DNA of 64,000 nt from Pempheris klunzingeri (taxonomy: Eukaryota > Chordata > Actinopteri > Acropomatiformes > Pempheridae), in NCBI RefSeq assembly GCF_042242105.1, contig NC_092029.1, forward strand, positions 19,206,885 to 19,270,884, written 5' to 3'. Under the pieces are notes generated by a model, which saw nothing but the letters and a program-made list of their open reading frames with translations, did not search any database and was not told the DNA's origin. Position numbers and translations under genes: made by a program. Numbering within the stretch: position 1 is the stretch's first letter; the number at the start of each line of letters is the position of its first letter. Below are positions 1 to 64,000 of this stretch, in pieces.

Positions 1-1159
1 AAGCGATTTAAACATTTAATTCAAACAAGAATCAGAAACCATTAATAAATCCAAACAACATGCTTGAACAATTCATTAGTAGAAATGTCTAATTACTTTT
101 GCCATTAACCATTCAAAATGATGATAATTAACTAACAATATAAAAACTGTGTTTAATCTTTCAGAATACCCCAATAAAATATACATTTACCATTTAATAG
201 AATACCAGTAATCAAAATCACTAGCTAGCTAAAGTATATATGAAAAACACACACACGGTGCACAAAAGTGACATGTATTATAAAGGCATGTTCTACCATA
301 TTACCTTTTCTTTATCATTACTACTAAATGCCTATACTGGGGAACATGTGCCGACCAACTATCAACAGGACTTAAACCATTAATGGCATACATCCCTGCT
401 ATGAAATTAAATAATGGAACTTTCTTATTTTCTGCCTTACATGGCTATTTTTTACTGTTACCTTCACCATCAACCTAAGCTACAGACAATTATGTTTGTA
501 TTCAAATATAAAGCCTTCATAGTTAATGAAAAGCATGGCTCAATGAATGTGATCAGCTATTAACAATATTATATACCAGTTATAATAATGCCAAATGTCT
601 GGGATTATTGCAACAGATTTAAACAAGAAACCATAAACACGTGGTATTGTGAGAAGTTATTGCAAAGCTAACTTTTGGGTTTTGGGTGGCTGTGCCTTTC
701 AAAAGTGTTGTGAGAAAGAAGAAAATATATATCTCAGACCCAGCCTTGCATTTTTCACACATTTGAAGTTAAGTACTTTGCATCACATCTGTATAAAGTG
801 TAATACATTTGTTTTCTAGCAGACATTAAATGACTCATTTTACATGTTACTTTGAAACTGTTAAACAGACTCAGAGACACATACACAGTTCTGATTGGAC
901 AGGAGCCATTTTCATTGATTATGGTAATTAGATGGGGCTTTTATCATCAAGTTCAAAGGCTCTGCACAATAGCATGTCGTGGTAGCGAACTGGAGGCATA
1001 TGGTATGACACTTAATGAATTGGAAGTATTTTGTGATTTTAACTTAATGTCTGTCTGTCATATGAACATTGATTTTGTTGTGCTTATACATGCTGAAGTA
1101 AATATTCAATGCAATGTAATTGATTAATATTGGAAATTGATTTACAAGAATCTAGAAGC

Positions 1160-2146
1160 ATGGAATCTGAAGTGATTGTCAATGGGACTCACACTGTTAC
1201 TGACATACATCCCTGCTATGAATCAGATAATGCAACTTACATATTTACAAGCAACCCCTCCATAATATGTGTATTATCATATATGTTTCTTGGCTCACTG
1301 TCTGTTGTCACAATATGTGGAAACCTTCTTGTAACAATCTCCATCATTTACTTCAAACAGCTGCACATTCATACTAACTACCTCATCCTGTCTCTGACTG
1401 TGGCTGACCTGCTTGTCGGAGTTTTAGTTTTTCCTTTCAGCATGGCATTCACTGTAACGTCGTGTTGGTATCACGAGGGTCTATTTTGTAAAGTACAAGG
1501 AAGTTTTGATGTTACGCTGAGCACAGCTTCTATTCTAAACTTATGTTGTATTTCTGTTGACAGATATTATGCAGTGTGTCAGCCTCTAGTTTATAGAATT
1601 AAAATAAATGATCATGTTGTTAGAAGTATGATCCTGGTTAGCTGGGGAGTTGCTGTTCTAATTGGAATTGTCATCATGATTGCAGGTTTTAATCAAGGAA
1701 AATGTGAAGATAATTGTTTAACTGATGCTTTAATATCAACCACTCTGGGAAGCATCTTTTCCCTTTATATCCCAGTTATTATAATGCTAAGTATCTACCT
1801 GAAGATTTTCCTTGTGGCACAGAGACAGGCATGCAGGATCCAGGCCACAAAGTGTGGAGCAACTGTCAGTAAGATGGAGAGAAAGGCCACCAAAACTCTG
1901 GCCATTGTTATGGGAGTCTTCCTGTTATGTTGGACTCCTTGCTTTATTTGTATAAACTTTCAGCCTTTGATATACAATGTTACACCAATTTCTGTGATTG
2001 AAACACTAAACTGGCTTGCACTGTCAAATTCAATGCTCAATCCATTTATTTATGCTTTCTTTTACAGCTGGTTCAGATCAGCATTCAGATTGATCATATC
2101 TGGAAAAATATTTCAAGGTGATTTTACTAACTCAAAGCTCCTTTGA
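1160..2146 (+). CDS. Trace amine-associated receptor, tandem copy 1
   Basis: Intronless class A GPCR of 328 residues, expected in olfactory neurons as an amine receptor coupled through Golf. An in-frame TTG lies upstream at 1130, but the first ATG is at 1160. Visible features: N-glycosylation sites near the N-terminus, seven hydrophobic helices, the aspartate of helix 3 (FDVTLSTAS), DRYYAVCQP at the end of helix 3, CWTP in helix 6, and NSMLNPFIYAFFYSWF in helix 7, which matches the TAAR family signature. The tyrosine that aminergic TAARs usually have at position 7.43 is a leucine here (WLALSNS), as I recall for teleost class III TAARs; that subclass is inference. Differs from copy 2 at about a dozen residues, several of them in helix 6 and extracellular loop 3 (CFICINFQPLI). 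Intact, no frameshift. Confidence 0.93.
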   Translation: MESEVIVNGTHTVTDIHPCYESDNATYIFTSNPSIICVLSYMFLGSLSVVTICGNLLVTISIIYFKQLHIHTNYLILSLTVADLLVGVLVFPFSMAFTVTSCWYHEGLFCKVQGSFDVTLSTASILNLCCISVDRYYAVCQPLVYRIKINDHVVRSMILVSWGVAVLIGIVIMIAGFNQGKCEDNCLTDALISTTLGSIFSLYIPVIIMLSIYLKIFLVAQRQACRIQATKCGATVSKMERKATKTLAIVMGVFLLCWTPCFICINFQPLIYNVTPISVIETLNWLALSNSMLNPFIYAFFYSWFRSAFRLIISGKIFQGDFTNSKLL

Positions 2147-2338
2147 CTTGTTTCGATGTTCAAATACCATTATAATTACTGAATAGTGAGAACTACACTA
2201 CTACAATATATGCTGATATACTGATATTCCTATTATATTATTACTGGTATCTACTTCAACACACATATGGAGATAACAGATAAGGTTCTACAGAAGGTAT
2301 AATCTGAAAATGAATGTTTTGTAATTCTGTGGATAGAA

Positions 2339-2690
2339 AGGATGTAACACAGCCAGAGAATCACTTCTATAATAGGAAGAAAGGATTTGATCTATCTTTG
2401 AAACTCCAGTTAAGATAGGACAAACAGTTAGGATGTTGTGTTTGTATTATAGTTTATCTGTAGTGTAACTGTCAACTGAAGTGAACTATGGTGAACACAT
2501 TGACATGAAATAAAATCACATCAGCACGTGAATAGTCGTCTGCAGTAAATAGGAACGTATGAAGTGTGAACGTATCAAAACTTACAATAAAGTGAATACA
2601 TATGGGTCAATTTGACCCAAAATTGATGAAATCATTTAAAAAAGCAATTTAAACATTCAATTCAAACAAGAATCAGAAACCATATGCTGA
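2339..2690 (+). repeat. Internal partial repeat of the unit, proximal copy
   Basis: This stretch, beginning GATGTAACACAGCCAGAG and ending in a unit-start-like CAATTTAAACATTCAATTC, reappears with small changes at about 3468-3736 and continues at 7077-7180. Each of units 1 and 2 therefore carries the unit-boundary sequence twice, about 1.1 kb apart. Unit 3 lacks the proximal copy and instead has about 450 bp of other sequence at 23480-23930. Confidence 0.8.
2605..2617. promoter_or_regulatory. Palindrome matching the oestrogen response element core
   Basis: GGTCAATTTGACC is a perfect inverted repeat of GGTCA with a 3-base spacer, the geometry of the consensus oestrogen response element. It lies 459 bp downstream of TAAR copy 1. 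A 10-base specified motif has only a few percent chance of occurring in a window this size, but binding is unproven. Confidence 0.3.
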
Positions 2691-3467
2691 TATATTGATA
2701 TGTTTTATTACCTCAAATCATTACTTTCATTTGACCTTTCTTACTTTATAAACATATAGTTCTTGTATCACTACATCACCTTTACACACATGGATCAAAA
2801 ATTGCCCATATATGCAGGTGTGATTTAAAAAAAATAAAGACATACTACAATAACGATTGTGTCTAATAATTATTTTAGCAGTGATTCTGACTAAACAATA
2901 ATGCATTTGATATTTGAATGTTTCTACCATGGTCACATATATACATACTGATCACAGAAAGCAATGATATTGAACTGTGGCTTCATTAAAGAAAATTAAC
3001 AAGTGTGAAAACCTATCTTATCTCAGTTTAGGAGGACATTTAGGATTTTTGATATTACAGAAACATGTTTTTTAGTTAGCTTACAGAACCATGCTATTTG
3101 AAGAATTTTCTAAGTTATAAGTCGAACATTAGGATGGCATAGATACTGTCCTAAATTCAAAATAACTGGCAAAAATGGTAGCACCACTATTGTTAGGTCT
3201 GTATGGCAGTGGGAAGATGGGGAACAACACGATCAGATTCTTGTCTTCTCTGGCAATGTTTTTTTTGCTCTTTACTTTTTACTTTGTCTGCAGTCCTTAA
3301 AACTCTGCATACTGACATGACATAATGGGATCTACCATCTCTTGCTACACCAAATCTTTATCCTGGCCCGATGATGGGGAAGAAAACTTCTCAAATAGGG
3401 AACGTTTCTTCTCGTCCACCGAAACTCTGACTAATCAATGCTGAAATTGATAGCCCATCTTTACATG

Positions 3468-3736
3468 GATAGGATGTGACACGGCCAGAGAATCACTTCT
3501 ATAATAGGAAGAAAGGATTTGATCTATCTTTGAAACTCCAGTTCAGATAGGACAAGCAGTTAGGATTTTGTGTTTGTATTATAGTTTATCTGTGGTGTAA
3601 CTGTCAACTGAAGTGAACTATGGTGAACACATTGACCTGAAATAAAATCACATCAGCACATGTGAATAGTCGTCTGCAGTAAATATGTGCAAGTGTGAAC
3701 ATATCAAAACTTCCTACAAAATACCTTAGTGAATAC
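3468..3736 (+). repeat. Internal partial repeat of the unit, distal copy
   Basis: Second copy of the 2339-2690 segment, beginning near GGATGTGACACGGCC. It is broken by the LINE at 3737 and resumes at 7077. Its last 13 bases, CCTTAGTGAATAC at 3724-3736, are repeated at 7077-7089 as the target site duplication of that LINE. Confidence 0.8.
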
Positions 3737-6700
3737 CATCCATCCATTTTCAACCGCTTATCCGGGGTCGGGTCGTGGGGGCAGCAGTTTTAGCAGAGAT
3801 GCCCAAACTTCCCGGGCCCCAGACACCTCCTCCAGCTCATCTGGTGGGACCCCGAGGCGTTCCCAGGCCAGCCGAGAGACGTAGTCCCTCCAGCGTGTCC
3901 TGGGTCTTCCCCGGGGCCTCCTTCCGGTGGGACATGCCCGGAAAACCTCCCCGGGGAGGCGTCCAGGAGGCATCCGAAACAGATGCCCGAGCCACCTCAG
4001 CTGGCTCCTCTCGATGTGGAGGAGCAGCGGCTCTACTCCGAGCCCCTCCTGGATGGTCGAACTCCTCACCCTATCTCTAAGGGTGAGTCCGGCCACCCTG
4101 CGGAGGAAACTCATTTCGGCCGCTTGTATCCGAGATCTTGTTCTTTCGGTCATGACCCAAAGTTCATGACCATAGGTGAGGGTAGGAACGTAGATCGACC
4201 GGTAAATCGAGAGCTTTGCCTTTTGGCTCAGCTCCCTCTTCACCACGACGGACCGATACAGCGACCGCATTACTGCAGACGCTGCACCGATCTGCCTGTC
4301 GATCTCACGCTCCATCCTTCCCCCACTCGTGAACAAGACCCCGAGATACTTGAACTCCTCCACTTGAGGCAAGGACTCTCCACCGACCCGGAGATGGCAA
4401 ACCACCTTTTTCCGGTCGAGAACCATGGCCTTGGACTTGGATGTGCTGATTCTCATCCCAGCCGTTTCGCACTCGGCTGCAAACCGCCCCAGTGCACACT
4501 GGAGGTCTCGGCCTGACGAAGCCAACATGACAACATCATCCGCAAAAAGCAGAGATGCTATCATGCGGTCCCCAAACCTGACCCCCTCCGGCCCCTGGCT
4601 GCGCCTAGAAATTCTTTCCATAAAAATAATGAACAGAACCGGTGACAAAGTCCAACATGCACCGGGAACAGGTCTGACTTACTGCCGGCAATGCGAACCA
4701 GACTCCTACTCCGGTCATACAGGGACCGGACAGCCCTTAGCAAAGGGCCCCGGACCCCATACTCCCGCAGCACCCCCCACAAGATGCCACGAGGGACACG
4801 GTCGAATGCCTTCTCCAAGTCCACAAAGCACATGTGGACAGGTTGGGCAAACTCCCATGAACCCTCGAGCACCCGATGGAGAGTGTGGAGCTGGTCCAGT
4901 GTTCCGCGACCAGGACGGAACCCGCATTGTTCCTCCTGAATCCGAGGTTCGACTATCGGCCGTATCCTCCTCTCCAGTACCCTGGAATAAACTTTCCCGG
5001 GGAGGCTGAGGAGTGTGATCCCCCTATAGTTGGAACACATCCTCCGGCCCCCCTTCTTAAAAAGAGGGACCACCACCCCGGTCTGCCACTCCAGAGGCAC
5101 TGTCCCTGACCGCCAGGCGATGTTACAGAGACGTGTCAACCAAGACAGTCCCTGTACATCCAGAGACTTGAGGTATTCAGGGCGGATCTCGTCCACCCCT
5201 GGTGCCTTGCCACCGAGGAGCTTTCTGACCACCTCGGCGACTTCGGCTTGGGTGATGAACGAGTCCACTTCTGAATCCCCAGCCTCTGCCTCCTCAATGG
5301 AAGACCTGGCGGTGGGATTGAGGAGATCCTCGAAGTATTCCTTCCACCGCCCGACGACATCCCCAGTCGAGGTCAACAGCTCCCCACCCTCACTGTAAAC
5401 AGTGTTGGTGGGGTACTGCTTCCCCCTCCTGAGGCGCCGGACGGTTTGCCAGAATTTCCTCGAGGCCGACCGGTAGTCCTCCTCCATGGCCTCCCCGAAC
5501 TCCTCCCAGGCCCGAGTTTTTGCCTCCACAACCGCCCGGGCTGCAGCACGCTTGGCCTGCCGGTACCTGTCAGCTGCCTCAGGAGTTCCACGAGCCAATA
5601 AGGCCCGGTAGGACTCCTTCTTCAGCTTGACGGCATCCCTTACTTCCAGTGTCCACCACCGGGTTCGGGGATTGCCGCCACGACAGGCACCAGAGACCTT
5701 ACGGCCACAGCTCCGAGCGGCCGCGCCGACAATGGAGGTGGAGAACATGGTCCACTCGGACTCAATATCTCCAGCCTCCCCAGGGATCTGTGAGAAGCTC
5801 TCCCGGAGGTGGGAGTTGAAAACCGCAGCGACAGCGGGTTCCGCCAGACGTTCCCAACAGACCCTCACGATACGCTTGGGCCTGCCGAGTCTCTCTGGCT
5901 TCCTCCCCTGCCAGCGGATCCAACTCACCACCAGGTGGTGATCAGTTGACAGCTCAGCCCCTCTCTTCACCCGAGTGTCCAGAACACACGGACGGAGGTC
6001 AGATGACACGACAACGAAGTCGATCATCGACCTCCGGCCTAGGACGTCCTGGTGCCACGTGCACCGATGGACGCCCTTGTGCTCGAACATGGTGTTCGTT
6101 ATGGACAGTCTGTGACTAGCACAGAAGTCCAACAACAGAACACCACTCGGATTCAGATCGGGGAGGCCGTTCCTCCCAATCACGCCTCTCCAGGTCTCAC
6201 TGTCGCTGCCCACGTGGGCGTTGAAGTCCCCCAGTAGAACAATGGAGTCCCCAGTCGGCACACCATCCAGCACCCCTCCCAGGGACTCCAAGAAGGCCGG
6301 GTACTCTGCACTGCTGTTCGGCCCATAGGCCGAAACCACAGTGAGAGACCTGTCCCCGACCCGAAGGCGCAGGGACGCGACCCTCTCGTTCACCGGGGTA
6401 AACTCCAACACATGGCGGCTGAGCTGTGGGGCTATAAGCAAGCCCACACCAGCCCGCCGCCGCACACCGCGGGCAACACCAGAGAAATGGAGAGTCCAGC
6501 CCCTCTCGAGGAGCTGGGTTCCAGAGCCCAAGCTGTGAGTGGAGGTGAGCCCGACTATATCTAGCCGGTACCTCTCAACCTCCCGCACAAGCTCCGGCTC
6601 CTTCCCCCCCAGCGAGGTGACATTCCATGTCCCTACAGCCAGAGGCTGTCTCCGAGGCCCAGGTCGTCGGGGCACTCCGCCTCGACTGCCACCCGTGCCA

Positions 6701-7076
6701 CATAGCACCCAACCCCTACGACTCCCTCTGCGGGTGGGGGGCCCACAGGAGGTCGGACCCACGTCGTCCATTCGGGCTGGGCCCGGCCGGGCCCCGTGGG
6801 CAAAGGCCCGAACACCAGGCGCTCGCATGCGAGCCCCAACCCCGGGCCTGGCTCCAGGGGGGGGCCCCAGCTGTGCCATACCGGGCGACGTCACGGTCCT
6901 TGATTGTCTTCTCTTCATTGGGGTTTTTGAACTGCTCTTAGTCTGGCCCGTCACCTAGGACCTGTTTGCCTTGGGAGACCCTACCAGGGGCATAAAGCCC
7001 CAGACAACATAGCTCCTAAGGATCATACGAGCACTCAAACTCCCCCACCACAATAAGGTGGCAGCTCAAGTGGGAG
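3737..7076 (-). mobile_element. Rex3/RTE-like non-LTR retrotransposon, near full length
   Basis: A 3.34-kb LINE reading on the minus strand. The 13-bp direct repeat CCTTAGTGAATAC flanks it (3724-3736 and 7077-7089), which defines both ends. Its 3' end, at the low coordinate, finishes in GGATAAGCGG followed by a short GGAT-type repeat, the tail reported for fish Rex3 elements. About 160 bp of 5' leader precede the reading frame. The GC content is far higher than in the AT-rich flanks. Absence of the element from units 2 and 3 shows that it entered unit 1 after the duplication or was not copied. Confidence 0.9.
3758..6918 (-). pseudogene. Endonuclease-reverse transcriptase of the Rex3-like LINE, frameshifted
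   Basis: One polyprotein in two frames. The upstream frame (about 6918 down to 4561) has an apurinic-type endonuclease, with [20 protein letters not shown] and [10 protein letters not shown], then the start of a reverse transcriptase with [27 protein letters not shown] and [13 protein letters not shown]. The frame shifts near 4650. The downstream frame (4648 to 3758) carries [13 protein letters not shown], the catalytic FADDV box and the C-terminal thumb and tail. About 14 bp seem to be missing at the junction, removing the short conserved block ahead of SPVLF. The protein would be inactive as read. A long upstream extension uses a GTG; the first ATG is at 6918. Family: RTE clade, Rex3-like, by motif recall. 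Confidence 0.88.
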
Positions 7077-7090
7077 CCTTAGTGAATACA

Positions 7091-7113
7091 TATGGGTCAA
7101 AATTTGACCCATA
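7091..7113. repeat. Perfect 23-bp palindrome at the unit 1/2 junction
   Basis: TATGGGTCAAA at 7091-7101 is the exact reverse complement of 7103-7113, around one central base. It sits 24 bp before the start of unit 2. The unit 2/3 junction has the same palindrome with one mismatch at 21183-21205. Shorter versions lie at about 2601-2618 and 9736-9753. Confidence 0.75.
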
Positions 7114-8302
7114 ATTGATGAAATAATAATAATAAAAAAGCGATTTAAACATTTCAAAAAAGAATCAGAAACCATTAATAAATCCAAACAACATGCTTGA
7201 ACAATTCATTAGTAGAAATGTCTAATTACTTTTTCCATTAACCATTCAAAATGATGATAATTAACTAACAATATAAAAACTGTGTTTAATCTTTCAGAAT
7301 ACCCCAACAACATATACATTTACCATTTAATAGAATATCAGTAATCAAAATCACTAGCTAGCTAAAGTATATATGAAAAACACACACACAGTGCACAAAA
7401 GTGACATGTACTATAAAGGCATGTTCTACCATATTACCTTTTCTTTATCAGTACTACTAAATGCCTATACTGGGGAACATGTGCCGACCAACTATCAACA
7501 GGACTTAAACCATTAATGGCGTACATCCCTGCTATGAAATTAAATAATGGAACTTTCTTATTTTCTGCATTACATGGCTATTTTTTACTGTTACCTTCAC
7601 CATCAACCTAAGCTACAGATAATTATGTTTGTATTCAAATATAAAGCCTTCATAGTTAATGAAAAGCATGGCTCAATGAATGTGATCAGCTATTAACAAT
7701 ATTATATACCAGTTATAATAATGCCAAATGTCTGGGATTATTGCAACAGATTTAAACAAGAAACCTTAAACACGTGGTATTGTGAGAAGTTATTGCAAAG
7801 CTAACTTTTGGGTTTTGGGTGGCTGTGCCTTTCAAAAGTGTTGTAAGAAAGAAGAAAATATATATCTCAGACCCAGCTGTGCATTTTTCACACATTCAAA
7901 GTTAAGTACTTTGCATCGTATCTGTATAAAGTGTAATATATCATATTACATTTGTTTTCTAGCAGACATTAAATGACTAATTTTACAAGTTACTTTGAAA
8001 CTGTTAAACAGACTCAGGGACACATACACAGTTCTGATTGGACAGGAGCCATTTTCATTAATTATGGTAATTAGATGGGGCTTTTATCATCAAGTTCAAA
8101 GGCTCTGCACAATAGCATGCCGTGGTAGCGGACTGGAGGCATATGGTATGACACTTAATGAATTGGAAGTATTTTGCGATTTTAACTTAATGTCTGTCTT
8201 TCATATGAACATTGATTTTGTTGTGCTTATACATGCTGAAGTAAATATTCAAGACAATGTAATTGATTAATATTGGAAATTGATTTGCAAGAATCTAGAA
8301 GC

Positions 8303-9289
8303 ATGGAATCTGAAGTGATTGTCAATGGGACTCACACTGTTACTGACATACATCCCTGCTATGAATCAGATAATGCAACTTACATATTTACAAGCAACCC
8401 CTCCATAATATGTGTATTATCATATATGTTTCTTGGCTCACTGTCTGTTGTCACAATATGTGGAAACCTTCTTGTAACAATCTCCATCATTTACTTCAAA
8501 CAGCTGCACATTCACACTAACTACCTCATCCTGTCTCTGACTGTGGCTGACCTGCTTGTCGGAGTTTTAGTTTTTCCTTTCAGCATGGCATTCACTGTAA
8601 CGTCGTGTTGGTATCACGAGGGTCTATTTTGTAAAGTACGAGGAAGCTTTGATGTTACGCTGAGCACAGCTTCTATTTTAAACCTATGTTGTATTTCTGT
8701 TGACAGATATTATGCAGTGTGTCAGCCTCTAGCTTATAAAAATAAAATAAATGATCATGTTGTTAGAAGTATGATCCTGGTTACCTGGGGAGTTGCTGTT
8801 CTACTTGGAACTGTCATCATAATTGCAGGTTTTAATCAAGGAAAATGTGAAGATAATTGTTTAACTGATGCTTTAATATCAACCACTCTGGGAAGCATCT
8901 TCTCCTTTTATATCCCAGTTATTATAATGCTAAGTATCTACCTGAAGATTTTCCTTGTGGCACAGAGACAGGCATGCAGGATCCAGGCCACAAAGTGTGG
9001 AGCAACTGTCAGTAAGATGGAGAGAAAGGCCACCAAAACTCTGGCCATTGTTTTGGGAGTCTTCCTGTTATGTTGGACTCCTTATTTTATTTGTATAATC
9101 TTTCAGCCATTAGCATACAATGTTACACCAATTTCTGTGATTGAAACACTAAACTGGCTTACACTGTCAAATTCAATGCTCAATCCATTTATTTATGCTT
9201 TCTTTTACAGCTGGTTCAGATCAGCATTCAGATTGATCATATCTGGAAAAATATTTCAAGGTGATTTTACTAACTCAAAGCTCCTTTGA
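8303..9289 (+). CDS. Trace amine-associated receptor, tandem copy 2
   Basis: A 328-residue intronless TAAR with the same architecture as copy 1: helix 3 aspartate, DRYYAVCQP, CWTP and the helix 7 signature NSMLNPFIYAFFYSWF. Start chosen as the first ATG, at 8303. Copy-specific residues include AYKNKINDH in the second intracellular loop (copy 1 has VYRIKINDH), LGTVIIIAGF in helix 4, YFICIIFQPLA at the end of helix 6, and WLTLSNS in helix 7. The first two thirds resemble copy 3 more than copy 1, suggesting either that copies 2 and 3 separated last or that sequence was exchanged. Intact and probably functional; ligand unknown. Confidence 0.93.
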   Translation: MESEVIVNGTHTVTDIHPCYESDNATYIFTSNPSIICVLSYMFLGSLSVVTICGNLLVTISIIYFKQLHIHTNYLILSLTVADLLVGVLVFPFSMAFTVTSCWYHEGLFCKVRGSFDVTLSTASILNLCCISVDRYYAVCQPLAYKNKINDHVVRSMILVTWGVAVLLGTVIIIAGFNQGKCEDNCLTDALISTTLGSIFSFYIPVIIMLSIYLKIFLVAQRQACRIQATKCGATVSKMERKATKTLAIVLGVFLLCWTPYFICIIFQPLAYNVTPISVIETLNWLTLSNSMLNPFIYAFFYSWFRSAFRLIISGKIFQGDFTNSKLL

Positions 9290-9739
9290 CATGTTGTTTG
9301 GATGTTCAAATACCATTTTAATGAACTACACTACTACAATATATGCTGATATACTGATATTTCTATTATATTAATACTGGCATCTACTTCAACACACATA
9401 TGGAGATAACAGATAAGGTTCTACAGAAGTTATAATCTGAAAATGAATGTTTTGTAATTCTATGGATAGATAGGATGTGACACGGCCAGAGAATCACTTC
9501 TATAATAGGAAGAAAGGACTTTATCTATCTTTGAAACTCCAGTTAAGATAGGACAAGCAGTTAGGATGTTGTGCTTGTATTATAGTTTATCTGTAGTGTA
9601 ACTGTCAACTGAAGTGAACTATGGTGAACACACTGACATGAAATGAAATCACATCAGCACATGTGAATAGTCGTCTGCAGTAAATAGGAACGTATGAAGT
9701 GTGAACGTATCAAAACTTACAATAAAGTGAAAACATATG

Positions 9740-9752
9740 GGTCAATTTGACC
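9740..9752. promoter_or_regulatory. Palindrome matching the oestrogen response element core, unit 2 copy
   Basis: GGTCAATTTGACC again, 451 bp after the stop of TAAR copy 2. It is the duplicate of the site at 2605-2617. Unit 3 lacks the segment that carries it. Confidence 0.3.
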
Positions 9753-10327
9753 CAAAATTGATGAAATCATTTAAAAAAGCAATTTAAACATTTAATTCAA
9801 ACAAGAATCAGAAAGAATATGCTGATATATTGATATGTTTTATTACCTCAAATCATTACTTTCATTTGACCTTTCTTACTTCATAAATATGTAGTTCTTG
9901 TATCACTACATCACCTTTACACACATGGATCAAAAATTGCCCATATATGCAGGTGTGATTTAAATAAAATAAAGACATACTACAATAACGAATGTGTCTA
10001 ATAATTATTTTAGCAGTGATTCTGACCAAACAATAATGCATTTGATATTTGAATGTTTCTATCTTGGTCACATATATACAGTGGGGCAAAAAAGTATTTA
10101 GTCAGCCACCAATTGTGCAAGTTCTCCCACTTAAAAAGATGAGAGAGGCCTGTAATTTTCATCATAGGTACACTTCAACTATGAGAGACAGAATGAGAAA
10201 AAAAAATCCAGAAAATCACATTGTCTGATTTTTAAAGAATTTATTTGCAAATCATGGTGGAAAATAAGTATTTGGTCAATAACAAAAGTTCATCTCAATA
10301 CTTTGTTATATACCCTTTGTTGGCAAT

Positions 10328-11568
10328 TTCAATTTCACTTTTATTGATTCCCCAAGGGGGGAAATTCCATCTTTTACAGTGGTGGGGAAAGTGGGGGGGG
10401 GGGGGGAACAGGAGGAGAGAGAGAGGGGAGGAGAAAAAACATGCGACACCAGACTGTACTCATGTGAAGTGCAGTGTGGGGCCGGTAAAAAAACCTCAGC
10501 ACAAATTTTAGCACATTACATGACCATAACAACATTGCAGTAGAGGAGGGGAAAAGAGAAGTGTAGAATTTCCAGCACCGCAGGAGGCAGGCCGCTGGCT
10601 ACAGCCCCAATAGGCGAACCCTTGGACCACGCCCCTCGTGCTGGAGGGGTGGAAGCTGGCGAAGGCGTTGGATGCAGGGCAGGAGTAAGTCCTGATGTGT
10701 TTGTTCATCAGTTCCCAAAACCCGCCTCAGTTCATTCGCGGTCGTCGGCGATAACATGGCGGTTGCCATGGAGACATCCCTGGTCTGGTTCCAGACAAGC
10801 CAACAAGCACCAGGTGGATGGGGGTGGGATGGGGAAGAGCGTCCCAGCTGCAGTGAACTCAGAGGGGAGATTGTTCCAGCAGTGACCTTGGCCAAGGCCA
10901 CAGTTTAGGGGAGGCCAATTTAGATTAGATTATTTGGGTTAGAGCGAGACAGCCATATTCAATAGACTTGGCTTACTCTGTTGTCCATTCTGGTCACTCA
11001 ATCGATCCAAACGATCCAATCCTTTCTGCAGAGCCGAAAGCTTCTCCAAGATGTTATCCGTGCGGTTGAGAACTGCAGCCGCGGCCGCGGCCTGAGCACT
11101 GCCTAAGCCCTCAATCATGGTCGGCAGCGGAGTGGGGCCCTTGACTGCTGCCACCGTCTTCCAGTTCTGACGATACATCAGTGCAAAGCAAAAACCAATC
11201 AGCACAGCACCTATTATCATGGATCCAAACAGATAAACATCTTCCATGTCCTCAATGGACAGGTCCGCCAGGCACATGGTCCTCCACTTATCCCACGAGT
11301 CGACTGTGTAGCCAGCTGGAAACGTTCCTTGAGGGCATGCCGGTTCCCCAGGCACCGCTCTTCTGGTGCTGAAAATTTTATCAACTGCATGGAGAGACGA
11401 GTTCACTAATTCCATGGTTAAGGTTTAGGGTTTTAGAGAACAGTGCAGAGAGAGGCTCCTAGTCAAGACAAGACAAGACTGAGAGCAGAGCAGGAAGAGA
11501 TAAGGGAAGGAGAGAGGGGAGAATGCGACCGCCTTCGTCGAGAGCCAAAGTAGAAGAGAGCGACAGAG
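10328..11568 (-). mobile_element. 1.24-kb retroposed element encoding a small membrane protein
   Basis: The element interrupts the last codons of the Tc1 transposase, where the 3-bp sequence AAT occurs on both sides (10325-10327 and 11569-11571). On the minus strand it starts near 11568 with a pyrimidine-rich leader. It carries one ORF (11415-10939), then about 610 bp including a run of C. It ends in a hairpin-forming TTTCCCCCCTTGGGGAATC, an AATAAA and a short GAAATT repeat. A stem with a short tandem tail is typical of LINE-mobilised elements in fish. No reverse transcriptase or terminal inverted repeats are seen. I do not recognise the family. Confidence 0.6.
10939..11415 (-). CDS. 158-residue predicted single-pass membrane protein inside a mobile element
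   Basis: Not recognised. The frame opens with an ATG in good context (AACCATGG) and is intact. Residues 1-59 are hydrophilic with an NSS glycosylation site near the start and cysteines at 27 and 48. Residues about 60-81 (VYLFGSMIIGAVLIGFCFAL) form one clear transmembrane helix. A basic YRQNWK follows, then an alanine run (108-114) and a heptad-like segment (about 119-141: NILEKLSALQKGLDRLDRLS) that could form a coiled coil. No signal peptide, so a signal-anchor topology is likely, though the orientation is uncertain. It could be an accessory protein of a mobile element or a captured host gene. Its survival as an open frame inside a retroposed copy suggests a young insertion. Confidence 0.55.
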   Translation of the reverse strand: MELVNSSLHAVDKIFSTRRAVPGEPACPQGTFPAGYTVDSWDKWRTMCLADLSIEDMEDVYLFGSMIIGAVLIGFCFALMYRQNWKTVAAVKGPTPLPTMIEGLGSAQAAAAAAVLNRTDNILEKLSALQKGLDRLDRLSDQNGQQSKPSLLNMAVSL

Positions 11569-11571
11569 AAT

Positions 11572-12091
11572 GACAGAGGTCAAACGTTTTCTGTAAGTCT
11601 TCACAAGCTTTTCACACACTGTTGCTGGTATTTTGGCCCATTCCTCCATGCAGATCTCCTCTAGAGCAGTGATGTTGTGGGGCTGTCGCTGGGCAACACG
11701 GACTTTCAACTCCCTCCAAAGATTTTCTATGGGGTTGAGATCTGGAGACTGGCTAGGCCACTCCAGGACCTTGAAATGCTTCTTACAAAGCCACTCCTTC
11801 ATTGCCCGGGCGGTGTGTTTGGGATCATTGTCATGCTGAAAGACCCAGCCACGTTTCATCTTCAATGCCCTTGCTGATGGAAGGAGGTTTTCACTCAAAA
11901 TCTCACGATAAATGACCCCATTCATTCTTTCCTTTACACAGATCAGTCGTCCTGGTCCCTTTGCAGAAAAACAGCCCCAAAGCATGATGTTTCCACCCCC
12001 ATGCTTCACAGTAGGTATGGTGTTCTTTGGATGCAACTCAGCATTCTTTCTCCTCCAAACACGACAAGTTGAGTTTTTACCAAAAAGTTCG
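11572..12091 (-). pseudogene. Tc1 transposase, C-terminal part
   Basis: Reads [19 protein letters not shown], then [12 protein letters not shown], the second catalytic aspartate in [11 protein letters not shown] and the glutamate in [11 protein letters not shown], ending at LTSVI where the 1.24-kb element cuts it. Together with 13482-13952 it supplies the DDE triad of a Tc1/mariner transposase. Separated from its N-terminal half by a LINE fragment. Confidence 0.92.
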
Positions 12092-13481
12092 CAAATGGAC
12101 ACCAGCAACAGCAGTGGAGGAGGCAACATCAGCGCTCAGACATGCTGACATCGTGGGGAATGTTCAGCACGGAAGAGGAGGCCTTGGTCTAACAACTAGC
12201 CGCCCAGCTTGGAGTAAGGCCACTGCACCAGCACGGAGGAAGATGGTGGTGGAGGAAGTACGCCGTCAGGAGGAGTCTGCAAGGTGGGCCAAGGCGGTCT
12301 CCCTTGGCAAACAGGCACAGTGGACACGGTGGGACAGTGTGGAGAGGAGGAGGTTCAGCTGGAGGGATGTGTGGGCCATGGAAGCACGAAGTTTGAGCTT
12401 TACCATCAGAGCTACTTACGACGTCCTTCCAACACCAACCAATTGCCATCAGTGGTTTGGTGATGATCCAGGCTGTACCCTTTGCTCCAGACCAGCCTCT
12501 CTCCGGCACATACTAACAGGGTGTAAGGCCAGTCTCACCCAAGGGCGCCACAACCAAGTTCTAAAGAGCCTTGCAGCCACCCTGGAGGACAAGCGAACTT
12601 CCATCAACTTCCTACCACCTCCAGTATCCAACCCCCTAAGGAGAACTGCCTTTGTCTGTGAAGGGGCTAAAGCAACCAGGAGCAGCTCCACACCATCGGA
12701 GAGAGGTCAGCTGTGCTTAGCACGTGACTGGAAACTGCTCGCGGATATTGGCAAACAACTGGTGTTTCCTCCAGAGATCACCACCACCGCCTTAAGACCT
12801 GATCTGGTGCTCTGGTCCCCTTCCCTAAAGAAGGTCTATATAATCGAGCTCACCGTACCCTGTGAGGATTCCGTGGACGAGGCATATGAGCGAAAACACC
12901 TGTGCTATGCTGAGCTAGCTGCTGAAGCACAACATCACGGCTGGAACACGGAAGTCCGCCCAGTGGAGGTTGGATGTAGAGGATTTGTGGCAACATCTAC
13001 CACCAAACTGCTGAGAGACCTGGGAATCAGGGGCCAGAGCCTGCGCACAGCCATCAAAACTGCATCAGAGGCAGCAGAGAGAAGCAGCCAGTGGCTCTGG
13101 ATGAAGAGGAAGGACCCCTGCTGGGCCCACAAGTAATAAATCAGGAGGTATGCGGTCAGCTTAGGCTTGACTCAGGGAACAGGACGACCCTGCTATGCAT
13201 AGTCCCATGAGATGTCTGCCATTTAACAACAAGTTGACTCTCATGACTAATTGGGCATGGGACGCAGGCTCAGGACTGATCGCCCTGCAGCCGGCCGCCT
13301 CTGGTGAGGGTGTATAGTGTGAAAGGCCGAAACACCCTAGGATCCGGAGGAGCACTACTGATGATGCGTCCCAAAATTCAAACTACCCCTTCAGTCTTCT
13401 TATACAGGTCAACCAACTACCGATGAACTTTGTACGTGCTTGCACAAAGGATAACAACACCTTTTCCTGTGTTTTGGAATC
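12092..13481 (+). mobile_element. 5'-truncated LINE with restriction-like endonuclease (R2/NeSL-like)
   Basis: Inserted in the Tc1 transposase between the first catalytic aspartate and the second. The open frame runs to 13136 and lacks the reverse transcriptase. It has a zinc-knuckle of the pattern CTLC-x7-H-x4-C (CTLCSRPASLRHILTGC) and a PD..(D/E)xK-type nuclease core (LRPDLVLW, then YIIELTVPCE), the arrangement at the C-terminus of R2, NeSL and Hero elements. About 245 bp of 3' UTR end near ACTGATGATGCGTCCC. The stretch 13380-13481 belongs neither to Tc1 nor clearly to the LINE. At most 2 bp of flank are duplicated. Confidence 0.8.
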
Positions 13482-13952
13482 TATTTTGGTTTCATCTGAC
13501 CATATGACATTCTCCCAATCCTCTTCTGGATCATCCAAATGCTCTCTAGCAAACTTCAGACGGGACTGGACATGTACTGGCTTAAGCAGGAGGACATGTC
13601 TGGCACTGTAGGATTTGAGTCCCTGGTGGCGTAGTGTGTTACTGATGGTAGCCTTTGTTACTTTGGTCCCAGCTCTCTGCAGGTCATTCACTAGGTCCCC
13701 CCATGTGGTTCTGTGATTTTTGCTCACCGTTCTTGTGATCATTTTGACCCCACGGGGTGAGATCTTGTGTGGAGCCCCAGATCGAGGGAGATTATCAATG
13801 GTCTTATATGTCTTCCATTTTCTAATAATTGCTCCCACAGTTGATTTCTTCACACCAAGCTGCTTACCTATTGCAGATTCAGTCTTCCCAGCCTGGTGCA
13901 GGTCTACAATTTTGTTCCTGGTGTCTTTTGACAGCTCTTTGGTCTTGGCCAT
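13482..13952 (-). pseudogene. Tc1 transposase, N-terminal part
   Basis: Starts at the ATG of [16 protein letters not shown] (13952). Contains the paired-type helix-turn-helix DNA-binding region ([20 protein letters not shown], then [11 protein letters not shown]), a basic [10 protein letters not shown] hinge and the first catalytic aspartate in [10 protein letters not shown], where the LINE fragment interrupts it. Frames upstream of this ATG are leader sequence. Confidence 0.92.
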
Positions 13953-14179
13953 AGTGGAGTTTGGAGTGTGACCGTTTGAGGTTGTGGACAAGTGTCTTTT
14001 ATACTGATAACGAGTTCAAACAGGTGCCATTAATACAGGTAACGAGTGGAGGACAGAGGAGCCTCTGAAAGAAGAAGTTACAGCTCTGTGAGAGCCAGAA
14101 ATCTTGCTTGTTTGTAGGTGACCAAATACTTGTTTTACAGAGGAATTTACCAATTAATTCATTAAAAATCCTACAATGT

Positions 14180-15591
14180 TGTTGTGCTTTAACAAGTGGT
14201 AATGTTCAATTTGGCTATCAGAAATAATTAATAATTATCAAAGATAATTAATAATTATTAAAATAAATGAACTTTGATTAAAGTCCACCTCGATTGGGGC
14301 ACCACCTCGAAAAACGAGGAAAAGACAGCCGTTTTAATTGATTTAGTCTCATAAAAATACTAACCTATCAATTTGGAATTATGTTTTATAATTAATTTAA
14401 TAATTACTACCAAAATTACCACATTGATAGCTAGCTGAAGGATTTTTGGAGTTCTTGACAGTGTAGAGGTTGGCAGTGTCCACAATTGTACAACATTAAC
14501 GGAGACAGCAAGTATTAAAACATTTATTAAAACAGAGCAAAATTCAGGGACATCATTTGTTATGCATTAAGGACTTGTACTTTGGTTGTAAGTACAGCTG
14601 AAGCAGAGTAGGTGTTAAAGACATCTGCTGTTGCAGAAACAAAATCAATCAAACAATCTAACTAAATCTCTATGACTAAACTAAAATAATATGAGTGTAA
14701 GAGTGTGTGTGTGTGTGTGTGTGTGTGTGATAAGGCTGAGGAATGTGAGATGGGTCCCACAAAGGTGGGGGAGAGAGACCAAATGGTGATGGCCAGTTTG
14801 TAGGCTAACATCAACTAAACTTAATGGATGCACAGTAATCTGCAACACATCACAATAATCAAACTCAAGGAACATTAAAGCAAGTCAATACATTAACAAG
14901 GGTAAACCATGTATGCAGTAATGCTATGCTAATTATGCCCAGTTAGAGTTTGTTACCAGTCCTTAAAAGGGGGGACGAAGTGTCCTTGAGGGTGCTGCTT
15001 TCTCAGCTTGTTGCTGGAGGAAAGGTGTGGTTCATGTCCGTGCTGTGTGGTTGCAGGCTGGAGGAATCCGGTCGCTCCTTTGTTCCTGTTAGTTAGCAGC
15101 TCTGTACTAACTTGCTGGGGTGCTCCTGTTGTTGGTTATCAGCTGGCAGACTCTGGGTCGTGCCTGCTGGCGCTGATCTGCTTACTTCAGGCAGGACCTT
15201 GTGTCGCTACCATGAAGGAGGTGGCTGCTCTGGACAGGCCACACTGAGGCAGAGCTTAGCTGAGTTGAGCTGGTCTCTCCTCTTCAGGAAAGATCAGGAG
15301 AGCTGGTCTCTCCTCTGCAGGAGGAGAGGGAGCAGGAAAGACCTGGTCTCTCCACTTCAGGAGAGACGATGAGAAAGAGAGAGTTCAGTGGGGGTGAACT
15401 GGTTTTGTGGGCCTGTGGTCGTAAAATCATGTGTCCCCTCCGGCCAATGGTGACAGTGGAGCTGGGCGCGGGGGTGATTTCACACCTATCTGTGAAACTG
15501 GGGGGCATTGGGGAAAGGAGCCCAATAGTTTTACAGACAAAGAAACATGCGGTCTTCACATGTGCCATTCACTGTATAGTGAAGCCCAACA
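14180..15591 (-). repeat. 3' LTR of the gag-only retrotransposon
   Basis: 1412 bp, TGTTG to CAACA. It differs from the other LTR at about three positions seen by eye, for example GAATCCGGTCG here and GAATCCGATCG there. It includes a TG microsatellite (14704-14729), three tandem-like copies of CTGGTCTCTCC (about 15270-15355), and an AATAAA on the coding strand (14523-14528) that could be its polyadenylation signal. The short ORFs within it are repeated in the second LTR and resemble no protein I know. Confidence 0.93.
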
Positions 15592-15602
15592 TCCCCCCTG
15601 CC
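15592..15602 (-). promoter_or_regulatory. Polypurine tract
   Basis: On the element's strand the sequence GGCAGGGGGGA stands immediately before the 3' LTR. Such a tract primes plus-strand DNA synthesis in LTR retrotransposons. Confidence 0.85.
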
Positions 15603-16139
15603 ATCAGGATGTCACCTGATGTGGGATGCTGATGGGATAATTGTGCATGTTTCGGCCATTGTTCATTTTTGTCAGTCCAGGTGAAACAAGTTGGTAACTA
15701 CTGGGCAGTTTGTTATCCAACTGGGCATATGCTGAATCTATCTTGGCTAAGCTAGAGCAGACATACGTTACAAAACAGTTCTTTATACACAACAATGACA
15801 TACTGCATCCTAATAACCTGTGTTTCTCAGTTGTTAGTGAGGGTTAGTGGGAACAGGAAATGTCAGTGTGTTATGTAGCAGAGATAGAGGCACCTAAAAT
15901 GACAAAGTCATAACAGTGTGTCCTAAGTGTGTTTTGTATGATCTTACTGACAAAATATGAAGTTGGTCCAAGTGTACTTGGAAGTTGAGCAGTGGTGTTG
16001 AATCCAATCAGAATTTAGGCTTTCAGTAATGTTTGTTTATTACTGAGTGCTCAAATGAGTTTGTTGCTGTTGCTAACAAATTCAAATTTGCCTAAATAAC
16101 TGTAGTGAAGGTGAGGTAGATTGGGTGTCTGTCATCTGG

Positions 16140-17921
16140 TCAGTGCTGCCATGACCAAAAGGAGTGAGCTCTGGAGCTCTTACTCTTTCGTGGCTCAGGG
16201 CTGTAACGCTCCTGGTAGCCAGAGGGAGAGAGACATACAAAGTCACTGTCCGTGCCTTGTTCTGAGCTGCAGTCAGAGATGCTGTAGTCATCATCTGACC
16301 CGTACGCTACCTGGTCACTGTTCCTTGCCTGGATTTCTGCGTATGGCAGTCTCCTGCTCCTGTGCTCGGAGTGTCTATCCCTGGGCAGTGGACGGACCTG
16401 GCGGTTACGCTCAGTGTCCCTATGTGGTCTTTTGTCACCCCCCTTTCGTTGGTTGTGAGGGTGAACTTTTGGGGCAGCTGACCTATGTGACACTTTGGTG
16501 TGTGAGCTGGGTGGCTCACTTGTCCCCCCCCTTGCTTTGGAAGAGACAATAGTTTCCCAAACTACCTGTGTCATCTTCCGTATCTCCTGCAATGAGGGGT
16601 CACCTTCCTGTGTCCTGAGTACAACGTGAGTACGCACACATGGGTGGAGGTTTCTCAAGAATAAAGCTTTGAAGGTGGAGCTTTCTTCTAAGCCTGGTGC
16701 ATTCTTTCCCTGGAAATATGCGTGTCTCAAACGTTGGTAGTACTCTTTTGGATGCTCACGACGGGCATGTTTAATTTGTAGGGCTGCAACTATTGCTGTG
16801 GTGTCGTCAGTAGCACAGGAAAATTCTTCTGTAAGTGCTTGACGTAGCAATTTATACTCATTTCTGACACTGGGAGGTCGTGACTGTATAAACTTGTGGA
16901 CCGCTTTAGAGCTGGTTTTCCACACAAGTCTAACTTTCTCCCTTTCAGTTGCATGGGGTAAGTCAATTAAGTTGTAGTCTAGCTCCCTGAAATAGTCCTC
17001 AACTTGGTGATCACAGTTATCTGGATCAAACCTGTCAATGCTTCTAGCTAGAAGCTCAAGCTCTTCAAGGCGGGGACTCTGTGAAGGCGAGACTAAGCTA
17101 GTGTCATTGATATGTAAATCATGCCCTACACTTCTCTGTGGTGGAAGAACAGGGGCTGAACAGCGGCCACTCTGACGGTGATACAGAGAGGAGGCTGAGC
17201 AGTCCTGGACTGTTCTAGTCCCATCTTTGGAGGGACAAGCATGGAGAAATGTGTCGTGCAATGATGTGAATGAGGGACTTGGGACGGAATATCTTCTAGA
17301 AGATATACTAGACAACTCCTCTATGTCTGTTTCAGAGGAATGGGAAGTCAGGTGGCTTTGAGCTCGGTCTCTCAGCGGAGGCTGAGGAGCTGACTTCATT
17401 CCCAAGAACTTGTGTTCAGGTGGGAATAATTCATGTCCTCTGTTTGGGGAAAAACTGAACCTGTCACTGATAGAAGAGTGTGAATCGGAGTAACCGGAAT
17501 CACACTGGCTGATCGACTCTGGTCGGGCCAAATGTTCTGACTTCAGTCTATACATTTCTTCTTTTTGCGAACAGAGATCTAACTCTGCTGTGTGCAGGTC
17601 TTCTAAGTAGCGCAGGGCTTTCTTATTAGCCATCTGAACCTCATGGAAGAGGCTAGCATTTTGCGCTCTCAGGATTTCTACCTCCTTCTCTATGGCTGCT
17701 CTGCTCTGAAGGGCGAGGCTGGTTTGCCTGTGAAAAGTCAAAAGCAAGCATTTTAACAAGGAGCCCTTGGATGCAGTCTGTGCATCACACCTGTCGTTTA
17801 GTAGGGAGTCTATCTCTTCTGTACACTCACTGAAATTCAATTTGTTAATGAATTCGGGGTAGCCGGGCTTTAGGCTCTGTGCTACGGAAGAAATAAACTG
17901 TTCTACACAGGGGTTCTCCAT
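16140..17921 (-). CDS. Gag-like structural protein of the LTR retrotransposon
   Basis: Intact 593-residue frame from the ATG at 17921; a 10-residue extension upstream would need a TTG. Three regions are seen. An N-terminal coiled coil (about residues 70-135) contains EKEVEILRAQNASL and AELDLCSQKEEMYRL. A serine-rich linker follows. A capsid-like domain (about 310-470) contains YFRELDYNLIDL, VRLVWKTSSKAVHKFI and the major-homology-like stretch HPKEYYQRLRHAYFQG. The C-terminus is basic and rich in RS and HR, with no CCHC zinc knuckle. It should assemble particles that package the element's RNA. A pyrimidine tract ending CAG lies just before the ATG and could be a splice acceptor. Resembles Ty3/Gypsy-type gag; the exact clade is unknown. 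Confidence 0.85.
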   Translation of the reverse strand: MENPCVEQFISSVAQSLKPGYPEFINKLNFSECTEEIDSLLNDRCDAQTASKGSLLKCLLLTFHRQTSLALQSRAAIEKEVEILRAQNASLFHEVQMANKKALRYLEDLHTAELDLCSQKEEMYRLKSEHLARPESISQCDSGYSDSHSSISDRFSFSPNRGHELFPPEHKFLGMKSAPQPPLRDRAQSHLTSHSSETDIEELSSISSRRYSVPSPSFTSLHDTFLHACPSKDGTRTVQDCSASSLYHRQSGRCSAPVLPPQRSVGHDLHINDTSLVSPSQSPRLEELELLARSIDRFDPDNCDHQVEDYFRELDYNLIDLPHATEREKVRLVWKTSSKAVHKFIQSRPPSVRNEYKLLRQALTEEFSCATDDTTAIVAALQIKHARREHPKEYYQRLRHAYFQGKNAPGLEESSTFKALFLRNLHPCVRTHVVLRTQEGDPSLQEIRKMTQVVWETIVSSKARGGTSEPPSSHTKVSHRSAAPKVHPHNQRKGGDKRPHRDTERNRQVRPLPRDRHSEHRSRRLPYAEIQARNSDQVAYGSDDDYSISDCSSEQGTDSDFVCLSPSGYQERYSPEPRKSKSSRAHSFWSWQH

Positions 17922-18812
17922 TGTTGCCTGAAAAGGGGTGAGGTAAAACAAGTTATCAAATATAAAATTTAAAAGTGGTTGGCTGTGGTGTTGCGGTGGC
18001 AGACACCTTGAAGCGTAGCTTGGGGAATACTACTAGCCTAACACTGTGGTGGCCTACACTAGAAGGTAGCTATACACTATCTAGTGGAACTGGTGGGGAT
18101 AGCAAACTACGGCCAATTAAGGTAAATGCAGATTTACACAAAATAAGTTTACTCACCAAAATTTTGACTCTCTAACTGAAATGCACGGCAGTAACAGTCA
18201 GGAATGTCTCTTTAAGTTACTCAAGCTGGAACACGTGGCAGTTGCAGCTAGGTACTAACTTCACAGGGCTGATAGCACGCTGTGGCTCTCTCTCAGGCTC
18301 TATTTCTTAATCAGGCTGAAATGCACGGCAGTAACAGCCAGGTTCAAGCTCTAAGTTCACAGGGCCGGTGGCACGCTGTGTCTTAACAAACAGGAAGCAC
18401 TTTAGTTAACAGCGAATGGACAGATTGCATTGAATGTGTGACATTCAGATGCCGAACCAAATTCTTCCTACAGGGTAGGTTTACCTGAAAGGTTAGCAGC
18501 AGTAGCAAGCTCTAAATGTAACACTATGGGGCTTTCAATGTTTGCTTTCAAACATAGGCACCAGTATTAGCATTAGCTTTAGCCTTAACTCACAGTAACA
18601 CTAACTCTTCAAATTGTTTTTAGCTTAATTTAGTTAGATTGATTTTCACCACAATGCACTTGAAAGTACAGCTGGAAGTACTTCTGTGACTGACTAGTGG
18701 TTAAAAATGATAATTTTGCTCGTTTTAAAGTTTTTTCAAAAATTTTGGTTTTGACCAAAATTTTGCTGAAAATTAATATTGTACAAATATGAACAATTGC
18801 CAACAGTACTCT

Positions 18813-18830
18813 GCCTCACACGGGGCACCA
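18813..18830 (-). promoter_or_regulatory. tRNA primer-binding site
   Basis: TGGTGCCCCGTGTGAGGC on the minus strand begins two bases after the 5' LTR. Starting with TGG, the complement of a tRNA CCA end, it fits minus-strand DNA priming. The tRNA species was not determined. Confidence 0.85.
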
Positions 18831-18832
18831 TT

Positions 18833-20244
18833 TGTTGTGCTTTAACAAGTGGTAATGTTCAATTTGGCTATCAGAAATAATTAATAATTATCAAAGATAA
18901 TTAATAATTATTAAAATAAATGAACTTTGATTAAAGTCCACCTCGATTGGGGCACCACTTCGAAAAACGAGGAAAAGACAGCCGTTTTAATTGATTTAGT
19001 CTCATAAAAATACTAACCTATCAATTTGGAATTATGTTTTATAATTAATTTAATAATTACTACCAAAATTACCACATTGATAGCTAGCTGAAGGATTTTT
19101 GGAGTTCTTGACAGTGTAGAGGTTGGCAGTGTCCACAATTGTACAACATTAACGGAGACAGCAAGTATTAAAACATTTATTAAAACAGAGCAAAATTCAG
19201 GGACATCATTTGTTATGCATTAAGGACTTGTACTTTGGTTGTAAGTACAGCTGAAGCAGAGTAGGTGTTAAAGACATCTGCTGTTGCAGAAACAAAATCA
19301 ATCAAACAATCTAACTAAATCTCTATGACTAAACTAAAATAATATGAGTGTAAGAGTGTGTGTGTGTGTGTGTGTGTGTGTGATAAGGCTGAGGAATGTG
19401 AGATGGGTCCCACAAAGGTGGGGGAGAGAGACCAAATGGTGATGGCCAGTTTGTAGGCTAACATCAACTAAACTTAATGGATGCACAGTAATCTGCAACA
19501 CATCACAATAATCAAACTCAAGGAACATTAAAGCAAGTCAATACATTAACAAGGGTAAACCATGTATGCAGTAATGCTATGCTAATTATGCCCAGTTAGA
19601 GTTTGTTACCAGTCCTTAAAAGGGGGGACGAAGTGTCCTTGAGGGTGCTGCTTTCTCAGCTTGTTGCTGGAGGAAAGGTGTGGTTCGTGTCCGTGCTGTG
19701 TGGTTGCAGGCTGGAGGAATCCGATCGCTCCTTTGTTCCTGTTAGTTAGCAGCTCTGTACTAACTTGCTGGGGTGCTCCTGTTGTTGGTTATCAGCTGGC
19801 AGACTCTGGGTCGTGCCTGCTGGCGCTGATCTGCTTACTTCAGGCAGGACCTTGTGTCGCTACCATGAAGGAGGTGGCTGCTCTGGACAGGCCACACTGA
19901 GGCAGAGCTTAGCTGAGTTGAGCTGGTCTCTCCTCTTCAGGAAAGATCAGGAGAGCTGGTCTCTCCTCTGCAGGAGGAGAGGGAGCAGGAAAGACCTGGT
20001 CTCTCCACTTCAGGAGAGACGATGAGAAAGAGAGAGTTCAGTGGGGGTGAACTGGTTTTGTGGGCCTGTGGTCGTAAAATCATGTGTCCCCTCCGGCCAA
20101 TGGTGACAGTGGAGCTGGGCGCGGGGGTGATTTCACACCTATCTGTGAAACTGGGGGGCATTGGGGAAAGGAGCCCAATAGTTTTACAGACAAAGAAACA
20201 TGCGGTCTTCACATGTGCCATTCACTGTATAGTGAAGCCCAACA
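18833..20244 (-). repeat. 5' LTR of the gag-only retrotransposon
   Basis: 1412 bp, the same length as the other LTR and nearly identical, which implies recent insertion. It should contain the element's promoter. The TG microsatellite has the same length as in the 3' LTR (about 19357-19382). Confidence 0.93.
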
Positions 20245-21182
20245 ATGTGATTTCCTGGATTCTTTCCCCCATTCTGTCTCTCATAGTTGAAGTGTACCTA
20301 TGATGAAAATTACAGGCCTCTCTCATCTTTTTAAGTGGGAGAACTTGCACAATTGGTGGCTGACTAAATACTTTTTTGTCCCACTGTACATACTGATCAC
20401 AGAAAGCAATGATATTGAACTGTGGCCTCATTAAAGAAACTTAACAAGTGTGAAATCCTATCTTATCTCAGTTTAGGAGGACATTTAGGATTTTTGATAT
20501 TACAGAAACATGTTTTTTAGTTAGCTTACAGAACCATGCTATTTGAAGAATTTTCTAAGTTATAAGTCGAACATTAGGATGGCATAGATCCTGTCCTAAA
20601 TTCAAAATAACTGGCAAAAATGGTAGCACCACTGTTGTTAGGTCTGTATGGCAGTGGGAAGATGGGGAACAACACGATCAGATTCTTGTCTTCTCTGGCA
20701 ATGTTTTTTTTGCTCTTTGCTTTTTACTTTGTCTGCAGTCCTTAAAACTCTGCATATTGACACGACATAATGGGATCTACCATCTCTTGCTACACCAAAT
20801 CTTTATCCTGGCCTGATGATGGGGAAGAAAACTTCTCAAATATGGAACGTTTCTTCTCGTCCACCAAAACTCTGACTAATCAATGCTGAAATAGATAGCC
20901 CATCTTTACATGGATAGGATGTGACACAGCCAGAGAATCACTTCTATAATAGGAAGAAAGGATTTGATCTATCTTTGAAACTCCAGTTCAGATAGGACAA
21001 ACAGTTAGGATTTTGTGTTTGTATTATAGTTTATCTGTGGTGTAACTGTCAACTGAAGTGAACTATGGTGAACACATTGACATGAAATAAAATCACATCA
21101 GCACATGTGAATAGTCGTCTGCAGTAAATATGTGCAAGTGTGAACATATCAAAACTTCCTACAAAATTCCTTAGTGAATATA

Positions 21183-21205
21183 TATGGGTCGAAATTTGAC
21201 CCATA
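21183..21205. repeat. Palindrome at the unit 2/3 junction
   Basis: The same 23-bp palindrome as 7091-7113 with one mismatch (TATGGGTCGAA against TTTGACCCATA). It lies 24 bp before the start of unit 3. Confidence 0.7.
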
Positions 21206-21229
21206 ATTGATGAAATAATAATAATAAAA

Positions 21230-24200
21230 AAGCGATTTAAACATTTAATTCAAACAAGAATCAGGAAACCATTAATAAATCCAAACAACATGCTTGAACA
21301 ATTCATTCGTAGAAATGTCTAATTACTTTTGCCATTAACCATTCAAAATGATGATAATTAACTAACAATATAAAAACTGTGTTTAATCTTTCAGAATACC
21401 CAAACAACATATACATTTACCATTTAATAGAATACCAGTAATCAAAATCACTAGCTAGCTAAAGTATATATGAAAAACACACACACGGTGCACAAAAGTG
21501 ACATGTATTATAAAGGCATGTTCTACCATATTACCTTTTCTTTATCATTACTACTAAATGCCTATACTGGGGAACATGTGCCGACCAACTATCAACAGGA
21601 CTTAAACCATTAATGGCATACATCCCTGCTATGAAATTAAATAATGGAACTTTCTTATTTTCTGCCTTACATGGCTATTTTTTACTGTTACCTTCACCAT
21701 CAACCTAAGCTACAGATAATTATGTTTGTATTCAAATATAAAGCCTTCATAGTTAATGAAAAGCATGGCTCAATGAATGTGATCAGCTATTAACAATACT
21801 ATATACCAGTTATAATAATGCCAAATGTCTGGGATTATTGCAACAGATTTAAACAAGAAACCTTAAACACGTGGTATTGTGAGAAGTTATTGCAAAGCTA
21901 ACTTTTGGGTTTTGGGTGGCTGTGCCTTTCAAAAATGTTGTAAGAAAGAAGAAAATATATATCTCAGACCCAGCCTTGCATTTTTCACACATTTGAAGTT
22001 AAGTACTTTGCATCGTATCTGTATAAAGTGTAGTATATCCTATATTAGCTTTCTAGCAGACATTAAGTTACTCATTTTACATGTTACTTTGAAACTGTTA
22101 AACAGACTCAGGGACACATACACAGTTCTGATTGGACAGGAGCCATTTTCATTAATTATGGTAATTAGATGGGGCTTTTATCATCAAGTTCAAAGGCTCT
22201 GCTCAATAGCATGTCGTGGTAGCAAACTGGAGGCATATGGTATGACACTTAATGAATTGGAAGTATTTTGTGATTTTAACTTAATGTCTGTCTGTCATAT
22301 GAACATTGATTTTGTTGTGCTTATACATGCTGAAGTAAATATTCAAGACAATGTAATTGATTAATATTGGAAATTGATTTGCAAGAATCTAGAAGCATGG
22401 AATCTGAAGTGATTGTCAATGGGACTCACACTGTTACTGACATACATCCCTGCTATGAATCAGATAATGCAACTTACATATTTACAAGCAACCCCTCCAT
22501 AATATGTGTATTATCATATATGTTTCTTGGCTCACTGTCTGTTGTCACAATATGTGGAAACCTTCTTGTAACAATCTCCATCATTTACTTCAAACAGCTG
22601 CACATTCACACTAACTACCTCATCCTGTCTCTGACTGTGGCTGACCTGCTTGTCGGAGTTTTAGTTTTTCCTTTCAGCATGGCATTCACTGTAACGTCGT
22701 GTTGGTATCACGAGGGTCTATTTTGTAAAGTACGAGGAAGTTTTGATGTTACGCTGAGCACAGCTTCTATTTTAAACCTATGTTGTATTTCTGTTGACAG
22801 ATATTATGCAGTGTGTCAGCCTCTAGCTTATAAAAATAAAATAAATGATCATGTTGTTAGAAGTATGATCCTGGTTACCTGGGGAGTTGCTGTTCTAATT
22901 GGAATTGTCATCATGATTGCAGGTTTTAATCAAGGAAAATGTGAAGATAATTGTTTAATTGATGCTTTAATATCAACCACTCTGGGAAGCATCTTTTCCT
23001 TTTATATCCCAGTTATTATAATGCTTAGTATCTACCTGAAGATTTTCCTTGTGGCACAGAGACAGGCATGCAGGATCCAGGCCACAAAGTGTGGAGCAAC
23101 TGTCAGTAAGATGGAGAGAAAGGCCACCAAAACTCTGGCCATTGTTTTGGGAGTCTTCCTGTTATGTTGGACTCCTTGCTTTATTTCTATAAACTTAAAG
23201 CCTTTAACATATAATGTTATACCAATTTCTGTGATTGAAACACTAAACTGGCTTGCACTGTCAAATTCAATGCTCAATCCATTTATTTATGCTTTCTTTT
23301 ACAGCTGGTTCAGATCAGCATTCAGATTGATCATATCTGGAAAAATATTTCAAGGTGATTTTTCTAACTCAAAGCTCCTTTGACTTGTTTCGATGTTCAA
23401 ATACCATTTTAATGACTGAATAATGAGAACTACACTACTACAATATATGCTGATAAGGTTCTACATAAGTTATAATCTGCAAAAGAATGTTTTATAGGCT
23501 ATTTTACAGAAGGAGTTAATTTCCCCAGCATACATAACTTAGGTAGGATTTCTATGCCAGATGTGACATTTCAAATATCTACCTAAACACCAGAAAGTCT
23601 CTGCCTCTAAAGTTTGTTAGGGAATCAGTGTTAAATAAAAAAAATGTCATTATGTTGGAGAATGGTTTTACAGAAGCCATCTACCAAGTTGGTATCCTCT
23701 ATAGTGAGCCACCAGTAAATCTTTTAGTCTGCATATGAGAATGTAGGCAGTTTTAAGACAATCTTGAAAACATCTGAACCTATCCAACACGTCATTTGAA
23801 CTGCTGATGATTTTAATCCTTTGATACAAAAATTAGAGTATTTCTTTGTTATATCTTTTGAAATCATTTCATTTTGCCACTTAAAATACTAGCTATGTAT
23901 TCAATATCTTGTTTTGTTTTATTACCTCAAAGCATTACTTTCATTTGACCTTTCTTACTTTATAAACATATAGTTCTTGTATCACTACATCACCTTTACA
24001 CACATGGATCAAAAATTGCCCATATATGCAGGTGTGATTTAAATAAAATAAAGACATACTACAATAACGATTGTGTCTAATAATTATTTTAGCAGTGATT
24101 CTGACCAAACAATAATGCATTTGATATTTGAATGTTTCTACCATGGTCACATATATACATACTGATAACAGAAAGCAATGATATTGAACTGTGGCTTTAT

Positions 24201-24520
24201 TAGAGAAAATTAACAAGTGTGAAATCCTATCTTATCTCAGTTTAGGAGGACATTTAGGATTTTTGATATTACAGAAACATGTTTTTTAGTTAGCTTAGTT
24301 ATAAGTTATAAGTCAAACATTAGGATGGCATAGACCCTGTCCTAAATTCAAATAACTGGCAAAAATGGTAGCACCACTGTTGTTAGGTCTGAATGGCAGT
24401 GGGAAGATGGGGAACAACACGATCAGATTCTTGTCTTCTCTGGCAATGTTTTTTTTGCTTTTTGTTTTTTATTGTGTCTGCACACTGACATGACATAATG
24501 AGATCTGCCACACCAAATCT
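21230..24520 (+). repeat. Tandem segmental duplication, unit 3
   Basis: Third unit, beginning as the others do. Downstream of the TAAR gene it diverges at about 23480-23930, where units 1 and 2 carry the internal partial repeat instead. It then matches them again from about 23920 (TTTTATTACCTCAAA) until similarity fades near 24520. The Tc1 target site is empty here (near 24150-24165). Confidence 0.88.
22397..23383 (+). CDS. Trace amine-associated receptor, tandem copy 3
   Basis: A 328-residue intronless TAAR, intact, from the ATG at 22397. It has the same motifs as the other copies: helix 3 aspartate, DRYYAVCQP, CWTP and NSMLNPFIYAFFYSWF. It is a mosaic. The second intracellular loop (AYKNKINDH) matches copy 2, while helix 4 (IGIVIMIAGF) and helix 7 (WLALSNS) match copy 1. 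Unique residues cluster at the outer end of helix 6 and loop 3 (CFISINLKPLTYNVIPIS). This pattern fits gene conversion plus change at the ligand-facing side. The upstream region is conserved with the other units. Confidence 0.93.
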   Translation: MESEVIVNGTHTVTDIHPCYESDNATYIFTSNPSIICVLSYMFLGSLSVVTICGNLLVTISIIYFKQLHIHTNYLILSLTVADLLVGVLVFPFSMAFTVTSCWYHEGLFCKVRGSFDVTLSTASILNLCCISVDRYYAVCQPLAYKNKINDHVVRSMILVTWGVAVLIGIVIMIAGFNQGKCEDNCLIDALISTTLGSIFSFYIPVIIMLSIYLKIFLVAQRQACRIQATKCGATVSKMERKATKTLAIVLGVFLLCWTPCFISINLKPLTYNVIPISVIETLNWLALSNSMLNPFIYAFFYSWFRSAFRLIISGKIFQGDFSNSKLL

Positions 24521-25577
24521 TTATACATAAATATGAAAGATAGTACAAGGGAATGACAAAAAATGCAAATGGTTTTAGTCTTACATACCACATTAAGCAA
24601 TATGCCAATCGAAGTGTAGCCATTCGGTGTGAAGAGTATGCTTTTAACAATTTACATATCAACATATCATTTAAATGACAAATTAATAATGTCACAGAAT
24701 TTCTCTGTAAATCTTGTATATTATATTGATTAAAACACTACCTAACACTGTTGACTTGGATGCTCTTTTGATAGACACTGACCTACGATGCATTATGCAG
24801 TTTTGTTTAGTTCTCCACTTTCCTTACTTCCACTTTCCCCTGGTGGTCCCCTATGACTGAATGAATGCAGAGGAAACCCATTACAACAGAACATTAACTC
24901 GGGATAAACTTACCATGCGTACATACAAATTGTGTCAATCAAGGCTTGTATGATCTGGGACCTCCATTTTGATCTGTGGGTAGGGGTATGAAAGTCCAAA
25001 CTCTCCTACATGAGTTTGTCCCTCAGGACAGTTGGAAAGTCTTTATTTTTTTTTTACTCTATTAGTCTTACTTTTTGTGGCTCACAGACTTTCTATATTT
25101 ATGGATTCATAATTGCAAGTCAATATACAAAACGAAAAACATCTCATTTTAGAACAAAACCCCAGAATTTGCATATAAAAATGAACATGTGCACTAGTGG
25201 CTGTAGTGCATGCTTAAACAAAACAGACATCAAGGCCATGGAGAAAAATAAGCTAGCCTACTCATTTTATTTAACTTTGGGCACTGGCAGGTCTAAGCAA
25301 ATGGTTGGATTTATCAAAAGTATAAAGAATGGGCTAGTCCTCCCTACATAAACAATGACAAAGTAGGTTATAGAAATTACAGCTCATTTGAAAAGACGAA
25401 TAATAGAAAATATTACACCTTTGAAGAGTATCTGCCAGGCAACTTTGTTCCCTTTTCAACTGAAAATCAAAACATTAGATTGTTATCACATACTCATGAT
25501 GTCTATCTACTCATACTAATTTCAAAAACAGGACCGTCCTGTAGAGGAGATGAAAAGGGGAAGCCTGGTCCATAATG
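24521..25577. other. Intergenic, no gene seen
   Basis: AT-rich sequence with only short frames. No recognised repeat or RNA gene. Confidence 0.6.
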
Positions 25578-26155
25578 TTACCTAACAGATAGATTCCAGT
25601 GGGCTGGTGCCGACAGGCTTGAGCTGAGAGACATGGGAGGTGGGATGGATGCGCATGGAGACTGGGAGCTTAAGCCGGACAGCAACTCGGTCCCGAGGGG
25701 TATGTTGTGGGATGATAACCAGACTGACTGACCTTCCATGTATTGTGGTGCTGGGGACCGGTGTCTATCGGCTGACTGTCTGTTCCTTTCTGAAGTGGAT
25801 TCCAGGGCCACCTGTGTCCTCCTCCGGACAGCCTGACAACGCTGCAGATGGTGCTGGACAGAGGGCACGGACAGTTCTTCCTCCTGTGAAGGGAACAGAG
25901 GAGGCTGGTAGCCAAGAGAGGCCTCAAAGGGGGACAAGCCTGTGGCAGAGCTAACTAGAGAGTTGTGTGAATATTCAACCCAAGGCAGGTAGATGCTCCA
26001 GGAGCTGGGATTGGCGGCCAGAGGAGAGACTGACTGTTGCCCCCCAACCCTTTACAGAATGCCTGCCATACCTGTGAGATGAATTGTGGTCCTCTATCAT
26101 GGGTGTTAGAGGCTCAGATGGTGCCCCAGGAATGGGGAAACCTGAGAGAACAGAA
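25578..26155 (-). pseudogene. Gypsy-type retrotransposon integrase fragment
   Basis: On the minus strand a 119-codon frame reads SPFEASLGYQPPLFPSQEEE and, further on, an APQYMEGQSVWLSS segment. This is the linker and C-terminal region of a Ty3/Gypsy integrase. The DNA up to about 26150 continues the integrase core in decayed form. There are no LTRs nearby, so it is a solitary truncated remnant. Confidence 0.8.
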
Positions 26156-27114
26156 ATAATTTTTGGGGAAAAACTTTGTTGTGGGCTTTGTCCTGTTCTT
26201 TTTGTATTTGAATTGTGAGCTTTGTATTCAAATTAAATAATCTGAGCTAAAAAACAGTGACAGATGTTACTTTTAACTCTACAGTCTGTGCAAGTCTGAC
26301 ATTTCAATGTGGTTTACCAAACTCAATTGTGACCAAACATCACTTATCTTGTGTCAGTTGCCTTTGGAGGGCGGGTTAAAGGGATGGAACTATTGCTGGT
26401 GGCATGTTCAGACATCATGCCTGACCAATGAGGGACCAGCTGTGTCTATAATCCACCACCCTCCTGCCTTACTCATGTAGTTTAGTCAAAATTGTCAGTC
26501 ATTAGCCCTAACACACCGTAGTGGCTGTCCTCCGTCACATCTTTTCATCTGCTTAGCTGTATTTCTGTGAATATGGTCAAGCAGTGGCACGTACATTGTA
26601 GCCTTATGAACCGGCATACTTTAGGTAAAGTGGTTTCAGCCACTGCAGAATGGCACCCATTCAAACTGCCAGATCACTCATGCCAGAACTTTAACGTCTT
26701 GGCATAGGACTCAAGACAGCAAACCATCTCGTGCCAACTATGTCTTTAGTGATGTCCTGAGTTATTCATTCTCTGTATTGTCAGTCCCTTTGTCTTCCAC
26801 CTGCAATGCAGATCAGCTAAATAGAAATGGCTCTTTTTTTTTTCTTACAACTGCCTTACAACTAGAAATATACGAATCAGGTAGAGATGATGCATTTTTA
26901 GTGGACAGCTGGAAGGTATTTCATCGTTCCTTTTCAATGGTTTTGGTACATTTCCCCCAAGCGATCAATATTACTTTAGTTTTGCCTGAGGAGTGCAGAT
27001 TTAGCTTGCCAACTGTTAATTCAACATCTAACGTCAGTCTCCCTTGGTTTATCTGCCTAGCATTGAATGAAAGCACATGCGAATGCTGTTGAAGCTGAAA
27101 GAAAGAAGCTGTAA
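26156..27114. other. Intergenic, no gene seen
   Basis: Only short frames in unique-looking AT-rich DNA. The 104-codon frame at 26778-27092 resembles nothing I know. Confidence 0.5.
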
Positions 27115-27200
27115 CAAGTCAATCAATCAATCTTTATTTACTTAGTGCCAATTCATACAAGTTTTCTGTAAAGAGCAGGTCTAAACCAGACTCTTCAATG
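27115..27200 (+). repeat. Dispersed fish repeat fragment (CAATCTTTATTTA type)
   Basis: Contains CAATCAATCTTTATTTA and a downstream GTCTAAACCAGACTCTT. A second, longer copy of the same family is at 39822-39960. Family name unknown. Confidence 0.6.
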
Positions 27201-27918
27201 AATCAATGAAAATGTACAATCTTAAAATATAATTTGTAAGCTGTATAAGTCTACATCTCCCTTTATAAATGATAATTCAATAAAATATCATGGTATTGCT
27301 TGTTGTTGTGTGTTGATAATGTACCACGATATAGAGCATCGGCATATATTGCTGTATTGAATCTTTTGTCACATTTGGATATTCTGTTATGAACTTCAGT
27401 GATGGACAAAAGGAAGCTCTGACCTTTTGGTGAAAAGCAATTGCTTTTACATCAAAACAAATTAATATGATGATGAACACACGGCTTTGGAAGAATGATT
27501 TGTCCCTTATGTAATGTAATGGCCTTAGCACTGATTGATTTCATAACTGAGGTTGTAGTGTAGTATATGGTGTTGTAGTATAACGTAGCCAGCAACAAAG
27601 AATTACCATAAACAATGCAAAGTAGTTTGGCCATGATAAATAGACTATGAAGATATTGTAAAACCTTAAATTGGTAATTCGTGAAGACTTCTGCTGGTCA
27701 TTGTAAACAGCACTACTTGGGAAGGAGCATACTGGCTGTCTCCAAGCTATTAATTCATGCAAATAAAATAAAATCACAAACTTTTCAGATAGGATATTTC
27801 ATGTCTTATTGAAAAGAGCAAAAAAAGGATCTTTATCGATCTATCTATCCATCCGTAGATTGTCTGCTTTGCTCTTTCTTATACTTTCTTTTAGAATGGC
27901 CATTCAATCCTCTAGATC

Positions 27919-28821
27919 AGGGGTGTCCAAACTTTTTTCACTGAGGGCCACATACAGAAAAACATACAAAGGGCTGGGCCGCTCACTAGAAGGGAGCTAT
28001 AGTGCTAACTTTAATCCACTAGAGGTGATGTATATCGCCTCACCTCTAGTGGATTAAAGTTGGCAAAATCAATCAAATGTAGGTAAATTCTGCTTGATAA
28101 TTGAATATGATTCAAGAAAAAAAACAGCCTTTCCATTAGTGGGCTTTCATTTATTAGTTGTGGTACAAGCTGCTCTTGTAGGCTCTTGTTCAGTGTGTTC
28201 AGGTGATCAGTGAGATCCACTAAAAATGCCAACCATCAGCATCAGAGAGGGAAGCTTGAAATAGTCTGTGCTAGAGCCCTGCTGCTCGAATCAACAGCCT
28301 TACCTCCACTTTCTTGCCCCTCGGTGGACACCGTAGATTCCTTTGCGCTCCCCTGTCCCAGCTGGAGCTCCCTCCGTCGTACCTCCACACAGCTCGTCCC
28401 ATTTAAGTCCCATCATGCCAACTGCACCTGGCACAGCTTCAGACACATCCTCACCCGTCGTGGTCCTCTTCAGACTGCTAACATCAAGCAGCTCCTCCGT
28501 GATCTTCATTAGTTATTAGCTGTGCTCTCATCACACACCGTGTCTGAAACTTTCTACACTAACTTCCTCTCTTACGTTTCCTTAATTCCGCCATTTTGGG
28601 TCACCTGTAGCAAATTTCTTCTTCTATTACTCATTTTATAGAGAAGCTGCCTCGTTCAAGACAGTTACTCCACCAAGTGGTGAGACTAAGAAGTACAACA
28701 CAGTCCAGCGCAAATTCCATGTGTGGGCCGTGTTCCAATACATTTTTAGAATTTCCTGCGGCCCAATGAAAATTGGACCATGGGCCGCAGTTGGCCAGCG
28801 GGCCTTAATTTGGACACCCCT
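27919..28821. mobile_element. Non-autonomous hAT-like DNA transposon, about 0.9 kb
   Basis: The ends AGGGGTGTCCAAA and TTTGGACACCCCT are perfect inverted repeats. They are followed by GGGCCACATAC on the left and TGGGCCGCAG on the right, features of hAT-type elements common in vertebrates. No transposase frame. The flanking 8 bp do not match, so the target duplication has decayed or been lost. It contains a strong internal foldback at 28003-28065. Confidence 0.75.
28003..28065. repeat. 26-bp foldback with 11-nt loop
   Basis: 28003-28028 pairs with 28040-28065 with a single mismatch; the centre of the stem is CCACTAGAGGTGA against TCACCTCTAGTGG. It would form a stable RNA hairpin from either strand. 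Confidence 0.85.
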
Positions 28822-29590
28822 CAGTCAAAAACAAATAATGACAAAAGGAACTGGCAGGAGCAAAAAAGGACCACTTTTGGTTGTTTTTTAATTTTTTGAT
28901 TTGATACCAAAACGTTGGTGAATTACAGATTATCCGATCTTTGTGACACCAATAACGGGTTTTCCATTTTGGTTTTTAAAACACAAAAAAAAATCAGATT
29001 TATGCTTTTTTTTAAATTTTGAATTACAAGTACATTACGGATTATCCGATGATGCTTGGACCTATGGCCACCCAGTGGCTGGAAATTGGAATTGGATCCA
29101 AATACATCCAAATATCAAGATTTTGTTAGGTGCCCGTCAGTATTCCTGTTAGTACAAAAGGACAGTGGACAGCTCCTATTGGTTACATTGTGGTGTACCC
29201 AAGACACCAACTGTTATATTATATGATATTACATTACATTATGTCATTCTGATAATCTTGTAGTCATGTGACAACCCAGTAAAACAAATAAATCAACCAG
29301 ACCAAACAAATGAAAACACTGTCTTGATTGTGTCAGTGACTCCCCTCAGCTCAGACTGTCAGCAGGAGAGGAGCAGAGTCTGCGCAGAGAGAGGCCGCAG
29401 TCTTTACAACCGACTTCTGTGATAACAAGAAGTAAAAGAAGAAGCAGAGAAGTATTTGAATACAAAAACAACATTTTCCAAACCCGCCTTTGTCAGCTTC
29501 CCACAAGAACACTGAGACCATTTCACCCACCGTCTCCTTTGCTCTCTCTTTTTCTCCCCCCCACTGGGCCAACTGTTTAAGAAACCTGAC
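28822..29590. other. Intergenic sequence upstream of kcnk10
   Basis: AT-rich to about 29340, then increasingly GC-rich toward the kcnk10 first exon. No gene seen. Confidence 0.5.
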
Positions 29591-30055
29591 GTTGGGTTTT
29601 GTAGTTCACAGCCGCATGACACGCCGGTGCGCAATGGCGTGGAGACCAACGCACAGAAAGCGGCTCTGATCTATCTGAGAGAGGCGGATCTAGAGGCTGT
29701 TCCGATGCAAAATAACGTAAATACACAACAGACAAAGAAACCCCCCCCCCTCCATCTCAAGGAACGCTGTAGATTCTCCAATGGAGCATCGCGTCCGCGG
29801 CGCTCGGACGGCGGGGCCGACTGATGCTGCGATTAGTGAGCGTGTGTTGTGAGGACCGCCGTGGGTGAAGAGAGGAGAGAGCCGCATCGAGCCAGCCCCT
29901 CTCTGCCACTACAGCAGGAGCCCACGCCGCGGATGATGTGTTTTTACACCCTGCCGTTCTCCATCCTGTCTCGGTTAAAGTCGAGAGAATCGATCGAGAG
30001 GGATTAAAGGCATTTATTTCACCCGGCAGCAGCACTAAGAACCAGGAGAAACAAG
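29591..30055 (+). promoter_or_regulatory. Probable kcnk10 promoter region and 5' UTR
   Basis: This stretch is locally rich in CpG (for example CGCGTCCGCGGCGCTCGGAC at about 29789-29808) in an AT-rich neighbourhood and runs directly into the first coding exon. No TATA box is obvious, as expected for a CpG-type promoter. The transcription start cannot be fixed from sequence alone. Confidence 0.5.
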
Positions 30056-30110
30056 ATGAAATTTCCCACTGAGAATCCAAGAAAGCCAGGGAGCGTGGAG
30101 CCTCCACCAG
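30056..30110 (+). CDS. kcnk10: kcnk10 coding exon 1
   Basis: Codes for [18 protein letters not shown] plus one base of the next codon. The donor CCACCAG|GTAAGA is strong. Mammalian TREK-2 has alternative first exons; none was identified here. Confidence 0.85.
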
Positions 30111-33100
30111 GTAAGACTGTAGATCTATTATTTTGTTTTATGTTGCATTTATTCTACCCGTTAGATTCTCCACTGATTTTGGAGAGCTGCAGTCTGTCCC
30201 TTTATATTGTTGTGTTAGTTTTTACCCAGTCTGCAACAGCTGTGATTGCTTCCAGCTCCAGCAGACTTTTGCCAATAAGAGATTAATGCTGATCAGAAGT
30301 TGATTTTAGAGAGGGGGGGTGGGGGGCACAGCAGAGGCTGGTGGTGCATGCTGAAGTTTCCGATGGGAGAATGCTGCAGCCACGTCTCCAAATGGTCTGT
30401 GGCGTTCCCACTGCTCAAAACACGAGGGCGAGATGCGCTGACAGCTGGAGAAAACGATTCTTTGCATGAGCAGATCACGCACCGACAGTTAACTAAAGCT
30501 CGGCGTGATGTGCACAGAGGTCTAGTTGGAACATTACCTCATCCACCACCGGTCACGCCACGCAAAAAAAAAAAAAAAAATCATCCTGTATGTGTGTCAC
30601 GTTCTCACACGGCGCCGGAGCGTATTGCTTGCCTGGCCGTCACACAGACCAGTGCATGTGATTTATCAGCTTAGCACATTCACCTTCGGCCTTCTTTGGC
30701 TGTCCAAGTGTTCCTCCCACACATTAGGAGGCCCACTTGGGTGCTTTCTGAAGCGCGTCGCACCTGCATGTGAGCAGATGAACACATCACGCGTCACATT
30801 GCGGCTGATTGGTTCAATAAATCAGAGCAGTCGATTCTGCTGGTTGTAATTAAGGTGCTCAGTGTTGGTGAAACGTGACACTGTGGTCACAATCCCCCCC
30901 CCCCCAACGCACTGTTGCATAACATTATTTTGGTGAATGCATGATAGCATGTAAAAAAAAAAAAAATCCATCTCTTTTTGTGTTGCTGGCTGTCACTCAC
31001 AGTGGGAGTTAATCCAAAAAAAAAAAATCACTTTTGGATTCTAACCACAGTCAAAAAGCCTGTGTGGGTTCTCAGAGATAATTAGCAGGACTGCAGGAGA
31101 TGGTGTGACATTTAGCTGGAATGTATGTTCCCTCTCCTACATTATCACTGATCACTTCCATCGCTGAAGTGAAGCCAGGTGAAGTCATTTCCATTTTGCC
31201 ATTTATCAACTCAAGGGACCACTTTCTAAGGGTTGCCCAAGCGCTCAGCCGCTGATGATGATCGTGAGATGGAGTTGAAAGCTCCGGACAAAGTTAGCAA
31301 GACCTTGAGCTAAGATTTCCAGTCAGACGTCTTCTCCTTTCTATCAAACAGGCAAATATGAATCCTTGGGGGTGAAAAAATGAGTGGCTGAAATGGTGGT
31401 GCTGTGTGTTCCGTCGAAATCTGGTGTTCAAAATAATTCAGAATTTAAAGAAAGAATTCTCTCTGATCACGTTATAGTCCCCGTATTTGCCCTGAGGTCT
31501 TTATCTTTTTTTATTTTGTCTCTTTTTTTCCCACCACATGAAACCAATGGTCATCTGAAAGGTCATTCGTGCTGTTCTCCTGTTGCTTATCAGAGTGTTC
31601 ATCAGCAAGAAGCATCACTCTCAAGTGCAAATATTGCAGCACAGAGCATGCAGTTGATCATTTGTCCTTTATTTCAGTGGCGGTTCAGACCAACTTGATG
31701 CCCCCCAAGAAAGTGCAGCCAGGCATGCTTCAGTCCAGCCTTGTGCACGCCAGCGTGGCCACCATGCAGAACCCGATGGGCTGCGCTGTGCCGCGGCTGT
31801 CCGTCTCCTCCCGCCCTCCCAGCATGGTGGCCAGCATGGAGGCGGTGGCCGACGGTTCAGCCCCCTTCACTATGATGAAGCTGAAGACGGTGCTGGCAGT
31901 GTTTGTCGTGGTGGTGGCCTACCTGGTGGCGGGGGGCTTGGTGTTCCGGGCGCTGGAGCAACCCTTCGAAAACAACCAGAAGATCACCATTACAGCAGAG
32001 AAGGCCGCCTTCCTGCAGAAACACCCGTGTGTGTCCCCAGACGAGCTGGAGGCTGTCATCAAGGTAAGAGCAGCCGCTGGTCGATAATCCAGCTTTTCCT
32101 CAGTCACGAATTTGGTCTCCAGAGGGGACTCAGGTCTACTGAAACCTGAGCTTGATATCGATCTGACGCCATTTAAGCTGCACGCATACTCTACACTCCA
32201 CATACTCCTGCAAGCGATGCTGGGATTGGATACAAATCCACTGAACTGTCTAGTACATACAGAAGTGTAGATGTCTTGATGGCTCCCACACATCCTGGAA
32301 ACTGCCTGAAGCAGTGTGGATCAGAAAGACATGTTAATCATGTTTAGTTGATTCACTGAATTTCTTTGTAATTTGACAAAGACAAAGAAACTATTTGTTG
32401 TCACTCTGGGACGGCACTCACGGAAATTTATAGTTTTTATTGACTAATAATAATTAGATGGATTAATGGGGCTCAGTGTAAAGTCCACCTCTATACCACC
32501 TTGATAAATAAGGAAAAACAAGCCAGTTAAATAAGTCAGTCTCATAAAATCACTAATAGATAGAATTGATAGATAGTTGAAGGATTTCGGAGTTCTTGAC
32601 AGAGTAGAGCTTGGCAGTACTCACTCTTGTACAACATTAAAGAAGACAGCATGTGTATTTAAACATGGTTGTGCGTATATGAGGGGTGTGTACATGTGAA
32701 TATGCAAAAGAAGGTAAGATGGAGGCCTGCGCAAAGGTGGAGGGACGAAATGGTGGCTGCCAGAACCCCCCTGGTGTGTGGGTCAAAGGAGGACACAGCG
32801 CCAAGCCATATGTTGTGGCTGTTAGCTTTGCATCGCAGTCAAGGCCTTTTTGGAAAGCTGTATGTGTGAGTGTGTGTGATGCAGGCGTGCGGTTAGGAAA
32901 GGTTGCATGCAGGGCCTGTGTCTGTGTGAGCAACCTAACATCAGCTTAACTTTCTGGCTGCAATACGTCACAATAATCAAACTCAGTGAACACGAAAGCA
33001 AATCAAAACCAACACATTCAAAAGGTTCAACCAGAAATTGTTCCGGAGGTGAGAGTTGAAGACCTGCTGGACAGGGAGCCTCCACCAGACACTCCCAGCA

Positions 33101-36100
33101 CACCTTCACTACACGTGTGGGTTTACCAGGTCTGTCCGGCAGCCTCCCCCACCACCTGATCCAACCACCATGGATCAGCACCACCATACCACAGAAGTGC
33201 AAAATACCACTGTGGTTTGGATCAGTTGCAATGTTTCCTAATCACTAATCCTAATGACCATTACTCATGTTTAAATGCTTACACATGTAGATAAAACACA
33301 ATTCCTGCCTATATTTACAAACTATTATCCAGTAAGTTTAATATATTGTTCTAATATACCATTCCTTTTTGGACATCTTCAACTAATTTGTCTAATGGTG
33401 TTCCCATAAACTTAGATATTAAGTTTTACTTTATCTAATACTTTATAAAGATTAACATTAGTCAATTAGATATAGGCATCAACTAAAAGTCAAGTAATAC
33501 AATAATACACATTAATTAATTGTTAACAAATGCCTCTTGTTAACATTTTTAACTGTTGACATATTCTCATCTCATCTCATCTCATCTCATCTTCTATACC
33601 GCTTATCTGTCAGGGTCGTGGGGGAAGCTGGAGCCTATCCCAGCTGACATTGGGCGAGAGGCGGGGTACACCCTGGACTGGTCGCCAGTCAATCACAGGG
33701 CCAATTTTTACATGAAGTCCACTGCGAACCTATTTCATTAAGAGAAAACTGGGTAAAGGTTGAGATCAGTGGACATACTTCATGGTCTTCATATAGAGGT
33801 TTGCTAGCTCCTTTATCTCCACTCATTGACTTACCTATAAATTACTGTGCATGTTATACTGAACAACCATTACTTAACCCTAATTAATCATTTAGAATGC
33901 TTTACATGTGTCAATCTGTTTTGTAGGAAATTTATTTCATTTATATGAGTAATGCCTTACTTAACTAATACCAAATGAAGCCAATTTTTGGCGGAATACT
34001 TTAAATGATAAGAAATATTCCTGTAGATAATAGGGTTGTGAAACTGAGTTTTTAATTAAGTGGAGAGATCTCATTTGGAAAGTAGACTGCATGATGAGTC
34101 CCACCGGTGAAACATTCCCAGTGGAACATGGAATTGGTGTGGAAAAGAAGGAGAGACGCTTCTATTTGTTTACAAGAGCTCTTTTCATTTTCATGTTTTC
34201 ATTTTACACAAACGGAAAGGCATTAAACTGAAGTGATACAAAAATTTCACTTCACATTCCTTACTAAGTATTTTAACAGGATAATAATTGCATTTTCTTT
34301 TTACATGTAGCACGCAGTCTCCATCTTTTTAAAACTGGAATGCATCATGTTCTTAACAGATGGTGGTCATTAGAGATCAATTGATGATAAGGGATGAATT
34401 TTTAAAGGCCGATAAAATCGTGAGTGTCTTGAAGACCAGGGAGTGTGTTCACTGCTCTCAACCTTCACCAGAAATAAGTCATAAGGTGGAAGAATTACCC
34501 CTAAACATGTAGAAACAAACTGTTTAGCTTTGAAATTCATAATATACATGTTAAGTACATCTTTATCAACCATTTGATGATATTAGTATCCTAATTAGTA
34601 CGTAATCCCCTTATAAATGTTACTTGCTGCTAACGCTAATGTTGCTAACAGTTACTTGCTTATTGTTGTTGTGCTTATGCTTATAATCTGATTACTGTAC
34701 TAATGAACTGTTAGTTAATTATGACTGTACTAATGAATGTTAATTGCAGCTCTATAAACAATGAAATAATGCATAAACTAATACTGTAGTTAACATAAAC
34801 ATAGTAAATGAGTATTAACATTGTTAATGATTATTAACTATGTTAGTGTATGTACCCCCATTGTAAAGTGTTACCACTGTGGCTGTAGAAAGTTTTGACC
34901 CAGCTTGCGATGCTACAGTGTCTTCCTGTTTAGAAGGTTGCTCCTTTTTAGACAGCGCTCCGATCATTTCATTCAGCCTGAATGAGCATAGCCCAAATTT
35001 AGTCCATAAAGTGCATAAAGTTCTTGTGGTGGAAAAAAAAAACTACAACATATATAAATTCATCACACGAATGTGAGAGAGTGCATAGTCTCCCTCTCCC
35101 TTAATAAATGTTCAGCCATTATTTGGATGTCAGATGCCAAATTTCTCACAGTCCATCTAAGAAAATTGCTTGGAAACAAGATTTCTACTAACTGTCAGAA
35201 GGCAGACCTTCATTATTAATGCAGGAGAACATGAATTAAGGCTTAGAAGAAAGATCCCACGAACATATTTGAATGTGACTTGTGCTGCAACACTTTTGCT
35301 TCCGCTAACACCAGGATTTTTCATGGCCCGGTGCTCACAGCCACTTGTAAAGCAGCGTAGTAACACCCAGCTGTTTTGGCCTGAACGGTTATTGACATCA
35401 GCAGTGGTGAAATCCTGTATGATAATGGACAGGCAAATATAGAGCGCAGTCACTGCATCTGAGCCCATAAAGCTGCCGTGGATCAGTGCCAGCTCAGTTT
35501 CACTGCCTGACACATTCAACAAGAGAAACACATAAACCCAGAGCTGCATAGTAAACCCACCCACCTCTGTAACTAACAGCTCGCGCATATGCCACAATTG
35601 GAAATGAGTGCTGTAATTGCATGGCTTCGTTCTAAAAGCAAACACTGAGATGGTCGCTAATCTTGTTTAGGCCAGAGAGATATCGGGTATCAGATCAGTC
35701 CCCTTTCTAGAAAAGATCTGCTGTAGAATGAGCTTAAGCCTACGGCCAGCGGGGAGACAGGGTGCAGCTGCTGATGTGATGCTGTTACATCACATGCTCC
35801 TGCGCTGAAATGACGAGCACTTTCTTCGATGGACTCCTTTAAACAGAGAGACAGGAGGTTGTTGTTGTTGTTTTTCTGCACATAGTGTATCTCCGGGACG
35901 ACAGTACTGTCTGTGCACCCCTGCATTTGAACACAATTCTTATCTCAAGCTGAGAAAGGGGACTTCCAGTTTGACGCCTTGGGCCTGCTAACGCAACAGC
36001 TGGTTTATTCTGTGATAATTGCACATATTTTAAGCTCAGACAGGTCAAATCAGGTCTTCAGGTCATGAAAGCTCGTGCCAAGAAATTAGCATTTGTTCTT

Positions 36101-39100
36101 TGGTCCAGCAGCGGCGGCAGCAACAGCAGAAATAGCCTCAAAAGCAAGAGCACATTGGGCCCAAAGGGGCATGATTGACTTGAGGAAATGAAAGACATCC
36201 AGCATGCTTGAAACAAACTAATTCAAATGATTTCAAGTGTTTCTGTATGCTATGTTTGCATCATCTCCTAGTTTTCTCCAGCTACTCAGGTTTCCTCCTA
36301 CTGTCCAAACACCTGCATGTTAGCCTAAGTGGTGATTCCACCTATGATCATAGGTGTGAATGTTCTTTGTGCCAGCTCTTTTATTGATGCAGCCTTCCAG
36401 GCGTAACCTGCTCTCAGGCCAATACAGTGTTAATGTTAACACGAATTTCAAATTTAGTTCGTTGCTTACATTTTAGTCATTTCATTTTGTTTTATTTCAG
36501 TCAAGATTTAGTTTGTGGAAGTCTGTTCTAATTTTAGTCAATGTTTTACTCAATTTTATAATTAATTTATAATAATAATAATTTTATAATACTGTAATGG
36601 ATTTTGCTGAGGAAAATTTCTACTGGCTGCAAAAATTGCAATGAGAAGTTTACCTTGAAGTATGTGTTTAGTCGTCTACACAGTGCACAAAAGTGCAAGC
36701 ATATATCCTTCACAGCTCATATTTATTTTCTGCATTTATCTACAACACATAATTGTTTATGGCCACTGCAAGTCTTGTTGTGCAAAACAATGTCATCCAA
36801 CATTGTCGATGTTATAGATGTTACACTGGTCAAATTATGTGTGAATGGCTCCTCCGTCACTGCGTTGTGAGATGTCATAGGAAAAGTCACAGCCTGCATG
36901 TGCTTTATGGAGGGCTTGTGCGGTAAGGCCTGTCCTCCTAGATTTTTTTCTGTCAGAAAAGTGCTGGGTAGCGCCTGGACGAGGCGCTTGTGCAGTGAGA
37001 GAACAACACTGAGTACACTACTCTGTACTCATGAGGGCATAAGGATAGTGATTTCGGCATAATTTATTTCCTTAGAAGAAAGGCACAGACAGGCCAAGAC
37101 GTGCACTGCCCAGATAGATTAGTAAAGACAGACATACTAGACAGAGATCATCAATTTAATGTTACTGTCATTTGCTAAGATCAAACTTGACTAGTAGAGA
37201 ACACAAGTTTCATGATTTCAAATTTCACGATTGCTGGGAGCAGCAATTCAGTTTTTTTTCTCCTTTTCTGACCAGAAGGATAGCTCCGCTTCATTCTCGT
37301 CATTGAAGTTGTAAACATTGAGACCTGATTTGACACGAGGAGGAGGCAGATCCCTGGTGTGATTTGCAGAGCGCTATGCAACATGCATAGTGAGAGTATA
37401 GGGCTGCCTGTACCACCTGAAATGGTGGAGGGGTTAACAGGGAGTTATTCATTTGAGAAGTCATTATTTTTATTATTTTATATCAGAGAGCCCAAAACAA
37501 TAATCAAATGCACCCACAATATGTTGTTCTTTTTTTAAGGATATATCTATCAAATATTTCAAATATCTAGTACAACCAAATTAGCATTAAAACTGCAACT
37601 AGATGATCTATTATTAAATTCAGTAATGTAAACGATACAATAGTATCATAGAAATAATGAAAGGTTTGCAATGTAATGCAAAGTGCACTGTGTTTGTCTC
37701 CATAGCAACGGTTGATGAGACTCATGGGTAATAAAGACGCTTCTTTTTTTTTTTTTTTAGTCGAGAAGGAAATAATTCAAACTGATGGCCTTAACGGTAC
37801 CCCGTTGTATTGCTGAGCTACCAAAGACCCCTCCCCAGATAGAAAAATAATGACTTTTTAATAATAACATTACAACATGCAAACATATAGTAGGAGCCCC
37901 AAATACAAGTATGAGGCTGACAATGAGCATGGTATTTCTCCTTTAAGACGGATAGGCATCTGCCACAGTCAAGGATTCCGTGCCAGATGAATGTCACACA
38001 TCAGCCCTCTTTGTTCCAGGAGGGCACAGGTGGCAGCTTCATCTGATGACATTTTCAAGCCTGCTCTTCTTTGATTTAAAGGATGGTAGAAAGGGCACAA
38101 AGCTCCCTTCACTTTATACTACGCTCTGTGTTGCGGCTTTGTCTCCAAATGTCTCTCTGAATCTGCACAGCTCACAGTGGAATAACAACATATGACATAT
38201 ATACTGTAAATCTGCTCAGTCAGCTTCACAAATGTTATTTGTTACAGTAATTTAATATTTTAAGCCATGTGTGTCTACAAGTTTGTACTCTCCAAATCCC
38301 AGCTGACATATACGTAATGCTGGGTTCTGGCAAACCAGATATCATTTTAGTAAACAAGAGCAGGACCATAAAATCAGGTCAGGCTGCCAGAGAATACCAA
38401 CAGTGGTAACTTTTTTGCCATCCATTAGCTACCTCATACATAATATACTGTATAATGCTGTATTATATTATAATAATTCTTTATATACAATCACTTTGTT
38501 TCATATATTTCACTTTTTTTGTTAACAATACGATATCACTACAGCAACATTTTGCCATGCGTGTTCTGTTTTGCCACCATGCCTTCCTGTTGGACTGTTC
38601 ATTCGTTTGAGAAGTCATTATTTTTGAGAGTTCAAAATGGTGGATGGCTCCGCAAGAGTTGAATAATAAGTCAGTTTACAATTACAAACTTACAACAGCA
38701 CACTAAAGCACTAACTGTCTCTGCTCAGACAAAAACCTCTTACTTGATATCACTTTGTGAGCGATTAGTGTGTGCGCAGCCGGCAGGGTTTGGTCCAGCT
38801 CAGATAGCGGCACGGCAAGCGTCTGCGTCAGCGGGGTTAATAGCATGCTGAGATTCATGTGGCAGCGTAGGAACAGCGGGAGTCAACTGGGAGTGAAAGA
38901 GCGCGGTGTAAAAGTTATCCTTCTCTTTCCTGAACAGAACAGCAAACTGTCTCTATGTTCTGCAGGTGGTTTTGTATTCTTAGTGACCACATTGTGGCTT
39001 CGTCCTATACTCCGGTGGGCTTCTTCCAGAAAAGTGGCAACTTTCTGAAAGACACTGAACCCCAACTTGCTCCCGAAGCATAGCTTCCCCTGAAATGGGA

Positions 39101-42100
39101 CTGGACCCTGCAGGTTTGCAGATAAGAAGTGAGAGCGAGGTAGGAAGGAGCTGTGTGAAACTAAAGGACTCCGGGAAACCGAGTTGAGAAAGACAAAAAG
39201 TCCTCACTAATTTTGCTGGGCCCAAATAATAAAATATTAAATCCATCATCATTGATCATCATCTTCTAGAAATTCAAGTTCGAAGGGACATTCGCATCCC
39301 TCCCAGGAACGAAGCCCCATTTCTCGGTAAGTCAGGCATATATTTTCATTGAATCCATTTCTGTTTTATTGTTTTCCAAATGGTTTTTTAAAATTAAAAC
39401 CTCTCTCTTTCTTTACGCAGTTACTGCCGATGAGCTGGAAGGTATAAACATTACTCAATCGGAAAGAAGAAAAAGAAAAAAAGCAACTGACAACTTTTAC
39501 AAGATGAGTGAATATGTGGTGGAAGCTATGGAATGCCGGTTCTGGTGTGGAAGCCCTCCTGATTTCCACAATGATCCAGACGCCGTCGGAGAGGAGAATG
39601 CTTGACTTCCACACAAAAGGGGCTCCGATAACCTCCGATAAACACAGCCATCCTCAAGCCTGTTAAGAAGAAAGAAGCCTTATCTCTTGGCTAAAAGAGC
39701 GGATTTGGATCAGACAGCAGATACCTCTTGCAATAACATCCAGACTGAAGGCCCAGCAAGTGATACCATCACCAACCAAATTGAATCTGGTAAGACGAAC
39801 ATTTTTAAAACTTATATTATCATTTAATCAATCAATTAGTCAACCAATCTTTATTTATATAGCGCCAATTCATAGCAGTGTTATCTCAAGACGCTTTACA
39901 AAACAGCAGGTAAGACCAAACTCTTTAATTAAGAGACACAACGATTCAGGAATTCAAAGAATTCAAAAATCCCCACGAGCAATCATCAGATATTATATTA
40001 AGCAACAGTGGCAGGAAAAAATTATTATATTATATTATATTATATTATATTATATATTATTTCCTCTTGTTCTTGTTGCATGTCTTATAATGGATTTTTT
40101 GGCAGGCACAATACTAAACACTGCATCACGATGCCCACCGCAGACAGGGATTGTAGATTGTAGACTCTAGTTATCCCCAATGTTACCCGCCCCGTCGTCA
40201 CGATTCAAATGAGACCTTACTTCCGGTTGTTTGCGGAGTAGGAGAGAGAGGTGGAAAAGAATATTACCGGTGACGTTGATCATACAAGTTAAGGGAGCAG
40301 CACCATCTCATCTTGGACACATGATATGTTTTAATGCAGGGTAATGCGGAAGCTAGTCATAGCATCTTAAATAGGTAGAAAATGATTATAACAACATCAT
40401 ATTGTTATAGCAGGAAGGTTCCTGGTTCGAATCCAGGCTTGAATCTGTGTGGAGTTTGCATGTTTGCACTTCATCCCACATTCCAAAGACATGCAGGTTA
40501 GGTGACCCTAAATTGCCCGAAGGTGTGAATGTGAATTTGTCTGTCTCTATGTGTCAGTCCTGTGATTGACTGGTGACCACTCCAGGGTGTACACCTCCTC
40601 TCGCCCCAAAGTCAGCTGGGATAGGCTCCAGCCCACCCATGACCCTGGAGGATAAGCGGTAATGGATGGATGGATATTGTATGTTATACGATATTAATGC
40701 CTCAAAGTGCCAATAGTGATAAAACATCAACTTAGATGCAATAATAAACTACAAAAAGTAATCAGATCAGTGAAGCTAAGGGCGACATAAAAGCAGAGTG
40801 CGAGACAGACAGAGGATACACGTGCATGCACAAGCACAGGACAATCAGGTTTGTGATGTTAACAAAAAACATTAGCCTTGTAAAGCAGCGTATTTAAAGT
40901 TCATATGGTGTGGCCATGTAGAAATGAGTAATGAGTTAATCAAATTCTCTCTCTTCTCATGGATATATCAATATAGATTTCCAATTAGTATCTCTTGATT
41001 CCTATAGTATATGTGCCTTATATATTTTGGTTCGTCTAACTCCACAGATATCAGCACATGTAAAGAAGACCCACTGGGGAAGCCAAACTTGAAATCCACC
41101 TAAAGAGAGGGTGGGCTTTGCAATCTATGCCAAGTTTGAGCAGCATAACCAAGCAATGATTACATAGAGAGCACTGCAACAACTAATGCAACACTGGCTA
41201 ATGTCCTAAACAAGGAGCGTAACACACAGGTTAGAGAAAATTGAGAATACATAAAAAAACATCTGAGGAAGTGCTACTATTTACTGCCACACAAAACATC
41301 GCTCAGTGAGGACACAATGAGTCTGCCGTCTCAGATAATAAAGGGAACTTGGCAATTGTTGAGACAGTTGCTGAACACGACAAAGCTATTTAAAAAAGGT
41401 TGATTTCCATTCATAATGGAAAGTAAACAAACAAAGTCATTCAGAATGAGATTCTGGATTGTTTGGCAGACATTGTTTGAACCAAAATTACAGAAGAAGT
41501 GGAACAGAGTGAGGTCTCCAGCATCATGGCTGATGAAACACAAGATGTAAAAAAAAAACAGATTTCTCTAGTACTCGGGCACTATTTAAGCTATGAAGGT
41601 GCTGCCATTATAAGTGGTGAACATTCCCGGGTCCAGGTTAGGATCAAAAAGCAAACAAAATATTGAAGCATTGGTTCAGAGATTGAATGACTTCAGGGAG
41701 GAATTATTGTTTAATAACTTGTAGGATGAAGTGTTGAGCATTTCTGAGCAATGCGATAATGCAATACAGTCAGCTGCAAAGCAACAAAAAAGGCTTAGCT
41801 ATAACCCAGCAAGAGTAAGTCAGAACCAGATGAAGACTGGTTTTGTACAGCCTAAAATTAAAAAAGATTGAACACTGTCTATGTCTCTTTTGTTTGGGTC
41901 GAATGTGGCCCTCTGACAACTGGCCCCAGCCTGGCCCCCTCAGTAAAACTGGTCTTCCGTATAGGTTCTGGGCTGGTTTTCCAGAAAACAAGATTCTCAA
42001 GGGGTAATGAAGAGAATCTGGTGGGAATCCAAATGAGTGGAAAAAAAGTGCCATTACCGCCCTCTTCTAGAGTCAAAGACAACCAGTGCTCCTTGGGTCC

Positions 42101-45100
42101 GTGTCCTTTATGCGTGTTCACGACAAAGTAAGCCAGGAGTCTAAACAAACGACTCAGTGATGGCAGCTCGTCAGAAGCCCACACCCCACGAAATACAGTT
42201 GTACCCATGAGACAAAAGACGTTGTCCGTTTAATTTTCATGTGCAGAAAATGATGTCCCCTTGGAGAGGACCCAGCAAGAGAATTTCTCTGTAATTAGCA
42301 GAAAACTGAGATTTGTGATTAAGATCTCTATTAGATCCATTATTAATCACTATGGAGTCCATAGCCCTGGTCTTTGTAAAATAACCCAGCACTAAGTTGT
42401 CTGTTCAGTGTATCTTCTGAAAAGTTGAGCAGAGTTTTGATCATCGCCCTGTAAGGGTGCGTGGCACTAGACTGTGAAATCAACCCAAAGTAGTGTCACA
42501 TTGGCTTAAAATGGTATTCAGAGGGTAGTTGATGAGTCCCACTACCACTTAATTCGCCAGGTTTGTATTGTTTGCATTGGTAATTTTCAGTGTAGACCAT
42601 ATCTTTGATAGAAAGATGCATCGTGGGGGCTGACAATAGATCCAGGACAGATCTGGACAGAATTCCTCCCTTGTGGTTGGTTTCTTCCAACTGATTTCCC
42701 CCTTTTATAGTTGCTGCGTGTTTTGCTTCCCATCGAAATGCACTCTCCAGGAAGTCTCTTTCTCACTCTCCATGACAAAACCATAAAACGACCCAATTGT
42801 TTTTGATTCTGGTTATTAACATATCTCATTTTGTTGGGCTTATGAGCCCATACCTCGACCGCACATGATGGTGGCCCCATAAAAACGGGCCAAAACGCCA
42901 CCCGCTTTCATGATAATCTAATTGAAATGACTAGAAAGGCGCTATACAAATACAGATCATTTACCATTTACTTCAAATGTTCATATGTCTGAATCCACTT
43001 CCTCTCATGCTGAATCCTTATGGATAAAGGAAGTGTGAAACCTGGCAAATTGAATTTTGCCAGCACTAAAACACAAAAGATAACTTCGAATTACGACTTT
43101 ATAAATGTCATTATGCAACAGCGGATGTTATTGACGTGGGTCTACCTAGCAAAACTACAATGTTCTGTGGATGGACTACTAAAAGCACATCTTATTTAGC
43201 CCTACGCATTCTTGGCATGTTGTTTCATTCAGGCTATATAAACGGACAACATGATGGAAAATATTACATTACCAAGGTTGGAATAAATCTAAAAAAAAAA
43301 GGAATACAGCAGCTACCAGTAGTATACACACACCTATTTTTCCCGTACATCCAGCTCAGTGATCTCAGTCAGCAGCAGCAGCACAGCGGCTCACCCTCTC
43401 CTCTTGCACTGTGTGCATCCAGGCAGGTGAGAGTGAGTTGCTATGGTTATGGCGACACTCTTTCTCCGCCACAAGCCTCATCATTATTCCCCTGTCCCCT
43501 CATGTCATCCACTTCCAGGCTATGGCTGTTAGTCTCTACAATGATGTTACCCAGGTGCAATAACGCTGTTTTATTATCACAAAGGTCTAAATATCTGAAG
43601 CTCCACACTGCAAGAGAACAGGGAGACAACACACTGGTTATATAGTGACCATAAAAATCACTAACAACAGGTGGCATTACAATTAGTGACACTATTGCCT
43701 TTCTAAAAATATCTTTTATTTATTGATCTATTTATCATAAACCAAGATTATATTACAACAAAAATAAGGTCACTTCTTTACTCATGGATTTTGCGTCCCC
43801 ACAGTTTATGTTATAGAAATGGATCACAGGTGTTTCAGTATGCTTCAATAGGCTTTATTTTGTTCTATTTCATTTTTGTTTTTGCAAATTCACAAAATGA
43901 AAATACAACAGTGCTGAAACGTCACTCAAACATCCACGAGCATGTCCAGGGATCTATGAATTCATTACAAATGAATGCATTTGTCATTGAATAGGTGCCA
44001 CATGCACTAGTTACAAGTCTATCTTGCAATGTATGGAGCACAGCACAGCTATCACCTGCAACCTTGATAACCCTGACAACGGACTGTCGCTGCCTATCTG
44101 AAGGTGCCATCCAACCCAAAACAACCAGACAGCTAAACTGTGCTCCAAACACAGAGACAGACCTCTTCAATTTTGGCCTGAGGGTTACCCCCCTGACCCA
44201 ACCGTGACCCATACAGCCAAATCCCCAAATTTCCCTCACATACAGTATATTCCATTATATTTCACATAGTCACCTGGTGCCTGAACTTTGTGTTTTACAC
44301 TATAAATCGATACAGGAAAAAATTCAAATTGCTACTTATATCAATTCACCAGTATGCAGAACAGAATTGAGTGTTCAGGGGGGACCCTCAGACCCCCTGC
44401 TTAATATGTCACAGCTTGTGGAGTGCTCCATAACGTCTGCATCAGTGCTGGCGGACTGCAGCCAACTGAAGAAGATGATCCCGTGCTACCACCTTCATGT
44501 GTGCAAGAGGATTAACATCGAGGTCAGTGTTGCAAGGACAGACTGGCAGCACAACGGTCTCTCTGCAAGATCTTGACGCTTTCATTCTGAATGTAAATGG
44601 AAGTATTTAGTAAAAAGGTCATTATATTTAGTTTTAATATTGCCTTTATTAAGGCAAGGGTTTCAACATGTGTGACTTAAGTAACATAATCAATGATGTT
44701 TCGAAAGGTTGGCAACACTCAAAATGAAGTAACTCATAGAAACTGAGCAAAGATTACACTACAACTTAACTTCTCTTTGATCATTTTAAAACAACAGCAC
44801 AACGTTCGTAGTTCACCTATATCGTTGAAAGGCATGAGATGAAAAATGCTTAAAAAAACAACTTACTGGTATGTTCCTGTGTATGACGACAGTGCCTTGC
44901 GTTGTTTGTTTTAGTGAGTGACCGGACGATGCATTGCTTCAGAAGTTGCTGCTGGAAGTAACCTTAACCCGTAGGAGAGGACGTCTGAGGTGGGCAATTT
45001 GCTCAATTGCCAGGCCCCTGCTGTGGTGGGTTAGGTGGACCTGGAGCTGGTGCGCTGAAGCTGATGGCCGGACTCACAAGGAATGAAACTGTCCTTTTGT

Positions 45101-48100
45101 CTTTCAAATTGACAGTAGAATTCATTCAGGCCACTGCTCAGGCGCAAGACTCCAATGGAGTGGGGACCTCCCAGATAGCCCCAGAAGCAAGGTCATTGTT
45201 GAAGTTTCTCACAGTACAGTTGTTAAGCTTCTCTCACCCCCTTGCTAAGCTGCCCACTCCTGAATTCTTCTTCCTTTCCCAATCTTTGCTCACCACATTA
45301 CAATATTTTGGAATACTCCCAAAGCACCTAATGATATTGCTTTGTCATTCAGTATCAAATGGATGCCCAATTCTTTTTTTTAAATCATATTCCATTTAAA
45401 ACCTATCATTTTGTAACTTTCATTTTTACCTTATGTTACACTTAACACTATTCATTTGATTTCATATAATGTTATGGTAACAGGCAACTCAGATGAAACC
45501 CTGTGCTGTGCCACAAAGTCACTTCTAACATATCCTTTTTTGTTGTTTATCTTTATTGTAGGGTGCAAAAGTCCAAACTAGGGCTACAAGTCTGTAACGA
45601 AGAGAAACTTTTAATCAGAGGTTGATTCCCTGTGGATGAGCTGTGTCCTTATGCGTTTGCCCTTCACCATACAGCTATCTGTCACACCCTGAGTGTGAGT
45701 CATTAAGCCGAGACTACATCTGCCAGAACGGACACTCACAGCGCAGACTGGCACTGAGTGTGATGCCTGCATTCTAAACAATGTCTGTGAAACTCACAGT
45801 AATTTACTGTGTTCATGTGCAGCAATTTCACGCACACTCACACATTGTATTAATTACAAATTACAGTAATCAACGAGTTATCACAGTAATGATGTTGCTA
45901 CTGTGGAAAATCACAATGGTAAATGGACTACTTGTGTAACACCTTACGAGTCTTTTAAACCTCAGAAAGCACTTTAACATTACATTGACATTCACCCATT
46001 CGAACACAGGTCATACACTGATGGGAAGTTGCCAACCACCAGGAAGAAACTAATCATTCAGACACTCACACTGAAGCTATGCTTTCAGGAGCAGTTTGGG
46101 GTTCAGGTCAAGGACATTTCGACACGCGGACTGGAAGAGCTGATCTTTAATTAGTGGATTATCAAGAATAAAAATAAAAAAAGTCACAGTAACAAATTAT
46201 GCACCGTAGAAAATCATAGTAACAAGTTATGTCCTGTAGAAAAGTAGGAGATAGTAGTAGATTCAGTAGGTTCAGAGATTATATTAGTCTGACTATCAAG
46301 GTAACATTATTACTAAGGCTCAGACAGAGGCTGTCTAACGTTACATTCGTCGTTTAATGATTCTCTCCTAAGCAGTCAACGAACCAGTGAAATGTGGATT
46401 TGTAATTAGCTTACTTCTGCTAATTTGTTAATTTGTCAAGATGTTAACATCCCCTTGTTTACAGTCTGCCTTGTTAAATTACGCATATGTGCTTACAGGG
46501 ATTCATGTTTATGCAGTTTGTAAAACTGTACCCGAGTATTTACTCTGTGTCTCAAGTTCCCTTCATTGCACTTCAGATAGCATTATTGTGTTCTGAGCAT
46601 GGGAATCAAAGATAGTTAGCACAAGATTCAAGATTATTCTTTGTAAGTTTTGCCCACATAAATCTAACAATATTTTGGCATGTGTCATGCTCAAGCAGGC
46701 CATGCAGGAGTATGGTAGAGTCCTTATTAACGTCCTCAAGTCCACCAAAGAAGAAAAAGAAGAGGTTGGACCTAGGGGGACCTAGGGAAAATCTTGGATT
46801 TGTATTAAGGATTTTTTATGATATGTTGTTACTCAATATAGATTTCATGAAGGTAGTAGTAGTTTTTTGGGCTGTGCATTGCTCCTTGTTACCCCAGTTC
46901 AAAAAAAGTTCACTCACTCATAAATACTAAAACTTATTTAAAATGTCAAAAGATCAAGTATAAAAAGTGCCATGGTCAGAAATAACTGATGTCATGTGTT
47001 TTATTCATTTTTGGTTCAGGAGACCTTGACTGGTGGGTGCTGGATGGTTAGTATTGAAGGCTGTGTCTGATGGTATCCATTTCCCCTGCCTGTCTGGCGT
47101 ACCCACACTTTTTGCACCCTGCCACATATCCAACCGTGAGTACCAGAAGGATATGGTGTGGACATTTGAGTTCATTCAACAGTAAGGGTAAACTGTCTCA
47201 ACCTGTCTTTTACATATGTAGAGGCTGATTCCATTAAGAATATATATTGGCAGGAAAACTTCCAATGTATAAAAGTTATTATATGCATCACAAAGCATTC
47301 CATATTGTGTGTTTCCTGTAACTTTTCAGGTACTTTATAGGCAATGAACCCTGATAGAGAGACAGAAACGTCAAAGGGAAAACTGACATCTAAAACCACA
47401 GGACAACTTGTACAGGACAATGGATTGCAGTGGACCTGCATATCTCCACTCTGCACTGAAAATTGATGGACCACCAGTGGAATTTCTAAAATGGTAAGAA
47501 AAATAATACACACACACCAAGATGTCTGTCTCTGTCTCTAACAGCCACCTGCCACAACACTATAAAAATCACACACAGACACACATACTCTGTACCGTTA
47601 GTCAAAACAAGACATAATGAAAAGACAAATAACAAAGACAGAAAATGACTAAAAACACAAACCAAGCTAGTGAGCTAGAGCAATTAGCTAGTGCTCTGAT
47701 ATTTATACTTGGCCTGATGGCTGATATGGAATATTTCTCGTGAGTCTTCTCTATTACATCAAGACAAGGGAGGGCCAGAGAATTTAATTAATGTGTACAA
47801 GCAACATGTGACAAGCAACCCGGTTACACGCATACAGATACGCATCCAACGATGGCTATATCATCAACTTCTGGATGGGACCGTTTATAGTGTTGTATCT
47901 GAAGTCCGAAGTGTAGAGGGAGAAGAGAAAGGGAGAGAGAATCGTCCCATGGGAGGCCCCCGTGCTGCAGACCACCACACCAGACACACAGTCCTGGAGC
48001 TTCACATACTGTGGTCTGTTGGTGAGGTAGTCAGTTGTGCATGATGCCAGGTGAAGGTCAACTCCCGCTCCTTACATCTTCGCTCTCAGAAGTGCTGGCT

Positions 48101-51100
48101 GGATGGTGTTGAAGGCAATGGAGAAGTCAAAAAACATGATCCTCGTTGTGCTTCCAGCATTCTCCAGATGGGAAAGTGATCTGTGTAGATCTGGATCGTC
48201 TACCCCGGTTCCAGGACGGTAAGCAAACTGAGAGGTCAGTTTGCGAATCTGTTGAAGAACAGGTTCAATTGGTTTCCCCATTCTCTGTTTCTGCAGTCCT
48301 GGTGTCTCCCCTCATCTTTTCCATGTCCACAGATCTTTCTTAGTCCTCTCCAGACGTCCCTGGTGTTATTCTGCTCAAACCGTTGCTCCTGTAGCTGTCC
48401 TTTCCCTTCCTTATTTTTTTGCCGAATGCTCCACAGCCGCTCTTTGTCTCCCGACCTAAAAACCCTTTTCTTCTTGTTCAGCAGGGCTTTAATGTTGGGG
48501 GTCACCCAGGGTTTGTTGTTGGGAAAATACTGTACCTTCTTAGAGAGCACAGTGTTCTTCACGCAGAAGTGTTTGTAGTACGTGATGTAGTGGGTAAAAC
48601 TGTCAATGTCCTCCCCATGAGAGCTGCAGAGTGCTTCCCATTCTGTTGTTTGTCCTTGCCCTGGCCTCCACAGACTACTCCTTCACAGACCGCTCCACTC
48701 GTGGTTGTTTATTCGCCAAGGGGGTATAGTCTGGAAGAAGGTTGACGAGGTTATGATCTGATTGACCAAGAGAGAGGGAGTGAGGTGTATGCATCCTTGA
48801 TGTTAGCATACAGTAAGTCCAAAATGTTATTGTCCCTGGTGTGGCATTTCACATACTGGATGACGGTGGGGAGAGTAGAAGACATGGAAGCATGGTTGAC
48901 GTCACAGGAGATGAGGAAGAGGGATTGGGGGTGCTGAGTCTGTAGCTGGGGGACGACAGTGTGTATGAGCTCACAGGCTGCAGCAGCATCGGCTTCCTGG
49001 ATCACTGATTACCAGACAGGATGGCCACAGTACGTCAGGCTGGGGAAATGTGTGTCTGGAACAGTGGTGAGCAGCACAGAGGCTCCACAGGGATTGTTCT
49101 GTCTCCGTTCTTGTTGACCCTGTACACATCAGACTTTAAATATAACTCCGAGTCCTGCCACATTCAGAAATATTCTGATGGCAAGGCTATTGTGGCTTGT
49201 GTGAGGAGGGGACAGGAAGGGGAGTACAGGGACCTGGTGAGAGCCTGGAGTGAGAAGAATGGCCTCCTACTGAATGCTTCAGAGACCAAGGAGATGGTCG
49301 TGGACTTTCGAAGGTCTAAGCCCCCACCTCATCCAGTCAGGAAAGGACATCAAGATCATGCAGTCCTACAAATACAGAATTGTTAGGGGTGTGTATCTGT
49401 CCCTTATGTGCCAATCCGATACAAACTTAGATACATGGATTACGATAAGATTCAGGACCAATACCTTTTAATACAGTACGATAGATTTGATTTGGTGCGA
49501 TGCAATCTGAATCTATTTGTATGGAAAAAATGAAAATTCATTGTCATTCATTGTGTTCATTTTTCAAATAGACACAGTCAAAACAGGCTGGCTGTATGAA
49601 ATATGAACAAATATTAAAACTCTAACCCCTTCAGTACATTGCAATTCATAAACTTTGCAAAACTTATCTAACACTGAAAACAAAACTAAACTCAATGTTT
49701 ACTAATACCACATATTAGAGACAAAGAGCACTAACCATGCTGTCGAAAGGTAAACTTATAGTAATTACATAAAACAGCGTTTCAAAGATTTCTCATTATG
49801 TCACAAGTGCTGCTGCCAAGTCGTGGACTCAAGTGGAGGTGGGGTAACACCACAGTAACTTAAATGAAACCTGAAATCACCGAAAATAGCATACAATACT
49901 AAGCTAGTAGCTTTAGGAAGCACTAGTGTACACATTTAAGTACTTTTCAAAGTGTCATTCTGCTGTTTGCAATGTGTCTAGACCTTTAGCACTTAACAGT
50001 GCAAAATCTCCATGAACAATGGTGCAAGGATATTAATGTATCCTTGCACTCAAACAAACACATGCAGACACACTTTCTTTCACCTCACCATATTGATGTG
50101 AAATATAATATATCTCACACACATTGAAAAAGTACATTGTCGAGATTCTTTTAAAGGAAAATTCATTGATCAACATGACCATATTATCTATATGACCATA
50201 GATAATATCTCTTGCTGAATACTATTTCTGATGCCACACTGGTTACTGGTATACAGAGATACTTTTTTTGGCAAGAGACGACAGCACCACCTGTGCTTTT
50301 CACCATTGTAGTGGGTTGTCTTTCACTGGCCATGTCCCTTGAAGTCGTGAGTGATGTGGTGCACTGTGACAGTTGCATAAGAGTCTGTGGCACAACAAGT
50401 CCAGGCGTCTGTCATTATTTTGACTCATTCTGCATTGGAAAGTTGTTGTTTAACTTTGTTCTTCACTTCTGTAGAAAATGCATTTGTCAGTGAAGCGCTG
50501 TCTACTTGGTATCTTGTACCTCGGTAATCACTTTCAACTACACTGTAAGGTCTTTAGTCCTTAGGCCTTTGTATAGTCTGTTTAATCGATTTCCGTTTTG
50601 TATCAGTGAATTTTTACACCCCTACAAGGTGTGCACCTGGACAATAAACTGGACTGGTACCTGAATACACATGCCCTCTACAGAAAGGGACAGAGCCAGT
50701 TATTTATCCTCAGGAGGCTCAGGTCTTTTGATGTCTGCAGGGCAGCAGTCAGTGGTGGCAAGTGCACTGGTTTATGCTGCAGACTGCTGGGGAGGCAATA
50801 TGACAGCTACAAACACCAGGCAGCTGGACAAGCTGGTTTAAAAGGCGAGCTCAGCACATGTTCACATTACATTCATTTCTTATTTACTGTTTGTTTTTCA
50901 GGGATCTGCTATCCATGTTGCTGTGGAGCAGCACCGTGGAACTGATGAGTGAGTAGTGATGGAATAACTACGATCCTAAGAAACAATGAGGCAAAGATCT
51001 TTTTGCTCAGCTAAGTCACTTTTGTCCAACTGATGAATGAAGTGGATTTGTCTGTAAAGTGGGAAACACTTGTAAATACTGTAAGTTTTAAATATAACTG

Positions 51101-54100
51101 TTACCGGTGCAGATGTTTGGTCCAATTTCCATTGATATACCAACTGTGCACAGTACAAAAAGATAATCCCATTGAAATACATTAGTTTGAAAATGGTAAG
51201 GGAACTGAAAAAAAAAATTAGAAATTTGTGTTTACAGACATAAATTGATAGATTTAATTTCATGACTATTTCATGAACTTTCACGAAATACGTACTACGT
51301 ATTACTACGGCAACTCCCCCACAGTCCCAGCGTTTAGGTTGTTAGGTTAGATGAGTGGACTTTTAAGGGAAATTAGATTGTTTCCCTCCATTTATGTATT
51401 TGGTTGCTTGTATTTAAGCCTTTTAAATATTGTGTTTTATGTAAGAATAGTGATATGTTATCCCCACAGTTTTTGCCTTTTCAACTAGCGAATGTCTCAA
51501 AAATGGTTTGGCAGAAGAATTGCCTTCATGTTTTTTGTGCTGATTTTATCCCTGCTGTTTTTGAATGTGCAATCTTCGTGTTTTGGGGTATTATATAATG
51601 TTAACATGGCGGTTAATTGTGCTAATAACTAATAATGGTCCATTGAGCACAAGAAAAATAGGATTTTACATGTCATGTGTGTTACTGTTAAATAAGTGAA
51701 AACTGTATTATTTATTGTCTCTCTGCAGTTATTGTTTAGGCAGTTATTGCTTTAATAAACTATTGATTGACAAGAAGTACTGTATTAAAGAAATTGCCTT
51801 ATTTAACAAGTAAAGTACTGATAAAGTGCAGTTTTACAATTAAACAGCATTACCATAACCAAAGATACAGTAGGCCTTCTTAGAAATGACTGTATTGTAT
51901 TTTACAGGTGAAACATTAATACCATAAACAGGAGTACAGCACTTTTATTACTGTAATTATTGGGTTTTACTTTACAGTTACATTAATGTTACTGTAAATA
52001 CAAATACAATAAAGTACTGTGATTTTACTTAAGTTACTTGTCAGGTGCTTCTAGTTTCTTGTTTTTTTTTTTTTTTAACTGTAGGTGACATGTCAATTGC
52101 TGCCAGTGTGCTCCTGATTTCAGCCTTATCTCTGTGCCCTCTGCCTGCACTCCATTACCCCAGGTTGAATGGGGTGATGGACTGGAGGAATTAGGAATTT
52201 TCTTCAGTCTCCTGAAAGGTGTTACTGTAGACTGGGTAGAGTGATGATGAGGGCCTATTCGTCTAACCTAAATTCTATTAGTCTGCTCACATATTGAATA
52301 GTAACATTTAATTCACGATGAAACACACAAGGACAGCGTTCACCTGCATGAGAATTAGACACAGAAGCTGCAGTGAACAGTATTAGCAGAAGAAATGCTG
52401 TCAAAGTTGGCTCTTATTTAACCTAGACACGTTACTAGTATGTATTAATTATGTTTCTGACACCTGAAGAAGTATGACTTACACTGGGATCAGACTAGAC
52501 ATGGGGCATTAGGAGTGAAAATGAGCATGACAGCGTTGTGTGTCATAGTTAAAGACAACCTGTGTATCATACATTTCAGAATTGTTTCGCCATAGGTTGT
52601 TTTTGACCTATAGGAGCAGAGAGTTCTTTTCCACGATTGCAAACAGTGAAGTAAAACAGAAATGATGCTGTTGTGAGCCGGAACGTGTTCTTTAACAGAT
52701 TGAGAACATGAGGATGGGAGGTGTGGAGAAGCAATGTTTTCACTCTTAAGGCTCCATCAGTAGATGGAGACCACACAAAAGGGGACCTCGGCGGGTGAGG
52801 GGATTGAGGGGCGCTGCCACAAAGCTGTAGCTCTTGATGAAAAGCCGATAGAAGTTTGTGAACCACAGGAAACATTGCAACTACAGAAGAAGCACTCCGT
52901 CTGAGTGCTGCCTGCATTGAAACACAGGAACAGCACCTGAGATGTGGAACTCACAGTTTTCTGAACTGGCAAACAACTGATTCTCCTGCAGTCTCAAGAG
53001 AGCACGTAGAAAAGGTCTGAGTAAAGATCAGAATGTCATCCAGATAGACAAACACAAAGTTGTTGTTCCTGAGTGTGTTGCTTACTAGAGCCTGCAGGTG
53101 TATTGGTCAGCTTGAAAGGCATCAACAGGTATTTAAAAGTGGCCACAGGGTATATTGATTGCTGTCTCCCACTCCTCCCCCCTCCCTACTGAGTGCCAAG
53201 AGAGAAGCATTCCTGAGTCTCCTCATAGCATCTCACAAGCAGTGGAGGAGGGTACTTGTTTTTAACAGGAGTGTTGTTGATGTACTGATGGACGGATTTG
53301 TGAGACTTGTCTTACCTGAGAAAGTCTTTTTGTGTCCTCTGCTCAGCCAGTATCCTACGTACTAGTCAGATGGGATTGGAAGCCACTTTATTGGAATACA
53401 GCCATTATGCTGATGGACCCAAATAGTGTAAAAAGTGTCCCGAATTATCACAACCCACCTCAAACTACTCTAATTGGCCAATTAAATAGAAAGCAGTCCA
53501 ATTTGGGCTAAAACTGCCCTATCTGGCAACAGATTACATACTACGGAACTGAAGACAGTTCATCAGTGCAGAACATCACAGTATTATGAACCTTTGATGG
53601 GATCACTTTGCTTTGAAAAAAAGGTAGATTTTAGCTATTTTGAATTATTTCATTCAGTTCATTACAAAGACTCATGCTGATAGAATTGATTTGTGCTTTA
53701 TACCACTAGTTTGTTTGGTTTGGTTATTTCTGAGGTTGTGGTAAGCAAATATTAGTTCGGTCATGTCAAGAAATCGATCATTTATTCCACTGTCCAAAAG
53801 GCTCAGCTGTTTCAGGGAGCTCTCAAAGAAGACAAGCACCGACAGGCATTTTCTTAAAAGAGCTGATCCTGACCCAAAATAACAGAACTGTTGTGATTTG
53901 TCATCCTGAATCTATGCAACAAGCACATTGGAATGTCCCTTGATTGCTAACCAAGCAATCTCTTCCGATCTGAGCTCAGACAGCATCCTGGCTGAGAGGC
54001 AGACATGCCAGATACACTATCCTGATTCCAGGAAAATATTCTGAACTAAATGCACCTTATCTATGTGATGCAATGCCATGTTGCTATGCCCTTCTCATCT

Positions 54101-57100
54101 GAGATCTTAATAAAATCAACTACATTAGATAAACAGTGAGTATCCCCTGAGTAAACAGTATCCCCTGATACAAGGGAAATATTCTACAACTAAAATGTAT
54201 ATAGTCTGTATAAAGACACATTGTTGCTCACGTGCAAGCCAGGTCATATCTCCTCTCTTAAAGAAAACCAAATTAGCAATAAGCACAAGTTCAGCGATAA
54301 ATTCCATTATAATGCAAACAACCATAAACCATAAAATTTGAGGTAAGTATTATCTAGCAATGAGATAAATATCCTGCATGAGCAAAAACAAACAACTTCA
54401 AACCACCATGGGAAAATGTGGCAAAAACCAATTCAGACCTTGCAGATGCACTAAAACTATTACTTTAGTAGCAACAAAGCCAATAGCAATAAAGCAGATG
54501 CTAGACAACCACAAGAAATCTATCTGCTCAGCAGTGTCACATCATGCTGTATGGATTCAGATTCATTCTTAATTTGAAATGTATATGTGGAACATTACGG
54601 GTACACAAATGTATTACAGTGTGCCCTAGCTTTTTTGTATCTATGGCCAGAGCGGAGGAGGGTGAAGGACGAGTTGAGGGGTTCATGGGGATCTGCTATA
54701 GTCAGTGTACTACAAATAGCGGCAGTGTCAATTTGCGCTGGCAAGTTGGAAGTGAGAAGACCAATTGTTATCAAAAGAGAATAAGCAAGAGGCAGGGTTT
54801 GACTGGGGTTTGACTAAGAAAGCCCTAAGCTTGTAGATGGATGAGAGTCTTTGTTGAGAGCTTGGCAGAGGACTCTTGCATAGTGGCTGATGAGTGTCCT
54901 CCTTTGAAAGGCCTGCTCGGTATTCATGCTGCTAAAGTCCTTTTCTAATTTTTCCATATATGCAAATTTTTCACAGAGCAGTCAATGGCTCGGAGGAAAA
55001 GCCATAGATTGCAATGGAATACATGCTGTTTTTCCTTAAACCTAAGTTTTATTTAACCTGTTGAGTTGGGGTCTGTTTTAATAGTTTAGGCTGGAATGGT
55101 AGCTGCCGTGTACAACTAGATGTAATCTTTCATTACCTTGGCTCTCGCATTCAGATTGCTGAATGAAAACACTCCAGTTGGTACATGCAAGGGACCGCTG
55201 GCTGACACTGTAGGTGAGTGCGTTCTGGTGTTTCAGTGCTTGTGTGTATCAGTAGCAGAAAGTTATGATAGGTAGAGCTGCAGATGAGCAGTGAAAGCAT
55301 TGTGTATGTTCCCTGTAAAAGGACAGGGGAATAATGGATAATGGATACTGGAACATCTGGGTGCCAGTATCAGCACCAACAAAACCTACAGCAGTAGGCT
55401 ATCAGCACCAACATCGGCAGCAAACTGTCTCTCAGAGCTCAGCAGACACTGAAGAGTGGAGAGTCGGGTAGTTTGGCAAACTTGTGAATCCAAAGCACAG
55501 TAAGACAGAATCCTCAATAACCCCAGTGAGACCACACCTTTCTTATGTGCCTCTGTCTCTACCTCTCTTCCCAGCACTCTGTGGAGGCTGTGAATGCTGG
55601 AGTGAATCCCATCGGTGATACCTCCTACAACTCCAGCCACTGGGATCTGGGTAGTGCATTCTTCTTTGCTGGAACTGTCATCACAACCATAGGTACTGTG
55701 ATTACGGCATGACTCAAGGGTCATAGTGAACGGATTAATGTGATGTACTAGGTATGGACTGTATGTTGCATTGGGTGGTGGGTTTACACAATTATTTGCC
55801 CTGTACTCCATCTTGTTTATCTGTTTTCTAAGATGAATATACAGATGTAGATATAAAGGATTGTAAGCACCTCAAATGAAATCAAAGTAAGCTGCCCTGT
55901 TTCTGGAACAAAACATGGTTCACATCAACTCTCTGATTACGACTCTGCCTCAAACAAAAGTGATAATTCAGCTCCTCATGCTGTCATTAAGCTGATTGGA
56001 TGATTACACACGACGCACTGTAGAACATTTCCCAATGTGTCACAACAGAGTGACTTTTAATGAGTGCATTAGTAGAATTAGCTTTGAGACCTTTATCTGT
56101 AGCAGCAGTAGCACCCGTGTGTTTTTGTGTCTAGTCGGCACAGGTGTTTTCCCCATTTATGTATTCCTGAGATCAATTGTTTGTTTGTCATTACCAAATA
56201 TAATTCATGATTTCTGAATTACATTTGAAACAGTACATTACACTTATTGAAACATCAGCCTGTGGCCTGCTTAAAGAGTAACGCTAACAGCAAGTTGAAA
56301 AGCAGTGCTTGCTGCCCTTCAAGCTTGTTTCAACTCTGAAAACACCCAGGAGCAATGGTGGGTTGGTTGAATCTGGTCAAAGTGTATCAGCTGAAGAGAT
56401 CAGACTGATCACAGATTTCATTACTTATTACTACTACTTCACGCTAGTGTTCCAGACATGTGATATTGGGGCTAATTAATTAATTATGAGAAGTGACATG
56501 TTTCTGGAATTACAAAACGATGTCTAATATTGAGCGGCTGTGGCTTGGAGGGAGAGTGTGTCGTCAATCTATCGGAAGATCCCCGGCTCCTCCAAGTCCT
56601 CATGTCAAAGTGACCTTGGGCAAAAGCAAAGCCATAGGTGTGTGACTGTGTGTGGAAAATAGTCCCCTCCATCTTAAACTCCTCCTGTATGTATGATGTG
56701 AGAATGGGTGAATGTGAATGCCATGAAAAAGCTCTGTGTTGTGTAAAAATGACTAGACAGGTGCTATTGAGGCACATACTATTCACCATATGCCTATTGC
56801 ATATCCCTCACTAAATCTGTCCAGTGATTGGGTTTGCTTTGTGAACTCATATAAAGCCTCTTTGTTTTCCTTTCTCTCCTCCAGGGTATGGCAACATTGC
56901 CCCAAGCACAGAGGGGGGAAAGATTTTCTGCATTCTGTATGCAATATTTGGCATCCCTTTGTTTGGATTCCTCCTGGCAGGCGTTGGGGACCAGCTAGGG
57001 ACCATATTTGTCAAAAGCATTGCCAAGGTGGAGAAGATGTTCCGGGTGAGTCACATTGTAAATATCCTATTGTCATGTAGCTTTGTGGAAATGATGTGGT

Positions 57101-60100
57101 TATGAAACTGACATTTTGAATGTGGTCCCCTAGTTTAATTTCCATGGGAAATTTTCTAGTCAAAATATTATTCTTCATCAGTATGTTTTTACACAGCAAT
57201 ACTATTCCTGCACCATTGGCAGCACATATGCAAAAAATACATCAAATCCTGTGGCCTTATTAGGAGCAGGTTGCCATGACTTTTCTCAGAGACCCAACTT
57301 TTTTTTTACGTAAATTGGAAAAGAATGCACAGAATTTTCCCCATTAGTAATCATGTGGTCAGTTAGAGCTGCTAACTCTTCTGAAAAATATATCTTCAAG
57401 TTGCCCAAACTCACACAAAATTCACTCAACATACATCATGTCAATATCAAATGTAGGAAAATGTCTTTTCATCCTACGATGTAGATTTAGAATCAGTCAG
57501 ACTTGCAACATCGCCACAGAGTCGGGTCAAGCATTATTTAGCACCGTGTTAGCCTGCGACATGGCTTGGCACAGCCAACCCAGCAAGGTGATACCGATAG
57601 ATGAACTGTGGCGTTAGGAGTCATTGACCAGTAGTCCTCGGCTGGTAAAACCATCAGTATGGGATGAATAGGGCGAGTGATGTGTTTCTACAAGTTGGTT
57701 AAAGGCAGAGTGGCTGTTGGTAGATGTATCAGGAGTCTTGACCCTTTGATGGGTCGGATATGAAATCTTCTTTTTAATAGGTTCAAGTTAAATATCAAAG
57801 TTTAATATATAGTACTGTTGAAAGTAGAACAGAAGGTTAAACACTTAATTGATCATACTATAATGAACTAAAATCAAAGTTTTATATTCAGTACAAATAA
57901 GAAGTGACAGGATGAAACATACAACACTTGAGTAATTGGATTTAAGAATACAGTCTGATATATTTACGTATGGTATTTACATTACCAAGATTTCCTGTCT
58001 CTTAATCAATAGATAACAATATTGTTACGCGATATAATCAAACATTATGGATCTAATAACTACCGCATTTTACATTTCACAAACTATGAGATTAAATATT
58101 TAGAGTGAATATTATGAACCATTTTCAAAATCATATATTTCCCCACAGGGGCATTGCTTGATCCGTGCATGGTGAATGTAGAGAGGGAGGTCAGGATGAC
58201 ACATGAGGTAGGTATAGACTGTGTAAAAGAAGTGGACAAAGACACTGTGATGTCATTGGTTCCCATTGTTTTGTGGACTGCCATTTAGAGAGTTTAGCAT
58301 TTTTAAAACCAGCCATTACAGCCATTGCCATCTTGATTTTAGAGTCAGAAGTGAAGGATGAGTTTTTTTGCCCTTGTCTATGATTGGTTAGGTTTAGGCA
58401 TGACCTGCTTCTGATTAACTATTCGCAAGGTAGTGCTGTCCTGCTTTATCGTTTCATTTACTCTACATAGGACCTGATTGAACATCATGCTGTATCAAAG
58501 TAAAACAAGAAATGTGGTCATTCTATTATAATATGCGATACAATCCGACTTCTTTTGGAGCCATCCAAGTCGACTCCTGCTGGCCATTAGAAACAATGCA
58601 GGTTAAAGGCACTTCTCCTTCGGCTTCACCCTTCAGACCAGGAAGTTACGTCCACTTCTTTTAACACAGTCCATGGGTGCAAGATTAAGCTAAATGAAGC
58701 CTTCTACCTCTCTTTAAAAAGAAAAACACTGTGGTGCCTAAAAAAATTACCCTCTGAGTTAACAAAGCGCAGTATTTATGCTTAAAAAGGCCTTTCATGC
58801 CTCCTTGGCTATCTCTTGTGAAATGTTGGTTTCTTTAAACATATTTATCTACTCATGTAGTGGCAGTTTAAAATGGTCTTGTATACATCGTATTGTGTAA
58901 TATACTTGAATTTAGTCGGCATCCATGTGATTTATGGTGTTACTAAGTTATGCTATGTATGATTCAATACAAGAATAGCACATACTGTATATCACAGTGT
59001 AACATATTAGGCTACATGGGTAAGGAGAAGCTGGGATATCAATAAATAATCAGTCACTGTCTAGACCTGATGACAGGCAGAGTAAAATGTTAAATACCCT
59101 CCACACATCCATCACGCTCCAGTCTTTCCTAGTGATGTTCATAATATCAATAGCAGTACAAGGCCTGGAATTGGGGGAAGTGCTGGTGTTGTGACTTACA
59201 CCGTTTGTACTTTGTATGTGTATTTCTGTGACGTTCTCTCACAGAATAAGCACAACCAGATCAGCCAGACTAAAATCCGGGTGGCCTCCACCCTCCTCTT
59301 CATCCTGGCTGGCTGCATCTTGTTTGTCACCATCCCAGCCGTAATCTTCAAACACATCGAGGGCTGGACGGCCCTGGAGTCAACATACTTTGTCGTCATC
59401 ACTCTGACGACAGTTGGAATAGGTGACTATGTGGCAGGTGAGAGCACATCGTTCGTAGTCAAAATATTCATGAATGAAAATGTCTGACCTGTTTTATTTC
59501 TTACATATAATTAATCACTAAATAGCCATCCAATTGGAATTGTGATCAGTGGATTCCCTAATACAGAAACACTTGACATGTGCCTTCTTTTTTCCTAGTA
59601 AAACAGTGTGTAGCAGCTCTTCTCACTGGCATGTTCATTTCAAAATATGGATGAAGACCTCACTGCATTGCTGTGACATTTGAGTAATGTTAAAAGCAGC
59701 TGGTGACAATTGTTTTATTAAAGGGGACATACTATGCTGGTGTCTGCAAAAACCCACAGCAGCCTCCACGCCCACTCCTTCATCTGTGGAAGTAAAGACA
59801 CAGCAGATTTACTTTTATTTTGAATGAACTTGTGAGTTCAGACTTGGAAGCTGTAAGTTTTGCCACGTTTCGTGTTGTTTTCCTGTTTATTCGGCAGGTT
59901 AGTCTGTTGAAATTGAATAGAGCAGACTGGGCTTTCTGAAGGGTGGCCTTGAAGAGAGCTAAAGCAGAGCATTAAGGCAGAGGCTGAGAAGCAGTGAGCA
60001 GTATGAGACATTACAACATATAAACATATTCTAGCAGGACCCCCAAATTCCAGTATAAACCTATAATAAGCGTAATATGTCTAATTTAAAGCAGAATCCG

Positions 60101-62143
60101 CTTCATGGACCTACCTGTTGTTCAACAGTCGCTGACCGGGAAGATAATCCAAACACAGTAAAATGTGAATCTGTCAATTTCCCAGGGGGAGACCGGAGGA
60201 TTGACTACCGGAAGTGGTACAGACCACTAGTGTGGTTCTGGATCCTGGGTGGTTTGGCCTACTTTGCTGCAGTGCTGAACATGATTGGTGACTGGCTGAG
60301 AGTGCTGTCCAAAAAGACAAAAGAAGAGGTACGCTGTCATAAGAAATAATTAATGCTGACATGAAGAAGATGTTGATATGTTATATTCTGATAAATTATA
60401 TTGAATTCTGATTTATGAATTACTAAAAAGGTCTACAACCAATAATCATGTTTATTATATGCAATATGTTTAATTGATTTAGCCTGAAGTTATCAAACCC
60501 AAAGTTCTAGGAATACAAGAAGGAATATTAGGAATATAATATTTTGTTTGGATGAGAAAAAACTGCAGAATGCAATTAGTTATTTAATCATTTGTCACGT
60601 TTTTTAAAAGTCAAACAAATTTGAACATGTAATTCATTCAAACTAATTCCAAAGAAGTTTCCAAGCTTATGCATGTTGTGATGATGGATTTTATGGCATG
60701 GCTACATTTTTACCATTATCTTTAAAAATCCTTAACCGTAAAAACAGTGACAGTGGTGCTGCATATGCTTGCATATAAATGTTGCTATCTTATCAGTGAT
60801 GGCCTTTTTACAGGCTTCTGCCCAGGTTCTTGAGGGTGAGAAATGAAAAATAAGCAGTCAAACGAGGTTGTACAGCACAAAGTAGCTGTTTTTACAGTTA
60901 CCCACCACTTTCACACTCAACAGCCTAGACACCAACAGCTATAAGACCTCTTCCCAGGAGAGCACTAGTATCCACCTCCTGTTTAGTAGCCTAGTTTACT
61001 AATAGGGCATACAATAGGTCAATCTGAATATGCATGCTGTTGCACTGACAGACAGTAATGTTTGCATTTGAACAGGCCATTACAGTTTGAACATTTTTAA
61101 AGTTGAAATTTAGAACAAAAATAACAGATTCTTGTTAAATTACTATATGGGCTCATGCTTTTGTGTGAGGCCACCATTTCCTATACAATATAAAAGGATT
61201 TAAGTATTTTTACTGGGGAATTAAACAGCTTTACATTGTTATATAATGCAGTGGATCCATTTTATCTTTCATACCCCGACACCAAAGCAGCGTCTATACA
61301 GCCCCTTGTTACATACAGAAAGCTTATGATCTGTAAACCGTCTCAGGTTGATATATTAGAATGATTTGCAGAGGCATGAGGAAGTAAAATGTTTGACAAA
61401 ATTTCATGGATGACTTTTTTATTTAAAGAACCTTAGCATTGTGCTGCAACATTATATTAGAACAAAGTATACATACATAATAATGATAACTGTAATATTT
61501 GTCTTTGGTCAAGGTTGGAGAGATCAAGGCTCATGCAGCAGAGTGGAAAGCAAATGTTCGAGCAGAATTCCGGGAGACGCGTCGGCGTATGAGTGTCGAG
61601 GTCCACGACAAGCTGCAGCGAGCCGCCACCATTCGGAGCATGGAGAGACGGCAGCTTGGCCTGGACCAGCGCGCCGTGTCGTTGGACATGCTTTCCCCAG
61701 AGCGCCGTGCCATGTTCAACAGCCTAGACACCAACAGCTATAAGACCTCTTCCCAGGAGAGCATCGACACTAAGCTAAACAATCTTCGGCTGCGGGGGGC
61801 TGAGCAGTGCGACCCGCACTCCAACCACCAGACCACGTCTGAGGACAACATTTTCAACCGCTTGGGCTCCGTCACCAAGCTGGCCAAGCGCAACAGGAAC
61901 CGAGATCTGAAGAAAAACATCCCGAACGAGGCTCGCCGACCTCACAGCGAGGCCTACGGCTGCAGCACACCCACTTTCGACTGCAGCACACCCACTGCAG
62001 ATGAAGGGAAAAGAAAGGACGAGGGGGAGGATGAGAACGAAGACAAGGAGTGCAACACTAGCTTGTCTGATTTTCCACTGTTTGTAGAAGCTTGCAAGCC
62101 ACAGAATGGGTTTATTCCAGATCAGATCAAAGATATTGAGTGA
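30056..62143 (+). CDS. kcnk10: TREK-2-like two-pore-domain potassium channel (seven coding exons)
   Basis: Background potassium channel of the plasma membrane, opened by stretch, heat and lipids in mammals. Seven exons join in frame with GT-AG introns to 561 residues (human TREK-2 is about 540). The N-terminus [10 protein letters not shown] matches the MKFP-type human isoform. Helix 1 is about 89-112; P1 is TVITTIGYGN (about 181-190); helix 2 about 199-222; helix 3 about 253-275; P2 is LTTVGIGDY (294-302); helix 4 about 318-342. The C-tail keeps [13 protein letters not shown] and the RRRMSVE phosphorylation-type site. [13 protein letters not shown] favours KCNK10 over KCNK2. Odd points: G-I-G replaces G-F-G in P2, and TIFVKS and ILGGLAYF depart from TREK consensus as I remember it. 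Which teleost duplicate (a or b) is unresolved. Confidence 0.93.
30111..31677 (+). other. kcnk10 intron 1
   Basis: 1.57 kb between exons 1 and 2. Contains homopolymer runs of A (about 30564-30580) and of C near 30894-30905. No nested gene. Confidence 0.8.
31678..32063 (+). CDS. kcnk10: kcnk10 coding exon 2
   Basis: Acceptor TTTATTTCAG, donor ATCAAG|GTAAGAG. Codes for the variable N-terminal domain, helix 1 ([20 protein letters not shown]) and the first part of the extracellular cap helices, including [11 protein letters not shown] with the cap cysteine. Ends between codons. Confidence 0.92.
32396..33034. mobile_element. Diverged partial LTR related to the gag-only retrotransposon
   Basis: Starts TGTTGTCACTC and aligns by eye with the first half of the LTR at 14180-15591. 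Shared blocks include AGTCTCATAAAA, TTGAAGGATTT, GAGTTCTTGACAG, TTGTACAACATTAA and CACAATAATCAAACTCA. It is clearly older than the unit 2 copy. Truncated where the LINE fragment at 33035 begins. Confidence 0.75.
33035..33185 (-). mobile_element. Rex3-like LINE fragment
   Basis: On the minus strand it reads [20 protein letters not shown] and [10 protein letters not shown], matching [20 protein letters not shown] and RVCWERLAE of the LINE at 3737-7076. It corresponds to the linker after the endonuclease, about plus-strand 5800-5950 of that element. Confidence 0.75.
33186..33560. other. Intronic sequence, nothing recognised
   Basis: AT-rich DNA of intron 2 with no support for a gene or a named repeat. 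Confidence 0.5.
33566..33710 (-). repeat. SINE tail fragment with CTCAT microsatellite
   Basis: Five CTCAT repeats at 33566-33590 precede ACCGCTTATCTGTCAGGGTC and GGAGCCTATCCCAGCTGACA, a tail shared in reverse orientation with the SINE at 40405-40677. Only the 3' part is present. Confidence 0.75.
33711..34559. other. Intronic sequence, nothing recognised
   Basis: AT-rich DNA of intron 2. No coding or RNA gene signal. Confidence 0.5.
34560..34876 (-). repeat. AT-rich dispersed repeat ending GTAAAGTGTTACC
   Basis: Runs of TAATGA and TTAACAT type words end in CCCCCATTGTAAAGTGTTAC, the terminus of a repeat very common in fish genomes. The opposite end was not found. Confidence 0.45.
34877..36261. 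other. Intronic sequence, nothing recognised
   Basis: No supported gene. Longest frames (up to 162 codons, minus strand, 35157-35645) show no recognisable domain. Confidence 0.5.
36262..36375 (+). repeat. Decayed SINE core
   Basis: TTTCCTCCTACTGTCCAAAC and CATAGGTGTGAATGTT match, with many changes, the central part of the SINE at 40405-40677. Confidence 0.5.
36376..37840. other. Intronic sequence, nothing recognised
   Basis: AT-rich, with a T run at about 37745-37760. No gene seen. Confidence 0.5.
37841..37946 (+). repeat. End of a MITE-like repeat
   Basis: ACATTACAACATGCAAACATAT and GGAGCCCCAAATAC...TCTCCTTTAA resemble the repeat ending near 60089 in intron 5. The left end is not clear. 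Confidence 0.4.
37947..39249. other. Intronic sequence, nothing recognised
   Basis: Moderately GC-richer block at 38760-39150 without a recognisable protein. The word GAGAAGTCATTATTTTT occurs at 37457 and 38610, a hint of an unnamed repeat. Confidence 0.4.
39250..39789 (+). other. Possible non-coding or unknown exons inside intron 2
   Basis: Two splice-like intervals are seen: a donor TCTCG|GTAAGTC at about 39330, an acceptor CTTTCTTTACGCAG at 39420, and a donor AATCTG|GTAAGACG at 39789. The second interval opens with 61 codons ([11 protein letters not shown] to GEENA, stop at 39605) of unknown nature. It could be an unspliced relic, a lncRNA or chance. Confidence 0.25.
39822..39965 (+). repeat. 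Dispersed fish repeat (TATAGCGCCAATTCAT type)
   Basis: CAATCTTTATTTATATAGCG and CTCAAGACGCTTTACAAAAC followed by ACCAAACTCTTTAATTAAGA. Same family as 27115-27200. Confidence 0.65.
40018..40062. repeat. ATATT microsatellite
   Basis: Seven or so tandem units of TATAT/ATTATAT sequence. Confidence 0.9.
40405..40677 (+). repeat. tRNA-derived SINE, 5' truncated
   Basis: A B box of RNA polymerase III, GGTTCGAATCC, is at 40424-40434; the A box is missing. The body has GACATGCAGGTTAGGTGACC, TGTGATTGACTGGTGACC and GGGATAGGCTCCAGCCCACC. The tail GGATAAGCGG plus GGAT repeats matches the 3' end of the Rex3-like LINE at 3737, which suggests shared retrotransposition machinery. Confidence 0.8.
40678..41089. 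other. Intronic sequence, nothing recognised
   Basis: No gene or named repeat seen. Confidence 0.5.
41090..41880 (+). pseudogene. hAT-type (ZMYM1-like) transposase relic
   Basis: Translating about 41470-41615 gives [20 protein letters not shown] followed by [15 protein letters not shown], which resembles the central domain of hAT transposases domesticated as ZMYM1-like proteins. Stops and frameshifts surround it, and both ends are lost. Confidence 0.6.
41881..42919. other. Intronic sequence, nothing recognised
   Basis: Frames of about 90-110 codons on both strands overlap each other and show no domain. Confidence 0.5.
42920..42972 (-). repeat. End of a dispersed fish repeat (GGCGCTATACAAATA)
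   Basis: AAAGGCGCTATACAAATACA followed by ATTTACCATTTAC is the reverse complement of the 5' end of the family at 45918-46150. Confidence 0.5.
42973..45917. other. Intronic sequence, nothing recognised
   Basis: No gene supported. The longest frame (169 codons, 43136-43645) starts at GTG and shows no domain. Confidence 0.5.
45918..46150 (+). repeat. Dispersed fish repeat (TGGTAAATGGACT type)
   Basis: Begins ATGGTAAATGGACTACTTGT, has GACATTCACCCATTCGAACA and ends near GACATTTCGACACGCGGACT. A decayed copy in reverse orientation is at 56520-56750. Confidence 0.6.
46151..47789. other. Intronic sequence, nothing recognised
   Basis: AT-rich DNA of intron 2 with no gene signal. Confidence 0.5.
47790..49018 (-). 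pseudogene. L2/Rex1-like LINE fragment, minus orientation
   Basis: Reading down from 49010 on the minus strand there is an endonuclease C-terminal part ([20 protein letters not shown], then [15 protein letters not shown]), a linker ([18 protein letters not shown]), reverse transcriptase blocks ([36 protein letters not shown]), and decayed sequence to about 47790. Frameshifts and stops break it. An abutting piece in the opposite direction starts at 49021. Confidence 0.75.
49021..49386 (+). pseudogene. L2/Rex1-like LINE reverse transcriptase fragment, plus orientation
   Basis: Reads [30 protein letters not shown] (the usual catalytic YADD/FSDD box changed) and [16 protein letters not shown]. 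It continues at 50627 after a hAT-like insertion. Confidence 0.78.
49387..50626. mobile_element. Non-autonomous hAT-like transposon inside the LINE
   Basis: Ends TAGGGGTGT and ACACCCCTA are inverted repeats, and LINE coding sequence resumes directly on the right. 1.24 kb, AT-rich, no transposase. No clear 8-bp target duplication. Confidence 0.7.
50627..50930 (+). pseudogene. L2/Rex1-like LINE C-terminal fragment
   Basis: Reads [20 protein letters not shown] and [17 protein letters not shown], the C-terminal region that should follow the 49021-49386 fragment. Decays after about 50850. Confidence 0.75.
50931..52639. other. Intronic sequence, nothing recognised
   Basis: Very AT-rich, with repeated TACTGTAA-type words at 51780-52030. 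No gene. Confidence 0.5.
52640..53230 (-). pseudogene. Gypsy-type reverse transcriptase relic
   Basis: On the minus strand [15 protein letters not shown] (about 53080-53030) contains the YLDD catalytic box of Ty3/Gypsy reverse transcriptase. Decayed downstream sequence suggests an AAPL-type block and the start of the RNase H region, in several frames. Many stops; not functional. Confidence 0.72.
53231..55574. other. End of kcnk10 intron 2, nothing recognised
   Basis: No gene or named repeat. A good acceptor (TCTCTTCCCAG) closes the 23.5-kb intron at 55574. Confidence 0.5.
55575..55692 (+). CDS. kcnk10: kcnk10 coding exon 3
   Basis: Codes for [20 protein letters not shown] and [20 protein letters not shown]: the cap with an NSS glycosylation site, and pore helix 1. 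Donor ATAG|GTACTG splits a glycine codon. Confidence 0.93.
56520..56750 (-). repeat. Decayed dispersed fish repeat in intron 3
   Basis: AAGTGACCTTGGGCAAAAGC and AATGGGTGAATGTGAATGCC match the family seen at 45918-46150, in reverse orientation. Confidence 0.45.
56885..57045 (+). CDS. kcnk10: kcnk10 coding exon 4
   Basis: Acceptor TTTCTCTCCTCCAG. Codes for the first filter YGN and [20 protein letters not shown], helix 2 ([16 protein letters not shown]) and the intracellular [15 protein letters not shown]. Ends between codons with donor CGG|GTGAGT. Confidence 0.93.
57046..59244. other. kcnk10 intron 4
   Basis: 2.2 kb, AT-rich, with no nested gene or recognised repeat. Confidence 0.7.
59245..59437 (+). 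CDS. kcnk10: kcnk10 coding exon 5
   Basis: Acceptor TTCTCTCACAG. Codes for [19 protein letters not shown], helix 3, [19 protein letters not shown] and the second filter [14 protein letters not shown] codes the isoleucine of the filter (59419-59421). Donor GCAG|GTGAGA splits the following glycine codon. Confidence 0.93.
59727..60090. repeat. Decayed MITE-like repeat in intron 5
   Basis: Left end TTAAAGGGGACATACTATGC, right end ATAATATGTCTAATTTAAAG-like; these are imperfect inverted ends of a short element common in fish. Its interior word ACATTACAACATATAAACAT recurs at 37868. Confidence 0.5.
60186..60328 (+). CDS. kcnk10: kcnk10 coding exon 6
   Basis: Acceptor TCAATTTCCCAG. Codes for [19 protein letters not shown], helix 4 ([19 protein letters not shown]) and the proximal C-tail [10 protein letters not shown]. 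Donor GAAGAG|GTACGC. Confidence 0.92.
60917..60964 (+). repeat. 48-bp exact copy of last-exon coding sequence in intron 6
   Basis: Identical to 61716-61763, which codes for [15 protein letters not shown], and in the same orientation 799 bp upstream. The identity stops sharply on both sides. Confidence 0.9.
61514..62143 (+). CDS. kcnk10: kcnk10 coding exon 7 (last)
   Basis: Acceptor TCTTTGGTCAAG. 209 codons plus TGA. Codes for the cytosolic tail: [60 protein letters not shown] and an acidic end. A 7-residue tandem repeat, [14 protein letters not shown], comes from two 16-bp copies (61960-61975 and 61981-61996). The conserved basic segment after helix 4 is the lipid- and kinase-regulated region of TREK channels. 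Confidence 0.93.
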
Positions 62144-63470
62144 CAAAACTTAAACAAACAAAAGCGTTGCATATTCAGATGGGCCGATAGACAGTCTGTT
62201 CCCCTACAAATGGAGGTTTTAAATACCACCATTGGTGCCTTAGGTCTCTCTCCTTCCTGTGTGTGCTTAAGCAGGGACACCTGTCCCTTTGTGCTACATA
62301 CTGTAATTTTCACATATTCACTGTGCCCTATGGATCTGTTTGATGCACCTTGTGTTGTATAGATGCAAGACTTGGTAGGGTTTCTCCAATTGTGCTATGC
62401 CAAATGATGGTCATATTAAAAAAAAACATTATTCAGCTAATAGGTGTTTAAAACATAACAACTTCTGTCTTAGTTTCACAGCTTTGGCCATTATTTCTCT
62501 CAGTGATGTATAGTCTATATATCAACTATCAACAGTGTGCACAACTGCGTTTTGAGTCAGTTCTGTAACCGCTTTAATACACAGTACACAGGGAAGACAC
62601 TGTCTGAATCACACCATCAGTAAGTCACATGCATCAGTGTGACAGCTCGTTCATTTAAGCAGAAAAATGACTTTGGAAAGGGTTTATGTGCAGTCTAAAA
62701 AATTATGCATGACTGTACCTGCCGACAAACATGTATGAATACGCCCATCTCTGCAGACATGTGGTCTGAAACCATTTGTTTATCCATTGTCCATCTGTAT
62801 TTGTGTATATCCGGCCCTGAACACACCAGGACAGGTATTATCTGTGTTTTTTAATGATCTGCGTGCCACTAGCTCTGTCTTAACCAACTGGGTTATCATT
62901 GTATTGTTCATTGAAACATACACTCTCGGTGATGGTGTGGCAGAACAGCTCCCCTCTAATGTCTGACTGGGTTTGCCCTTCGTCTATCTAGAAGAACAAG
63001 CTTTGCGTTTTCTTGTATCTTGCCTCATCTGCCTTTGTTGTAGTGATGTCAGCGTGGTACCAGATTTCAGCAATGAAGTTATAGGGTGCAAAAAAAAAAA
63101 GATATATTACAATTAAAACTGAGTTGTGATGGATCTGGAAGTATCCTTGAACATATAAAAGGGGGGGTCTGTTAATCACTTCCAAGATGTGTCAGCTGTA
63201 CAAGCCAGGAAAGTTCAGATTTGCACTGATGTGAGATGGGGAGCTAGATAAAAGTGGACGATGCAGAATAGAAAATTACAGATATCTTAGAAACACAGAT
63301 CATTCTAAACATTTCTAAAAAATCTCTATATAAAATCTATATATGAAGAATATATTGCTGTTGATGGATGTCAAAGAGGGAATTTGAAGCAGCATCTGAA
63401 ATTAACGTTTTGACTGCCCATCCATGGGTATAAATAACGATGATATTATTTAATAAATAAATCCACATTT
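62144..63470 (+). other. kcnk10 3' UTR (extent inferred)
   Basis: AT-rich sequence after the stop. Overlapping AATAAA hexamers at 63452-63461 are plausible polyadenylation signals; the true end is unknown. Confidence 0.5.
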
Positions 63471-64000
63471 GTCACATATATATTTGTTTCAATACATTGT
63501 ATTGAGACGATAAGGTATATATATTTTTTTAATCTGAAACTTGTGTGGTCGATGGAAATAATGTTGGCTGACTAACACTCCTTAGCATGCTGTTAATGAT
63601 GCGTCATGTTTCAGCGTTTGATTTGATCTCCTTTCCTCCACGAGTTCATAGTTTTTTTTGTTCGAATACGTTTTGAATGCGCCGACTTTTTACAGCGTGT
63701 GGCATGAAAAGTTAGAATATGTGGCACTAGCACCCTGCATCCGAGCATATCGACAGACACAGCAGAGGATAGAAGCAAGCGCGCCCATAAAAGACACCAA
63801 AATGCAGAAGAGACTCAATCCATTTACCAATCGTTCACCCGTGGCAGCTAGCCTTCTATGATTTACTCGCCAAACGGAAAATCTATCCGGATTTGGTGCA
63901 GGGTGGGTGTTAAAGCAGCAGCAGGTGGTAACTTTTATAAAAACATCTTTTTGTCAAATTTGCTTGTCCCTGTATCCTGACAGGTGATCTGTGTAAAAAG
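63471..64000. other. Downstream sequence, no gene seen
   Basis: No supported feature. A 67-codon frame at 63658-63861 starts at TTG and is not convincing. Confidence 0.5.

Follow-up and report, generated by a model that had tools for sequence, protein, structure and literature searches.

A probable LINE-dependent retroposon family with a reading frame for a putative single-pass membrane protein in a teleost genome

A 1.24-kb insert that interrupts a Tc1 element in a 64,000-nucleotide stretch of the Pempheris klunzingeri genome (the window) raises the question of how a sequence whose only apparent gene is that of a small membrane protein has been mobilised. Usual non-autonomous retroposons are either non-coding (SINEs) or cut-down LINEs. 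The initial annotation, made from the letters alone, proposed for this insert a LINE-driven parasite, a captured host gene or a part of an unknown larger element, and the first of these three options fits best the data presented below.

The insert and its reading frame

The insert occupies positions 10328-11568 of the window, with its sense on the minus strand, and the Tc1 empty-site search and the end-to-end alignment of copies identify it as a whole, near full-length retroposon. The uninterrupted Tc1 site, CCCTTTGTTGGCAAT^GACAGAGGTCAAACG, occurs 584 times (283 + 301) at no more than two mismatches in the genome that holds the window (646 Mb, 439 contigs), and its reversed control does not occur, indicating that the ends of the insert, which the initial annotation had fixed by the Tc1 interruption, are correct. 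The trinucleotide AAT, present once in the uninterrupted Tc1, is found on each side (10325-10327 and 11569-11571) as a probable 3-bp target-site duplication, and no clear duplication was seen by eye in 24 other copies. Short or missing target-site duplications are usual in CR1/L2-like LINEs.

Read on the minus strand, the insert consists of a 153-base leader (11416-11568) with a pyrimidine-rich start and an open reading frame beginning at 11415, followed by some 600 bases of 3' sequence and, at the end, by AATAAA with a short tail of repeats. As had been noted from the letters, the element body contains no polymerase ORF. Moreover, no match to the A-box or B-box consensus was found on either strand of the window copy, and a search of Rfam gave nothing. 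The 3' untranslated body (10376-10938) is common to copies bearing either of the two tails described below, and contains at 10755-10775 what we take to be an RFX-like X-box (GTCTCCATGGCAAC, minus strand) beside a YY1-like CATGGCGG.

Two other features of the window lie on the plus strand. An ORF of 297 codons without Pfam match (12243-13136) stands beside an apparent second break, judged by eye, in the same Tc1; also by eye, this ORF resembles the C-terminal part of a LINE of the restriction-endonuclease type, with a Cys/His cluster followed by DLVLW...KKVYIIELTVP. On the other side, positions 8303-9289 encode an intact rhodopsin-family receptor of 328 residues (7tm_1, E 2.1e-53), trace-amine-receptor-like by eye.

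The ORF of the window copy (10939-11415, minus strand) encodes 158 residues, a length that the initial annotation took as that of the gene product and that is not typical of the family. A stop at codon 146 is present in 28 of the 31 long-ORF rows of the copy alignment, being absent in the window copy, L062 and L067; the majority codon of this column is TAG, replaced by CAG (10978-10980) in the window copy. Since its family stop has been mutated, the window copy reads through an extension (10939-10980) up to 158 residues. Thus, the normal family protein has 145 residues, encoded at 10981-11415, and the 158-residue form is a mutation of the window copy.

The remaining features attributed to this ORF are all present in the window sequence, including the good start context (AACCATGG). 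The N-terminal segment (residues 1-60; 11236-11415), with two Cys and a WDKWR motif, is followed by a predicted transmembrane helix at about residues 61-81 (11173-11235), the only such helix in the protein, with a maximum Kyte-Doolittle score of 2.39 for the 19 residues from residue 62. An alanine run and a heptad-like segment, predicted by heptad count to form a coiled coil, lie at about residues 109-139 (10999-11091). An AlphaFold2 model of the window protein alone, of low confidence (mean pLDDT 49), places helices at residues 2-16, 38-49, 54-88 and 106-142, the last two covering the putative membrane helix and the putative coiled coil. The transmembrane helix is preceded by acidic residues and followed by basic ones. 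According to the positive-inside rule, the basic side of a membrane helix is cytosolic, so the coiled coil would face the cytosol.

Searches with this protein gave no relatives outside the family. No Pfam domain matched the window protein at E ≤ 1, and with 14 family members at E ≤ 10 the only match was LapA_dom in 3 of the 14 (best E 0.33, far under the cut-off), no LINE ORF1 domain appearing among the results. In the PDB no homologue was found: the best sequence match, to an anthranilate phosphoribosyltransferase, has E 0.34, and the profile search gave a single match, a de novo designed protein (E 0.28). A small membrane protein without a host homologue among the matches found, and blank in both the Pfam and the PDB sequence searches, could correspond to a captured viral gene or to a piece of some larger element, viral or mobile. 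However, we regard this origin as very unlikely, because no relative was found in IMG/VR (22 pattern matches, none confirmed) and the fuller copies of the family have constant ends and no further genes.

A dispersed family and its two 3' ends

In its own genome, the element gave at least 46 matches in a DNA search (40 of 155 candidates scored), 73 matches in a protein search at E ≤ 1 (71 candidates, all scored, some copies yielding two) and, with its last 26 bases, 90 matches at no more than two mismatches, the control for the latter giving none. From these three lists 67 family loci (L009-L075) were picked and examined. Starts and tails were counted in 61 of them, after removal of six duplicates: L011, with the same flanks as L009, and L035-L039, which duplicate L034. 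These six were likewise kept out of the frame, tree and indel counts given below. The 200-base upstream flanks of L035-L039 are 99.5-100% identical to that of L034, and their downstream 200-base flanks are 100% identical in L035, L037 and L038 and 67.5% identical, in an ungapped count, in L036 and L039. L066, whose flanks are 97 and 99% like those of L034, has been taken as a further duplicate of this locus.

L034-L039 and L066 are therefore one insertion locus present at seven places, six of which lie no more than about 170 kb from a contig end. The six contig-end copies contain a SINE-like insert within the ORF, and these copies sit in duplicated chromosome ends. The gap of about 180-210 bases that they show at element position ~343 was considered as an intron and rejected, since it corresponds to this insert, which is in the opposite orientation. 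An exact match to the first 100 residues of L066 was found at C8:27494821.

The 5' starts fall at element positions 6-27 in 16 of the 61 loci and are scattered from 62 to 1199 in the others. Over 1200 pairs of copies, the median difference outside CpG is 4.7% and the largest 9.2%; the window copy differs by 2.1% from its nearest relatives, and the copies form subfamilies marked by common insertions and deletions. The ORF has neither frame break nor early stop in 21 of the 31 long rows, a count that leaves out L015, with two mutually restoring deletions, and L034, split by the insert mentioned above. Dispersed copies with a conserved ORF, which the initial annotation had proposed to look for, thus exist in the host genome, and its contrary supposition, an ORF conserved in no copy, does not hold.

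With respect to the tails, the ending GATCAATAAA with TTGA/TTGAA repeats after it is present in 43 of the 61 loci, GATTAATAAA in 6 and other sequences in 5; the remaining 7 were not scored, either for lack of the 3' end or because the edge of the sequence was reached (L062, L063). Among the five others, L016 and L025 have different tails, L028 a variant of the usual one, and L034 and L066 are without the usual tail. The short tail described for the window copy, AATAAA followed by a (GAATT)-type repeat (10328-10345), is a degenerate form of the tails that other copies carry, (TTGAA)n or (TTGA)n. Adjacent to it lies the palindromic GGAATTTCCCCCCTTGGGGAATC (10346-10368). The LINE-like 3' hairpin of the initial annotation, GGAATTTCCCC..GGGGATCAATAAA, has been borne out as a sequence conserved among copies, but not as an unusually stable fold, its folding in the window copy being no better than that of shuffled sequences (z -0.49); z values ranged from -0.86 to 1.06 in seven folded tails, two of them of other types. 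Taken together, the common 3' end, the variable repeat tails and the scattered 5' truncation point to target-primed retroposition of LINE type.

Besides its GGGGATCAATAAAGGTGAATTGA end, the family has a second one, GGCGCCTATAAATAAAATG(TAT)n. At element position 1193, L016 departs from the usual 3' end and carries some 130 bases that finish in GCGCCTATAAATAAAATG(TAT)n. The joint between the body and this second tail occurs at 11 places of the genome at no more than three mismatches, the control being absent, and was inspected in six of them (L016 and L076-L080), in which body and joint agree and both the tail lengths and the DNA after the tail differ. This agreement with differing downstream DNA indicates that one body has spread with two LINE-type ends. 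Furthermore, the existence of subfamilies and the separate spread of the second-tail version suggest that the copies themselves serve as sources.

The tail of L025 was considered as marking a third subfamily and discarded, its joint occurring once in the genome; it may have arisen by template switching on one occasion, or by a nested insertion accompanied by a deletion. Other irregular 3' regions have also been observed. L050, L051 and L055 have each lost roughly 180-290 bases from within the 3' body and kept a normal tail, and in L041 (around locus position 2001) the body stops at element position 862 and runs straight into TTGAATTGAA, a joint that looks like a tail attached without the hairpin.

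Which LINE could have provided these ends was approached through the repeats flanking the family copies, among which no LINE with an identical 3' end was found. Nonetheless, AATAAAG followed by ATTGA-type repeats resembles the tails of LINE-like repeats in the flanks of L016 and L025, and the GAATTTCCCC..GGGGATCAATAAAGG block (also GAATTTCCCCC..GGGGATCAATAAAGG) resembles the end of another repeat (L033, L075). One flanking LINE, L2-type by eye, has a AATAAAGATTGATTGA tail, with a similar tail in L016, and its copy at L047 matches RVT_1 (E 5.7e-39).

The L047 locus, in which a reverse transcriptase of the same orientation comes after the family copy, was examined as a possible autonomous version of the element and rejected, since its joint is found only once in the genome. 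This uniqueness, together with the about constant start and stop of the fuller copies, also disfavours the option of the initial annotation that the insert is part of a larger element. The same evidence bears on a further origin, namely that the family is the ORF1 of an unknown LINE deprived of its ORF2. Many LINE ORF1 proteins have a coiled coil, as the family protein would, and the ORF is followed by a LINE-type 3' end; a transmembrane helix, however, is atypical for LINE ORF1 proteins, and no Pfam ORF1 domain was detected. In addition, the copies examined run from the ORF into the common 3' body, no LINE with the family ORF was recognised among the protein matches examined with their downstream DNA, and the only examined copy followed by a reverse transcriptase is L047. 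Such a derivation seems highly improbable. HAL1, the half-L1 that it would parallel, encodes only ORF1p (PMC5753468).

A different proposal is that the copies are processed pseudogenes: one or a few parent genes of the host would have produced an mRNA whose 3' end is LINE-like and which was retroposed repeatedly, the protein having no role in the spread. The lack of a polymerase agrees with this proposal, as does a layout like that of an mRNA, in which 5' and 3' untranslated regions enclose an ORF with a good start codon. However, neither an intron-bearing parent nor a diverged paralogue was found in the own genome: a search with the whole protein (E ≤ 1) recovered nothing but copies of the family and fragments, and of the 61 matches that residues 1-100 of L066 gave at E ≤ 10 a single one is off the family loci (C4:30196141, 38% over 39 residues, E 0.65). 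The single-copy spliced host gene contemplated in the initial annotation is likewise absent from these 73 and 61 matches. The subfamilies with common indels, and the separate spread of the version bearing another LINE tail, also argue against repeated retroposition from a host parent, which we consider unlikely on the whole.

Constraint on the reading frame

Changes in the ORF were placed on a tree of 29 of the 59 rows, the window copy included, each with at least 380 ORF bases, L034 and L066 both being kept. Internal branches carry 28 non-synonymous, 15 synonymous and no nonsense changes, and terminal branches 83, 53 and 4, respectively. Taking into account that the spectrum of the 3' untranslated sequence predicts an N/S of 2.31, the ratio relative to expectation is about 0.8 on internal branches (p 0.30) and about 0.7 overall (p 0.016). 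The dN/dS that the initial annotation proposed to look for is only mildly below 1 over the whole tree, and the internal value, close to 0.8, does not differ significantly from expectation, so that the N/S ratios back selection only weakly; values near neutral are also what the processed-pseudogene explanation would lead one to expect. Nonsense changes number 4 against 7.3 expected (p 0.15), and 0 against 1.8 on internal branches (p 0.16), a depletion that has no clear margin.

When equivalent placements are merged, and common indels are defined as those with at least two copies with and at least two without, 3 of 3 in the ORF are divisible by three, against 0 of 28 elsewhere (p 2.2e-4; 0 of 27 without L034) and 0 of 10 elsewhere if the low-complexity last 260 bases are excluded (p 0.0035). 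It should be said that these three in-frame indels sit in the alanine run and in a 9-bp repeat, tracts in which slippage goes in steps of three regardless. For single-copy indels the proportions are 7 of 17 in the ORF and 10 of 45 elsewhere (p 0.20).

Residues 1-60 accumulate 6 internal and 46 terminal changes, compared with 41 and 93 in the 3' body (591-951; p 0.008), or 6 and 40 compared with 37 and 92 without L034, in a segment that was chosen after the data had been seen and with a depletion that includes synonymous changes. For the whole ORF the corresponding figures are 43 and 140, against 41 and 93 in the 3' body (p 0.16). From the above, we conclude that the frame was kept by the source copies; selection on the protein itself, judging from these sequence comparisons, is likely but not proven.

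Proposed mode of spread and known systems

Considering these data as a whole, the explanation that we favour, and regard as probable, is that of a non-autonomous, mRNA-like teleost retroposon family that borrows the enzymes of LINEs and has changed its LINE tail. The element would be transcribed by RNA polymerase II, as the pyrimidine-rich start and the lack of A and B boxes suggest, into an RNA ending in a LINE-like 3' end; a resident LINE would then supply the reverse transcriptase that takes up this RNA through that end, and insertion would follow at a nick. The best candidate for the helper is the flanking LINE with the AATAAAGATTGATTGA tail, whose assignment to the L2 type is by eye. In fish, the L2 LINEs ZfL2-1 and ZfL2-2 require their own 3' stem-loop for movement (PMC4176376). 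The LINE tail would have been changed at least once, probably by template switching, and the changed version would also have spread. For SINEs, an exchange of tails with LINEs has been proposed (PMC6887750).

The probable product of the ORF would be a small protein that crosses the membrane once and has its coiled coil in the cytoplasm. The maintenance of the ORF in the source copies could mean that it aids the element, or that the sources descend recently from a captured gene. If the protein acts, our preferred guess is that the coiled coil anchors or clusters the element ribonucleoprotein at a membrane. A bolder version, which we consider unlikely, sees in the family a protein-coding, polymerase II counterpart of SINEs that maintains itself and swaps LINE tails to change helper, the membrane protein actively promoting the spread of the element at a membrane; the N-terminally conserved protein might then act, for instance, by release or uptake of the RNA, or by germline localisation.

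A family in which the ORF of an unrelated membrane protein is kept, and which has two LINE-type tails in one genome, would widen the concept of the LINE parasite. A family borrowing LINE enzymes would also offer a natural case for the exchangeability of LINE helpers and for a parasite protein that matters without being an enzyme. An element of this kind does not appear in any title or abstract found, in a search that was thin on subscription papers.

Among known systems, SINEs with LINE-derived tails (PMC6887750) share with the family non-autonomous spread by target-primed reverse transcription, a 3' tail of LINE type attached to the body and the occurrence of one body with different LINE-type tails; the family, unlike them, is 1.2 kb long, has no A or B box in the searches made and contains a protein-coding ORF. 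HAL1 is also non-autonomous and encodes a protein without a reverse transcriptase (PMC5753468), whereas the family protein is a putative one-pass membrane protein for which no LINE parent was found, and the tail is a tandem repeat instead of poly(A). The stringent-type fish L2 LINEs ZfL2-1 and ZfL2-2 resemble the family in a candidate 3' stem-loop and a short tandem-repeat tail (PMC4176376), features that in the family occur without endonuclease, reverse transcriptase or ORF2. Finally, families of processed pseudogenes are likewise retroposed, with an mRNA-like structure and 5' truncation, but the present family, for which no parent gene was found, is divided into subfamilies and ends in LINE-type repeat tails of two types.
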